In this document: positions 1 through 64,000 of the stretch, piece after piece
Layout of the letters: every line of letters starts with the position of its first letter
Numbering within the stretch: the first letter of the stretch is position 1
Source of the DNA: Hydractinia symbiolongicarpus
Lineage: Eukaryota > Cnidaria > Hydrozoa > Anthoathecata > Hydractiniidae
Assembly: GCF_029227915.1 (NCBI RefSeq)
Contig: NC_079878.1
Location: 7,688,001 to 7,752,000, forward strand
Length of the DNA stretch: 64,000 nt
Direction: 5' to 3'
Program-made: the position numbers and the translations under genes
Notes under the pieces: model-generated
What the model was told of the DNA's origin: nothing
Databases searched by the model: none
What the model saw: only the letters and a program-made list of their open reading frames with translations

Positions 1-182
1 AAATTTTTTAAACTAAAAAAACGAACACCGCTGCCATCTTTAATGTAATGGAAATTAAGCACATTTAGCGCCGATGTTTAAACACTGGGAGCTGCTGTTG
101 CCAAGAATTTTTCAATGGTAATAAACATTGTTACGTTACTGTATTTCAATTTTAAAAATACCTTCTTTACAGGAATAAAACA

Positions 183-1600
183 ATGCAAAGCAAAAACGTA
201 AAATATTTTTTCATCTTGATATTATCAACACCTTCTTTCATGTTATTGATAATATATTTGAATTCGCCTTTTCAACAAAGGCCGAAAACGACGAAAAAAG
301 ATACTGAAACAAAAAAGAAACTAATTCTGTTGTACACAAAGTACCTTCAAATAAGGATATTCAGATACAATATTAAATTTTTTAGCGCAGTATAATATTC
401 TGGTTGGATTTTATTTAGATTTGAAGAAAATAATTATTTTGAAAACGAGGCTATTCTTAGAAAGCTCGGCTATATGTAGGATATGACCGTAGTTTTCAGC
501 ACGGAACTGAGCCACTTAACGAACAGAAATATTAATGAATTTAGGTAATTAGTTCTACCTGTTGCTAAGGAACTTAGGGAAAAGAATCATTTTTAGTATC
601 GACCTTTTTGATTGAGTTTGGCATAAAAAGGAAATTCAGGAAAGGTCTATTATACAACTGCTTGTAGATGTGATTTTACCCGGTGTGAATATACCTTTAA
701 CGAAAGCCGACTTGCAGTAAGCGATGCTGTTATTTTTCAAGCAGAAAGGATGTCCTTTTACATTAATTTGGATTTTTTAAATATTATAAGGACAAAATTA
801 CACAAAAATCAAATGTGGATATATTTTGCAGTTAACCACTTAGGTGATGTAAAAGCTGGTAGAAGTCTCCATACTCAAGACAAATACTTCATTTGGTCTA
901 TATCTTATCGACTTAATTCAGATATACGCAGACACTTCGCAGAGATTAAAAAATTGACGAAACAAAAAACTCTAACCAACACTAATTTTGCTAAAAACAA
1001 ATCAAAACAAAACAGGTTGCTTGGATTGTAAACAAATGTGGCAGTCTGAGAGACGACTTAGCTATGAAATTAGGTAATATGGAATCACCATAAATATTTA
1101 CGGTAGATGCCGGGAAAAAAATAGCAACACTAATTTCTTAAGGTGCCGTAGTGCCACTTGCGAAAAAGAATTAAAGAAGTACAAGCTTTTTTGTTGCAGA
1201 GGAGAGACTGTGTAAAGATTTTATTACTGGGGAATATTAGCAAAAGCCATTTAATGGCAACGCGATTCCTATTGCGTTGGACGGTGTAGATTACAACATT
1301 TCAAAATTAGCAATACCAGGTTTTTTTCTTGATGCTTTGAAGTTCAAAACGCCAAAAGCATTAGCTGATCACATTAAAGAGCTCGAAAGACGACAAAAGG
1401 TATAACGAATATTTCAAATGGAAGTCTCACTATGAAAGAATTGAAGAAAAACAGGATGTTCAAAATTTACGTGTGAATTGTGTCCTAAACTTCACGAATG
1501 TTCAAGCTTTAAAGGATCAGATAAACACGCAACAATGCAACAAGACAGAAAGTGTATTTTTTAAATGGATAAAAACCTAATGCTGATTTACCATGGCGTT
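183..1600 (+). pseudogene. Decayed alpha-1,3-fucosyltransferase (glycosyltransferase family 10) pseudogene
   Basis: GT10 enzymes are Golgi type II membrane proteins that move fucose from GDP-fucose onto N-acetylglucosamine or glucose of glycans. Pieces of the family appear in the right order but in different frames. At 183-395 there is a short cytoplasmic tail and a hydrophobic anchor (YFFILILSTPSFMLLIIYL). Near 660-755 comes CEYTFNESRLAVSDAVIF. At 870-930 FIWSISYRLNSDI matches the family's donor-site region. At 1018-1075 VAWIVNKCGSLRDDL corresponds to the family VAW-VSNC block. At 1195-1380 CKDFITGEY, then IPIALDGVDY, KLAIPGFFLDAL and FKTPKALADHIKEL match the C-terminal catalytic part. Several stops interrupt it, including TAG at the expected Trp after CKDFITGEY, and at least two frameshifts. 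No introns are visible, so it could be a dead single-exon gene or retrocopy. The family call is firm; the exact paralogue is not known. Confidence 0.75.
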
Positions 1601-1960
1601 AATTAAATTACCTGTAAAAGCGCTTTTAAGGAGGGATTTTCACTAAACGAATTGGACGACGAAATCGCCTGCGAAATGTCTCTGAGCATGCGCAGTTTTC
1701 GTTTTGATTTTGCTTCAAAAAATTCGCTTGGCTGTAAAGTAGAGACAATTTCTATTTTTTGGAGCGAAATATTTCGTTGTAAACTTTTAGTTAATCAGTA
1801 CACAAAATTCAGTGTTTATTCTTAACAAAACTTATTACTGGAAAGAATTTCAAATCTTTACAGCCCAAAAGAGTGCTTGCATTCAGTATTATAAATTCGC
1901 CACATTGTATCATATGAAAATCGAAAGATAATTTGCAGCTAATTCACCGCGGGAATTAGT
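1601..1960. other. Intergenic, no gene seen
   Basis: AT-rich DNA between the fucosyltransferase pseudogene and the pogo element. I see no conserved frame or clear repeat here. Confidence 0.5.
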
Positions 1961-1962
1961 TA

Positions 1963-4076
1963 CAGTCGACGCTCGTTATCTCGAACTCCCAAGGGACCGA
2001 AAGAAAAGTTCGAGATAGCGAGCGTTCGAGATAGCGGAGGTTCGACATAACGAGCGTATTTCATGAAAAGTTTGAGATAACGAGTTTTTCGAAATTTTTT
2101 GAAATTTTCAGAAAAGGGCAAGGGTCAGTAGTTCGGTCATAAGTATCTGTGGGCAAGCTTTTAAAATTAAAATTCACCTGAATTAAGGGTACTTGAAGGA
2201 ACTGTTTGGTCAAGAAAGGGAAATGGATAATAAAGAAAACAGCATTTTGCGTACATGTATACTTATTGTTGATTACAATTACATACATTATTTTTGATCG
2301 AAAAAGCTCAAAATATTAGTTTGCTTCTTGTTTTTCATTTCACTTTTAAGAAACAAATCTTCAAAGCGAAGCAGGAGGCGTTGCATGTCATTTCCATCAT
2401 CAGTGAATAGACAAGCATTTTGTAAAGTCTCCACTGCAGTGTTTATTTCTGATTTTGTTGGCTTGCTCACTGGCTCATCAAACACCTCGATGACATCGGC
2501 ATTTTCATCATGCTCCTCGTCATTCTCATCTGTACTTGGCCGTACCGACTCAAGGATTTCTTCATCAGTCACGGGATTTTCAATTGTGGTCAAATCTTGG
2601 TCAATATCGACAACATCACGGGCCGAGAGATCAGCAAGAATAATGGTATCGTCAATGGCACGCAGTTGTGTGAGATCTTTCTCCAGTTGTTTAAATGGAT
2701 CATCAATATCATCAGTTGCATTCTGTTGAGCTTTCTTGGAAATCTTTGATTTCTTGAAGCAGTTTACGATGGTTTCTTTCTTCACTTTGCCCCACGACGA
2801 AACAAGTATTTGAAGAGCACGCAGAATTGAAACTTTTGAAAGATCTTTGTCTTTTTCTAGGTTTTGAATCATCATGTTGACCAATTTTTGGCGATAAAGA
2901 GACTTAAGACATCTTATGACACCTTGGTCCATCGGTTGTGACACAGAAGTTGTATTTGGAGGTAAGAAAATCAATTTAATGTTGGACAGTCCACCGACAT
3001 CAGGGTGAGCGGGACAATTATCGATGATCAAGACTATCTTTCGACCTTCTTTTAGAAACATTGCATTGATTTCTCGCACCCACTCTTCAAAAAGAGAGCT
3101 GTCCATCCAACTCTTCTTCTGCGCTCTGTACCTGCAGGGTAGGGTTGTTACATTTTTGAAGCACCTTGGTTTCCTCGATTTACCAATCACAAACATTGGT
3201 AGTTTATCTCCGACAGCATTGGCAGCTGCAAGCCCGGTAATTCGGACTTTGCTATTTTTACCCCCAGAGCATTTTTCGTATTTGTAGTGATACGTTTTAT
3301 TTGGCAAGCATTGGTAGAAGAGACCGAATTCGTCGGCATTGTAAATATCTTCTAGTTTGTAGTTAGTTAATAATGTTGGTAAAGTGGTTTCAAACCAAGA
3401 TGCTATCATATCAGGTTGAACAGAATTGCTTTCACCAACGACCGTCTTGAACGTTACATTGTGCCTGAAATAGAAAATAAAACAAATACCGACTTGTATA
3501 AAAGATTTATTGTTAACCTGTTCGTGCATTTTTTCGAATACGAATGTTCGAATTTCAATTCGAATGTTTTTAAAAATTCTTGTGTGAAGTTTTTCCTTAT
3601 TGGCTAGCCAAGTTGATATCGTGTTTTTAGGCACCCCGTACTTTTTAGCGATATCTTTATTTGGAATACCTTTTTCCAATTCTTTTAATGCTTGGCATTT
3701 TTCTGCCAAAGTTTTTACAACGAGCTTTCTTTTCGGTGGCATTCTGACAAAGGAAATCACAAAAAAAACATTGCAAAATCTACCTGTTTTACAATGGAAT
3801 GTCTTCTTTTTATTGCAACATTTTGTGACTTTAAAACAAGCAGTGCAAGGTCTTCTTTTTTCAAAATTCCTCTTTAAGAGTTCGAGATAACGAGCGTAAA
3901 TCAGTCCAAGGGACTGAGAAAAAAGTTTGAGATAGTGAAAGTTTGAGATAACGGAGGTTCGAGATACCGAAGATTTTTTTGCCTACTATTGCTTACAGAA
4001 CTCAAGGGACCGAAGAAAAAGTTCGAGATAGAGAAAGTTCGAGATAACGGAGGTTCGAGATAATGAGCGTCGACTG
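1963..4076 (-). mobile_element. pogo/Tigger-type DNA transposon with TIRs and TA target duplication
   Basis: The ends are near-perfect inverted repeats: CAGTCGACGCTCGTTATCTC at 1963 and its complement ending at 4076 with one mismatch. They are flanked by TA at 1961-1962 and 4077-4078, the duplication expected for Tc1/mariner-pogo elements. Both subterminal regions (about 1963-2095 and 3875-4076) carry several copies of a TTCGAGATAACG-type motif in alternating contexts, together with AAGGGACCGA. These may be transposase-binding iterons. The single long minus-strand frame at 2288-3742 encodes the transposase. The copy is about 2.1 kb, close to a full-length pogo element, with little terminal decay, so it looks relatively young. 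Confidence 0.85.
2288..3742 (-). CDS. pogo/Tigger transposase (DDE_1 family), internal part altered
   Basis: Nuclear transposase that would bind the element's inverted repeats and catalyse cut-and-paste. The likely start is the Met of MPPKRKLVVKTLAEK, six residues inside the longest frame. Residues 1-50 form a CENP-B/Psq-type helix-turn-helix (IPNKDIAKKYGVPKNTISTW). From about residue 100 onward the DDE_1 domain is seen: VVGESNSV, then YNADEFGLFY with the first Asp, VLIIDNCPAHP with the second Asp, and SQPMDQGVIRCLK with the third acidic residue. The C terminus is acidic and ends in a KKKQTNILSFF tail. About 40 unrelated AT-rich residues (RIFKNIRIEIRTFVFEK onward) sit where the second CENP-B DNA-binding domain is expected, just before RHNVTFKTVVGES. 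This suggests an internal deletion that kept frame, or an intron read through. DNA binding is probably impaired while the catalytic triad remains. Confidence 0.8.
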   Translation of the reverse strand: MPPKRKLVVKTLAEKCQALKELEKGIPNKDIAKKYGVPKNTISTWLANKEKLHTRIFKNIRIEIRTFVFEKMHEQVNNKSFIQVGICFIFYFRHNVTFKTVVGESNSVQPDMIASWFETTLPTLLTNYKLEDIYNADEFGLFYQCLPNKTYHYKYEKCSGGKNSKVRITGLAAANAVGDKLPMFVIGKSRKPRCFKNVTTLPCRYRAQKKSWMDSSLFEEWVREINAMFLKEGRKIVLIIDNCPAHPDVGGLSNIKLIFLPPNTTSVSQPMDQGVIRCLKSLYRQKLVNMMIQNLEKDKDLSKVSILRALQILVSSWGKVKKETIVNCFKKSKISKKAQQNATDDIDDPFKQLEKDLTQLRAIDDTIILADLSARDVVDIDQDLTTIENPVTDEEILESVRPSTDENDEEHDENADVIEVFDEPVSKPTKSEINTAVETLQNACLFTDDGNDMQRLLLRFEDLFLKSEMKNKKQTNILSFFDQK

Positions 4077-4078
4077 TA

Positions 4079-4996
4079 TTCACAATTGGCTTCGTGTCTC
4101 TTGTAAATTTAATCTATTCAATAAGGCAACATATATCTATTTTACGTCAAGAGTCAATAAAAACTAAAATAATTATTTATTTATTTAGTCTTTTGATATC
4201 GTTTTATCGAGTAAGAAGTTCAATTATCGAAAGAAATTAACCTCAGGTGGATTACAAATGGGTCAAGTTAACGAATTAAAATAGATTAGATATATTTCGC
4301 CTGTAAAAAAAGTTACATGTACGCTAGATGTTTACAATAAAATGGCAGAAGCAAGTAAAAGGCAGTCTTATTGCCAAGCTACAAACTCTCACATACAAAC
4401 ACCAATCTTTTGCTTTGCACTAAAAATATTTGCTTACTTTAATATTACTGCTCATATTTTTTAAGCCTTTACCATTTGGCATCGGGGAGGGACATTTTAA
4501 TTGGTTAATTTAAGAAGTGAAGAGCGGCTAAGTATGAAATAATCCGGGAGGTTCGACTTGTTATGACTGGACTCGTGTAAACATGTTTTGTTAACGGGCA
4601 AAGATTAATGGAGTAGGCACCTTATAGTTTGTCAAATTAGTTTATCAAACACTTTCGACTGACTTTGCTTGTTATTACGGCTATTTTACGGGATTATCCA
4701 TTTTCAGTGTAAGGACATTATCCTTATACGATAGAGTACGTAACAACATCCGCCCCGATGATGGATCAGTTTAATTCCTGAGGACTAGTTGCTTGTTTCG
4801 AAAGAAAATTAATCATGGTACCCAACGATATAAGACATGAACCATCTATGTCTGACCATCAATTTTGGATAGAATTTTGGACTCTCACTCTAAAGGTTAA
4901 TGGCGAATCTGGATAATTGAAGATGTTATCTTAATCATACAGGCGTGATTTTTGGTTAAGGATTAAGGTCCAGGAACTAAAAGCTGTTACCCAAAT
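4079..4996. other. Intergenic, no gene seen
   Basis: AT-rich DNA between the pogo element and the 3' tail of the LINE. No conserved coding potential or structured repeat was recognised. Confidence 0.5.
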
Positions 4997-5272
4997 GTAT
5001 TTATTTATTTATTTTATTTATTTAATATTTATACAGGATAAAACATTTCAGATAAAATATCTGCTTTACAAATGTGTCCTGTTTAAAAAAATAGCTAAAA
5101 AATAGTTAATATTTGATTAAAATCTAAATAAAAACGATATGGGAAAAAATAGAAGAAAATGTGAAACAAAAGGCAGAGAAAATGTTTGAGTGTGGACACA
5201 AACTTAGAGTAAAGACGCTACTCAAATGGGACACATCTAGAAAACAAAGAAACAAAATTTCATAACATACAC

Positions 5273-6775
5273 CTAAATATAGTATTGCTTCAATTTCTTT
5301 TTAAAAGTTACATAACATTTTTCTTTTCTAATATCTAATGGCAACTTGTTGTATGTATCAGCACCCATGCAATAAAAACCACTTTTTGCAATTTCTAATT
5401 TAACTTTTGTCAAGCGTAATGATAACTGCTTATTCCGTGAAACCCTTTTGTGATTCAATAACTCGAAATAACTGTTGAAGCTGCTGCACCTCTCTCCGTC
5501 AATACATTTACGAACTACGCAACACACGTTTCTTATTATCATACTTCTGATTAATGTAACGTTTGCATTTTTCGTGATATTTCTCGCTCTGTTGTCCAGA
5601 GACACAAGCCTTTTCTGTTGTGTATTTGTAAATTTAAGGTTGATGATACTGATAAACGTGATAAGAGGTAGTATCATCATGTTGTAAATAATAATAGCAT
5701 TGTTGTCATCAATTTGCGATCTCAATGCTGATAGGAGACGAAACCTTGTTGAAGCTTTCTTCTAGACTGTGTCAAAATTTACCTGCATAGATAGTTTTGA
5801 ATTCGGAGTCGAACCCAAATATTTATACTGGCTTGTCGTGTTGACTTCCACAAAATTGTAAAATAGCTTGAGCTTGTGGGATACTGAATTCAACTTTTTC
5901 CCAGTTCCGAATAACATTGCTACCGTTTTTCCTCTTTTTAAATTAATCACAAGATCATTATCGATCAGGTACTGTTCGATATTTTTTAATTCTGAGTTCA
6001 AAATATATTCGGTATAATTCACTTTGCTTCCAGCAATATCACTGTGTCGTCATCGAATTGGATAGCACGTGCTCTAATTAGCGAGGTCTCAAAATCATTG
6101 AATTAAAAATAAAAGCGGTCCTAAAATAGATCCCTGAGGGACTCCGCATTTTACATTCTCAGTGTTAGATCTGATGTTGTTAATAACCACCTGTTGTGTA
6201 CTGTTGAATAGGTAGTGGGTAAATCATTCTAACTCTTTGCCACAAATACCATATGCGCAAAGCTTTTCAAGAAAGATGCTATGTGAAACAGTGTCAAAAG
6301 CTTTCGACAAATCAATGAAGATTGCACCAACTAAATTTCCTTTATCAAGCTCTTTTCTGATGTTATCAGTAAATAACGTTGCAGCTATGTCCGTGGAGCT
6401 ACGTCTGCTGTAACCAAATTGATACCAATATAATAAATTATTATCTTCTAGATTGCTGATAAGTTGGCTATGAACTGCTTTCTCAAGTATTTTTGATAGG
6501 CTTGACAATATAGATATTGGTCGGTAGTTATTTGGTTCAGATGGTGATCCTGATTTAAAGATGGGAGTGATTAGTGCGTGTTTCCAATCTGATGGTACTT
6601 CTGAGTTGTCTAATGATAAGTTGATTAAATAACACAGTGGTTCAGCAATCGCAGATGCACAGTCCTTCAATAAAGCTGGTGGAAGATTATCCGAACCAGT
6701 TGACTTTTGACGCTTAAGCTTTTTAAGTTCTTTCCCAACAAATATGCGTGATACATTGTTAAATTTAAATTTCAT
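5273..6775 (-). pseudogene. LINE reverse transcriptase and C-terminal region, frameshifted
   Basis: Three frames make up one reverse transcriptase. At 6224-6775 are [46 protein letters not shown] and FIDLSKAFDTVSH (first catalytic Asp). At about 6030-6150, read in another frame, are GVPQGSILGPLLFLI and an AIQFDDDTVIL block that is the F/YxDD active site. At 5762-6022 is the thumb-side INLKRGKTVAML and YKYLGS. The C terminus (5273-5725) contains YFELLNHKRVSR and YNKLPLDIRK, typical of CR1-like LINEs. The frame changes near 6200 and 5750 show it is inactive. Confidence 0.75.
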
Positions 6776-7110
6776 ACATGTTCTTAAAGGTAAATGTTTT
6801 GGTTTGTTCTAGATAAAATCTTTTAGGTAAATAGATTTTAATTTTAACTGATGTGCCACGTTAGAGAAAAATAAACATAATGTATTTACTTTTTCGAATT
6901 TATAGGTAGTTGCAGTTGTATCATTAGTAACTTTCATCGTCGCTTTCCAATCTGCTGCTGCGTTTATCCTACGAGCTTTCTAAGGGCTTTATCTCTATCG
7001 ATCATAAGATATCTGATGTTGTTGTCAATCCAAGGGCAGAATTGACCCTTCACACTTTTCTCGATTATCGGCGCGTGTTTGTTAAATACATTAAGAAGTG
7101 TATTCTCCAG

Positions 7111-7917
7111 TTAAAGCCATGCTTCGTTAACATTTTTCATTTCGTACATACGACTCCAGTCGTGATGTCTAAGCTCCTCGTTCATATTGTCGTTGTTGTA
7201 CTTTCCGTAGTTCCTACTTTTTTCATTTTTCGGCGGTAACCTATCTCTCTTGAATTTACGCACAAAGCCAACCATGTCGTGTTCACTAATAGAAGTTGGT
7301 ATTACGTCATTGACATAAGTACTATCCGTGCAAGATGTTAAAATACAGTCAATTAAAGTTTTTGATGTTTCGGTTACTCTTGTCGCTTTAGTAATAATTT
7401 GTTTTAGTCCATTTAAGTTGAATACTTCCTTAATATCCTTATTATCATTTTCTTTCAACAAATCAACGTTTATGTCTCCCAAAAGATTCACTTCTTTTGA
7501 CTGAGACATAACAATAGATAACATATCGCTAAGGAATGTTTCAAAATTACGAGGTAGGTATTTCGAACCAGCCGGGAGTCGGTACAATGATCCAACAAGA
7601 AATGACTTAGAGTTTTTTTGAAAGATTTCAATCCAAATACACTGCAAGTCACGATGTTCTAAGTCAGATCTACGTTTCCATTTGATACGGTTGGAAATAT
7701 ACATGCCTATTCCTCCGCAAAGTCCAGTTTTCCTGTTCCGGGAGATAAAAGCATACCCCGGAATATGATAAAGGTTAGGATTCTCTGTGTACGCTTTCGT
7801 GTTTATATGCGTCTCGAATAAAGTTAATATGTTAATGTTTTTATGTTCGTTTAACAAAACTTTACCATGGTTTATATTCGCCAATAGTCCTCGAACATTC
7901 TGATGAAATATTTTCAT
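7111..7917 (-). pseudogene. LINE apurinic/apyrimidinic endonuclease domain (EEP family)
   Basis: A 268-residue open frame beginning MKIFHQNVRGLLANI. Family signatures are IFHQNVRG (metal-binding Asn), LFETHI (catalytic Glu), GGIGMYI, VGSLYRLP, VNLLGDINVDLL (catalytic Asp), LIDCILTS and ISEHDMVGF (catalytic His-containing block). All key positions seem retained. The enzyme would nick target DNA to prime reverse transcription. The frame is lost downstream, between 6776 and 7110, before the reverse transcriptase, so it is a fragment of a dead element. Confidence 0.8.
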
Positions 7918-8030
7918 ACCTCTTTTTCATAACAAATTATACAGTTCTTTCATATATTCAAGTCCAGGCTGAGTCTCAATGTCACAATGTAAACAAAAAC
8001 GTGCCATGATGGTGACAAATCTTTCAAAAT

Positions 8031-9083
8031 AGCTTCTTCTTTTTATCCCTTTTGTATGCTTTACTACCGAGAACAGATAATTAAAGGTTCAATTTGCCCC
8101 GCCGCGATAGAAAATAAAGATGGTATCCTAATTCCCAAATCACGTACATGTAGAAGCATATGCAGACATTTTTTAATTTTAAGTTTGGTTATTGAGGTAA
8201 ATGGCGAGGCAGTTCTAATTTAATCATCATTAACTCGCCCGCCCTCATTCCCCTTCATACGCATACCAAAAAGATTTTCTAATCCCTTGTTACTAAAACA
8301 GCTTTACATCGACCTACCGCTACGATGGCGTAGCAAAATTTTTGGATGACAAAAAATGTATATTGTTACTTTTCAATTCTCTTGATTGAAATAATGAAAC
8401 TCCTCTTCCAATTAGAATCTCCTGTTGTATATCAATTGATAATATAAAAGACGCATGTATTGTACCTAGAAGGATAGAAAAAACAGAAGGAAGCACGGTA
8501 TTGTTTGGACTTTTGAAGAAATTTAAAGCTCGGCCACTCTCTCGATTTTGTTTTCTTCTTTTTTAAAAAATGATTAAAGGTAACTTCTTCCTACCACGCA
8601 GCGCATGCTGTCCGCTGAGGAGACTTACTTAACGTTGACTTATCTCCCCCCCCTAGATTATACAGTTTGTTTTAAACCATGTATAGAAGCCGTTGCTTAA
8701 CACAAACCTCACAAGCTCTCAGAAGGAAAGTTCAAGTTTAAGTTGGGTAAAAGATATACCTTCGTTTCCATTGTCTCTTTGGCTAAAATTGTTGGGAATA
8801 TTATTTTAGAGGGAGGCGTTGGGCATTTGTTAACTAATAACATTTAATATTTTTTAACATAAATTTCATTTATTTAATGTTCGAAATAAAAAAAATATTT
8901 AAGTACCTGGTATACCTGGTATCTTGTTGAAACTGGTTGGTCTCTAATATCAAATATTGGAATTTAATGACCCACAAGGAAAAAGAAATGGAACGTATTG
9001 ACAACCTAAAACGTTTATAAAATAAAAAAGTACAGTACGGTAGGTGAAAAATAAGAGTTTTTTCAACCACCTATATTATTCTT
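8031..9083. other. Intergenic, no gene seen
   Basis: Region between the LINE and the WDR43 promoter area. It contains short C-rich and AT-rich stretches but no coding frame or repeat I can identify. Confidence 0.45.
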
Positions 9084-9137
9084 TGACGGGAGGATCCCGT
9101 CGTGTAAGGCCCCGTCGTGTAAGGCCGCCCGTCAAAA
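9084..9137. repeat. Hairpin-forming repeat upstream of WDR43
   Basis: TTTGACGGG near 9083 pairs with CCCGTCAAA near 9129-9137. Between them the 16-mer CCCGTCGTGTAAGGCC occurs twice in direct order. It lies about 180-230 bp before the WDR43 start codon. It could be a small transposon relic or a regulatory structure; nothing in the sequence decides between them. Confidence 0.45.
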
Positions 9138-9318
9138 TGTCCTAAGCGTGGGGACCCGTGGTAAAAAAAAATTTTTTAATTTTTTTACTGGAAACTAAGT
9201 GGCAATTGTGACTGAGTTAACAAATACGGCAATACAAATTACGTACAGCGCATGCGCTGATTACAGCATGTTGCCGCTGTGGCCGTTCCACACGTGCCCC
9301 TATTGCTGAACTTCGAAA

Positions 9319-12300
9319 ATGGAATCAGGCTTTGGAGATAGCAGATCATCATTTACTGTAAATGGGGATTTTTTTGCGTTATTATCTGTTGATGGTCGAC
9401 TAAGAATTTGGGATACATCATCAGGAAAGCTCGTACAAGAGTTTTCTCCAGCCTTACATGTTGAATCGTCGTGTACCTGCCTTTGTTGGACGCGTGGCAT
9501 TTCTGATAAAAATAAGAAGGTAATTTTGGCGCCAAGCATACCCTTCACAATTCTTTCTATATATTTTGTAGTGTACTGTATTCACGTATATAAATGCTTT
9601 CCCGTGCTCCCTTAGCACCTTTAAGTTTTGTAATGATATAATAAATTCGTAGCTACTAAATAGTTAAAGAAATAACTTTACTATTTCATCACAGTTTTTA
9701 ACAGGTCAATGACCCAACCTAGCCCAAAAGTCTTACAAAGTGGAAAATAAATTAACAACCCTGACTTAGGTCCATAATTAATGCTCTTATTTCTAGGAAC
9801 CGCGAAGAAAAAAACGCAAAGTTGTGAAAACCGAAACCAATGACAGTATTTCACACACACCTTACCCATCACTCTTGCTTGGGACAAAAAGTGGAACATT
9901 GCGTAGTTATGACCCTGTGGCTGGAGACATTGGAGAAAAATTTGTAAGTTCAAAACTATTTTAGCAACATTAACATAAAAAAAGATACTGTTTTCTTAAT
10001 AATTTAAAGGTATTTATGATATTAAGCTAATATTCCAAATACATCTCTTCAAAGTGTCGTTTGGTCATGCCCAAACTCGCGTTGCTATATTATCCAAATT
10101 AAATTTGGCAAAATATGGTAGGTAAACAAAGCTAGCCACAGTCTAAAGTCCTGAATAAGTTAGTAGATTTGATACGATTTTACTTGTAAATACCATGTCA
10201 ATTAATCGCTGTTCATTACGCTCCTGTTCTACCATTTGTACTACCAATTTTGTTTTTATTACACACCTTAATGCACAATGTTGGCGATGCTTAATCTCCT
10301 TGAGAATTAATTGGTTTTCAGCGTTAATTTACCGTTTCTCTGTATTGGCTCGTATTGCGGGCGATAACTAGTTCTCAGTGCATGTTCCACAAAATAAAAT
10401 TCCCTGGGAAGTAGGTACCTTATCGAATCTACCAATCAGATATTTTCTACTCGAAAGGGGGGCGCAAAAGTGAAAGCAAAACACTACGCATGGTAACATG
10501 CTACCAGCCTTTGAAACCAAAAGTTTACCTACCAAAGCTATTTGATCACATATCTATTGATCGATGATTGATATTTTACAGAACGGAATAGCGCGTAATA
10601 TCGACACTGAAGAGGTGTATTTCAGTCCAATATTCTGAGAATTTAGCTACAAAAAAAATTCATAGACCTAAGCATTTGCATTTGCATATCCTCAAGCGTA
10701 AATCCTCAGGTGTTTACCATGACAAGCAATCATATTGTTACAAAAATATCTCTGTTGTGATTGGCTGAGAGCGGATACATAATTACAATGTCTGAAATTA
10801 TAACCACTTGAAATTGTTTTGGGTAGCAAGAAAAAAATGTTTAAAAGAGAATGCTACGAAAACAAAATTTTCAAAACAAAAAACAGCTGTAAGTAAGAGT
10901 TTGTAACGTGCGATTTTCTTGTTTGTAGGTTTTACAACGACTGCTAATAAATATCTATGAAAATCTTCCATGTTTTATAAACTTTTAAAAATTATGTATT
11001 ATTCATGGTAAATTGACTTTTAATGTTTGTTCCGTTGTCTTTGCATTCATTTGTGGGCAATGCACTATTAGCTGTTCGAAGTTTTTTCTGGTTTCATCTT
11101 TCGGTAATCAGATTGTTTTCTGTTTTATTAAAGTTTTTGTACTTCATTTTATTTCAGAAATTTCAAAATAATTTGCCTCGTAATTTAATACTATGAAATC
11201 TAGTACATAGATTTAGAAAAATTCAATAAAAAGTGAATTTCTTTCAACAGAAAAAGGTAGAGAAGAAATCAATAAATTTCTTTACAAATTTATTCTAGAT
11301 AGTTTAACTTTTATTTTAGCCATATATCTTTTCTTGCTATTTCTCCTTTAAAGCAAACATGTCATATGATGTCTACATTTCCTAAAGATAAATGGAGCTC
11401 AAATAATCAGCCAAAGATTGTTTGATTGTTATCATCCATTTTATACATAAAATTTCTCTAGAAACTGGCAAAAAATGCTTAAAAAGTTCAGCCAGTAATG
11501 AGATACAGTGAACTGCAGTCTGTTGCTGAAAAAAAGTAGTTAGAATGATTTAACTACCTGATGACAAATAACTGTTGTCAAAAGATTCTGTCATTTTTTT
11601 GTACAAGAGTATCACAAATTTGAAGCAACGTCCCTGGTACATGCGTGTTATTGTTTGTGTTACCCTTTCACTCTAGGATGATGGTCATGTGAAATCAGTA
11701 AATAATGTGCTATATCACAAAGATGCAGATACATTGTATTCGTGCTCTGATGATAAATATATTATAGAGTGGTCATATGACAGTCATGAAGCAATAAGGT
11801 ATGACTTGCTGTTTTTGTTTTTTGTTTTTTAATTAGTCCTTCCAATATAATGCAAGACACTTTAGATGTCCTTTTTTGCAAATTTAAAGGGCATATCATT
11901 CGCATCATACAATTAAACTTAGTGCTAAAATGTGATAAAGAAGGGTATTTGCTAATATCCTTATATAATTTTATTTTACATTTGACATCTAGCAAATGGA
12001 AAGCAGACAAGGTGTCAGTTAAAAGAATTTGTTTGGGACCAAGTGGCACAACTTTGTTATCTGCTGGACAGTCAATAAAATTGTGGAACCTAGAAACCAA
12101 AGAGTTACTACAGGTTCGCTACTTTACAGATGCTATATGTTAATTTTTATGAATAACTATCGTGAAACAATTTAAGGGAAAAATAAGAATAACTTTTATG
12201 TAGAAAAGCCCTAACACTTTTAAAATGCTGCATACAATGACTTCCATAGGTGCCCTGTTCTTAAATCCATTATTAGTGCTTCCATGACTAAAACAAGCAA

Positions 12301-15300
12301 CAAAAGAATACAGCCCTTAAGCATCAGAATTGGGGGAGCGCTATAACACAAGAACTACTTATGCTTAGGTGACAAGACCTAGCATTCTTATAGAAAAGTC
12401 TAATACAAACATAAAAGAGGTAAAAAGTATACTTTATTTGAATTGATATCTAGAGGATTTTGAGACAAGTTTCAAAAATATTATTTAATAAAACATTGTT
12501 TGTTTCAAAATTAATTTATTTCAACAATCTATGAGACGTCTGTTTACAAACTATTTAATGGAATCATAGGAAGCAAAAACATTGTTTAAAACAGTAAAAT
12601 TGAGATCATTAAAAAAGATTAGATTCCTGTACATTTTAAGAAATGATATGATCGTTTCATTTCGTATAAAATGCAAAACGATACCAAAGGCTGTGAATTA
12701 ACTAATTAAAAAGCAATTAAACTTGTGAAATATAAACTTGTCTTTTTCTTAAGAAGTTGCTGTATTCATTCTAAAATAAGAGGAGGACTTACATGCCGTA
12801 TTTTATAACTAATGTGACTAGAAAACGTGCCTGAGAAGCTCTAAAGTTTCTGTATATCATTCTAAAATGACGAGAAAACACGTCCCTGCGTAGCTTTAAA
12901 GTTCCTTATATCATTCTAAAATGACAAAAAAATGTCCCTGCGTAGCTTTAAAGTTCCTTATATCATTCTAAAATGACAAAAAAATGTCCCTACGCAGCTT
13001 TAAAGTTCCCGTATGGCATTCTAAAATGGCAAGAAAACTTTCCTGCGAAAATTTAACGTTGCCGTATTTTATTCTAAAATGACGAGAAGACGTATCTTTT
13101 TTATATTGTTTTAGTTATTTTTTAACTTATTTTTCCGAAAGACAATTATAAATATATAAAGCTTAAATTAGAAAATCAAAAAAACGCTACTGAACGGAAC
13201 ATAGAGATATTCGCCATATTCCTTTAACAAATGACACATTTAAAATTTGATATAAAAAAGCTAAATAATTATAACCTTATTTCACTTAGGTGCTTTTTTT
13301 TTTCTCTCAATAACGATTTCCTTACTCTCTCTCTAAAACACGATTCTGGAGATAAATTTTTTTTTGTTGTTATTCTAATCTCTTTATATCTTTGCAATTA
13401 CATTAAGCGTATTGAAATGCTTTGCTTCTGGTAATGGAGCAGTATGACAGGTAGGTGTTATTGGCATGTATATTAAAACCTAGTGCCCAGGACCAAATTA
13501 ATAAATGATGTTAAAATCGGTAAAAAATTTTAAAATTAAGTTTGAATAATATTCTCTTCTTTTTTATATTTGCTACTTTTAAAAAACAGATGGCCACAAA
13601 AATAATAAGACAATGTAACAATATTCTTCTCATTACTGCAATTCATTTTATCATGCACACGTGAATGCTGGGATATAAATAGATAGCAAAATTCTATCCA
13701 CCTGTTAACGGACACGATTTTCGGTGGGCTCGTATTGAGACCAAAAGTGTTGAAAAAATAATTAGTTCACTAAAACTTAATAAATCTACAGGCTTGAACG
13801 GAATTGGTTCACGACTGCTAAAAGCAGGTTCGTCAGTTTTAAGTATTTATTTATCAATTCTTTTCAACAAATCTTTATTTACTGGTTATGTACCTAAATG
13901 TTGGAAGACTAAAAGGGTCTCGCCTATTTTTAAAAGTGGCAATAAAACAGATCCTACTAATTATCGGCCTATCTCCATTTTGCCAATTCCTATGAAAATT
14001 TTTGAAAAGTTAGTGCATGAGCAAATGTCTCATTTTATTTCTGAGCACAACTTCCTGAATGACAGACAGTCCGGATTTCGAAAACTCTTTTCCACAGAAA
14101 CTGCAGTAGTCGATGTCTCTAATTTTATTCTTACTGAGCTCGACCAACATAACTTTGTGCTGTGCTCATTGACCTTAAAAAAGCTTTTGACACTGTTGAT
14201 CATAAAATTTTTGTTAAAAAAACTATGGTGTTTTGGCATCAGAGATCTGCCTTTGACTGGTTCGAGTCCTACTTAACGGGCCGAATGCAGCTGACTCTTG
14301 TAAACGACACAGGATCAGATCTGCTTCATGAAGACGCTTTTGGGGTGCCGCAGGGATCTGTGTTGGGGCCCCTGCTCTTTCTTTTGTATATTGATGACTT
14401 AAAATCTGTCATCAATTCAAACTACCACCATCTATATGCAGATGATACAATAATTATTTCGTCTCATAAAAACTTGGATACCCTTGTCTCCCAGGTCGAG
14501 TTAGAACTTTCGCAAGTCGACCTCTGGCTGAATAATAACAAAATGACTATTAATACGGACAAAACTGAAACAATCTTTTTCGGCAACCACAGCCAGTTAA
14601 AAAAAGTTGAGAACAAAACTATCAACTATATGGGTATTCCTTTGAAGAGGAGCGAAAAAGTTAAATATCTTGGGGTAACATTTGATCAAAAAATGCAATG
14701 GGAAAAGCACATTAATGACATAAATAGAAAAATACTAATTAAATATTCTAAAATTAGAACCATTGCATCCTGTTTAACACCTCACACAAAAAACCTTTTA
14801 ATTAATGCACTTGTCATGCCATATTTCAACTACTGCTCCTTGGCATGGGCTTGTGCCACCCAAGGTAGATTGGGAAAACTAGAAAAACGATTAAAATGTG
14901 TCCGTACCTTTCTTGGGAAAGAGAGGGAATATTCAATGAATAATTTACCCATCAAAAACGATGCCATATTAGTTTTCAAAGCCATGAATCACATTGCTCC
15001 TGATTACATGCGCTCAAAATTCCTTTTGACAAAAAACTGTCATAATCATCAAACAAGAGGAGCTTCAAAAAACAGGTTCACACTTCCCTTGGTCAACACG
15101 GAATTTAGCAAAAAAGCCTTCCCATTTAGAGCTGCAAAAGTGTGGAATAATCTTCCAGACCAAGTGACCTGTGATGGAAGTCTGCTTTCGTTTAAGACTT
15201 CCATCTCTAATGTATTTGGCAAATTCTAATGGAGATCACTTTTTAATTTTTGTTTTTTATTCTTTTTCTTTTAAATTTTCACAGATTATAAATGTTACTA

Positions 15301-15425
15301 TGTTTGATTGAGCTGAGGCAGTCTAAGGTTGATCATTTTTTGTTTCTTTTTTGTTCTAGTGGCCCCCAGTGGAAACAATCCACTAACTATAGGTTTTTGT
15401 GATTTTCTGGGCTAGCCACTTTAAA

Positions 15426-15477
<52 letters not shown>

Positions 15478-18400
15478 GGACGTTGGAAAAGTGATTCCAT
15501 GCGCCGTTGTTACAGACAATCTGTGATAATTATTTTGTTCATTTTAATGTCAAGGAAACTTGGATTTACATAAAGAGAAACATTCTGGATGGCATTGTAG
15601 TGTGTTTAAGTTTATGAAATAAAAAAGGAGCTATGTATTGAAAAAAAACGTTAGTAATAGAATAGTTAAAAAAGATAAGCAAATCTAAGTATATAAATAA
15701 TGTTTTTTTATATACGTGATTTTTTACCAATAATAGATCACTAATTTTTTTTTTATTCTTGGTAAAACAAACACCTTGAAACGATTTTGAAATGATCTCT
15801 ACTGAAACGATCATAATGACCCGATTTTGAAACGAATTCGATTTGAAGTAAACATAATCTTGAAAAAACAATCTTGAAACGATTATGAAACGATTTTAGT
15901 TTTAATGAAACTATTTATAAAATAGTAAAACGATTTCCATATGATTTGAAACGATTTCAAAGAATTAAACATTATTTTAAAATTGTTTCAAATTCGTATC
16001 ACATGCTATGCTAATTAAAAAATGAAACGCTGTAAAACAATTTTTTTAAAACGATCTTGGAGACAAGCCCTAAATACTATTCTGAAATCTGTGTCAGTAA
16101 AATGATTGCGTTTCTAGTAGACTTAGAAGTGGACCTTGAAAAATTTAGTAGATTTAGTGTTGTGATTCTTATGTGATCAGCTTTAATTAATATCTGCTTC
16201 ATAGGCTCTACTGTCAAATTGACAAAAACAAGAAGCCCTGCGACTTACAGATTTCCTCTATTAGCAATAATCTGAAAAAGTACTGAACTTTGAGGAGGAC
16301 TGAGTAATATGGGGGAACAAAATCATTGAATATTCTAAAATTTTAAAATTCACTTTTTGATTATTATTATTGTAACCGTAAACGTTACGGCGCGACGTCA
16401 ATAATATTACTTTAACGTCAATATCCTATATTAAATTATTGAAGCCGTTACAGTGCACTTAAAACTTTGAGGCCAAATAACTTGGAAACGAGGTGGTGAC
16501 GTCAATGATTTTTCACCGCGTGGGTAACTAGGGACCACCTGGGACCAATTTGGGTAAGTTTCCCAAACCTGGGTCCCTGAATCCATTTCGGAATGGACGG
16601 GTTGATGACGTCATCACAAAACCTTCAAACCCCAATATCTCTGCAACTGTTTGTCAAAAGTACATGATCCTATACATTTTCTTGATCAGCATTTCAAGAT
16701 CTATACGATGAATGCAACGGGTGTACGAATTTGTGAAGAAAGTTTTTTTGGAACTTTTGGTAGGGACTTCGCTGACGTCAGCAAAGTTTTTAAGCCCTTA
16801 TATCTTCTTAGGCGTTTGTCAAAAACATACGATACTATGCATTATTTTGACCAGCGTTTCAACTCTACACATTACAGACAACGAATGACTAAATTTCACC
16901 AATTTTCCTTCTGTATATGCACTGCTGATGTCAGCAAAAAATCTAAAGCAACCTATTTTTCCATTGTTCTTCTGCCTTAGTGGATTTTTCCACGGGCTTT
17001 ATCGACTAGTATACTTTTATTTTACAATTTAAGAAATATAGACAGTGTTTTCAATGTGAGTAACAGGGATGTTTGCTGGCTGCCTTTGATGTATTGTTTG
17101 GAAATAAAATGCAATTATAGTGACCAATTATAACCTGATTTTTTAAACTATTTAGAGATTTCATGGACATACCTCTCCAGTCTCCTTACTACAATTTTCT
17201 CCATTCCAAATGTCAAGAAATAAGTCTGACACTTATGATGATGGTTATTACTTTTTAAGTGGATCTACAGAGGACAGTATAATAAATGCATGGTATGATT
17301 ATACTTTTTTCGGATTTAACATTTCTCAAGTACTTTTTTTGGAAGTGGTTTGTTCTTGTGTTAGTATACAAGTATTTTGCAGAACTGTCCAGAGAGTTTT
17401 TTCCAGAATTTGTTTATATGTGTGGCGTCTCAGTGCATCCTCCTTTTTAGAGACTTTGCTCAGAATTATTTCCAGAAAAGAAGGCGGAATGCTTAAAAAA
17501 TTCCAAATAGGAGGCTAAACAACTACATCTTAAAAGGTGTAGAGAAACTTGAAGCTCTTAAAATATATATTCTTTTTCTGGGAAAATTTTAACAAATATA
17601 TGCACTTGATATTTTAGGCATATTAATATAAAAAATCCAGAAAAGACTGCTATAGCAAGCTACATGCTATCTGATGTACCTTCCTTTATGGATTCCTTAT
17701 TAATCACTACTGATAATCAAGTGAGTTTATATCGTTATAGTGTTCAAAACAATGGCACAAGTTTTCTATGTTAAATTATGTTCTGAGTGAAATGTGTCCA
17801 AAGATTATTTAGTTATTTTAACAAGATCCACATGCGAAATAACATCCTTATCGACTAGATAAGAAAAAAAACCTTGTCTTGATTGTCATAATAATATTTT
17901 TTCTCAGATATATAATTTTAGAAAATTTCTGTATTTAAAGTGGATTTTAACAGAAAATAATTTTGATATTTAGTCCAACTAGTTCAATATATCACTTAGT
18001 TTGCCTCAAAGAATTGTCTTTTTTAATAGAATGCACTTTGTACTAATGGTCTAAACTGAACCACAATGATATTGTATGTCAGACAAATATTTGAAACTCA
18101 CGTAAAGCTAAGAGGTGTGTTGGAATTGCTGTCAAATTCCTTTAACTTAATGTACCTATTTTTAAATACTATAATGGGTACCTGGGAAATAATGAGTAAA
18201 AGAAATTCACAGAACATCTATTTTAAAGGCACAATTTATGAATTTATAAAGGCCCTGTTTAATATATTCAAAATTTAGTGTTTATGCAGAATTTTTTTCT
18301 TTGTTAGCCTTTAAAATTGTGTGTTGGATGTAGAGATGGCAGGATACATTTTTTCTCAAACACCATGAATGGGTAAGGATTTTTTTTCTTAGTTCCTGCT

Positions 18401-21400
18401 GTCATTAGTTACAACATTAACCATTAGTATTTATTTCAGGAAAACCAAAAGGCCTTTAGAAAGTTCTAAGACATTGGATTTGCTCCAAAGAGAAGGAGAA
18501 GTAATATTTTTACTTTTTTATTACTCTGATACTTCGGTAAATATTTGCATGAGTATAGAATTGATGGAAAATTTTTAATGCAACAAAGCAATTCAAGAAA
18601 CAACATGAAAACACTTACACACCAGTTTCGTTTTTAATAACTCTTTTTTGCAATGCTGTATGTTTTTTATACTTACTGAGATTCATCAAGGGAAATATTC
18701 TATAACTTTTAGACACATGATTAATCCTATTTCCCTTTTTTTCAGATTTCCAAGGAATTTTTTGTATTTTTTCAAACAAATTATGTAAAACCTGGAAAAT
18801 ATGCTAATAGCTTTTATTCGGTTGATATCTCTCTAGAACTAAAGTGATTAAATTTTAAGCAGTGGTGTTTTGGAGAAATTTAAAGCTCAACTAGGGTTAT
18901 TGTAGAAGTTTTTACAGATTTAAGACTTTTACGACAAAAATTTAAATAGCTTTTTTAAAACTTTTAATTTGACCAGGAAATATTTTTTATGTGGTTTCAA
19001 TTTGCTACTTTTTGCATATTTGCAATAACTGTATACGCAATGCTTCACCAATTTAATTAGCTTCTGGGTTGGGTTTATTTAGAGGTCAAATACAACTGCA
19101 GTACCATTTCTCAAGGCCAGGCTATATGATGAAAATGGAATGGTCCTATTGTTGGTGTCAGGCACAAGTCTAAAACCAATGTTCAAAAGATTTGTAAGTA
19201 TTATTGTTTTTAGTTTGTGATAGATAACAATAATTTTGAACATTTGTAAAACATTAAACAAATTATAGAAGGATAAATGAAATAAAGTTCTCTTCCTAAA
19301 ACAAACTTAATTATTAGAAAGCAAAAACTCTACAAAAAATGTATTTAATCATTTCTTTAAATTTTATGTTTTAAATTATATTTAAATAAAATCCTGCAAC
19401 TTCTTGTGCAACATATTTATATGAATAAATAATTTGGTTTAGGTCTATTCAAAATTAGAAGAGACAACAAGAATCATCCAAGAGCTCACACAAAATATGC
19501 TCTTAAAAGATATTATCAGTGACAGCGACAATGCTGTTGAGATAGCTGATCAGAAAGCTAAAACAAAAGTTATTGGGAACACAAACTTTACTCCAATTCC
19601 ACTAAAGAACAGGGCACGGCCAACACTGGATTTAAATGATAATGAGCAGGACCGAAGTAACACCACCTCTGAAGAAAATATTGTATGTCAGATTCCTTTA
19701 AGAAATATGTAGCAAACATCATAGCGTTTCTAAAAAGTTAAATCAATACTTAATTCTTTAGTTTTATATAAATAAACATTTCCTGCATAGTAAATAGTAT
19801 ATAATTATGGTAAAAGTTTGATGTTTTATATATAGGTCTCAATGGAAGAGAGACTAAAGGTTGCCGGTCATGGTGATATGTTGGTTCCAAAAATCAAGTA
19901 AATAAACATTTCCTGCATAGTAAATAGTATATAATTATGGTAAAAGTTTGATGTTTTATATATAGGTCTCAATGGAAAAGAGACTAGAGGTTGCCGGTCA
20001 TGGTGATATGTTGGTTAAGTACAGAATCACCAAAAAGTGACTTGTGATTACAGACTTACTGAATGTTCTGATGTAAAAAAGCAAATATATTTTAATGTTG
20101 ATGTACACATTTGTGTTTCAGACCATCAAAATCAATTCCGAATGCATCATCTTTCGCTCAAATGTTAGTGCAAGGTCTACACAGTGGCGATAATACATTA
20201 ATTAACGAAATTTTATTTAAATCATGTAAGGACAATATTTTACGAAACACGGTTAAAAGAATTCCAAACAACCTTGTTGGTCTTCTTCTTTCAGAGGTGA
20301 GTCTACACAGTAATAATGCTATTGCTGTTGCTTTAAAAGTGATTTTTAAGTGACGAAGGAGTGTTTTGTTCTTTTTCAGGTTGTTGATAAACTGCAACGA
20401 AATCCAGCAAGGTTTGACATTTTTTAATTATTCTCTTTTCCAGACCATTTTGGGTGAGGCATGTAATCGCACACACATGTGACAATCAATGTTTTCTTAG
20501 GTCTGAAAGCGCTCCTAAATTATTAACATTACGAAAAAGCGAAATATGAAGTCAGCAACTACTTTAAACCTTCCTGTTGACTTAGTCTTTTATTTTTTGA
20601 AAACCTTTTTGTTCGATTTGTTTTGTCTTTGGTTGTAATATACTCACTCTCTTCATTAGTGTTTTTGTGATTTTATAATTTAAGCTTTAATATAAAAATA
20701 TTTTAATCTTTCACTTAGAAAGAAAAGAGGATGATAATTGGGTAAGAAAGCGTAGAGACTTAATAGTTCTGGGGTAAAGCCCAGAGGCAGACTGAGAAAG
20801 ACTTGGCAGGAGGTTATAAGGACAGACTTGATACAGAGGAAGTTAAGATTAGATCTAACGCAGTCTAGATCAGATTGGAAGAGGGTCATTAATATACCGC
20901 GTCCAACCCATGCTAGCATGGAAAACGGACGTTAAGCCGAGAATGATGATGATGATATTCTTGTCTAATTTTTGGAGGATTAAACCTGAAAAAAATAGTG
21001 ATTTTAATTAGTGATTTTTCTGATCTGTTATTTTTACTTCCACAAGTGTAGTTGCAAAGTTTAGTGACTTAACTCACTTGTTTAAATTCCTTGTCATCTT
21101 TGATGTAACTTGCATTATGTTTTTTTTTTCATGCTAAAATCGTAACCCCTGTGTAGTGTATAGGGTAAAGGAATTTCATTCTAACTTTTAGAAAATTAAA
21201 TTTTTAAAAATATGAGTTATTGAGGCATGGATTAATCTCATGCCTACCTAAAATCTTACGAAATTGTCTATTGTTGCAGCTACACTTGCCTGTCAAGCAT
21301 AAACAAAACTCATTTATTTTAGGTCAAAGGTCTTATCATCCTGGTTAAGAGTAATAATGGCGGTCCATTTGACATACCTAATGACAGTAAGTTTATTTCC

Positions 21401-24400
21401 TAAAAAGTTTTTGTTTGCCTCTACTTCTACATTCTTGGTTTCATATCTACAATGATGTTTGATCAATGTGTAGTGGCTATAGTAATTCTGGACTTTTCGC
21501 ATTTGTAAACATGTAATGTATACAAGTGTAGTAAACACCTGAAACAACCACAAAGTGTAAGCTTGTAGCAACCCTTTCTCTGCACCTTTGCTATCTCTGC
21601 GCCTTTGCTATCTCTGTCTTGGGTTGCATATTTAAAATATGAGTTAATGAACAGGTAAAGGCTATAGTAATTCTGGACTTTTCGCATTTGTAAACATGTA
21701 CACAAGTGTAGTAAACACTTGAAACAACCACAAGCTTTGTCAGTGTTGTAAACACCAAAAAAATTCTTTACTACTTACATGAAGCTCATTACCTATGCAT
21801 TTACTAATGATTTAGTGCAATGCATTAAAACATGAGCACACATAAAACTCTTGGAAGTTTGAGTTGCTGTTTTGTTATAATGCCAATTTTCATGCCAAGA
21901 AGACAAATATTAAGGAAATAAAGTATAAATAACAAGCCTAGTTGCAAAACAGAGTGTTGCCTTCCAATGATGAGTTGTGCAAGAGTATCAAGTAGTAAAC
22001 ACTGAAAATAATATGATGTTATTTATATTTTAATACTTATGTAAGGCTCATTACCTATGTGTGTACTAACAATGTAGTAATATGCATTAAAACCTGAGCA
22101 CACATAAAAAATCTTGGGAGTTTGAGTTGCTGTTTCATTATAACTGCAATTGTCATGCCCAGAAGACAAGTATTGAAAGACATAACAAGTAATGCAATGT
22201 CATTAAAAAAAAAACTGATTATTGCCTATCGATGATGAGTTGTGCAGGGGTATTAAACATTTGAACATGTACAAGTGAATTAGCATATTTGATTCCTATC
22301 TACATGTGGTAGGTTAAGGACTTAAATTTACTAATTAAAATTGCACAATCTGAGTGGTTTGTCAGTTTATTATTTAAAGAAACCTTATACAGGTAACAGG
22401 CAAATGAGATGTACAATTCTTTGCTTAAGAATAATAGAAACAGTCTCATTTTGTTTGGAGATATTTTGAAGATGCAATGTGTATCTTCACTTGCATAGAA
22501 ATTTTTACACAATTTTAAGAAAATATTGCAGGTTTAGTGATCCTACGAAATCTTTGTAAATGTTTGATTCTTCAATGAAGTAAATTTCATGGATCATACA
22601 ACAAGCTAAAATGTAATTGTACAGACATATGTATTTAATTTCTATCTTTAGAATGAAAATCTCAGTGGCACATTGGGAAGCTTGTACAATATTCTCAAAA
22701 TGCAACAAGACATTCACCCACAGCTTATCAATTTAAATGGGAAAATTGATTTGTTGCTTTCACATGTAAGTCATCAAAAGAAATTTAATGAATTACTTAA
22801 ATGACAATGTAGTTTTAAAAACCTGGTGTATTTTTTTCATAATAAATAACAATTTAATTTTAAATTTTGTATGTGACAGTAAACCTCCTTGCACTATAAG
22901 CTAATACGCGTTCCTGTGTAAATATGATCTAGGAACGAAAAGCCTTCTGAAGTGTTCGCTATTAAATCTGTAGTTTTGTAAGCATGTCGATATAACCAAA
23001 TGATGATTGCATTAAATATAGGAATTGCCGTCTGAACGACAATTGAAGATAATGTAAATGCTGATGGTTAATCTTACACAGGTGTTTTAAACCCTAAGCA
23101 GTAGGACTAAACAACTGTGTATAGTACTTAACCGACAGTAAGGTGTTCAAAATATAGATGGTCATATATAAGAAAATAAATCCTCAAAACTAGTCATTTC
23201 GGTAATATCAATTTTGTAAAAGGACTTCCTTTTATTCTTTTTCTATGATTTTGTACCCATTGTTTTAAAGAAAAGGACTAAGAAATGCTTTTAATTTACG
23301 TTTTTAGAACAAACTGAATTGCACTATAAGCTAATAGGCATTCCATCAATGTTTGCTTGTTCGTTCCCATGTGCAGATATGATCCAGGAAGGAAAAATAC
23401 AGGCCTACAAAATTAAGGTAGTTTTGTTGGAAGCCTCCTGACATACCAGTTATAAAATCTGTGCTTTAAGTAAGCATGTAAATATACCAAGTGATGATTG
23501 CATTAAATATAGGAATTGCCGTCTGAACGACAATTGAAGATAATGTAAAAGCTGATGGTTAATCCTAAAAGGGCGAATAGTTTTCAAATTTTGGAAAAAA
23601 ATTTTACTAGCAAGGTGGTGTCAAAATAAGGTTGGTGAAATGAATAAAGACATCTGAGAAAGCCTATTCATGTTAATGACCAATTTTCAAAAAAATAGGG
23701 AAAATTTATTTGCAACTGAATCTTCACAATAAATCTGGTTGCACTATAAGCTAATAGGCATTCCATCGATGTTTGCTTGTTCGTTCCCATGTGCAGATAT
23801 GAACTAGGAAGGAAAAATACAGGCCTACACAGTCGAGGTAGTTATGTTGGAAGCCTCCTGACATATTCTGTGTAAAATCTGTAATTAAATCAAGCATATG
23901 GAATTAGCCAAGTGATGATTGCATTAAATATAGGAATTGCCGTCTGAACGACAATTGAAGATAATGTAAAAGCTGATAGTTTATCCTAAAAGGGTGAATG
24001 GTTTTTAAATTTTGGGAAAAAATTTTTACTGGCAAGGTTGTGTTAAAAAAAAGGTTGGTGAAATGAATAAAACCATCTGAAAAAGCCTATTCATGTTAAT
24101 GACCAATTTTCAAAAAAATACGGAAAATTTACTTGCAACTGAATCTTCACAATAAATCTGGTTGCACTATAAGCTAATAGGCATTCCATCAATGTTTGCT
24201 TGTTCGTTCCCATGTGCAGATATGAACTAGGAAGGAAAAATACAGGCCTACACAATCGTGGTAGTTATGTTGGAAGCCTCCTGACATATTCTGTGTAAAA
24301 TCTGTAATTAAATCAAGCATATGGAATTAGCCAAGTGATGATTGCATTAAATATAGGAATTGCCGTCTGAACGACAATTGAAGATAATGTAAAAGCTGAT

Positions 24401-27319
24401 GGTTTATCCTAAAAGGGTGAATGGTTTTTGAATTTTGGGAAAAAAATTTTACTGGCAAGGTTGTGTTCAAGAAAAGGTTACCATCTGAAAAAACCTATTC
24501 ATGTTAATGACCAATTTTCAAAAAAATACGGAAAATTTACTTGCAACTGAATCTTCACAATAAATCTGGTTGCACTATAAGCTAATAGGCATTCCATCGA
24601 TGTTTGCTTGTTCGTTCCCATGTGCAGATATGAACTAGGAAGGAAAAATACAGGCCTACACAGTCGAGGTAGTTATGTTGGAAGCCTCCTGACATATTCT
24701 GTGTAAAATCTGTAATTAAATCAAGCATATGGAATTAGCCAAGTGATGATTGCATTAAATATAGGAATTGCCGTCTGAACGACAATTGAAGATAATGTAA
24801 AAGCTGATGGTTTATCCTAAAAGGGTGAATGGTTTTTAAATTTTGGGAAAAAATTTTTACTGGCAAGGTTGTGTTAAAAAAAAGGTTGGTGAAATGAATA
24901 AAACCATCTGAAAAAGCCTATTCATGTTAATGACCAATTTTCAAAAAAATACGGAAAATTTACTTGCAACTGAATCTTCACAATAAATCTGGTTGCACTA
25001 TAAGCTAATAGGCATTCCATCAATGTTTGCTTGTTCGTTCCCATGTGCAGATATGAACTAGGAAGGAAAAATATAGGCCTACACAGTCGAGGTAGTTATG
25101 TTGGAAGCCTCCTGACATATTCTGTGTAAAATCTGTAATTAAATCAAGCATATGGAATTAGCCAAGTGATGATTGCATTAAATATAGGAATTGCCGTCTG
25201 AACGATATTTGAAGATAATGTAAGAGCTGATGGTTAATCCTAAAAGACTTTTAAAAGAATTTATTTAATATCTTCTTTGCTAAAAGTGTTAGTTTTGTTA
25301 AGGTATAAAAAATATGCTGTGAACTTCATTAAGAGCAAACATGGCTTCTCAGCTGCTTGATTTTTTAAGTTGGACAATTTTAAAAATTGTGACTTCTGAA
25401 ATTGGTTTAGTTTTTTACTTTTCACAGTAAACAGGATTGCACTATAAGCTAATAGGCATTCTATCAATGTTTGCTTGTTCGTTCCCACGTGCAGATATAA
25501 TTTAGGAAGGAAAAATACATGCCTACAAAATCAAGGTAGCTTTGTTGGAAGCCTCCTGACATTTTTCAGCATAAAATCTGTAGTAACGTGGATATAACCA
25601 AGTAATGATTCAATTAAAAATAGGAATTGCCGTCTGAACGACAAATGAAGATAATGTTGAACCTGATGGTTAATCCTAAAAAAGGTGTTTTAAACCCTAA
25701 CTTTGAACCCTAAGACCAAACAAACCCATATTAAATAAGTAAAAAGACCCTGACAAAGCATATTTTATTGCACTGTTGCTAATGGTCACTATAATCAGTG
25801 AGTGGACATTCGTTCTCTTGTGCAAATAAAAACTCAATGAAGAAGTTTAGCAGGTGGCTTTTTTGTAGTTAGTTTGTTGGAACACTTCATACAAAATTAT
25901 TTTAAAAATGCTGTGATCAACTTGACTGAGTGATGATTGTAGATTTAATAGGAATTGCCGTCTGAACGACAATTGAAGCTAGCATACAACTGACAGTCTT
26001 GACTTGTTGATTTATAAGTTTATGAACTTATAACTTAAAAATAATTCTTTTAATTGCCCGAAAATCATTCACCAGACCATGCGTACGAATTTGTAATTTA
26101 TGCGATTGACTTTGCTACTTGACCCTGACACTCAATAACTCTATGGATTTTGGCCTGATTAAGTTCTGCTTCAACGGGTATATTTGAATGGAGGTTTTGG
26201 ATATAAGACACAGAATTTTTTCTGAAAATTATTTCTAGGTTTAAAAGATGGGTAAATTTACCTTATAAGTAATACAGGAAAAACTGCTTGAACTTTTGTT
26301 TCCACAACAAAACGCTAAAAACTTTTGTTTGTTCGTATAGGCAAGCAGCAGCAAACGAATATCAAGCGAAGACGATGAAAGTACAAATCCTACTGTCGTT
26401 TTTAATGATAGTAAGTACATCGTTTCTATTTTCTTCTTCCAACTACTTTCTGCAGGTTTTCCAGTTACATAGTAACGCTGACATTTTAAAAAAAATTCAA
26501 ATTGTTGTTAGGGTTCAAACTTTCTGAACTGTGAAAAGATACATTTTTGCTATTAATGGGTAATCCAAGTAAAAATGTAAACTTTCGGTTAAATGTCTTG
26601 TGAAATCAGAAAAATAGAAGAAATTCTAGTTAAAAATTGCCGGGAATGTTAGACATATAATTAGCCGATATTGAGTGGACACTATTTTTGGAAGTTCGCT
26701 GTTGTTCTGTTAAGTTGTGGGGAAATTGTCGTTAATGTCGATTATGACTGTTTTACAGTGTCTGTTTAAAAACATCTTTTGTTACAACGTTATTACTAAA
26801 GCCTGCAAAAAGAAAACTTATTTTTTGCAAAAAATGGTTATGATTCCTCATATTTGTTTTTTAGTTACTGCCAATAACATGTTAAATTTTTATGCTGTAA
26901 AGCTATTCATTATTTCAGAATTTAAAACATTCCAATTGCTTACTAATAAGCAAGCATCTTTTCCAGGTTGCAATTTCTTAATTCTTCTCAATTTTAAACA
27001 GCTCAAAACTATCAAATCTCATCAACCTGTTGCATGGTCTTCCTTTTAAAATGCATAAATTTTTTATATGGATACAGAAATAATTTGTTATGCACTTTGA
27101 AAATTTCATAAGTCTCCTTAAATAAATGGCAACCCTTTAGATTCCGACGACGAGACTGAAGAATTATTCGGGAAGCTGATTGAATCAGAAGAAGAGATAG
27201 AAGTGGACGAGGAAGAAAATTCACCAGACGAAGACGAAGAGGAATCTGACGATACGAATGACGATGAAATCGATGACAATGAAAATGAACAAAGTGAAAA
27301 CGAAAGTGATCGATATTAA
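9319..27319 (+). CDS. WDR43: WDR43 / UTP5-like small-subunit processome protein, complete 17-exon gene
   Basis: WDR43 (yeast Utp5) is a nucleolar WD40 protein of the t-UTP/UTP-A complex, needed for pre-rRNA transcription and 18S processing. Exons by splice sites and phase: 9319-9519, 9797-9943, 11677-11798, 11993-12113, 17156-17292, 17618-17720, 18308-18372, 18440-18500, 19083-19193, 19443-19682, 19836-19897, 20122-20296, 20380-20411, 21323-21386, 22652-22765, 26341-26410, 27141-27319. All phases join and give 667 residues, near the human length. WD40 repeats fill exons 1-9 ([46 protein letters not shown]). Exons 11-15 form the Utp12-like C-terminal domain ([47 protein letters not shown]). 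The tail is very acidic. A basic [10 protein letters not shown] stretch in exon 2 may be a nuclear or nucleolar signal. Intron 15 holds a snoRNA array; intron 4 holds a LINE and other repeats. Exon 11 has a duplicate at 19966. Confidence 0.93.
9944..11676. other. WDR43 intron 2, nothing recognised
   Basis: A 1.7-kb intron with no recognised repeat, RNA gene or conserved coding stretch. Confidence 0.5.
12768..13095. repeat. Minisatellite, period about 52-54 bp, in WDR43 intron 4
   Basis: About six tandem units, each beginning TTCTAAAATGAC and continuing with a GTCCCTGCGTAGCTTTAAAG core. Unit starts are near 12769, 12861, 12916, 12967, 13018 and 13071. The two central copies are nearly identical and the outer ones are diverged. 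Confidence 0.8.
13794..15229 (+). pseudogene. LINE reverse transcriptase with one frameshift
   Basis: Two overlapping frames (13794-14276 and 14162-15229) belong to one protein. The break lies near 14155-14160, between DQHNFV and [10 protein letters not shown], and looks like a single-base loss. Otherwise the domain from fingers to thumb is well kept, with catalytic Asp in LKKAFDTVD and YADD. The 5' part including the endonuclease is absent. Compared with the LINE at 5-8 kb it is a different subfamily and better preserved. Confidence 0.85.
15424..15477. repeat. (ATT)n microsatellite, LINE 3' tail
   Basis: About 17 uninterrupted ATT triplets following the LINE 3' end. Confidence 0.95.
15765..15990. 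repeat. Degenerate simple repeat of a GAAACGATT-like motif
   Basis: More than ten copies of GAAACGAT or close variants occur over about 220 bp of intron 4, irregularly spaced. No function is visible. Confidence 0.5.
16370..17009 (+). mobile_element. Non-autonomous Helitron-like element, copy A (WDR43 intron 4)
   Basis: This sequence is repeated at 39.8-40.3 kb (inverted) and 41.1-41.7 kb. Its right end has a hairpin (GTGGATTTTTCCAC, 16980-16993), then GGGCTTTATCGACTAG ending at 17009 and followed by T. A 3' hairpin shortly before CTRR with insertion before T is the Helitron 3' signature. It encodes no obvious protein; the frame at 16651-16980 is only a by-product of the shared sequence. The left end is approximate. 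Confidence 0.6.
19768..20016 (+). repeat. Tandem duplication of WDR43 exon 11 with its acceptor
   Basis: A unit of about 125-130 bp, covering the end of intron 10, the TATATAG acceptor and the exon encoding [17 protein letters not shown], occurs twice. The first exon copy is 19836-19897 and the second starts at 19966. Copy 1 has a donor (AAGTAAAT) whose phase joins exon 12. Copy 2 reads [17 protein letters not shown] but then runs on to a stop at about 20037-20039 without a matching donor. Copy 2 is probably a non-functional duplicate exon. Confidence 0.8.
20690..20957 (+). mobile_element. 3' end of a LINE in WDR43 intron 13
   Basis: One frame reads [20 protein letters not shown], then [23 protein letters not shown] and a stop. 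This is the C-terminal end found in several animal LINE groups (the RPKKTW...PTHA pattern). It is followed by a short (GAT)n tail at about 20943-20956. Only the last about 270 bp are present. Confidence 0.65.
21462..22310. repeat. Diverged tandem and dispersed duplications in WDR43 intron 14
   Basis: A block beginning GGCTATAGTAATTCTGGACT occurs at 21475 and again at 21659. A second block of about 260 bp (CATTACCTATG, then GAGCACACATAAAA and GTTTGAGTTGCTGTTT) occurs at about 21790-22010 and 22050-22275. Because this is an intron of a snoRNA host gene, non-coding RNA was considered, but no paired box motifs were found. Confidence 0.6.
22994..23069 (+). ncRNA. Box C/D snoRNA, copy 1 (SNORD53/92-like)
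   Basis: Terminal stem AACCA/TGGTT encloses an ATGATGA C box and a CTGA D box. Internally it has the invariant TAGGAATTGCCGTCTGAA with a CTGA D' box, then a TGAAGAT C'-like box. The stretch before D' would be the guide. The matching H/ACA segment upstream (from 22890) lacks its 3' hairpin, so this unit keeps only the C/D RNA. Confidence 0.8.
23320..23446 (+). ncRNA. H/ACA snoRNA, copy 2
   Basis: Two hairpins with hinge and tail. The 5' hairpin is closed by TGCAC/GTGCA with an inner stem AAGC/GCTT and AGGCATT/AATGTTT. The H box is ATATGA (23377-23382). The 3' hairpin is closed by AGGAAGG/CCTCCT with CTAC/GTAG at the top. ACA lies at 23441-23443, three bases before the end. The loop between lower and upper stems would be the pseudouridylation pocket; the target is not known. 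Confidence 0.75.
23485..23561 (+). ncRNA. Box C/D snoRNA, copy 2
   Basis: ACCA/TGGT terminal stem, C box GTGATGA (23491), D' CTGA after the GGAATTGCCGT guide, C'-like TGAAGAT, D box CTGA (23552-23555). Confidence 0.85.
23740..23866 (+). ncRNA. H/ACA snoRNA, copy 3
   Basis: Same two-hairpin design as copy 2 with H box ATATGA and ACA at 23861-23863. Differences from copy 2 fall mainly in loops (for example GATCCAGG to GAACTAGG). Confidence 0.75.
23906..23981 (+). ncRNA. Box C/D snoRNA, copy 3
   Basis: C box GTGATGA, invariant guide and D', D box CTGA (23973-23976). The terminal stem AGCCA/TAGTT is weakened by one mismatch, the only copy so affected among the similar units. Confidence 0.75.
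24163..24289 (+). ncRNA. H/ACA snoRNA, copy 4
   Basis: Two hairpins, H box ATATGA and ACA at 24284-24286. The apical loop has CAATCGTGG where copies 3, 5 and 6 have CAGTCGAGG. Confidence 0.75.
24329..24404 (+). ncRNA. Box C/D snoRNA, copy 4
   Basis: Terminal stem AGCCA/TGGTT (with a G-U pair), C box GTGATGA, invariant guide and D', D box CTGA (24396-24399). Confidence 0.85.
24571..24697 (+). ncRNA. H/ACA snoRNA, copy 5
   Basis: Nearly identical to copy 3. ACA at 24692-24694. Confidence 0.75.
24737..24812 (+). ncRNA. Box C/D snoRNA, copy 5
   Basis: Terminal stem AGCCA/TGGTT, C box GTGATGA, guide and D' unchanged, D box CTGA (24804-24807). Confidence 0.85.
24994..25120 (+). ncRNA. H/ACA snoRNA, copy 6
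   Basis: Same design as copy 5 with one loop change (ATATAGGCC for ATACAGGCC). ACA at 25115-25117. Confidence 0.75.
25160..25235 (+). ncRNA. Box C/D snoRNA, copy 6
   Basis: C box GTGATGA, guide and D' intact. The linker after D' is changed (CGATATTTGAAG for CGACAATTGAAG). D box CTGA (25227-25230) and TGGTT closing strand. Confidence 0.8.
25438..25564 (+). ncRNA. H/ACA snoRNA, copy 7
   Basis: 5' hairpin closed by TGCAC/GTGCA, H box ATATAA, 3' hairpin AGGAAGG/CCTCCT, ACA at 25559-25561. The changes in the H box keep the ANANNA consensus. Confidence 0.75.
25596..25671 (+). ncRNA. Box C/D snoRNA, copy 7
   Basis: Terminal stem AACCA/TGGTT, guide and D' intact and D box CTGA (25663-25666). The C box is GTAATGA, a departure from consensus that may weaken this copy. 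Confidence 0.7.
25768..25896 (+). ncRNA. H/ACA snoRNA, copy 8, diverged
   Basis: The sequence differs widely from copies 2-7 but the fold is kept. The 5' hairpin is closed by TTGCAC/GTGCAA, followed by an AAATAA hinge. The 3' hairpin is closed by ATGAAG/CTTCAT, and ACA lies at 25891-25893 exactly three bases before the likely end. Retention of the pairing with different bases supports it as a real RNA. Confidence 0.75.
25924..25998 (+). ncRNA. Box C/D snoRNA, copy 8, diverged
   Basis: Terminal stem GACTG/CAGTC is fully paired although both strands differ from the other copies. C box GTGATGA, invariant guide and D', D box CTGA (25990-25993). Confidence 0.87.
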
Positions 27320-27663
27320 AACGCATTTTTTTATTGTTTATAGTACCAACTAAGGTATTAGTTAATGCAACGCTTATAAATTTTATATAAATTTCGAAAA
27401 CTCCGTAATTTAGTGGAATTGGATTTTACGTCAATTTAAAAATCTGCAAAATTTTATTGTTTCTGTTTTTTCGCGATATAACTTGGCAGGTGTCTTCTAT
27501 GTAAAGGGAATTGACACGAACTTTTAACATTACCTTACTTTCACAGTTTTTAATCAATCTGCCACGAATCTGTGAGATTTATCAAGATCGCCAGTAACAT
27601 AGCTTTCTTGTGTTAGATAACAGTCGCTGAACATACTGAGCCATAGGCGTGATATTTAAGGTT

Positions 27664-27771
27664 CTCTGAATCATCCATATTTGATCCGTCTTTGTCTGTC
27701 TGGGCCGAGTGGTTGCTAGGAACAGCACCAGGCGAATTTTTGTAGCGTTATCCACGGGCTAAGACTACTAA
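27664..27771 (+). mobile_element. Degenerate mini-Helitron
   Basis: Begins TCTCTGAATCATCC and contains CCGTCTTTGTCTGTCTG as in the related short elements at 51.9 and 61.1 kb. It ends with ATCCACGGGCTAAGACTACTAA. The 3' hairpin is partly decayed. Confidence 0.4.
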
Positions 27772-30648
27772 GGTGTATGAATATTAGAATGAAATTCAGA
27801 TGCAATCAGTCACAGTGTTTTTGGTAACAGCCCTTTTCAACAAGTCAGTGTTATGAATTTTTAATGAAAGAAATATTTTTATCAGGAGATTTATAATTGT
27901 ATATGTGAAAGTAAATGTGTGAAAGAGTGGTTTCTACAAATTTAGTTTTTCGTTTGTTTTAGATCACCCAAATGTAACTACGTTAAATATTTGAATATAA
28001 TGTCCTTTTTTGTTTCAAGTTATCGCGAGATGGAGTTCCTCCTAATTCTCATTCTACTTATTAATAGCACATATTTACCTCTCATAAACACTAGGAACTG
28101 CAAATTTTCGCGTTGCAAATAACAGTCGGCAGCAAATTAAAACTTTGTAGTTTTTTAAATCGAAAACCTTAACAAGTTTCGCACTATATCTATTTCTCTC
28201 CTGAACAAAATTTGTCAGCAACCTTTACCTCTGTCAGTCAATCGCATATTTAATGACGATTGTTGAAAATCTATCCTTGTTAATCCCAGTACAGTACTAG
28301 TTTATTGCGAGAGGTGGTATCCTCGGTTCGCCTACTGAACATCTATGCAGGTAGCGAAGTTGATAGACCAATTTAAGGAGCTAATATGCAGGTTGTGTTT
28401 GCAATTTGCAGTTATAACGTGTGCTGGGTGTCTTTAACATGATGAGGTGTAACGTTATTCCCATTTACAACGTAACGTCGATAGGCAAATTAAATTTTCG
28501 GGGTGTTAAAATGCTCTATTTTGCGGATGCCAAAGAAAAAAACTAATGAGGCAAAATGGGTGCTTTGGTTGACGTGGCTTTTGTAAATGTGTTTTTAAAA
28601 TCAGCAACGAAGAACTCTGGCTGACAGCATTGGAAGTAGGAAGAAATAAAAATATTCTCGCTCCTAGAAAATAACGGACACAAGAAATGGAAAATTTTGT
28701 GAAATAATTTTTCGGATGACTGATTTTAAAAATTTTAATTCTAAGTAATAAGCCAACGATTGCATTATAGAACATTGCTTTGTAGAACAAACTAATTATC
28801 GATACGTTATATAATTAGCAACGCAGAAACTTTCACTGCCATCAAAAATGCAAGTTCAATAGTTAAAGCTCAATTCCTTTCTTTCCTTAAAGTAGCAATT
28901 GCAGTTTCGAATTTATCACCAATTTGTGATAAGTAATTTAAATATTTTTGGGGAGTTTATTGTTCTCGTTATATCTCACGAACCTTTTAGGCGAGTTTAA
29001 GTGTGTTTAACAGGTTGTTTTTTACTCAAAACAATAGTGATTACATCCATTAATTGATAATAAAAAAGTTTTGTCCTTTGAGTTAAAAGTTCCAACTTAA
29101 ACTCACTTAAACCCCTAATGCGAAGCAAGCTTTAGGCGAGAATTCTACAACAAGCAAAATTCTATTCTACAAAAGTATTTTATTTTATGGGCGTTTTTTA
29201 ACCTAATTTCACCACGTTTCTATTGAGGTCATAATATTTGTTTACCAAAAAAATATTTTCGTCCGCAATTTCTAGCCAGGAGCAGCAATTCGCCATTATA
29301 TCTTCCGCAATTTCTAGAGAAATTACACAATTCCCAATATTTTCTTTCGCAATTCCAAGAAAAAAAAATCGCAATCTTATTTTGTCGATGTTCAAGAAAA
29401 AGACTAGTTATTTTTCTCGTTGTTTTGCTATATAAAGGTTTACTAGCGAACTACGCACGGCACGGTTGCTGAATAAAAGTTCATTTTGACAGTGTTGATT
29501 TTGAAGACCAGACCGAATGGCTTGATCTGCTCCATAACATATCAATTTACAACACGTTCTAACAGCCATTATAATAAAAAAGTTCTAAAACAAAGACTTT
29601 ATGTTTTGATATTAAAAATATTCGTAGTTATAAAATTTAATGTTTTTCACATAAAAACGGTAAATTTTTATCTAAAACTTTGCGGAACAACAACACACTA
29701 GACCTAAAAAATAAAATAGTCTGTAAAAATACTAGGTTTGTTTACATCTCTTTGAGTGCAAAATTATTTATATTTCAGTATTTTTACTTATTTGCCAAAT
29801 GGGTGGCTATATGGGACATATTTCTCCTGATTGTGATAGTCACGGGTCAATACTCACAGAATAATGTGACAAGAAAAAGTTAAAAATCAAAATAGCAAAG
29901 TTAAACAACTTGTGACGAACATATTTTATGCTACTGAACGTACTGAACAAATTGATATTTAATTTGTGAGTAAAGATAAAGACAGTAAAAATCGTGAATA
30001 AAGATTAAGCCACGATTTTGCGCGTTCGATTTGTTCTTGAATGTTTCTTGTCTGTATATTTATTCAAATTTGGCACTATCTCATCATAAAAAATGGTCAT
30101 GACAGATATTTCTTAAGCTCATTACTAATATAGTACGTAAAATATTCATGGTTATCTTAAGTCAAATATCCTACGTTTGATGTTTACTGGTAAGTACATG
30201 CAAAGCCTGTTTATTTTCATTCCATACAGTCATGAAAATTCTGTAAAAATGTTGTTATAAAGATATATAGATACTTAGTCGTGAAATATAGTTATTTATT
30301 AGTTATTATAGTAGTTACTTTAGTAGATTTTAGGATTTTTTCTCGCTTTATTTTCTTTTCGCTTTAATTTATTTTCTGGCTGCCACAAAAGAGTTTTTTG
30401 TTAGCCTCTCCTTTAATAACCAAAATAAAAAAAAATTATCAAGCAATTTCGTGGAAAATTTTCTTGACACAATATCAGATTCACAATCTTTAATTCCGCA
30501 ACTTTATGATTCTATCACCAATTCGCAATTTTTAGTTTCGTAATTTACGATTTTTTCGACCATAATTTCGCAATCTTTAATTCCGCAATCTTTTCTTGCG
30601 CAAACTTTTCTCCTCTTGTTTTTTTTTTCATTTCAAATGATTAAAACT

Positions 30649-30725
30649 GAAATGTTGGAAAGTAACGTCAAAAAAATATTGGAAAGTAACGTCAAAAAAA
30701 TTTGACGTTACTTTTCAACATTTCA
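30649..30725. repeat. Long inverted repeat (hairpin)
   Basis: GAAATGTTGGAAAGTAACGTC is mirrored by GACGTTACTTTTCAACATTTC with one change, and the left arm's core GGAAAGTAACGTCAAAAAAA is itself repeated. It lies about 100 bp past the CDC16 stop codon. It may be a small MITE. Confidence 0.6.
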
Positions 30726-30822
30726 ATGTTTTATCTTAAAACACATGGAAGTTTGGGGAAAATATCAAACGAAAAGAAAGTGAAACAATTTAGGAAAATC
30801 TAATTCTATAGAAAACAAAAAT

Positions 30823-32655
30823 CTACATAGGCGTGCTAACATTTGACATTTCCATGGACATTTGGGATGAATCCATCACATCACTTTCATTAGTTAAATT
30901 ATTGAAACTTAAACTTTTTGAATCACAACTCAGATCAATCATTGAATTAGTTATACTTTCATTTTTCATCAACACATCGGTTGCGGGATTACTTTGTTTT
31001 TGCTCAGGATTTAAATTAAAATCAAATCCAGACAAACAAACCATAGCAAGTCTAAGTAGATCAATTGTCATTGTGTCTTCTCGCTTCAAACTGAGTGCTC
31101 TATGGAACATTACGATAGCTTCATCATACTGTTCAAGTAACATCAGGCATAAACCAATTGATGAACACGTGCTTGCATTTCTTGGGTTCAATAGCAGTGC
31201 TTTTTGATGAAAGTCAAGTGATTCGCTGTATTTCTTCAGTTTGCGTAGAGTATGACCAATGTTATTGTAAAGTGGTTCCCACATATCTGACACAATGTCA
31301 TTTTCAATAGTGTGCATACGCTTTAAAGACTCAAAGAAATACGTTTCTGCTTGTTCATACTCGCCATTCTGATAGGCCAAGTTTCCAAGTTCGTGTCTAA
31401 TATGCGGATCATCAGGAGCTATAGCAAGTGCTTCCTTGTAAAACTTTGCTGCAAGCTTCACATTGTTAGAAAGGGAATACTCCAGGCCAAGGTAAAGATA
31501 TGGTAGGTGGGAACCAGGCATGTATTTTGAAGCACTGTAATATGCAGATATTGCTTGATCTCTTTCGCCTTCACAAGCAAAACTATGGGCAAATCCTAAC
31601 CAAGCTGGTCCAAAATTGTAATCAATAGCTGTTGCCTTGCTAAAATATTTTCTGGCAGCTTCATTTTTCTTGATTAATAAATAGTAAGCACCTATGGCAT
31701 ACCAAGACACTGACTTTGCTGGGTAGGTATTGACAAGTCGATGTGCAACATTATATAAATCGTTTTTCTCTCTCAATTCCACCAAGCAGGAAATATATAA
31801 TGGCAAACAAGATTCATGTAATGGATCATCTTTTATCACAATGGAAGAATACTTAAAGGATTCTCTATAATTGCAATTGTTAAAATGTTTTTCCGCCAAA
31901 GATACTACATAATCCAAGTTATTGTGAAGAGGTACAAGGTATGGTGGAAGCTTTGGTTCAATCGGTTTAGCATATTTATTAATTTTACATTCATATGCAA
32001 ATCGGACAAGCTTTGCTTCCTCAGGACTGCATTGATGGGAGTACGGAAGGGCTTCTAATAACTGTATTTCTTCAGATGAGGTAAGGGAGCAGTGTGACAC
32101 AAGCTTGTCAAGTGCTTCATAACAATAAACATCATGCTGTAATGCATCTTTGTAACATTGGAAAGCAATTTCACGATTCTCTAATGCCTCATACACCATG
32201 CCCCTTAATAATGCAGTAGCGCTTTCAATTTTACGTCCACCACCAACAGCAGAAAAAACAACAGAAAAGTCTTCACCATTATTACTACTGTTTTGGACAC
32301 TACTTGCCAAAGATTTGTCAATTTTAAGTTCTCTATTGTCTCCATCTAAAACTTCTAGTGCTGCTCTCCAGTCCTTACATTCGTAATAACACTTTGCTGC
32401 CAAGTATTTTGCAACCGCGTTAATAACAATCAACCCTTTGGATTTTAAAAGTTGGGCAGCTCTCAAATATTGGTTCATAAGAAACAGTGTATGAGATAAC
32501 CACAAGACATCTTGAACGTTATTATTTGACAAACTACAAACTTTATCTGCCCAAAAATGAGCTGTTTTATACAGATGATTATCTATATATTGACGAACAA
32601 GATTTCGAAGCTGCGATAGATCTAAACTACTCCCGCCACTTTCTTCCGCGGCCAT
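30823..32655 (-). CDS. CDC16: CDC16 / APC6 subunit of the anaphase-promoting complex, single exon
   Basis: A 610-residue uninterrupted frame starting MAAEESGGSSLDLSQLRNLVRQYIDNHLYKTAHFWADKV. CDC16/APC6 is a TPR scaffold of the APC/C ubiquitin ligase arm, acting in nucleus and cytoplasm to support mitotic exit. Many TPR blocks match the family: WADKVCSLSNNNVQDVLWLS, YLAAKCYYECKDWRAALEVL, LLRGMVYEALENR, NLDYVVSLAEKHFNNC, SWYAIGAYYLL, ARKYFSKATAID, GPAWLGFAHSFACE, HLPYLYLGLEYSLSNN, ALAIAPDDPHIRHELG, EPLYNNIGHTLRKLKKYSES. The C terminus ends in a Ser/Met-rich tail like that of human CDC16. The length fits the family (about 620). No intron is present, although the neighbouring genes are split, so it may be an ancestral retrocopy that replaced the split gene. 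Confidence 0.94.
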   Translation of the reverse strand: MAAEESGGSSLDLSQLRNLVRQYIDNHLYKTAHFWADKVCSLSNNNVQDVLWLSHTLFLMNQYLRAAQLLKSKGLIVINAVAKYLAAKCYYECKDWRAALEVLDGDNRELKIDKSLASSVQNSSNNGEDFSVVFSAVGGGRKIESATALLRGMVYEALENREIAFQCYKDALQHDVYCYEALDKLVSHCSLTSSEEIQLLEALPYSHQCSPEEAKLVRFAYECKINKYAKPIEPKLPPYLVPLHNNLDYVVSLAEKHFNNCNYRESFKYSSIVIKDDPLHESCLPLYISCLVELREKNDLYNVAHRLVNTYPAKSVSWYAIGAYYLLIKKNEAARKYFSKATAIDYNFGPAWLGFAHSFACEGERDQAISAYYSASKYMPGSHLPYLYLGLEYSLSNNVKLAAKFYKEALAIAPDDPHIRHELGNLAYQNGEYEQAETYFFESLKRMHTIENDIVSDMWEPLYNNIGHTLRKLKKYSESLDFHQKALLLNPRNASTCSSIGLCLMLLEQYDEAIVMFHRALSLKREDTMTIDLLRLAMVCLSGFDFNLNPEQKQSNPATDVLMKNESITNSMIDLSCDSKSLSFNNLTNESDVMDSSQMSMEMSNVSTPM

Positions 32656-33150
32656 TTTGAATCAAGAAGCTGAATCGAGGGGGGCGACCTCAGGACCTTG
32701 CATACCCGATATGTTGGACCTCAAGCCAGTCAAGCGTCAGAATCAAATATTTTTTTCCGTATCTCGGTACTTTTCCTGTTATGAAATTTGATTACGTTTG
32801 CATGTCAATTGTATTGGATGAAAAAAAAAACGGTAGCTAGGATAACCAGATAATGATTGCAGAACCAAACAAATATTAGGGGCGGCCCACTTTTTTGCTA
32901 AGTAAGCAATATTTTTTTATTTTCTGCCAATAAGTGTCTCCATTACTGCATAAAGTTTGATGTTATCAAGCTTTCCTGAAGTCCACGGTGTAGCCGTTTT
33001 ACGTGGTTTATGACTCTAAAAATGCGTTGACTTCCAGGGGCTTTGCTGGACCCACCAAGGCAGAGAGCGCCCCCTGGACCCCAGCTGTTACAGCAATCGC
33101 TTCGCTCGTTGATTGTCGCTGATCCGGAAAAATTGTTGCCGTGTCCCCGT
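32656..33150. other. CDC16 upstream region with GC-richer repeat
   Basis: Immediately upstream of CDC16 the sequence is AT-rich. At about 32990-33130 it contains a GC-richer stretch (GGGGCTTTGCTGGACCC, GCGCCCCCTGGACCCC, CGCTTCGCTCGTTGATT) that looks like a dispersed repeat fragment. No gene was recognised. Confidence 0.45.
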
Positions 33151-33164
33151 AGCTTTAAGCACCC

Positions 33165-33545
33165 AACACTTATTAAGCACTTATTGACACTAAACACTTA
33201 TTGAGCGCTTATATGAGGGGGGGGGGACTCATATAAGCGCTCACCTGATAAATCGGGGCGCTCAATCGAAAACTACCTTGAGAAACTAGGCGTTTATTTG
33301 AAAATTTTACTTTCTTATATTGGAGAACCCTAAAAGACTAAAGTTTATCTTGTTACATCTTTTGTTCAGTTTTATTTTTCATAAAAAAAAAACAAAATTG
33401 TAAATTACCGTTGTGTTTAATTTGTACAAAATTAGGAAAAATTTATAAGCGCCCAGCATTTTTTAAGCGCCCCCATTTGATTAAGCGCCCATGCAAAAAA
33501 TCAAAAAATTAATAAGCGCCAAGGACGCTTGTTCGGATTACGGTA
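33165..33545. repeat. MITE-like element with repeated TAAGCGCC motifs
   Basis: Copies of TTAAGCGCCC or its complement (GAGCGCTTATATGAG, ATAAGCGCTCACC, TATAAGCGCCCAG, TTAAGCGCCCCC, ATTAAGCGCCCATG, TAATAAGCGCC) lie at both ends of an AT-rich core. The left group includes a G tract and is inverted relative to the right group. This resembles pogo-type MITEs whose ends carry iterated motifs. Exact ends are unclear. Confidence 0.5.
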
Positions 33546-34260
33546 GCTTCGTTAAAAAATTGTCACGATAACAAGGAATTACGGAATACATAATCGGAAC
33601 AACTGGGCTTTAATACACACGAAGCGGGGAATTTTTAAATGCAGGTCATTTTTTTTCTTTATCTGGATCTGTTTTTGTTATTATGATCAAATTTCTGCAA
33701 AAATATGTGTTTCTGTATAGTGCTGCCAAAATCCATGTAGCTAGCCAGACAGTCAGGTCAGGGTAAACACCTACAGTGGACTAGTTAGGCGCCATGGTAT
33801 GGTAGGCTAGCTAGCCAGGAGACCTAGCATAATTGGGTTAAGTAAAGCTAGCCGTACCTAACAGCCGCACCTTAGCCGTACCTTAGCCGTACTTAAGAAA
33901 ATTCGTAATTAGCAGCTCTGTGTAAGACCACTTGCTTCTAAGCTTAAAATTAGTAGTTAATGTATATCAAAGTTAAATTGTCTAACTTTTATTTCGTCTT
34001 TTAGGTGAATATCTATGCCGATAAAAAAGATGCAAAATGGAGCACTCCATCGTCGAGCCCCAGTAACCCCCAGGGAATCCTCAATGATGAAACACCGATA
34101 ATAATATATCTTACATGTATTATAATTTTTATAAAATGATTTTGATACAAATACAAAAGAGATTTTTAAAATTGAATGTATGAAAAACATTAGTAAAGTA
34201 AGATTGAACATTATTACGCTGCGGACAATATTAGAGCTAGCGCTAAAAGTGACTACAGCT

Positions 34261-34920
34261 GGCTAAATTTAAATACGGTTGCCAAAATAAGGTACGGCTA
34301 GATAATATTAAGGTACGGCTGGGTCTTATCATATAAGAAACAATTTCAAATGCTAAAAACGTTCAATAAAAACGAAATTATGTTAGGTACGGGTAGCCAA
34401 AATAAGGTACGGCTGGAAAATATTAAGGTACGGCTGGGTCCTATCATATAAGAAAAAACTTCAAATGCTACAAATGTTCAATAAAAACGAAATTATGTTA
34501 GGTACGGCTAGCCAAAATAAGGTACGGCTGGACCATATTAAGGTACGGCTGGGTCCTATCATATAAGAAACAACTTTAAAAGCTAAAAACGTTCAATAAA
34601 AACAAAATTAAGTTAGGTACGGCTAACCAAAATAAGGTACGGCTGGAAAATATTAAGGTACGGCTGGGTCCTATCATATAAGAAAAAACTTCACATGCTA
34701 CAAATGTTCAATAAAAACGAAATTATGTTAGGTACGGCTAACCAAAATAAGGTACGGCTGGACAATATTAAGGTACGGCTGGGACCTATCATATAAGAAA
34801 CAACTTCAAATGCTAAAAACGTTCAATAAAAACGAAATTAAGTTAGGTACGGCTAGCTAAAATAAGGTACGGCTGGACCATATTAAGGTAAGGCTGGATT
34901 TTATTATATAAGAAACAACT
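34261..34920 (+). repeat. Left-arm tandem repeats of the foldback element (period about 116 bp)
   Basis: More than five units, each with three copies of the core GGTACGGCT (in the contexts GGTACGGCTAGCC, AAGGTACGGCTGG, TTAAGGTACGGCTGGG), followed by CTATCATATAAGAAA and GTTCAATAAAAACGAAATTA. Unit-to-unit changes alternate between two subtypes (AAAATATT or CCATATT, CAAATGTTC or AAAACGTTC). Confidence 0.9.
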
Positions 34921-35307
34921 TCAAATGCTAAAAAAAAATTAATATAAACGAAAAACAATAAGTACGTAGAAGAAGTAGAGTTTACTGGAAAGTAAAGTGC
35001 GGGCGAGGTTAAGAAAAAAATTGTATGCAATATGCTCTACTAGGTTGGCTCCACATTGTTTTCTGCACAGGAAAATAAAAAAATGCTACTTTGAAAGTGA
35101 TGCGGTAAATCTTCTGTCTAACTGAGGTATAGACAGTGAATGTCTGAATAAGGAGTAGAATTAACGTTTTCGCCAGTTGAAGGACACACGCGTTTTTATT
35201 CGTTGGATGTTATTGTTAATGGAAGAGATGTAAACTTTTTATTTAAAACAAAAGAACTTTTAAAAAATTTTAATATTCGTTGTTGTTTATGAGTGCACGT
35301 TATTTTA

Positions 35308-37079
35308 ATGATGGAAAACGATAAGAAAAAGGAAGAACCTAATAAAGCCGCGAAACAATATGTGAGTAAAGGTTTTTGATTTTTAATTTTGATTGTGTTA
35401 ACTGTGTCCTGATTTAATTCAGCATATACACTTATTATAAAAACAATTTTTTATAAGAACAATAAGGTTAAAAATTATTGACAAATAAGAACGAAATAAC
35501 AACTATACTCAAGGGCAAAATTTTACTGATTTTTCTAAAAACAACCAACAAACATAAAGAAATATTTCTTGACAGAATTAAAATGAGAATGCGCTAACAC
35601 ATTAACAAATAAGATGAAAAATAATAACCAAGAGAATCCAAGTCTAGGTGGTTATTACAAAAAAAACTGTCACTTCATTCCTCACACACTCTTTTTTTCT
35701 ATTACAAGAGCAAAATATACACTACTATTTTCTATTTTCAACACCTAAAAAATATTTTATGCTCAGATGAAGTACACTTCTTGGCATACTAGTTTAAACA
35801 TGCAAAATCACGCCTGGTATTTTCGGTATGTTGTCAAATGTGGTCAGCCCGTGTTATGAGTTGTCCTTATTGAAGGAGAATGCGGAGATTTTGATTCTGA
35901 TAAGAAAAAGCAGCGAGAAGTTGGGACCGAGGAACAGTCATACATAATGGCAGATGATTCTCCATTTAAAAAACATTACACGCAATTGTACTACACAAAA
36001 AAAGCTGTTATCGAAAAGCAAGTTCATGAAGACAAGGTTTTAAATTTGTTCTCGCCAACATTATGCAACATTATGCTGGCATCGTGGGTCATTTTGCTGC
36101 GTTCTTGCTTTTAATTCACCAACTGATTTCGATAACCAGAGCTTAGAATCGATGTTGGCGAAGACAGCAATAAAAGATAAGAAAAGCTTAAGGACTGACT
36201 TGGTGTTCCTTGTACTTCCATATGGTGTTCTTTTAATTGATATCAACGAAGTCAAATTTTACAATATTGGCAATGAAACGTTTTTGAATTCAAGTTAGTT
36301 TTATTGTTACTTCACTGCTATTTTGTAGCGTTTTTAAACTTTTTAAATGTAATGAGGTTATAAGGCTAAAAGTGTTCTTGAAGCGTTCTTTAAAGTCAGG
36401 AAACAGGTAACACAGGTTCTTTGATTTTTGTGACAAATGTTCTTACCTACTAAGATACTGTTCTTAACTTGTTCTAAATTTTAACCTAGAAATGCATTAT
36501 GTTGTTTTACGGCTTTACATGCGTACACGTTCGTTCTAGTAAAATGATTTAAAGCAGTAGCAGATGTTTTTTGAAAAGCATAAATATAATTTCTTCTTAT
36601 TTTCTATTTCAGGTGTGACATTTGTAAAACTTATTCATTTTGCAAATGTTCTTTATTTACAAAGGACAGGGATCTATCCAAAAGATACATTTTCTATTGT
36701 TAAATTGAAAAAATCGGAAAATGAAACATCTCAATCTCATCAAACACATGCTATTTGTTGCGAAGTACTATTCGGTCTTCTGAACAAGAGAAACATCCTG
36801 ACTTATCCATATAAGTTTCGGCAATTGCTTTTGGTAGCTCAATGTTTGATTGCAATCGATTTGGAGAATACGGATGGTTGTTTACGACAGATTAAAGCCT
36901 TTTTAGAGTCCCGTTTCTCATACTTAAAGCTGATCACGCTGGACAGCCATCCCAGCTCGCATTTTTCGTGCCTTGTTGAATCAGACGAAACACTTTTTGT
37001 AAAGGAGATTGCAACAAACAAAGTAGTTAAAGACATGCAACGTCTTTTGCAAAATGATATTTCATATCAACTTTCTTAA
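35308..37079 (+). pseudogene. Cargo gene of the foldback element, unknown (possible p31comet/HORMA-like), broken
   Basis: Three exons by splice sites and phase: 35308-35371 (MMENDKKKEEPNKAAKQYVSK), about 35876-36295, and 36613-37079 (stop). Exon 2 has a tandem duplication of CAACATTATG (36056-36075); it shifts frame and hits a stop at about 36108. Past it the reading continues with FCCVLAFNSPTDFDNQSLES and LVFLVLPYGVLLIDINEVKF, which joins in phase to VTFVKLIHFANVLYLQRTGI. The final exon has FANVLYLQRTGIYPKDTF and CEVLFGLLNKRNILTYPYKF. The first recalls the LYQRGIYPxxTF helix of HORMA proteins (MAD2). The second recalls the matching part of the p31comet protein MAD2L1BP. This is a weak, by-eye resemblance. 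There is no DDE motif, so it is not a transposase. Confidence 0.45.
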
Positions 37080-37139
37080 AATATATGTAAGCATGTTTTG
37101 AAATTTATTATTATGTTCTGCAGCGTCCTTTATACGTTC

Positions 37140-37765
37140 TTACTGTTGTGCAACATTTGTAGCATTTGAAGATGTTTCTTATACGATAGGACCCAGCCGT
37201 ACCTTAATATTTTCCAGCCGTACCTTATTTTAGCTAGCCGTACCTAACCTAATTTCGTTTTTATGGAACATTTGTAGCATTTGAAGATGTTTCTTATACG
37301 ATAGGACCTAGCCGTACCTTAATATGGTCCAGCCGTACCTTATTTTAGCTAGCCGTACCTAACCTAATTTCGTTTTTATGGAACAATTTTAGCATTTGAA
37401 GATGTTTCTTATACGATAGGACCTAGCCGTACCTTAATATGGTCCAGCCGTACCTTATTTTAGCTAGCCGTACCTAACCTAATTTCGTTTTTATGGAACA
37501 TTTGTAGCATTTGAAGATGTTTCTTATACGATAGGACCCAGCCGTACCTTAATATTTTCCAGCCGTACCTTATTTTAGCTAGCCGTACCTAACCTAATTT
37601 CGTTTTTATGGAACAATTTTAGCATTTGAAGATGTTTCTTATACGATAGGACCTAGCCGTACCTTAATATGGTCCAGCCGTACCTTATTTTAGCTAGCCG
37701 TACTTAACTTAATTTCGTTTTTATTGTACATATTTTAGCCTTTAAAGTTGTTTCTTATATGATAG
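37140..37765 (-). repeat. Right-arm tandem repeats of the foldback element
   Basis: About five units in the opposite orientation to the left arm, with AGCCGTACC cores and TTTCTTATACGATAGGACC. Adjacent units are almost identical, more so than in the left arm, which suggests recent homogenisation. Confidence 0.9.
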
Positions 37766-38186
37766 GACCCAACCGTAAAATATATGTTGTCTTATAATTT
37801 TCATATTTTTCCTCTCTTTTCCTTACCTATCCCCTTTATTTTACTTTACTTGATAAGTCGCATTGAAGTTCACCGCTCGTACTAACCACCTTTTTATTGC
37901 CAGCCGTACTTAATTTGTCGATTTGGGAATCACCTTCCCGCGCTCTCCCCCGTTTGGTTTCTATAAGAGCAAGATGTTTCGTTAACATTTTTTCGTATTT
38001 TGCGGGTTCATTGTGATTGAGAAACAGAAATTCAGTGACACAACAAATTTACCACTACGATTAGCTCAGTTTTTTCCATTAAAATACATTACCTCACCTT
38101 AAAAAGAAAAGTGTAGTTACGTACGGCTAAGGTACGGCTTAGGTACGGCTGTTAGGTACGGCTAGCTTTACCTAAGCGCATAATTG

Positions 38187-39767
38187 TTCTTTCCACCATG
38201 AAATCAGAATAGTTAAGGTGGAACTGAATTAGATGTCCTCAAAGAAAGCTCAGTTAACTAGGCCATAGGCTAGCTACCTACTAAACCAATTTGTAACCTA
38301 ATTACATTAAGCTACTAAAAACTGAAGTTTCCCCAAACAATTTTAAGAAATATTGCAATGGTTCTTAGGTTGCAATGGATAGTCTTTGTTATGTGACCAT
38401 GATTTAAGAATGTTGTTTCAATTTCTGATATCATAGCTTTGCAGGCAATGAAGTTATTGCATAACAAGAAAGTAGGTTATGTGTCACTTATACTGTATTC
38501 AGGTATATATAATAATGCATCATCCACCACATTTGATATTTCATTATTTGAAACAACAAAGCTAGCTACCCAACAAACAAAGCTAAATGTGGTACACTCA
38601 TTTTTGTTAATAGTCTTTACAAACCTTTTACAAGACATGACCTCGAAGCTAAATCTGTTCAGTTCCAGAGTACTTGGATTGAGAACAAAACAAATAAAAA
38701 CATATGTGGTTGTATTGGCATCCTAGACTAAATTTTGACAATTTTCTTTTTTATATGGAACATAAGAAATTAGCCAAAAAAAAGTTGAGAAAGTTAGCTC
38801 CTTTCTTAATTTTTTTAACTTTACTCTGTAGCTATAGCTTTCTTCCCCTTCAACATCCTTCTAGGGTGGTAGAAAATCAAACTCCATCTTTAATTGATAA
38901 TATTTTCAGCAATAACTATTTATCACTATTTATATATTTTGTATTTCTAGAGGTTTTAGAAAAAAATAGAATATATGTATATTGTATTATATTGTATATA
39001 TACTACCTTCTAATTTGAAATTTTTATTTCATTGATTACTAATACCATGTTCATCATGACACATTGCCCACACACTAACTGTTGACCATAGCTTTTCGAT
39101 CTTCCTTCGCAGTAACAGCTCTCAGGTTTGCTTCTTTCGGGGAAATATATGATTATTCTTTGGGCTCAGAGTTCTCTTCATCCTCCTGAAATTCTGGTTC
39201 AAACTGAAACCCAGTCACTTTTTCTTATATATATTTACTAAAAATGTATTTTAAAATTTATTTTACTTATTTGAAACTTTTTTCTTTAAAGAATGTTCTG
39301 TTTTTACTGGAGCTCCCTTTTTTCTATACAATTGCTTACGTAAGTTGTCCAGATATCTGACCAGATTTCAACGACCTCTTGCAGAAGACGAATATATATG
39401 ATGCAAGTGAACTTACTTCATTTTGTTTGTTCTTTTTATTTATCTTTAAAGCATAAGGACCCTATATTTTTAATAAATTGAGAAAATTTAGTTTTTCGCT
39501 CTATATTCCTTTAAAAGCTGTTCTGTGATTTATAATGATTTTTATTCTTAAATACTTAATGTCACCTAGTTGAGTAACAAGTGGCTTAACTAGACATGTA
39601 TGCATTAACATTAAGAATGTGAATACTGTAAATCTTTTAAAAAGAACCGCTTCTATTTAGTTGTATGCTTATCAAGAACGGGGTGCTGCAAGTCTAACTT
39701 GCATCAATTGCAGAAAAATTAAATATGGCTGCACTAATTCAAAAATGTGTATTAGCTTATTATATAT
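38187..39767. other. Intergenic, no gene seen
   Basis: AT-rich DNA between the foldback element and an inverted Helitron-like copy. Short frames exist (for example 38439-38726) but show no conserved motif. Confidence 0.45.
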
Positions 39768-40325
39768 AGTTGATAAAGCCTGTGGAGAAATCCACTGAGG
39801 CAAAATAAAAATGAAAAAAAGCGTTATTTGAATTTTGATGACGTCAGCAATTCATCCACAAAAAAAAATTAGAAACTTTTTTTTATGTTTCCTTTATTAT
39901 GTAGAGCTTTAATTGCTGATAAAAATGTACATCATCATGTGCTTTTGATGAGTGATTAATGAGATATAAGGGTTTAAAATTTTGGTGACGTCAAAAGTGA
40001 CCCCAAAACGTTTTCTAGAAATTTGTATATCTCTTGCCTTCACTGTATAGATCTTAAAACGCTGATCAAGAAAATGCATCAGATCATGTAATTTTGACAA
40101 ACGATTGCAGATATATTAGGGTTTGAAGGTTTTCTGATGACGTCATCAACCCGTCCATTCCGAAATGGATTTGAGGACCCAGATTTGGGAAAATTACTCA
40201 AATTGGTCCTAGGTGGTCCCTAGTTACCGAAGCGGTGAAAAATCATTCACTTCACCACCTCATTTCCAAGTTATTTAGCCTCAAAGTGCAGTAATGGCTT
40301 CATTAATTTAATATAGGATATTGAG
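39768..40325 (-). mobile_element. Non-autonomous Helitron-like element, copy B
   Basis: The minus strand repeats the element at 16.4-17.0 kb: TATCCTATATTAAATTA, AAATAACTTGG, GGGACCACCT-type and TTTCGGAATGGACGGGTTGATGACGTCAT blocks, ending in AGTGGATTTCTCCACAGGCTTTATCAACTA. The terminal CTAG has become CTAT. It is about 15 percent diverged from copies A and C by eye. Confidence 0.6.
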
Positions 40326-40856
40326 GCGTACTTACTCAAACAGGAAACAACCAACGACCGAAACCAGCAGTTAACAAATAATAAAACTTGTGCTCTCTCT
40401 CTCTCTGTGACCCAGGGAGGACTCACCAGAGTAAAAGCACTTTACTCTGCAATATTTATTTTCACAATATATATCTTCAAAACCCCAGGTCGTACTTTAA
40501 CTTAAACTAATTAGTACATTAAATGTTGAAGAGCAATAGGCTTACTGTGTTTTACTCTATATTTAAACTCCCCTGCTAGTGGTATGGACCTATGGCCTTT
40601 AAGTAACAAGCTCAAAGTAGTCTATTGTTTTAGTTAAATTAATATAGTGTTGACTATTAGTCATAGGTCACTAACACATTGTAATATTAATAATGCAGAA
40701 TAACAAAACACTAGTGAACTAGGTTGGCCTTATACTAGGAGTCAATGGAAACACAACTTTCCTTCTGTAACCCCAATTAACATGTGCTATATTTTTAGTT
40801 TAGCACCATTTAATTATTGCATGAATTCTCCTTTAGAGGTTAGAAATATTTTTAAC

Positions 40857-43800
40857 ATGGCAGATGGGAACATTGATGCTTTTGTGCTGTCAAATCACTT
40901 TCGTGAACTTCAACAGGGTAGGTAAATATAATTTATATTTTATACACCCATTTTATAACCTATTTATTTATCTCTTATAATAATATGGAGCTTCTGTCTG
41001 TGACTTTTGCAAAGTGGATAAAATTTCTTTGATAAAGTCTATAAAACATCGCCTATAAATTTGTTCTGTAAATTAGCAAACTTTGACGTTAGAGCAATAT
41101 TGACGTCAAAGGAAAGTGTATTAAATTAGGGAAGCCATTGCATTGCACTTTTAAATTTAAGGCTAAATAACTTGGAAACGGATGGAAATAACTGATGTCA
41201 CCTCCTGCGTGGGTAACTAGGGACCACCTGGGACCAATTTGGGTAAGTTTCCCAAACCTGAGTCTCCCTGAATCCGTTTCGGAATGGACGGTTTGATGAC
41301 GTCATCACAAAACCTACAAACCCCAATATCTCTGCAACTGTTTGTCAAAAGTCCATGTTCCTATACATTTTCTTGATCAGCATTTCAAGATCTATACGAT
41401 GAGTGCAATGGGTGTACAAATTTGTGAAGAATTTTTTTTTGGAACTTTTGGTAGGGACTTTGCTGACGTCAGCAAAATTTTTAAGCCCTTATATCTCCTT
41501 AAGCGTTTGTCAAAAACATACAATACTATACATTATTTTGATCAACGTTTTAACATCTACACCTTACAGACAACGAATGACTAAATTTCACCAATTTTCT
41601 TTTTGTATATGCACTGCTGACGTCAGCAAAAAAACTAAAGCAACCTATTTTTCCATTGTTCTTCTGCCATAGTGGATTTTTCCACGGGCTTTACTGACTA
41701 GTTCTATAATGTTTTAAATTTTTTTTGCCTACATTATTATTTATTAAAGAAAACAATTTAAAACATCGCAATTATAACAGCCTTTCACTTCCAAACGGCT
41801 TGGAACTAAATGTAAATATATGCATTAAATATACATACTTACTAATGTTATGTTACCAAAAACAATCTTGGGAAAAAATATGATCTCAAATTTTCTAAAG
41901 CAAAGTAGGTAAACCTACTGTACATACCTAAAATTTAACCATTTTTATAATTTGTATATATAACAGCCTCTACTTTTTCATTTAACTGAATATATTTTAT
42001 AAGTGTAATGTTCTTTGATTAGATTAAGTCCCAGGCTATTAATGTCCATAAAACTTCTTTATATAAAAAGAGTGTAAACTGAAAGATACTTCCTTGAGAC
42101 TTTACAACAATTGTGGGTTTAAAATGTGACTTTAAGATGCATCTCAAATAATTACTCAAATATAAAGCTTCAAGTTCAAATCTGTATGTGAAAGTTAATC
42201 AGTTTAATTTTTTGAATAGACCTTCTTCTTTTTTGGAATAAGTTGCAAAGACATTAGAAAATAATTTTAAAATGAAATTTTTTTTTTTTTTTTTAATTTA
42301 AAATTTAATGGGAAACGAATGTGTTAATGTTGTTAAAAATAATTTTCTAAGGAAAGAGATTGACAAAGAAATAATGTGTTATTTTGTAGAAATGATATGC
42401 AAATGTTATTAAAAATAATGGCGAAAAGGATGTGCAAATGTCATTACAAATCAATTTTGGCCCAAAAGGCTTCTTTTATGCTTATGATATTTGGATTGGA
42501 TGGCTCTGTAGTAGCTCTGGTCTGGAAAATATACAAAAGTTTCAAGAACACGTTAAGGCCAGATGCTATACCTATAGTATATCACATACCAGAGAAAGAT
42601 ATTTTCTTTTAAATTTGTGTAAACTCGTTAGTTTCATGGGATTTCTCTTGGCAATTGTTTTAAGGAAGGAACACAAAGGCAGTTCTTGAGTGCTTAAACC
42701 TCTCATATGAGCTACAGACACCTTTGCAAAGGTACATGTGCAGAAAACATTAAAAGCAATTCTCATGCTTGAAATAAGTCATATTGGTTTAAATAAAACC
42801 TGTTTCAGGTTATTAGGTGGAATGTTTATCCAATCCGGAAAAGCTGGAAAAACATTATGCCAGTAAAAATAGGGTTAAATATAAGTCATGCACAACCTCA
42901 ACGTGCTAGTTTTACACTTTCTGAACATTATAACCTGGCTGGTTGACAAACATGCTACCTCACTCATCAAATAAGATACTATTTCCTGAAATTTTTTAAC
43001 TTAGATCCAGCCAGTTATGTCCATTTATTATTACAACTAATATTCTCTGATAGATTTCTTCTTCTAGCATTTATGCGATTTTTTTGGGGCTACTATTGTT
43101 CTCTCTCCACGCACCTTGTTTTAAAGTCAAACAAACTTAGCCAACTTGCTGTTTGAATTCAAAACACACATCCAATCCAAAATTATATATCATCAACCTG
43201 TACCAGGGCTATTACAGAGCCGTTTCGACACAATATCAAAGACGTAGAAGAGTCCCGGGAATAAGATTGATTATTTTTCCAAGAAAAGAAATTCAATAAG
43301 AAAAGGATATTTAAAAGGCCATAAAAATAATTTTCTGAGGAAAGAAGGTTAATATGAAAGTTGGTAAAAGTACTTTTTTTTTTTTATGTTCCCTTCAATA
43401 AAAGATCGCTATTATTCTCTTTCTTTCATACAGTTATCTGCCCCATAATTGCTATCTAAGAGATATGCACAAAATTGGTGTGTAGCATTCTTGCCCACCA
43501 CAGTAGTTCAGACAGTAGTTCAGTTCTTTTAATTATGATCATAATAATATCTCACTTGTAACATATCTATATTTGAAGACTATATTAGTATTTTCATTAA
43601 ATATTTACTATAAAACGATAATATATAAACATTAAAAATCCATGATAAGCTGAAAACACACTTCATATTTCTAATAACGTCAATTTCATTTAAGTTATTT
43701 ATTTTTTAGAAAAGAAGAAACTTGAAAATAAACTGGAACATCTAAGGATGAAACGCAAAGATCTTGAATCTAAACAGGACACAGGTAATTGTTATAATTA

Positions 43801-46800
43801 TTCGCAGTGGAAAACGTATTCATTTCACAAATTGTTTATCCACTTTCATGTGTTTTTTTATGTATCTTTTTATACCAAGCTTGTCATATTTAGGACATTT
43901 GTTTTGAGTTTTTTAATTCGTGAATGGTGTTGTCACTATTTATAATTCGTTTTTAGTGTCTAGGAAAAATTTATTGCTCTCTCAAAAAAATGAAAATATG
44001 TCAAGTAAGTTTTTTGTTATTTTTAATTCTTACACCGCCTGTCTTTATTATTAACGTAACAAAAAGTTTAACTATCCTATAGACTGGGTCCTAATAATAA
44101 TTAAATCGCATTACATTACAGGAACACTGATAAATCTTTAGAATACTTTGTTTGTTTTTTCGTGTTAAATTTTAACTGACCAATTTTCTTACATGCTATT
44201 TGTGAGAAGCTTCCGCATATTAGCACTAGGTTAAGGCATAAAGTACCTGCGGCCTCTTTGACAAGACATAACTTTGTTGTGCATGGTGTAAATTTTGTGG
44301 CTTTCCTAACTGTTAATTGAGTTTTTTTTAAACAATTTTGTACATTATGAGTTGTGACACTTTTAGGAATTGGGATAAGCCCTTTTAACTTTAGAGAAGT
44401 CTGTCATTCACGAGTGCCGTAGGATATATATTGTTGTAGGATATATATTGTTATTTATTTATTTATAAATGTGCTAGTTACCAGGCAGGCATAAAGGATA
44501 AAGTATTTTACATAGATTTAAAGAAAATATTGGTTGTTTTAGACAGCTACCAAGACAAACTACAAACAATTTTATGGTTTAGAATGAGTAGTTTGTAGGC
44601 ACTCAAGATATGATTTGCGGGCACTTCATATAAAAATTTACAAGAATTATTAGCCTATCACAAAAAAATATTTGACTTAGAACCTAAATTGAAAATCAAA
44701 AATATTTAGTCCATTCTGTTTACTTTGTGATGTGTGTGCAGCAATTATACAAATCTTTGTTTATGTCACAGGAACAGTGAACATAGCGAAAATGAAAGTG
44801 CAAGAAACACAGCTTCATGTAGATAAGTATGATTGAGAATGAGTGGGTAGTCGATGTAGTTGATGTAGATTGATACAGTCTTGAATTAGTGTTGTAGTTG
44901 AGAGAATACAATACTGTAGCCAATTATGTAGCTAAGTTGATTAATTTTCGCATTTGTTATCGCGGGAGTTAGTAAAATATCAACTTTAAATTGCTAGATA
45001 TGATCAGAAATTTGACACACGCTTAACGCTTCAGTCAGTCTGTTTTAATATCAGTTACTTTTACATAATTCTGCTTGAGGACATTTCAGTTGTTTTTGTC
45101 GTTCTTATTCGAATTTGATAAAGCCTGTCGATTGATTATACATTTGTATTTGTAGTTGAAAATTAAAAAAGTGGAAAATAAAAATAATTATTTACAAAAA
45201 TAATTATTCGCAAAAAGTTAAACTCCTCTCTATCCGCGAAATAAAGTGTTTGTCGAAATCACTCGTTCGCATATTCTTTTTTACCTCACACAAATTAATC
45301 AACTCGAAGGACTTTCTAAACAATAAGTTATTAAGTCATCGTGACAGTTAAAATGTTGTGTAGGAAAATCAGATCGTTGAATTGCTCATTTTTGCAAACT
45401 CGTATAGGTAGTTAACATAAAGCACGACATTATATTTGGAAATTTTTATTATAATCTACTATTTTTTTGTTGATATGAATGTAGATAACTTTGTTTGCTT
45501 GCATTTCTGTTTTGTTCTTCTGTTGAAAAAAAACTATTTTGAAATAATGAATGGTGGTGTCTGAGATCTGAGTTAAGATTGTTTTCGTAATGTTTTTTAG
45601 TATGCAAAGATTAAATGATGGGCTGCAGAAAGACGTGTCTGCTGTTAAGAAACAGATCACTGATGGGGAGAAACAACGAGAGAACCACATGTAAGTATGT
45701 GTCTTTGTTTTGTCGTCTTTAGGAATCTAAAGTAAGGGATGATTTGCTGAGCTTTCAATGTTTTGATGATTCAAAAGATTAAACAGTTATCTGTGACATG
45801 GTCCTCATGGGAATCAGCTTACTTAACTAACAACTTCATAAAATTATTTGGATTTGTTTCCGAGTTCGTTTTCGTCAATAAGTAAGGTGGATAGGTTTAT
45901 TCCAATAGTTTGTGTATTCTAAAAGTATGTGTAATTAGCCAAACTGGTCTTTACATAATGATCATTCGCAAAAACGTTTTTGCACAAAAACAATATCATT
46001 TGACAAGGGTTATACTTGGAATAGGACAATCTTTTGTTATTAAGGAACGTCATCCAGTCGAGATATGACGAATTGGCTGATAACTTCAGAAATGCCATGA
46101 AATACTATGTAGGTACCAGAATTTGTACTATTTTGTTAATATTTTGAAAGAAAGGTATTATTTTTTACCTAATTAATTGAAAATGGCACTCTTCTACGTG
46201 TAGATTGATAGAAGAAAAACTTATTAGTGTGTTGTGAGGGAGGAGACGAATACGTTATTTTTACAAATATTTAAAACATGTCTGACTTTGCAATAGAATA
46301 AGTTTCATTATAATAACCAACCTAATAATGGAAACTTCTAAATCTTTATTGGGCATTTCAGCACAAAAGACTACTACTTATTAAATACATGTCCCAATGA
46401 ATTTGTATTTAGTTTATTGTTTAAACAGTCCAACCGCTGCCTTCAACCCAATCGTAATTGAATCTAGTTTGTGTATCTGAATGCAAAAGAAGAAAAAAAT
46501 AATTTTAACAGAAACATCTCTTGATGTAGGTAGATCCTGTATTAAGTACTGAAGAAGGAATGTGGAAAGTTTCATGTGAAGCGAAAAAGAATGAGAGTAA
46601 GTGTTGAGCTGTGTATAGGTGTTGGCCGGCTGCCGGTTAATTTAGTGCTTCATGCATTGTGAACGCGAAAATTATACAATTGATTTTGTAAAACACGTTT
46701 CCCGAATTATACGTTTTTTTATAATTTGATGTTTTGACTTTAAAATCGCATTTAGCATCTGAAATTGGTTTCTGTATAAATATACTTAATGTCGAAGTGT

Positions 46801-47788
46801 TGTTTTGGTGATATGTAAACATAAAATGTTTTTTGATTATATTTGTATTTTTTAGTTACAAATGAAGAAGACACGCTGTCAAAAATGATGGAACGTTTGG
46901 AAAAACTAAAAATTATAAAAGGTATAAAAAAATATGTCTTGACATATTTTATTTGTATCGTTCTTCGACTGTATAACAGCTCCCTTTCTTTGATTTAGGT
47001 GTGCCCGAGGAAAAACCTCCCAAATCAATCTGGAGACAGTATCTAGATGCAGAGAACACTGCGCTGTACGTTGTATTTAGGATCAGTTTCCTAGAGGAAA
47101 TATTTTTTTGACTTTGCCTGTTTTTTTAAACACTTGCTATGTCTGTCATTGTGCATCTCTCCCTTATATTAAGGTTTACGAACTCTTATGTAGGAAAATT
47201 AGTACACCATGTTTTGCTACATGGTAGTCTGCATGGTGCACTCGGTAAAACATCAGCATTCCCATTTCATTTAGGACGTTGTTTCAAAGAGAAAACCAGC
47301 TTGCTGATACCGCTGTTAAAGAATTATATAATGCTCTTCAATCGGAAGATAAAAAGTGAGTTTTTGTAATTAAAAAGAATTATATTTTGTGAGAAGTAGT
47401 TTTAGCAAATTTGCGAAATTTTAAAATATTAGGCCAGTCATTTATTCGCGCAAATGTTTATCGCTTTAACTTGATAGAAATTGTTTATAAATATAGATAT
47501 AAATAAAAATATAACTCAACAGTTCGGTATTTACCTTATGTTTGTTTCATTCTATATTAAAGGAATATTTCTCTTTAAAAATAAAGATTTTTTTAAAACG
47601 TCTTTGAAAAGAGGCTGAACAAATTAGGTTGAAGACACCGTAGTGTATTTGCCATTTGCCAAAGCCATTGTGTTATTTCTACACTGTTTCTTCAAACAAA
47701 GAATTTCTGAAAGGTGAAACTTCTTTTTTTTAGTGTACACGAAATTGAAGAGAGTTTGTTTCAGCTGAAGAATCACAAAACTTTTTAA
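40857..47788 (+). CDS. Coiled-coil protein, 11 exons, 242 aa; possible SIX6OS1-like
   Basis: Exons: 40857-40917, 43710-43784, 43957-44004, 44772-44826, 45601-45690, 46045-46108, 46530-46596, 46856-46921, 46999-47065, 47275-47355, 47734-47788. All phases join, and the small exons have good donors (GTAAGT, GTGAGT) and pyrimidine tracts. The protein begins MADGNIDAFVLSNHFRELQQ, runs through about 110 residues of Lys/Glu/Leu-rich coiled coil, then has YDELADNFRNAMKYYVDPVL and GVPEEKPPKSIWRQYLD. It ends with another helical part and LFQLKNHKTF. No signal peptide or membrane segment is seen. The middle pattern (YxxxxxxF...YY, Pro, then a helix and VP....PSIW) resembles the N-terminal conserved part of the synaptonemal-complex protein SIX6OS1/C14orf39, but the match is weak. 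I do not recognise it with certainty. Intron 1 contains Helitron-like copy C. Confidence 0.75.
41080..41701 (+). mobile_element. Non-autonomous Helitron-like element, copy C
   Basis: Direct counterpart of copy A inside intron 1 of the coiled-coil gene. It ends with the GTGGATTTTTCCAC hairpin, GGGCTTTACTGACTAG at 41701 and then T. With copy B it forms a large inverted repeat around the first exon of the gene. Confidence 0.65.
41702..43709. other. Remainder of intron 1 of the coiled-coil gene
   Basis: AT-rich with a T tract near 42280 and overlapping short frames at 42376-42689 that show no recognisable domain. Nothing else is supported. Confidence 0.4.
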
Positions 47789-50485
47789 CGTGATGTTGTA
47801 ATATTGAATTGTTATGAAGAGATTCAACTCAACAGAACATTTCTGTTGTCAAGTTACGTCTTACGTTACGTCACTTGTTGTCACACGTTTTTTTCTTTTC
47901 TTTTTTTATAAGAAACCAGTCTACATTTAAAGGTTTTTATACTCCTTGCGGAAAATGTTGAGTAGCATTTTTTTCTCAAGTTTGAGGTTAATGGAAGCAA
48001 TTCTTCACTTAAGAAGAAAAATATTCACAATAAAATGGCTGATGTAAAAAGAACATAAGTTTTTGTTTTTATGGCAGCGTTGCATTAAGACAAGAAATAT
48101 GATTTATGGTTTCATAACTTTTTGTACATAGGTATGTCTCCTCTACATATTTTCTGAATAGGTGTTGTTATTTTGTGAAATAGCTTACGAATCTTGTCAT
48201 TTGCAAAAATTAATCCATGCGAAATATTTCGAATCTTGTCATTCACAAAAATGAATCCACGCGAATTCTTCGAATTTCATTCGCAAATTTTTTACATGGG
48301 AATGGTTCGTGTTAAAAAGACTGTCGACGTTTTATAAACGAATGATTTACAGTAAAATGTTAAGTTTTTGTTACCTCCTTCTATTGGTTATTCTTCCTTC
48401 TTGAAAATTTACCCGCGCGAAATATTACGACGAGCTAATTCGCGAAAATAAGTCAACGTGAATTTTTCTAAATCTTGCGATTCGTGAAAATAAGTCCACG
48501 CAAAAATAGTGAAAATTGTTTTCTGTTCAAGCGGAGAATGCAGTTGTTTGGAAACTTACCTTGTGCATTACAGAATGACGCGTCATTTCTTAGTACTTAA
48601 TCCGATGTTTAGATTTTACAACGTTAAAATAAGAAAGCACTGGGACATATTCCCCAGTAATGTATTACTTTAAGGGTAAAAATTATTTGCATAACTTGTG
48701 TGGATTGTGGATTTAGGCCAAATTTTCAAAACTTTGGTCCCAAATTAAGTGTAAGACGACAACTGATTTCGTAAAGTGAATTAATTCTTGTGCAGAATAA
48801 TTTTAATGTTGTTTTTTTTGTGAAATAGCTTACAAATCTCGTCATTCGCAAAAATTAATTCACTTAATGTAGTTGATGTTGTTAAAAAAACCAAAGTTTC
48901 ACGGATTTGCTGTTTTAACGTTGTTAAGTTTGTGTTTTAACTGTTGCATCACACATTCTTTCCAACATTTAGCGATTTAGTGAAGTTGCATTCAACTGTA
49001 GGGTAATAATTGTGATAAATGAGGCCGTTACACTGCAAAAAATAACATTCTTTGGAACTGGCAAGACTGGGTAAACACCGCAACCAGCTTGCCCACTGGA
49101 GTAGCGGTTTATTCGAAAATTAAGACGAATTAGTTATTTTTTACTGGAATGTCAAGCATAGAAAACAGTTTCAAAAATTACATTTCATTGACTTTGTAAC
49201 GGTACCAGCCCGTTTATGTTCCAACAGTTGCGTCTCACTTTCGTACCAAAATTAATGTGAGAATTATCTATCAGTATTATGGTGTTCCGCCCCTTTTACT
49301 GTTGAAACTATTCGCAGAGTCACCCAAGTGAGGGCTTTTGAACTTCCGTGTAATAATTGTGAAAAATGATACCTTTTGAGTGTGATAAATAAAATTCTTT
49401 CAAACACGACAAGACTACTCAAACTACGCAGAAAGCTTAACCGCTGAGGTTGCGTTGTTTTTTTATAGTTAAGAAGAATTACTCAGTATTCACTGTGGTA
49501 TCAGTCCACGCCTGTGACGCGCGCTGAAGAACTATGCAACATGGCATCATGCCGAAAATATGTGGGTTCATAACAACAAGTTTAATAGGTGTAATAAAAT
49601 TTCATTGCCTTTGATGCTTTCTCTTCTTCACACGAATTTTCATTCATCTCGGAGAACTATGATTGCTGGAGGACATTATGTTCATATTATTAATATTAGA
49701 AAACTTTATGTGGCCATTTTAACATTTGTTACTCTTACAACTTACAACTATTATATGTGCACAATTGATTACGAGATTAAAGACTTGTTTCGACAGTGAT
49801 GTCATGGCTTAATATGTCGCGTAAATCTGGAGTCTGGAATTGTGAAAAACTGTGGGCATAGTTTCTAAATATTTAAGGAAAAGATTTGTTTTCAGATTTT
49901 TTAAAGCGGCATCTGATTAACAGCATTTCTCGATAAAAAAACAAATATATCACGCGATAAACTTTCTCACAAAGTATCAATTTATCACAATGTTGTCTTG
50001 TGTTCCAATATTTACAGTCACATCGCAAGTATATACTCTAAAACCAATATTTGATAAGACGTAACTGCTCTTAGAATCATATACGCTGGACTTTTAAGTA
50101 TCAAGTAAATTTGCTTTAGCCTTCACCTATGAATCCTCTATTTTGTTAAAAATTTTGTCCTTATCCTTGATCTCAGTAAGTCATTGGCTTAATATTTGCA
50201 ATATCTATATGAAAAATTTCAGTGAGGTCATGCTTACAAACTTCTCTTTGTAAACAAAAGCATAGGTAACGTTTCCTTAAGAAGAAAATACAAACAAAAA
50301 AAACAAAAAACAAACATAGGATTAGTATAGAATGTAACATCAAAATCAAAGAAGTAAATAAAACCGATATGAACAAATACTTCCTGCGACAAAAAATGTA
50401 AAAAAAAAAGCACGACAAAGTAATTTTTTAAACGAAAAAAAGGTACTGGATTCTTTACTTAACTGGAAATCTTTACTTAAAAAAA
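47789..50485. other. Intergenic with TTCGCGAAAAT-type repeats
   Basis: Holds scattered related stretches such as CATTCGCAAAAATTAATCCA and TTCGTGAAAATAAGTCCACGC at about 48175-48300, 48410-48500 and 48820-48860. They look like fragments of one dispersed repeat. No gene was recognised. Confidence 0.5.
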
Positions 50486-53400
50486 ATGAAGATTATGTTT
50501 TTAAATTATCTTCTCGGCATTCTGTTCGTGTCGCATTTGAGCTTTGGTAAAATGATAAAAGCCAGACTGCATCGTGGTATAAATGATTATTTTAGTTCAA
50601 ACGAAACTTTAGATTGCAAATATTACAGCACACACACAAAACATAAAGGAAACTGTCTGTGTAATCCTTACCAGTCGTTTTATGCAAATAAAGACGGCGT
50701 CTTTCGATGCTATGAAGGTATTGGATGGAATTTAGGTAAGTGCATTTAGGTATTCAAATAATGTTCCTTTGGATATTGTGTTTATTTGGATCTTTAACAG
50801 TATTCTTAACACTAGGATTTTACTAACATCGCATTTTTTTTGATAAAGCGAATAACATCTGTAAAAGAGGGGTTCAATGGTTAGTTACTTTTGTGTGTGT
50901 GTGTGTGGGGGGGGGGGGGGGGAGAGTTATTTGGTTGCTAATGCAAACTAACTTAAACTTTCTGTTCATTCTAGGTTGTAAGTGGACATTCTCGCCGCCT
51001 ACTAACGGAATAAAATTGATGTCAGGTGCGGGTAACTTAGGTCATCTTAACATCACCTGTCATCGCAAAAGTCGTTTAAGAGCAACTGTCTATGAGCAAT
51101 GGGCATCATCAAAATGGAAGAATGCTGTAAATATATCTATTACACATCATAAGAATTTTGGATGGAAGGTAGATATAATTTACCTGTGCATTTTTTTCTT
51201 ATCTTCTTCCGGTTAAGCAGAAATCGGTATGTTCATAAGAATTTTTAGGTACAGACAAGCACACCAGAGTACTTGAAAGGTCGACTCTTTAAAGTTGTAA
51301 TTAACGGTTGTGAAAGAGCACCGGAAGCAAGTGGATGTGTTCTGTTCAAGATATCCGGCAGCATACCTTGTAAGTTGCTTTTCATCACTCAAACCTGTCG
51401 CTTAGCTTAGTTAGCTAATGTTGCTTTGAAAATAACATCCACAATACCGACTGGTAGCCTAGTGATACAGATTGATTGACGATTGATTTCTTAGGCGGTT
51501 GTCTAGTTAAGCGATTGTTGTGTTAGCACGACATCCGTAGCTCAAATGGAAGCTTTTATTGCACTATAACCTCCTTCGCAGGACCCTCGTTGATAGCAGT
51601 ACTAATAAAAACTAAAGAGGTTATCCCAGGTAAACAATTTAAGTAATAGTGACGTTCTTATACAATAACTTTCTTAAAACCTGAATTTATGTCGAACAAT
51701 GAGCACAAAAAAATTAATGTATGTTTTCATGTGTGAGCTATTTAATGAATAAAAATATGCTAAATACATGGAGCAAGTTAAAGGATTTCCTGAGTTTGAC
51801 CACGTCAGCAAAGAATAATAGAAAGTAACTAATCAAAAAGCGCGGAAAATTTTCTTAGTAGTGCCTAACTTCAGGTTAAATCTATGTTATAATACCCGTA
51901 TACGTCTGTTCGTCTATCTGTCGAGCAAAATGGTAGCTTAACTGCGCACGTAGCGAGACGCACGCAATGCTGTATAAAAAGAGCGGCCGAACCCGTGGAT
52001 TTATCCACGGGCTAACGACTTGTATTTATAATTATTTTCCCAATGTTTTTCAATTATTCAGTGCATTTTTCTTGAAAAGTTTTTATCCGAAAATCGGGAA
52101 ATAACGGGTTTTCAGGCAATTTTAGGCCTTTATTCATTGGAACTATATTAATCAGAAGTTTAAACAGAATGTAAAAAACTCGTTATAGAACGTGAGTATT
52201 TAAAATTTAAGCAGATAATGATACAGTCGTATTTCAAGCTTCTGATAATAAAGTACTGTTAATATACCCGAAAATTTATTGCCGCCATATTGTTTCTGTT
52301 ATAACGTACTATAAATGTGTTAAGTTTTTCCCATTAGGGCAAACCTGTCAAAGCTTATGAAGGACAACTGGACTGGATAAGTAACAAACAATAAGCAATA
52401 AAAACTAGATTTTATTCTTCCGAAGAAATATTGTCAAACGTGTACTAATAATGAGATTATAGTTTTGTACAAAATTTTTTTAGCATATTTAATGATATTG
52501 TTTCCCCAATATCCCCAGATCTACTTCATATTTCGGGACTTTTCAGTTTATTAAGAACCCTAGGTTGCTAACGACGGCAATCTATAAGCCGCATGCCATT
52601 TTTTTCAGCTTTATAAACAGATCACCTGCCCCAGTCTCCACCCATGATTTTTATTAGCCCTTAAATAACTTAGTTCTAATAACAGGTATAATTATTTGTA
52701 GATTTATGCCTCAACCTTATCTTTTAGGGCTATTGCCTAACTACCCATACACTACAAAGGAACCAATGAAAACTGCTGAAAGTAAGATCACAACTGTACC
52801 TTTAACGACAAAAAAAGTGACGACAATAAAGAAACTATCTTCATCGACTTTGAAGACAGAAGAAAATGCTTTTACAGAAAATGATAAGAAAAGTAAGACG
52901 GGTGTTGTAGCCATCATTTTGATGTGTGTGGCACTCATAATCATACTCGTAGTGGGTGTTTTGGTCTGGAGAAAATACTCTGGAAAATTAAAGGTAACTT
53001 ACCTTAGTCGTATTTAATAAAAAAGCTTTACTTCGATCTAAACATCTTCTGTTGATTTGATAGAAATTGTGTAAACCACGCCAGTTACCTGTGGACAACG
53101 AAAATGACAACAGAAATGTATACGCTTCAATGGCTAATGACACTATTGATAATCTGTATGTCACAATAGATTCTAATCCAGGTAGCCTCTGTATTTCTTT
53201 TTTTGAATGATTAATGTTATTAGACTGGTTTTAATCATGCAGTTTTAATTTTTTTTAGAAACAAAGCAAAGAAATTTATATGTAAGTGTCAATACTATTC
53301 TGCAACAAAGTCGATTTATTTTAGAATCTATGAAGTTGACAGAATAGGAGAGCTGTACACATTTCATTTTGGGGGGAACAAATTAAAAAAGTCATTTAAT

Positions 53401-53738
53401 GTTGCAAATTATAGACACAACGAAATGTTTATTTATTAAATATTTTAACATAAAATATCCAGTAACTTGAAATCGGTACATGCGCCTATCATACAACCTA
53501 AGCAAACTAATAATGTTTAGCGTTAAGAGCTGCAATTCAATCTTGACTTCTGTTTCTTTAGAGTGACTCATCCTGTGATGCGCCGTATGAAACACCAGTA
53601 ATTACCACAGGGGCAATCTACACACCACTAGATAGAGCGACTTCGGAACCATTATACTTTGAATGCGAGAAAGAATATGCGGACGTTGCAAACTTGACTG
53701 AAGATCCAATATATTTTGAGACTGAACCAGAGTCGTAA
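50486..53738 (+). CDS. Type I membrane protein with tyrosine-rich cytoplasmic tail, 7 exons
   Basis: Exons: 50486-50735, 50975-51168, 51249-51369, 52728-52993, 53064-53181, 53259-53281, 53562-53738; phases join to 382 residues. It begins with a signal peptide (MFLNYLLGILFVSHLSFG). The ectodomain has paired cysteines (CLCNPYQSF, RCYEG, GCKWTF, NITCHRKS, NGCERAPEASGC) and N-glycosylation sites (NET, NIT, NIS). A Thr-rich stalk (TTVPLTTKKVTTIKK) precedes the membrane segment (TGVVAIILMCVALIIILVVG). The tail carries at least six tyrosine motifs: NVYASM, NLYVTI, APYETP, AIYTPL, PLYFEC, PIYFET. Several fit YxxL/I/M SH2 or phosphatase docking. It would act as a cell-surface receptor signalling by tyrosine phosphorylation. 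I do not recognise the ectodomain family. It lies near a small Ig gene. Confidence 0.8.
51480..51640 (+). repeat. tRNA-like SINE fragment in intron 3
   Basis: CCGTAGCTCAAATGGAAGC resembles a tRNA A box region. It is followed by CCTCCTTCGCAGGACCCTCG, which is shared (complement) with 60300-60380. It could be mistaken for an exon but does not keep frame. Confidence 0.4.
51881..52021 (+). mobile_element. Mini-Helitron, about 141 bp
   Basis: Starts TCTATGTTATAATACCCGTA after A and ends with the hairpin CCCGTGGATTTATCCACGGG, then CTAACGACTTG before T. The interior includes CGTCTGTTCGTCTATCTGTC and GCAAAATGGTAGCTTAACTGCG. It matches the elements near 60.2 and 61.1 kb. Confidence 0.7.
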
Positions 53739-54974
53739 TGGAATACTAATTTTAGGTGCAGTGTTGCCCGTAATTGACATCGAATAAATAAATAAAAAAT
53801 AATCAAGTTTTTTCACAAATAGAAGATATTATTTGCTGCATTTAAGCTCAAGTACTGGCTGTATAGAGTGTGGACTCTGATTGACTTATAAATAGAGATC
53901 GCTAAATGTTGCACATTTTCAAAATAATTCCAGGAAAGTGTACAAAATAAACACTTCTAACCCTTCCCGCTACTGCCAACTCCTTGTAATTTTTAGAAAC
54001 AGCAATGAATGTTCACATCATTATTATAATTATTATAACAGAGTAGTTATTCTACCTTGTTAACTTTTAAGCATATAGGAAAGTTTTCTTAGGCATAAAA
54101 TTTTAGTTTCTCATAGCGTGTATTAGCAAACCTTTATTCCAAATTATGGTCTTTGCATGAATTAACACATCTCTATGCACGCATTTTAATGTCGTTGCAT
54201 TGTAGAGTAAACTTGCAGTCATATTACTTTACGTACATTAACAGAAATAACACACGTTAAAAACTTACTAAAGCGTGGCTAAAGTGAAACCGTTTTAGCA
54301 GACACAATCGGGACCTCAAAAATGTTGTAGATATGTGGCTGCTACGTTGAGGGTTTTTTATATCGGATTGTGTTAAGAGGCTTGTTTTGGAAAAAGAATA
54401 TTTGAGAGAACTCAAAATAGACTCCGAACTTAACAAAAACTTGGTCTGCTAATCAAATATCAATTCCATGGGTTATTGTTAGAATAGGCATTTTTTCAAT
54501 GCTACAGTCTCCCCCTCAATTCAATAGACATAAAACTGACCACAAAGTGTAGTCCAGATCTTAAGTAACAACTTAGCACATAATTGTTGATGTCAGCCAA
54601 AGCACAGGAATACCTCATTCTCAATATACTCCTACAAGTGCAACAAATTTGAGTATAGTCCTAGTTAAAATATGTTAACAAGACAGCTTATTTTAAAGTT
54701 CACCGCCACAACCATATTGGATTCACTCATTTTGAACTTGAGACTTCAGAATGAATCACAAAGAACCGGATATAAAGGGGAGATAGGTACGTGAATTTTA
54801 GACCTTTATCTTCGAAGGAGACCATAGAATTCATGGAAGGATTAAGCTAAGACTACGAAACTTGACATAGGAAGTAACCAAAATAGAAGAAGTGATTTGA
54901 CAGCGAAATTTGACGCCATTACCTTAGGAGAAGAAACTTTAGCAAATTTAGCAAATTTTCGATATTATTGAAGA
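53739..54974. other. Intergenic, no gene seen
   Basis: Downstream of the receptor gene. No coding stretch or named repeat was recognised. Confidence 0.5.
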
Positions 54975-55565
54975 TATTATTTCGGTTTAATTAAAGTTAA
55001 TTACGGTATTTTCATTTTCGGACCTAGATGTAAGGTAAGTACTTTTTCTGTAGGGCTGGTAATCAAATCTCAGGAAGTTGATACGAGATGCTGTTTATGT
55101 GTTTGTTACGTTCTAAACTGTTGATGGTTTCTTTAATCTTCCTGGCCGTTGTTCTGGATTCTCTGTCAATGATTTTCTTCTCATCCCAACTAAACTGATG
55201 ACTTCTGCTCCAGCTGTGGTCCGCAATTTCGTTTTTCTTCACATCTCCGTTTCTCACTGCGCGCATATGTTCTTGTACTCATTGCTTAAACTTTCTTTTT
55301 GTTTCGCCTATATACACTACATCACAATCTTTACACGGGGTTTCGTAAACAACATTGCTTTGTTCTTCCAGGTTTATTTTGTCTTTTGGATTAGACAAAG
55401 CGCTTCTTAGGGTGTCTTTAGAGTTAAGAATGCATTTGATATTGTGTTGCCTTAAAACTCGACGAAGGATCTCGCTGGTACCTGGTACAAAGGGTAGGAA
55501 TGCTGATGCGATAAATTCCTCTGATGTTTCCTTGTTGTCTCCGTTGCATCTTCTCTTCATTTTAT
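54975..55565 (-). mobile_element. Penelope-like element fragment with GIY-YIG endonuclease region
   Basis: The minus strand reads SEILRRVLRQHNIKCILNSK, then VVYETPCKDCDVVYIGETKR (the GIY-YIG core found after the reverse transcriptase in Penelope-like elements). After one in-frame TGA it continues with VQEHMRAVRNGDVKKNEIAD, SHQFSWDEKKIIDRESRTTA and INSISYQLPEIW. The end lies in sequence shared, inverted, with 56038-56320. The single stop and lack of reverse transcriptase mark it as a fragment. Confidence 0.8.
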
Positions 55566-55619
55566 TTCAGAATAAAAAATATTTTTATTTTTTATTTTAC
55601 ATCATTAAATCGAAAACGA

Positions 55620-56320
55620 TGCTGCATTCGGTTAAAAGACGAAGGTTCCAGTACCGAATTTTCTGCGTTTGGTCGAACTTGTTTTACCCAAAACTTGGTA
55701 TCTGTTTAATAAGAAGAATTTAATAAGAACTGTTGAGCTTGAACACGATGGAAGTATTGCTTTCCTGGACACTCCGGTCAAACGCAAGAATGGTTCCATT
55801 TCAGTTTCAGTGTATCGTAAACCAACACACACTGACCAGTACCTTAACTTCGAATCAAACCATCAGAAATCTTGCAAAGAAAGTGTCATATCTTCATTAC
55901 TGAATCGTGCCAACAGCGTGGTCAGTGACAAACAGGAGAGGAAAAAAGAAATTTGACGTGTGAGAAATGCATTAATCGCAAATGGATACAGTCATAAAGT
56001 CATCACGCAAGTAGAAAAGCAATGAGTACAAGAACATATGCGCGCAGTGAGAAACGGAGATGTGAAGAAAAACGAAATTGCGGACCACAGCTGGAGCAGA
56101 AGTCATCAGTTTATTTGGGATGAGAAGAAAATTATTGACAGAGAATCCAGAACAACGGCCAGGAAGATTAAAGAAACCATCAACCGTGTAGAACGTAACA
56201 AACACATAAACAGCATCTCGTATCAACTTCCTGAGATTTGGTTACCAGCCCTACAGAAGAAGTACTTTACCTTACATCTAGGTCCGAAAATGAAAATACC
56301 GTAATTAACTTTAATTATCA
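55620..56320 (+). mobile_element. Penelope-like element fragment, inverted partner
   Basis: The plus strand reads ELEHDGSIAFLDTPVKRKNG, SISVSVYRKPTHTDQYLNFE and SVISSLLNRANSVVSDKQER, typical of the region after the Penelope reverse transcriptase core. It then joins, after the same CAATGAGTACAAG stop-containing stretch as the minus copy, to VQEHMRAVRNGDVKKNEIAD and onward to LGPKMKIP. The segment containing the YIG core is missing here. Confidence 0.8.
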
Positions 56321-56995
56321 GCTCGTTTCTGATTGGTTAATTTTTATGAATTTCGATCCTCTGCAATTATATAAATACATGCTCAACATCATTTTGCTTT
56401 GCCAGATGATGGGAGAAGTATCTCCCGAAACGTCGCCTACTAAATTATCATGTTCAAGAAATGATAAACTTTCCACAGTAATTTTCAATATGTTTGGGAA
56501 AATCAATTTTCCTAAGTTACGAGAAATTTCCTTAGGACAGGAAAATTGAAACTGGTCAATCGTAGGCTAGCTTGCGATAAAAAACAAAATTGTTTATACC
56601 AATTCTTTAGTTTAAATACAACTCATCAACTTATATGAGTTATTTTTTTCCGGTTACATAAACATTAAAAATTAGCATAAACATTTTTTTTAACGCAAAA
56701 ACACTCTCTCTTTTTATACGTAAATCTTAAAAGCATTTGTCCTTTTTCATTTCTAATTGATTTATTGTTGTGGTCATTGAACCACAAAGGAGGAGTGCTA
56801 ATTCCTCCACAATCTAATTAATTAGTATAATTAAAGAAACGTAAATACAACCTTTGGTGAATTTCTAATCCCTCGTTATTGAAGTTTTTAACGTTAATAG
56901 TCAGCTTTACTATATTAAAAATTGTCTGAATAATGACATTGAAAGATAACTAAAATCTAAGATGAATTTCGAGACGTACTGAACACACATGAAAA
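56321..56995. other. Intergenic before the Ig gene
   Basis: AT-rich; presumably contains the promoter of the Ig-domain gene. No specific element was recognised. Confidence 0.4.
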
Positions 56996-59900
56996 ATGAA
57001 GTTGTTTCTGCTGCTGTATTTATTTGGTGCAACCGTCGTGAAAATAGGTAACTATTTTTACTGACATAAGGCAAAGTATCTTTCCTACGAGAAGAAGATA
57101 TTGGGAATACATCCTTCCGTGCCTTTGGCCAAGTGACATGCTGTTAATTTTTTTTCTGTTGAAATTTTGATACTTTGATTCTTACTTTTCATGTCAATCA
57201 AAGCCATTTTCAATTTTGGACTTTTTCTTATAAGCTTTGTTTTCCAAGCACGTTGTTGATTGTTGTTGTTGTTTTTTGGGTTGTCAACCAGAAACTTCAC
57301 AGTTGATTAAGTTTAAAGTGAGAATTTAAATTGTCACTTTTCCGCGGTTTCCATCTCAGAAAATTGATGTTCTATATAACCGTTCCCATCAAAGAACAAT
57401 AATTTGATGTTAAATTTTCGCCCAACATACTCTAAACCATTGACTTGAGTCTAAATTTACTCAAATGTGTGTTTTTTTAACTAAGAATTATATTATATTA
57501 CTAAAAGCTTTCGTCTTCTTGTTATTACGTATGCAGCGATGTTGTTACACTGTTGCTGCAACGTTATTTTATAGGTATTCTGACGTCGTTCGAACGTCAT
57601 ATACACAACGTTGCGGCGACGTTGTTACAACGTTACTGCAACGTTACTTTATAGTTATTCTAACGTCGTTCGAACGTCATAACGCAACGTTGTTATGACG
57701 TTGTGGTGCAACGTTGTCGCGATTTTCATCGCAACGTTCATGCGACGTCAGTGCAACGTCACAGGGCGACGTTGTTACAACGTTGTAGCAACGTTGCGGT
57801 GTTTACTGGGAAATATTGCAGATTTTTCTTCCTGTCAAAAGTTTTTTAAGTTCATGTAAGTAAATTCGTAATGTGGATAGTTAGCAATATGATTTCATTT
57901 TCAGACAGCAAAGGAGGAGGAGATACAACTGGAACAGCATCTAGTTCTGGCATTACCGTTTCAATTAATGGCACTGTCACGCGAGAAAGGGATGTCTTTT
58001 TAAAATGCACCTTTGATATTGTTGCAAGGTCCATATTCTGGGAGAGAAACGGGAAAATGGTTGCTTTAAAAATTAAAGATGTGGATGGAGTTGATATTAG
58101 CAACGAAAAGTTTATAGGTAACATTGTATGTTGTTCCTTGATTCCTTGAAGTTGTTGATGGGTTACATATTATTGCTAAATGTACTAGATTATTTCAGTT
58201 GCATTTTTACTGTTCAATTTCACAATCCGTATTATTTGTTATTATAATGAGTTGCCCACAGGTAGCTACGTTGCGGTACAGGGTTGTGCAAAACGTTATG
58301 TCTTTAAATCATGGCTAAGTCGCGTCAGGGACTATAAAATTGTTTGTTAATTGATCTTCTCTGCAGCGTTCGGCGTAAGTATAGTATTAAAAACACTAAA
58401 GCGTTTGTCAAGTTTTGCGGTTGCTGTACATACGGGTGTTTCATAGCTCAAATGGTTAATTTAAAGTGTTAGGGTTCCAAGCTGGACTTGTTTGCTGGAA
58501 GCGCATTAGTACTACAGTAGACGTCCGTTAATTCGAATGCCGCTTAATTCGAACTTTACGTTATTTCGAACAAATTGTCAAGTCCCTTGAGTTTGGTTTA
58601 ATAAAGTATTATATTTTGACCTGCTTAATTCGAACTCCGCTAATTCGAAAATTTCGCTAACTCGAACAATTTTTTAGTCCCAAGGCTACATTATGCTCGT
58701 TAATTCGAACTTTTGTGTATCGATAAATAAAATCTGATCGGAAAATTAAAAAAAAAACGTTTTCATTTTTATTCATTTTGATCAATGGTTGAAAAATTTC
58801 TTTCAATTTATCAATTAAATTGCCATTTCCAATAAAATGAAGTTTACAATGAATTTGGAGGCCTCGCCCATCGCCAAGCAAACAACGGTAAAAGATTTTT
58901 ATAAAAAGTTGTAGTAAAGTTGTAATAAAGTTATATTAGCATAAAACCTTTAAACGTTTATTAAAATTCTTGTTTTTTCTGAACTTTCGATAATCCGAAC
59001 ATTCATTAATTCGAACAAATAATTTAGTCCTTTGCGTGTTCGAATTAACGGACACCTGAATAAACGTATTTACATGTCATTAGCAATTATAATTTATGAT
59101 ACCCAATTAATACTTATCAAACTCGTCATTACACATACATACAACATTAATACTCTTATCACTTATCTTGGAAATATGTTTTGGTTACCATGTTCAAGTA
59201 GCAGGTCAAAGCAATATCTTTTGAAGTTAATTAACTGTAATTTGCACAACTTCCAGTGTATATTATTATTATTGGCGCTGTCGCTATAGTTAAAGAGTTC
59301 TTATTCACTACTGTTGCTATTATGAATTTTATTTTTATTTTTACTTAATCTCCTTTTTGACAATTACTATTAACAAAGTTAAAGGTAATTTGTGAGGCAA
59401 AATTACTCGGAAAAAAAACCAAAAAAGTTAACAGTTTTAGGTTTTTTTGTTCATATGGAGAAAAAAAAAATATCCGCAATTTATGCAGCTCCGGTTAACG
59501 AAAGTGCAGCTTTGTTGGTGTTTTTTGAGTGAGAAAAAAGCCTGCTTAACCAAGATCCCGACACAATGTATCAGGATTTCGGTTAAACGAGATTAAATTT
59601 TTGTGCGTCATTTGTGAGTTATTTGTTCTCTGTATAGAAACGGCATTGTAATAAATACACTTTTTTGTTAAATATAAAGAACTTCATGAATTGTTGCAGG
59701 AAAAAATATTAAATCCATAAAGAACAATAAATATATAAAACATAAATCAGAACGTCTTCAAATTTTATCATGATGTTTTAACGCTATTTTAACAAAACAA
59801 GTATGTATTATCAGCACATTCATTGATTGTATACGCTATGTAACATTTAAATAAAATTCCTTGACTTTTTCAGCTTGCCTAACCGAATCAGATCGCCTCG

Positions 59901-61461
59901 TGTAAAGGTAAAAAAAAGACATCAGGCCGCCTAGTCAAGTCAACCCGGTTAACCTTCATAGTAGCAGCCCCTTTTTCTTTATTTCAATATTAGCTAAGGT
60001 GCTTCTTAATTCGATATCATTGTCACTATTACGACAACTACTGATTAATTTAGTAATGCAGGTTAAAATTACAAATAAGGTTAAAGCTAATGTGGACCTA
60101 CAACAAGAGCAAAATTAAATAAAATGCTGAAATAATGAAAAACAAGTCATGTAAGAAATATAGAAGACTAGTCGTTAGCACATGCAAAAATCCACGTGTT
60201 CGCATGTCGCAGCTAAGCTACCATTTTTGCGTGACAGACAGATAGACAGACGGATTGACCTAGCATAGCATCTTCAGTTCCTAATAGAACTGTTATCAAT
60301 GAGGGGCCTGCGAAGGAGGTCCTAATGCATTGCTCCTATTTGAGCTACGGAAGACGTTCAAGCCCAACAGCCGCTTAACTAGAGAAAGGATAAAAAAAAG
60401 ATATCAAACCTATTCTCATAATTAATGTTAAGCAGAAATTATCGATTTACACTTTATAGTCTCTGCCATAACTAGGCTGGGATTTGAACCCAAGACCTTC
60501 CGCACTGGAGGCGAACGCTCTAGCACGTAGCCACCAGCCACCGCCAGAGCGCTCTTTCACAAAGCCACCACTCGGACTAATGGGTTGGTTTGTATTACCC
60601 GCGGATTTCTAGCAGTTGTGAATCTCTTTTTTATTACAATGTTTGTTGTCTAGGTATGCAAACATCACCATACACCTATTACTTAAAGATTGTTTACTTT
60701 CGTGAATCAGACGCTGGAACTTATCGTTGCAGTGCAGCGTCAGGAAGTGTCACTAAGTTTGCTGAATTGGTTGTAAAAGCTGATCCAAGTAAGAGATTTT
60801 TGTTTTTTGTGAAGATTATTCTGCTTTAGATAATCTGATATACACTAAAGAGCTGAGAGTTTATTACAGAATTTTATTTATCGAAAACCTTTTGTTTGCG
60901 ATTTGGTTGTCCAAATATTTTATTGTCTCAATATTTTGTTATCTGAATGTCTGCATATTTTGTTGTTTAAACATTCATTTTCTCTTGTCTCAATATTTTG
61001 TTGTCTAACTGTGCATCTCGCTACTTGCGGTGCCGTTTTGCGTGACAGACAGACGCATACGGGTATTATAATATAGACTAGTCGTTAACCCATGGAAAAA
61101 TCCATGGGGGGCGCCCGTCTTTTATATATCCCACTCTGTGTTTCCGTAGCAAAAAAACGCACGAACAGACAGACGGAATATGGCTATTATTACAGAGATT
61201 TAAGAAACACTCTCCTCTTAATTTAGCGAGAAAATTTAAAAATTGAATAAGGCTTTTAAAATACGAACCCGATGAACTGTGTGACTCGTTCCCTCGATGA
61301 ATACAATATAAAATACTTGTAGCAATGACCATTACTTTAAAGGTACCTTTTAAACGTTTTTTTCTTCCAAAGGTTTAGTGGCTGTGTTTTGTGTGGTTCT
61401 GTTATTTATTGTTGATATTCAGTTTTGTGCTTTTATCTTAGCGATCATTACCGCTTTTTGA
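56996..61461 (+). CDS. Small membrane-anchored Ig V-like domain protein, 4 exons
   Basis: Exons: 56996-57047, 57905-58117, 60654-60788, 61373-61461; all introns are phase 1 and the joined frame gives 162 residues. Exon 1 is a signal peptide (MKLFLLLYLFGATVV). Exons 2-3 form one Ig V-type domain: VFLKCTFDI with the first Cys, SIFWERNGK with the core Trp, then YTYYLKIVYFRESDAGTYRC with the second Cys and the DxGTYxC motif. Exon 4 encodes a hydrophobic segment (LVAVFCVVLLFIVD onward) and stops at once, so there would be no cytoplasmic tail. Exon 4 rests on phase, a pyrimidine-rich acceptor and hydrophobicity; alternative downstream exons outside the window are possible. Likely a surface recognition or adhesion protein. 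Its neighbour is another single-pass receptor. Confidence 0.68.
57528..57812. repeat. AACGTT-rich palindromic element in the Ig gene intron 1
   Basis: About 15 copies of AACGTTG/CAACGTT and GACGT(C/T) in 280 bp, with a repeated GTTACTGCAACGTTA-type block and a TTATTCTAACGTCGTTCGAA block. Palindromic at many scales. It ends TTGCGGTGTTTACTGGG, a terminus reminiscent of small MITEs. Confidence 0.65.
58515..59058. mobile_element. Tigger/pogo-type non-autonomous element
   Basis: Starts CAGTAGACGTCCGTTAATTC after TA and ends with GAATTAACGGACACCTG, an imperfect inverted repeat. Both ends carry repeated TTAATTCGAAC-type motifs, similar in design to the larger pogo element at 1.96 kb. No intact transposase; the minus-strand frame at 58657-58881 may be a remnant. 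TA is seen only on the left. Confidence 0.6.
60168..60275 (-). mobile_element. Mini-Helitron, minus strand
   Basis: Read on the minus strand: CCGTCTGTCTATCTGTCACG, GCAAAAATGGTAGCTTAGC, a hairpin CACGTGGATTTTTGCATGTG and an end CTAACGACTAG at 60168 before T. The 5' end is degenerate and its position approximate. Confidence 0.5.
60290..60552 (-). repeat. tRNA-derived SINE-like sequence
   Basis: The minus strand shows an A-box-like GGCTACGTGCTAGAG (60519-60533) and a perfect B box GGGTTCAAATCCC (60479-60491), separated by about 27 bp as in a tRNA gene, so RNA polymerase III could start here. Downstream it continues into a non-tRNA body with CCGTAGCTCAAATAGGAGC, a second tRNA-like motif. It lies in intron 2 of the Ig gene. 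It does not fold as a complete tRNA by eye, so SINE is preferred. Confidence 0.55.
60905..61015. repeat. Degenerate tandem repeat of GTCTCAATATTTTGTTGTCT
   Basis: About six copies of a roughly 18-bp unit with variants, next to Helitron 5' sequence. Confidence 0.55.
61010..61077 (-). mobile_element. Helitron 5'-end fragment
   Basis: The minus strand begins TCTATATTATAATACCCGTA at 61077 and matches the 51.9-kb element through GTAGCGAGATGCAC, then is lost in the tandem repeat. It directly abuts the CTAG end of the next element. Confidence 0.6.
61078..61198 (-). mobile_element. Mini-Helitron, 121 bp, complete
   Basis: On the minus strand it begins TCTCTGTAATAATAGCC after A, and ends with the hairpin CCATGGATTTTTCCATGG, then GTTAACGACTAG before T. 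Both termini and the A/T insertion site fit Helitron rules. It lies in intron 3 of the Ig gene model. Confidence 0.75.
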
Positions 61462-64000
61462 AACTTCTGCCTGGGTTTTTATTTACATCAAGTTTGCGTG
61501 AAAGTTATTGGCGGTAGATTTCATAACACCTAAGCCCAAAATAATCTATCGCTTCGGGAAAGGTACGTTTGAACTTGATCTCTGAAACCGTTCATCAAAA
61601 GCGCATGATCTTTACATTTTTTTGATCAAAATTGGAAGCTTTACACAATAAAAGTAATCGCTGAAGACATTGTTCAAATATATTGAAGTATGGTCTGGTC
61701 GTTGTTGACGTCATCAAAGTAATATTTAAATCAACTGCCGTTTCATTACTGGTCTTCTTCATATGTCTACAGGATAAAAAACTCCTTGATAGCAGTAGTT
61801 GAAATAGGTTCTTAATATTCTGAACAAAGTGTTTTTTATTGCAGCAGGCATTACTCATTACTGGCCTTTTTCAGCTTTCCTGATTAGATAGATATTGCCA
61901 TTGGATTAGCTACCTTACATTACCTAAAAGCCGCATTGAATTAAAGCCGGCATTTTCGCTAACATCAGTGGGCGGAATGGGATCAATTTGTCAAATTTGT
62001 ACAAATACGAAATGAACATTTAAAACACTGCAAATTTGTCCAATCTTGCTGCAATACATAACACGTAACACTTCCACTATGTAAATTAAACGGCTAAAAC
62101 AAAAAAACAAAAATATTTAGGTACTTTAAGAGAAAAAACGAGTTTTCGTAAATTAGCCAAATGGATAAAAAGAACGAGTCATTATGAAAAAAGGGTTAAA
62201 GTGAAAAATGATATAAGAAGCACAAGAAGTTAAACCGACCTTCTTTTCTATCTTTACAGTCAAATTCTTTATTTATACTTCCTTCAAATAGATTACGTAA
62301 TACACTGAAGAAAGTTGTGCAAGAGTGCAACAAAGCTGCTCTTGTTTTCGAGATCTCAAATCAATGAGCACATTGTAAAAACTATACATAAAGTTAATCA
62401 TAAGTTAATTATGAACTTAATTTTTTAAACCACTTACAGTGAAAATTGGATTAACTTAAATTGGACAAGGTAGAGTCTAGTACATAAGAACAGGTTTAAA
62501 AATGACTGCTTTCATTTTGTAAATTTTCTAAGCAACTTTTATACACATTTTTTTTATAAGAAAAACAAGGTTTTAACATGGTGATTGATTTTATTTCTTA
62601 ATTGTTCTAAACAATAGACCTACGGTTACATTCTTATAAAGCATATTTTTATAAAAGACGTGGAAAAGCAAGTGATTAATAGCTAAAAGCAACTTTAAAT
62701 ATTTAAATAAAAAAAACCAGTGATGCTTGCTTGGTTTAACTTGATGCTTGCTTGGTTTTGTATCTTTTAAAAGTAAAAAAATGTTTTCATCACTAAAAGA
62801 AGAATTATCGTTGCCTTTTATCGTAAAAATATAATCTGTGCTGCATATATCCAGCGACAGAAGTAAGAACAATTCCAGGCTGAACACGTAACAAAAATTA
62901 TTTTCCTGATTCTTTTAAAAAAAGTACAAGTCATTCTAATGGGGCCAATCTTCCAGGGGGCAATTCTCCGGGGGGGGGGGGGGGGGGGCAATCTTCCAGG
63001 GGCCAATTCACGGGGAAGGAAACTTTCGGGGGGCAAATCACCTAGTACCAATCAAGCAACCTTCGCAAATATCCAACATGAAAATTCACAACAATTAATA
63101 ACAGCATACTTAATTTGTCGGATTGTGGAGTTTACTGAATCCTAAAAAAGTTGACACAAAGTTTAAAATATATATGATTGAGAATCTCTTTTTGGGTGTG
63201 TGGGTTTTCCCAGGGCTTGTGCAGTTCTATATAAGGATGAAACGCATATAAATTCGCAATGTATTAAAAAACACATTGAAAACTGAGAGTTAAACTTTAC
63301 TGAAAAAATTGTAATGTTATATTTGAGTTTTATGCGGAGCAAAAGACTGGTAACATTATCAAACTATGCACTATTCAAATAATAATTGTTGAACAAGCTG
63401 ATTGACGCTGTTTGATAGCAACGACCTATTTCAAAAATAAAAATTCAGAATACAGTCAGAATAAAATTCAAGCACAGGCATAATTGACACCAGGTTGCTA
63501 TTCAACTCTTCTTTCTTGGGTACTACTTTGGAGGAGGCACTAAGTAAATAGGAAACACAACATCTTCATCAAGCTTATTCATAATTATTTTATCACTTAG
63601 TGCGAAAAGAGTGAGCTCGTATTGAAGAAAATAATCGTCAGTGCTTAATCAGAAAATAAGAAGTTGCTTTAACTACGAATAGGCACTGATTCTTCTTATA
63701 CTTGGTCATAGTTATGTGCACTTTCTGTATTTGCTACATTTTTGTTTGAGGACTTTTCAATTCCTCAGATAAACAGTTACCATATTTCACATAGAGAAAA
63801 ATTCAAATTGACCTGTTTGCTTTCTTGGAACTTTTGGAACGTTTATAATTCTTCGAACCTTCCAGTATGTCACAGAAAAACAGTGCTGACATAAGCATAA
63901 ATTTATTGCTACCATTTTGTTCCTTTTTTAGCATACTATAGCTGTACCAACCTTGATTCTGTATTAAGGTTGTAAAACAACCAGCATTGGCCAGACTTAC
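61462..64000. other. Window end, no gene seen
   Basis: AT-rich DNA with a G-rich repeat at 62941-63045 and no supported exon. If the Ig gene has further 3' exons I could not find them here. Confidence 0.4.
62941..63045. repeat. G-rich repeat with a 19-base G run
   Basis: GGGGCCAATCTTCCAGGGGG is followed by CAATTCTCC, a run of 19 G and further GGGGCAAT-type motifs. It could form G-quadruplex DNA. Related motifs alternate like a small tandem repeat. Confidence 0.6.

Follow-up and report, generated by a model that had tools for sequence, protein, structure and literature searches.

What does an animal intron gain by carrying the same two guide RNA genes over and over, and how would so many RNAs be taken out of it? 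The question is raised by one intron of WDR43 in the hydrozoan Hydractinia symbiolongicarpus, which lies in the window analysed here, that is, the whole stretch of 64,000 nucleotides of the 36-Mb contig NC_079878.1 (assembly GCF_029227915.1, positions 7,688,001 to 7,752,000 of the forward strand). Coordinates are counted from its first letter. An initial annotation had proposed that this intron holds tandem pairs of H/ACA and C/D snoRNA genes, and the proposal stands: sub-threshold Rfam matches, the detection of the divergent eighth unit, the changes in the C/D stem, selective conservation and target complementarity all speak for it. Directly seen in the DNA are the anatomy of the genes, their selective conservation, complementarity in register and the lack of a second genome match to the patterns tested. 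At the sequence level, the tandem snoRNA array is real.

The host gene is WDR43, which takes part in ribosome assembly: a search with its exon translations, joined by hand after the exon limits had been set by eye, has human WDR43 (PDB) as its best match, with E=1.7e-38 against 6.1e-20 for the next WD protein. The host intron (22766..26340, plus strand, 3575 nt, phase 0) was delimited by its GTAAGT...TAG splice sites and by the flanking open frames, which were read directly. Frame reading and the WDR43 match place the upstream exon at 22652..22765 (5' edge approximate) and the downstream one at 26341..26409 (3' edge approximate), both on the plus strand. The snoRNA array occupies this one single intron, on the sense strand of WDR43. 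As chicken WDR43 also hosts C/D RNAs, which PMC2653536 lists as of HBII-316 and U53 types, the gene can be regarded as a recurrent snoRNA home. In its surroundings, the neighbouring CDC16 protein is 98% identical to one public sequence and has its best named relatives in Clytia (59%) and Hydra (56%), both hydrozoans, and three frames named by eye from their translations, one of transposase type and two of reverse-transcriptase type, are found at 2288-3982 (minus strand), 5273-7926 (minus strand) and 13683-15229 (plus strand), the last of these transposon-like frames sitting within a WDR43 intron. Separately, the WDR43 intron preceding that of the array contains a SNORD94-like candidate (22226-22357, plus strand) that scores 27 bits where the threshold is 60, at E=0.0061 for a search of 12 kb; a GUGCAGGGGUA stretch is kept in it, as are boxes C and D.

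Eight units, here u1 to u8, follow one another head to tail on the plus strand, starting at 22889, 23319, 23739, 24162, 24570, 24993, 25437 and 25768, with 331-444 nt between unit starts. Every unit terminates in a box C/D gene of 75-76 nt, located at 22994..23069 (u1), 23485..23560 (u2, outermost stem pair non-standard), 23906..23981 (u3, a single non-standard stem pair), 24329..24404 (u4), 24737..24812 (u5), 25160..25235 (u6), 25596..25671 (u7, where alignment places a box C altered to TAATGAT) and 25924..25998 (u8, divergent, stem GACTG/CAGTC); the irregular pairs of u2 and u3 come from the stem test described below. An H/ACA gene of 128 nt (about 129 nt in u8) lies upstream of the C/D gene in seven of the eight units, and the linker between the two measures about 30-39 nt in u2-u8. 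By fold and alignment, the H/ACA genes extend over 23319..23446 (u2), 23739..23866 (u3), 24162..24289 (u4), 24570..24697 (u5, same sequence as that of u3), 24993..25120 (u6) and 25437..25564 (u7). That of u8 (25768..25896) is divergent with an unchanged hairpin-1 pocket, and was recognised by a model built from other copies, by its own fold and by a joint target test. Unit u1 retains a remnant at 22889..22955, with the upper stem of hairpin 1 mostly lost. The counts of the initial annotation, C/D genes in all eight units and H/ACA genes in seven, are borne out.

The same annotation had noticed a stretch that does not vary among the units, and here too the observation is sound, since the 17-mer AGGAATTGCCGTCTGAA is present in 8/8 and the spacers of the old copies are no longer alignable. 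This 17-mer occurs eight times in the window and eight times in the 481-Mb assembly (76 contigs), always in the array, with a reversed control of 0, and in the alignment the T preceding it is likewise present in 8/8. The D' guide with its D' box (TAGGAATTGCCGTCTGA in u1, at 23019..23035, plus strand, from the alignment and the genome count) starts at 23510, 23931, 24354, 24762, 25185, 25621 and 25949 in u2-u8. A DNA search for the unit gave eight matches, all within the array, and a sequence model of the C/D gene, searched against the window, found only its own eight source copies.

In a permissive Rfam search, all eight C/D genes matched snoR77Y (35.9-48 bits, E from 6.7e-7 to 8.3e-4 in 12 kb) and SNORD49 (30-35.4 bits, E from 4e-5 to 1.1e-3 in 12 kb), u1 giving 48 and 35.4 bits and u8 giving 35.9 and 30 bits, although eight related copies are not eight independent matches. 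The curated scores are 52 bits for snoR77Y and 37 bits for SNORD49; because no copy attains them (best 48 and 35.4, respectively), the search at curated thresholds was empty in the array, and its only match was a tRNA elsewhere in the window (tRNA-like, 60469-60539, minus strand, barely above threshold with 33 bits against 29). The covariance-model scan that had been suggested as a check was therefore consistent below threshold in 8/8 C/D genes but gave nothing at the curated level. As for anatomy, boxes D and D' and the terminal stem are present in 8/8, box C is intact in 7/8 and C' is degenerate. In the terminal stem, 94.3% of cells are paired over the seven distinct rows, a percentage attained by 4/500 shuffles; three of its five pairs are altered on both sides, with a covariation score attained by 3/500 shuffles, and slid registers score lower. 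The count of further pair types for this stem shows no excess (500/500 shuffles). Since all three two-sided changes are confined to u8, the covariation represents few events. The idea that terminal stems change on both strands together, and so testify to selection on the RNA, survives in part: the C/D stem changes are paired, but with one divergent copy the evidence is thinner than had been implied; the hairpin-1 stem TTGCAC/GTGCAA differs on one side only; and the hairpin-2 stem of u8, though changed on both sides, is not aligned with the other copies. The consistent sub-threshold matches, the stem changes, conservation and complementarity together support the predicted identity of these genes as box C/D.

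The copies differ in age. Units u3, u4 and u5 are nearly identical over their full length and u6 has their RNAs but not their whole spacer; u1, u2, u7 and u8 are the older copies. With one difference in 423 sites between u3 and u5, the array represents about five lineages rather than eight independent copies. The homogeneous centre and divergent edges suggest that it grew by unequal exchange. Pairwise comparison of u1, u2, u4, u7 and u8 comprised ten pairs (six for the H/ACA gene, u1 being without one). Downstream spacers were within 2.5 sd of shuffled identity in 9/10 pairs, the exception being u2-u4 (0.83), but in the nine pairs that involve u1, u7 or u8 the C/D genes retain 71-96% identity, and in the five of those nine with an H/ACA gene, the latter retains 65-92% against 52-53% for shuffled sequences. 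Between the C/D genes of u1 and u8, the D' guide is identical at 14/14 positions and boxes D' and D at 4/4, against 3/10 for the spacer from box C to the guide and 5/11 for the D-side spacer; their terminal stems share 4/10 letters with the pairing still intact. Because of the 5/11 identity on the D side, the guide adjoining box D is taken as non-functional.

For the D' guide two rRNA targets can be proposed. On 18S GCGGUAAUUCC, the guide UAGGAAUUGCCGU forms 11 contiguous pairs, two of them G.U, at -17.5 kcal/mol, and the U placed five bases from D' is itself in a G.U pair. We take this U to be the 18S Um site of snR77/snoR77Y/HBII-135, with which we also equate SNORD65; the 18S site motif used, as a 17-mer, has 19 exact copies in the genome of Hydractinia itself. 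On 28S CGGCUCUUCCUA, read from the organism's own rDNA, the same guide forms 4+7 pairs around two mismatches with C-G at the site, at -14.8 kcal/mol (-15.8 with two extra guide bases), and the candidate 2'-O-methylation position would be the C of CGGCUCUUCC, a SNORD49-type site. As a predicted target, 18S GCGGUAAUUCC fits better than 28S CGGCUCUUCCUA. The guide is weaker than snoR77Y on 18S (-18.9 kcal/mol) and weaker than the SNORD49 consensus guide on 28S (-18.0 kcal/mol), and in this sense it is intermediate. It shares with snR77/snoR77Y the layout and the D' guide GGAAUU-CCG, but an A to G change gives the G.U at the modified base, and here the C/D gene comes as eight tandem copies with an H/ACA partner. 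With SNORD49 (28S Cm, chicken 3911) it shares the guide UAGGAA-UGCCGUC and similar letters downstream of D', but a G to U change takes the 28S mismatches from one to two and weakens the pairing accordingly. In the genome, a pattern of box C plus either type of D' guide had seven matches, all in the array (reversed control 0), u7 escaping because of its altered box C; the D-side form of the pattern had none (reversed control 1). Since both patterns are strict, they could miss a second guide that has diverged.

The H/ACA RNA was approached through a model built from u2, u3, u4, u6 and u7. It detects the u8 copy (E=2.4e-4) and the remnant in u1 (E=5.4e-4), whereas the next-best matches have E 0.99 and 1.8; its match to u8 ends at 25863 with the second hairpin misplaced. 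Seven of the eight units, u1 being the exception, show the order hairpin-H box-hairpin-ACA and have a pocket 14-16 nt ahead of a box; in u2 the hairpin-1 pocket lies 15 nt before ATATGA (H box), and hairpin 2 closes with ACA. In the consensus fold, 4/32 pairs change on both sides and 10/32 are broken in one sequence, by letters of u8 (covariation term -0.24), so covariation speaks only weakly for an H/ACA RNA. The eight hairpins folded have modest z-scores (-1.3 to -3.3), and hairpin 2 of u8 folds alone but misfits the consensus alignment. Among H/ACA families, the sole listing of the permissive Rfam search was SNORA19 on u8, with 22.4 bits (threshold 80) and E=6. The initial annotation had reported hairpin loops free of the UGAG CAB box, which calls for a qualification in u8: a TGAG read by eye adjoins the loop of its first H/ACA hairpin (25799-25802, plus strand), and a CAB-like reading of it is possible.

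Hairpin 1 has a candidate target in the organism's own 28S, GGGAACG-U-GAGC (GGGAACGUGAGC), on which u2 scores 11 and u8 10.5 at the same U. This site was spotted by eye before the test, in which pockets were allowed only 13-16 nt ahead of the H box and 954 readable nt of own rRNA were covered; the joint score of u2 and u8 was reached by 0/600 Markov sequences of 954 nt and by 3/600 of 5600 nt. When the H-box limit is lifted, u2 and u8 each score 11.5 in human 18S, each at a place of its own, and the 28S site alone is high in both. In the own 28S, the target U and the SNORD49-type C are 65 nt apart, and chicken C3911 (U49) and psi3976 (snR37/ACA10) are given the same distance in PMC2653536. Published guides of the snR37/ACA10 site also use the 5' hairpin, with 4+7 nt in the chicken entry (PMC2653536) and with box H in the Neurospora one (PMC2780460). 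Because of the spacing and of the 5' hairpin, the predicted target of hairpin 1 is the snR37/ACA10 28S site. The pocket of the u2 5' hairpin reaches the same 28S uridine as snR37/ACA10 (psi, yeast 2944) through 7+4 pairs, but the H/ACA RNA of the array lacks a sequence-family match. Hairpin 2 retains letters of the TTGTTGGAA or TATGTTGGAA type, with TGTTGGAA in 7/7; no convincing target for it was found in human 18S, the readable 3' part of own 28S or the 5' part of own 18S, nor among human U1, U2, U4, U5 and U6 snRNAs. As a separate observation on the rDNA, a 28S 3' motif has 54 exact copies on both strands, widely spaced over G000:C1:32.6-39.5 Mb. In one example (L024:7173-8260), some 470 readable nt unlike rRNA give way abruptly, at ATAACTGGC, to recognisable 28S; an insertion could account for this, as could a repeat derived from rDNA.

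We consider it very probable that the locus as a whole is best explained by a duplicated snoRNA pair whose members become separate snoRNPs, guide rRNA modification and are repeated for dosage. An ancestral pair, H/ACA then C/D, would have been multiplied to eight units in the WDR43 intron by unequal exchange. The host intron would be transcribed and spliced, and trimming would free the RNAs as separate snoRNPs, the inner copies presumably being released by cuts between RNAs; in seven spacer stretches no cleavage hairpins were seen (folding z -0.56 to 1.51). The C/D RNA (about 76 nt) would direct 2'-O-methylation at the 18S site of yeast snR77 and may additionally act at the 28S site of vertebrate SNORD49, and in the H/ACA RNA (about 128 nt) hairpin 1 would direct pseudouridylation of 28S at the position served by yeast snR37/human ACA10. 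In a yeast table (PMC8307265), the DC-A site is listed for snR77 (Um578) and the PTC for snR37 (psi2944), so the modifications would fall near the decoding and peptidyl-transferase centres, and the array would increase guide dosage.

Other readings were weighed against this one. Each H/ACA and C/D pair could stay joined as a composite particle like the two-domain scaRNAs, an option that the initial annotation had left standing and that we hold improbable. The fixed order and orientation, the short linkers of u2-u8 and linker identities above those of shuffled sequences for u2-u4 (0.69 vs 0.54) and u2-u7 (0.66 vs 0.47) would fit it, but the linkers are not conserved against u8, all four comparisons being at shuffled identity (0.40-0.55 vs 0.39-0.52), each RNA has separate stems and the H/ACA RNA its own ACA box, the sole supported H/ACA target is rRNA, and the C/D gene of u1 persists beside a ruined H/ACA. 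Alternatively, the intron might mainly yield long RNAs with snoRNA ends, of the sno-lncRNA type, with internal snoRNAs included. Introns with two snoRNAs can yield such RNAs according to PMC11028025, a related lnc-snoRNA is reported from human SNORD49A/B in one SNHG29 intron (PMC9622897), and with eight units trimming from the ends would be expected to release the outer ends only; the unconserved spacers of the old copies argue against this, and we judge it unlikely.

An account that overlaps with our own and is compatible with it, passive tandem expansion with one or two functional units and the others decaying or neutral, deserves more weight, though we doubt it. The lost H/ACA of u1, the altered box C of u7 and the non-standard stem pairs of u2 and u3 agree with decay, and u3-u6 are too similar to reveal selection, but the guide is constant in 8/8, even in the most divergent copies, though adjacent positions have changed. 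An assembly artefact or a non-RNA satellite repeat is very hard to sustain: the near identity of u3 and u5 could make the exact number of middle copies an assembly matter, but the strong differences among u1, u2, u7 and u8 outside their RNAs are unlike stutter, and a satellite would not selectively retain guides, boxes and stems. The separate-snoRNP reading of a duplicated pair is the one we retain.

Multiple snoRNA genes lie here in one host intron on its sense strand, an arrangement known as an intronic cluster in rice (PMC2656528) and Drosophila (PMC2780460), and mixed C/D and H/ACA clusters are recorded for plants and trypanosomatids (PMC2780460). In animals, one snoRNA per intron predominates according to PMC11028025. 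The initial annotation was fair in calling the array unusual for an animal, but these Drosophila, plant and trypanosomatid precedents temper the statement. Those clusters resemble the present one in having several snoRNAs per intron, or both classes per transcript, and differ from it in that the present intron, an animal one, repeats a single mixed pair eight times. The SNORD115/116 and SNORD113/114 arrays, as described in PMC11028025, are also local amplifications of C/D genes, but their hosts are repeated introns of lncRNA genes and their C/D RNAs are orphans; the present array has a protein gene as host, is contained in a single intron and combines two classes, with likely rRNA guides. Among the matches listed in mostly non-subscription literature, no title concerned this array or any cnidarian mixed intronic array, and none stated a link between SNORD49 and SNORD65 guides. 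Intronic and mixed clusters are already known, but an eightfold mixed pair in one animal intron is unusual, as is the hybrid guide.

The Um site of snR77, snoR77Y and HBII-135 is tabulated as one 18S position, 578 in yeast and 575 in Neurospora (PMC8307265, PMC2780460). A single chicken transcript carries the two vertebrate guide types in its introns 4 and 2 (PMC2653536), and a drawing of human SNHG29 includes SNORD65 and SNORD49A/B (PMC9622897). The hybrid guide is the most interesting feature of the locus, as vertebrates use two RNAs, from one host gene, for both sites. As a conjecture with rather less than even chances, the C/D RNA could be a dual-target guide near the common ancestor of SNORD65/snR77 and SNORD49, acting on 18S through a G.U and on 28S through mismatched pairing; vertebrates would later have shared out the two sites between two RNAs that still have the same host gene, and the eightfold array would offset weak pairing while co-delivering an ACA10-type guide acting 65 nt from the 28S site.

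The array makes it possible to test compactly, in an animal, the release of many snoRNAs from one intron, as under the usual one-per-intron rule the inner copies would be difficult to free. It may also represent a state between two guide families, and the order in which their targets split would be testable at three rRNA positions.
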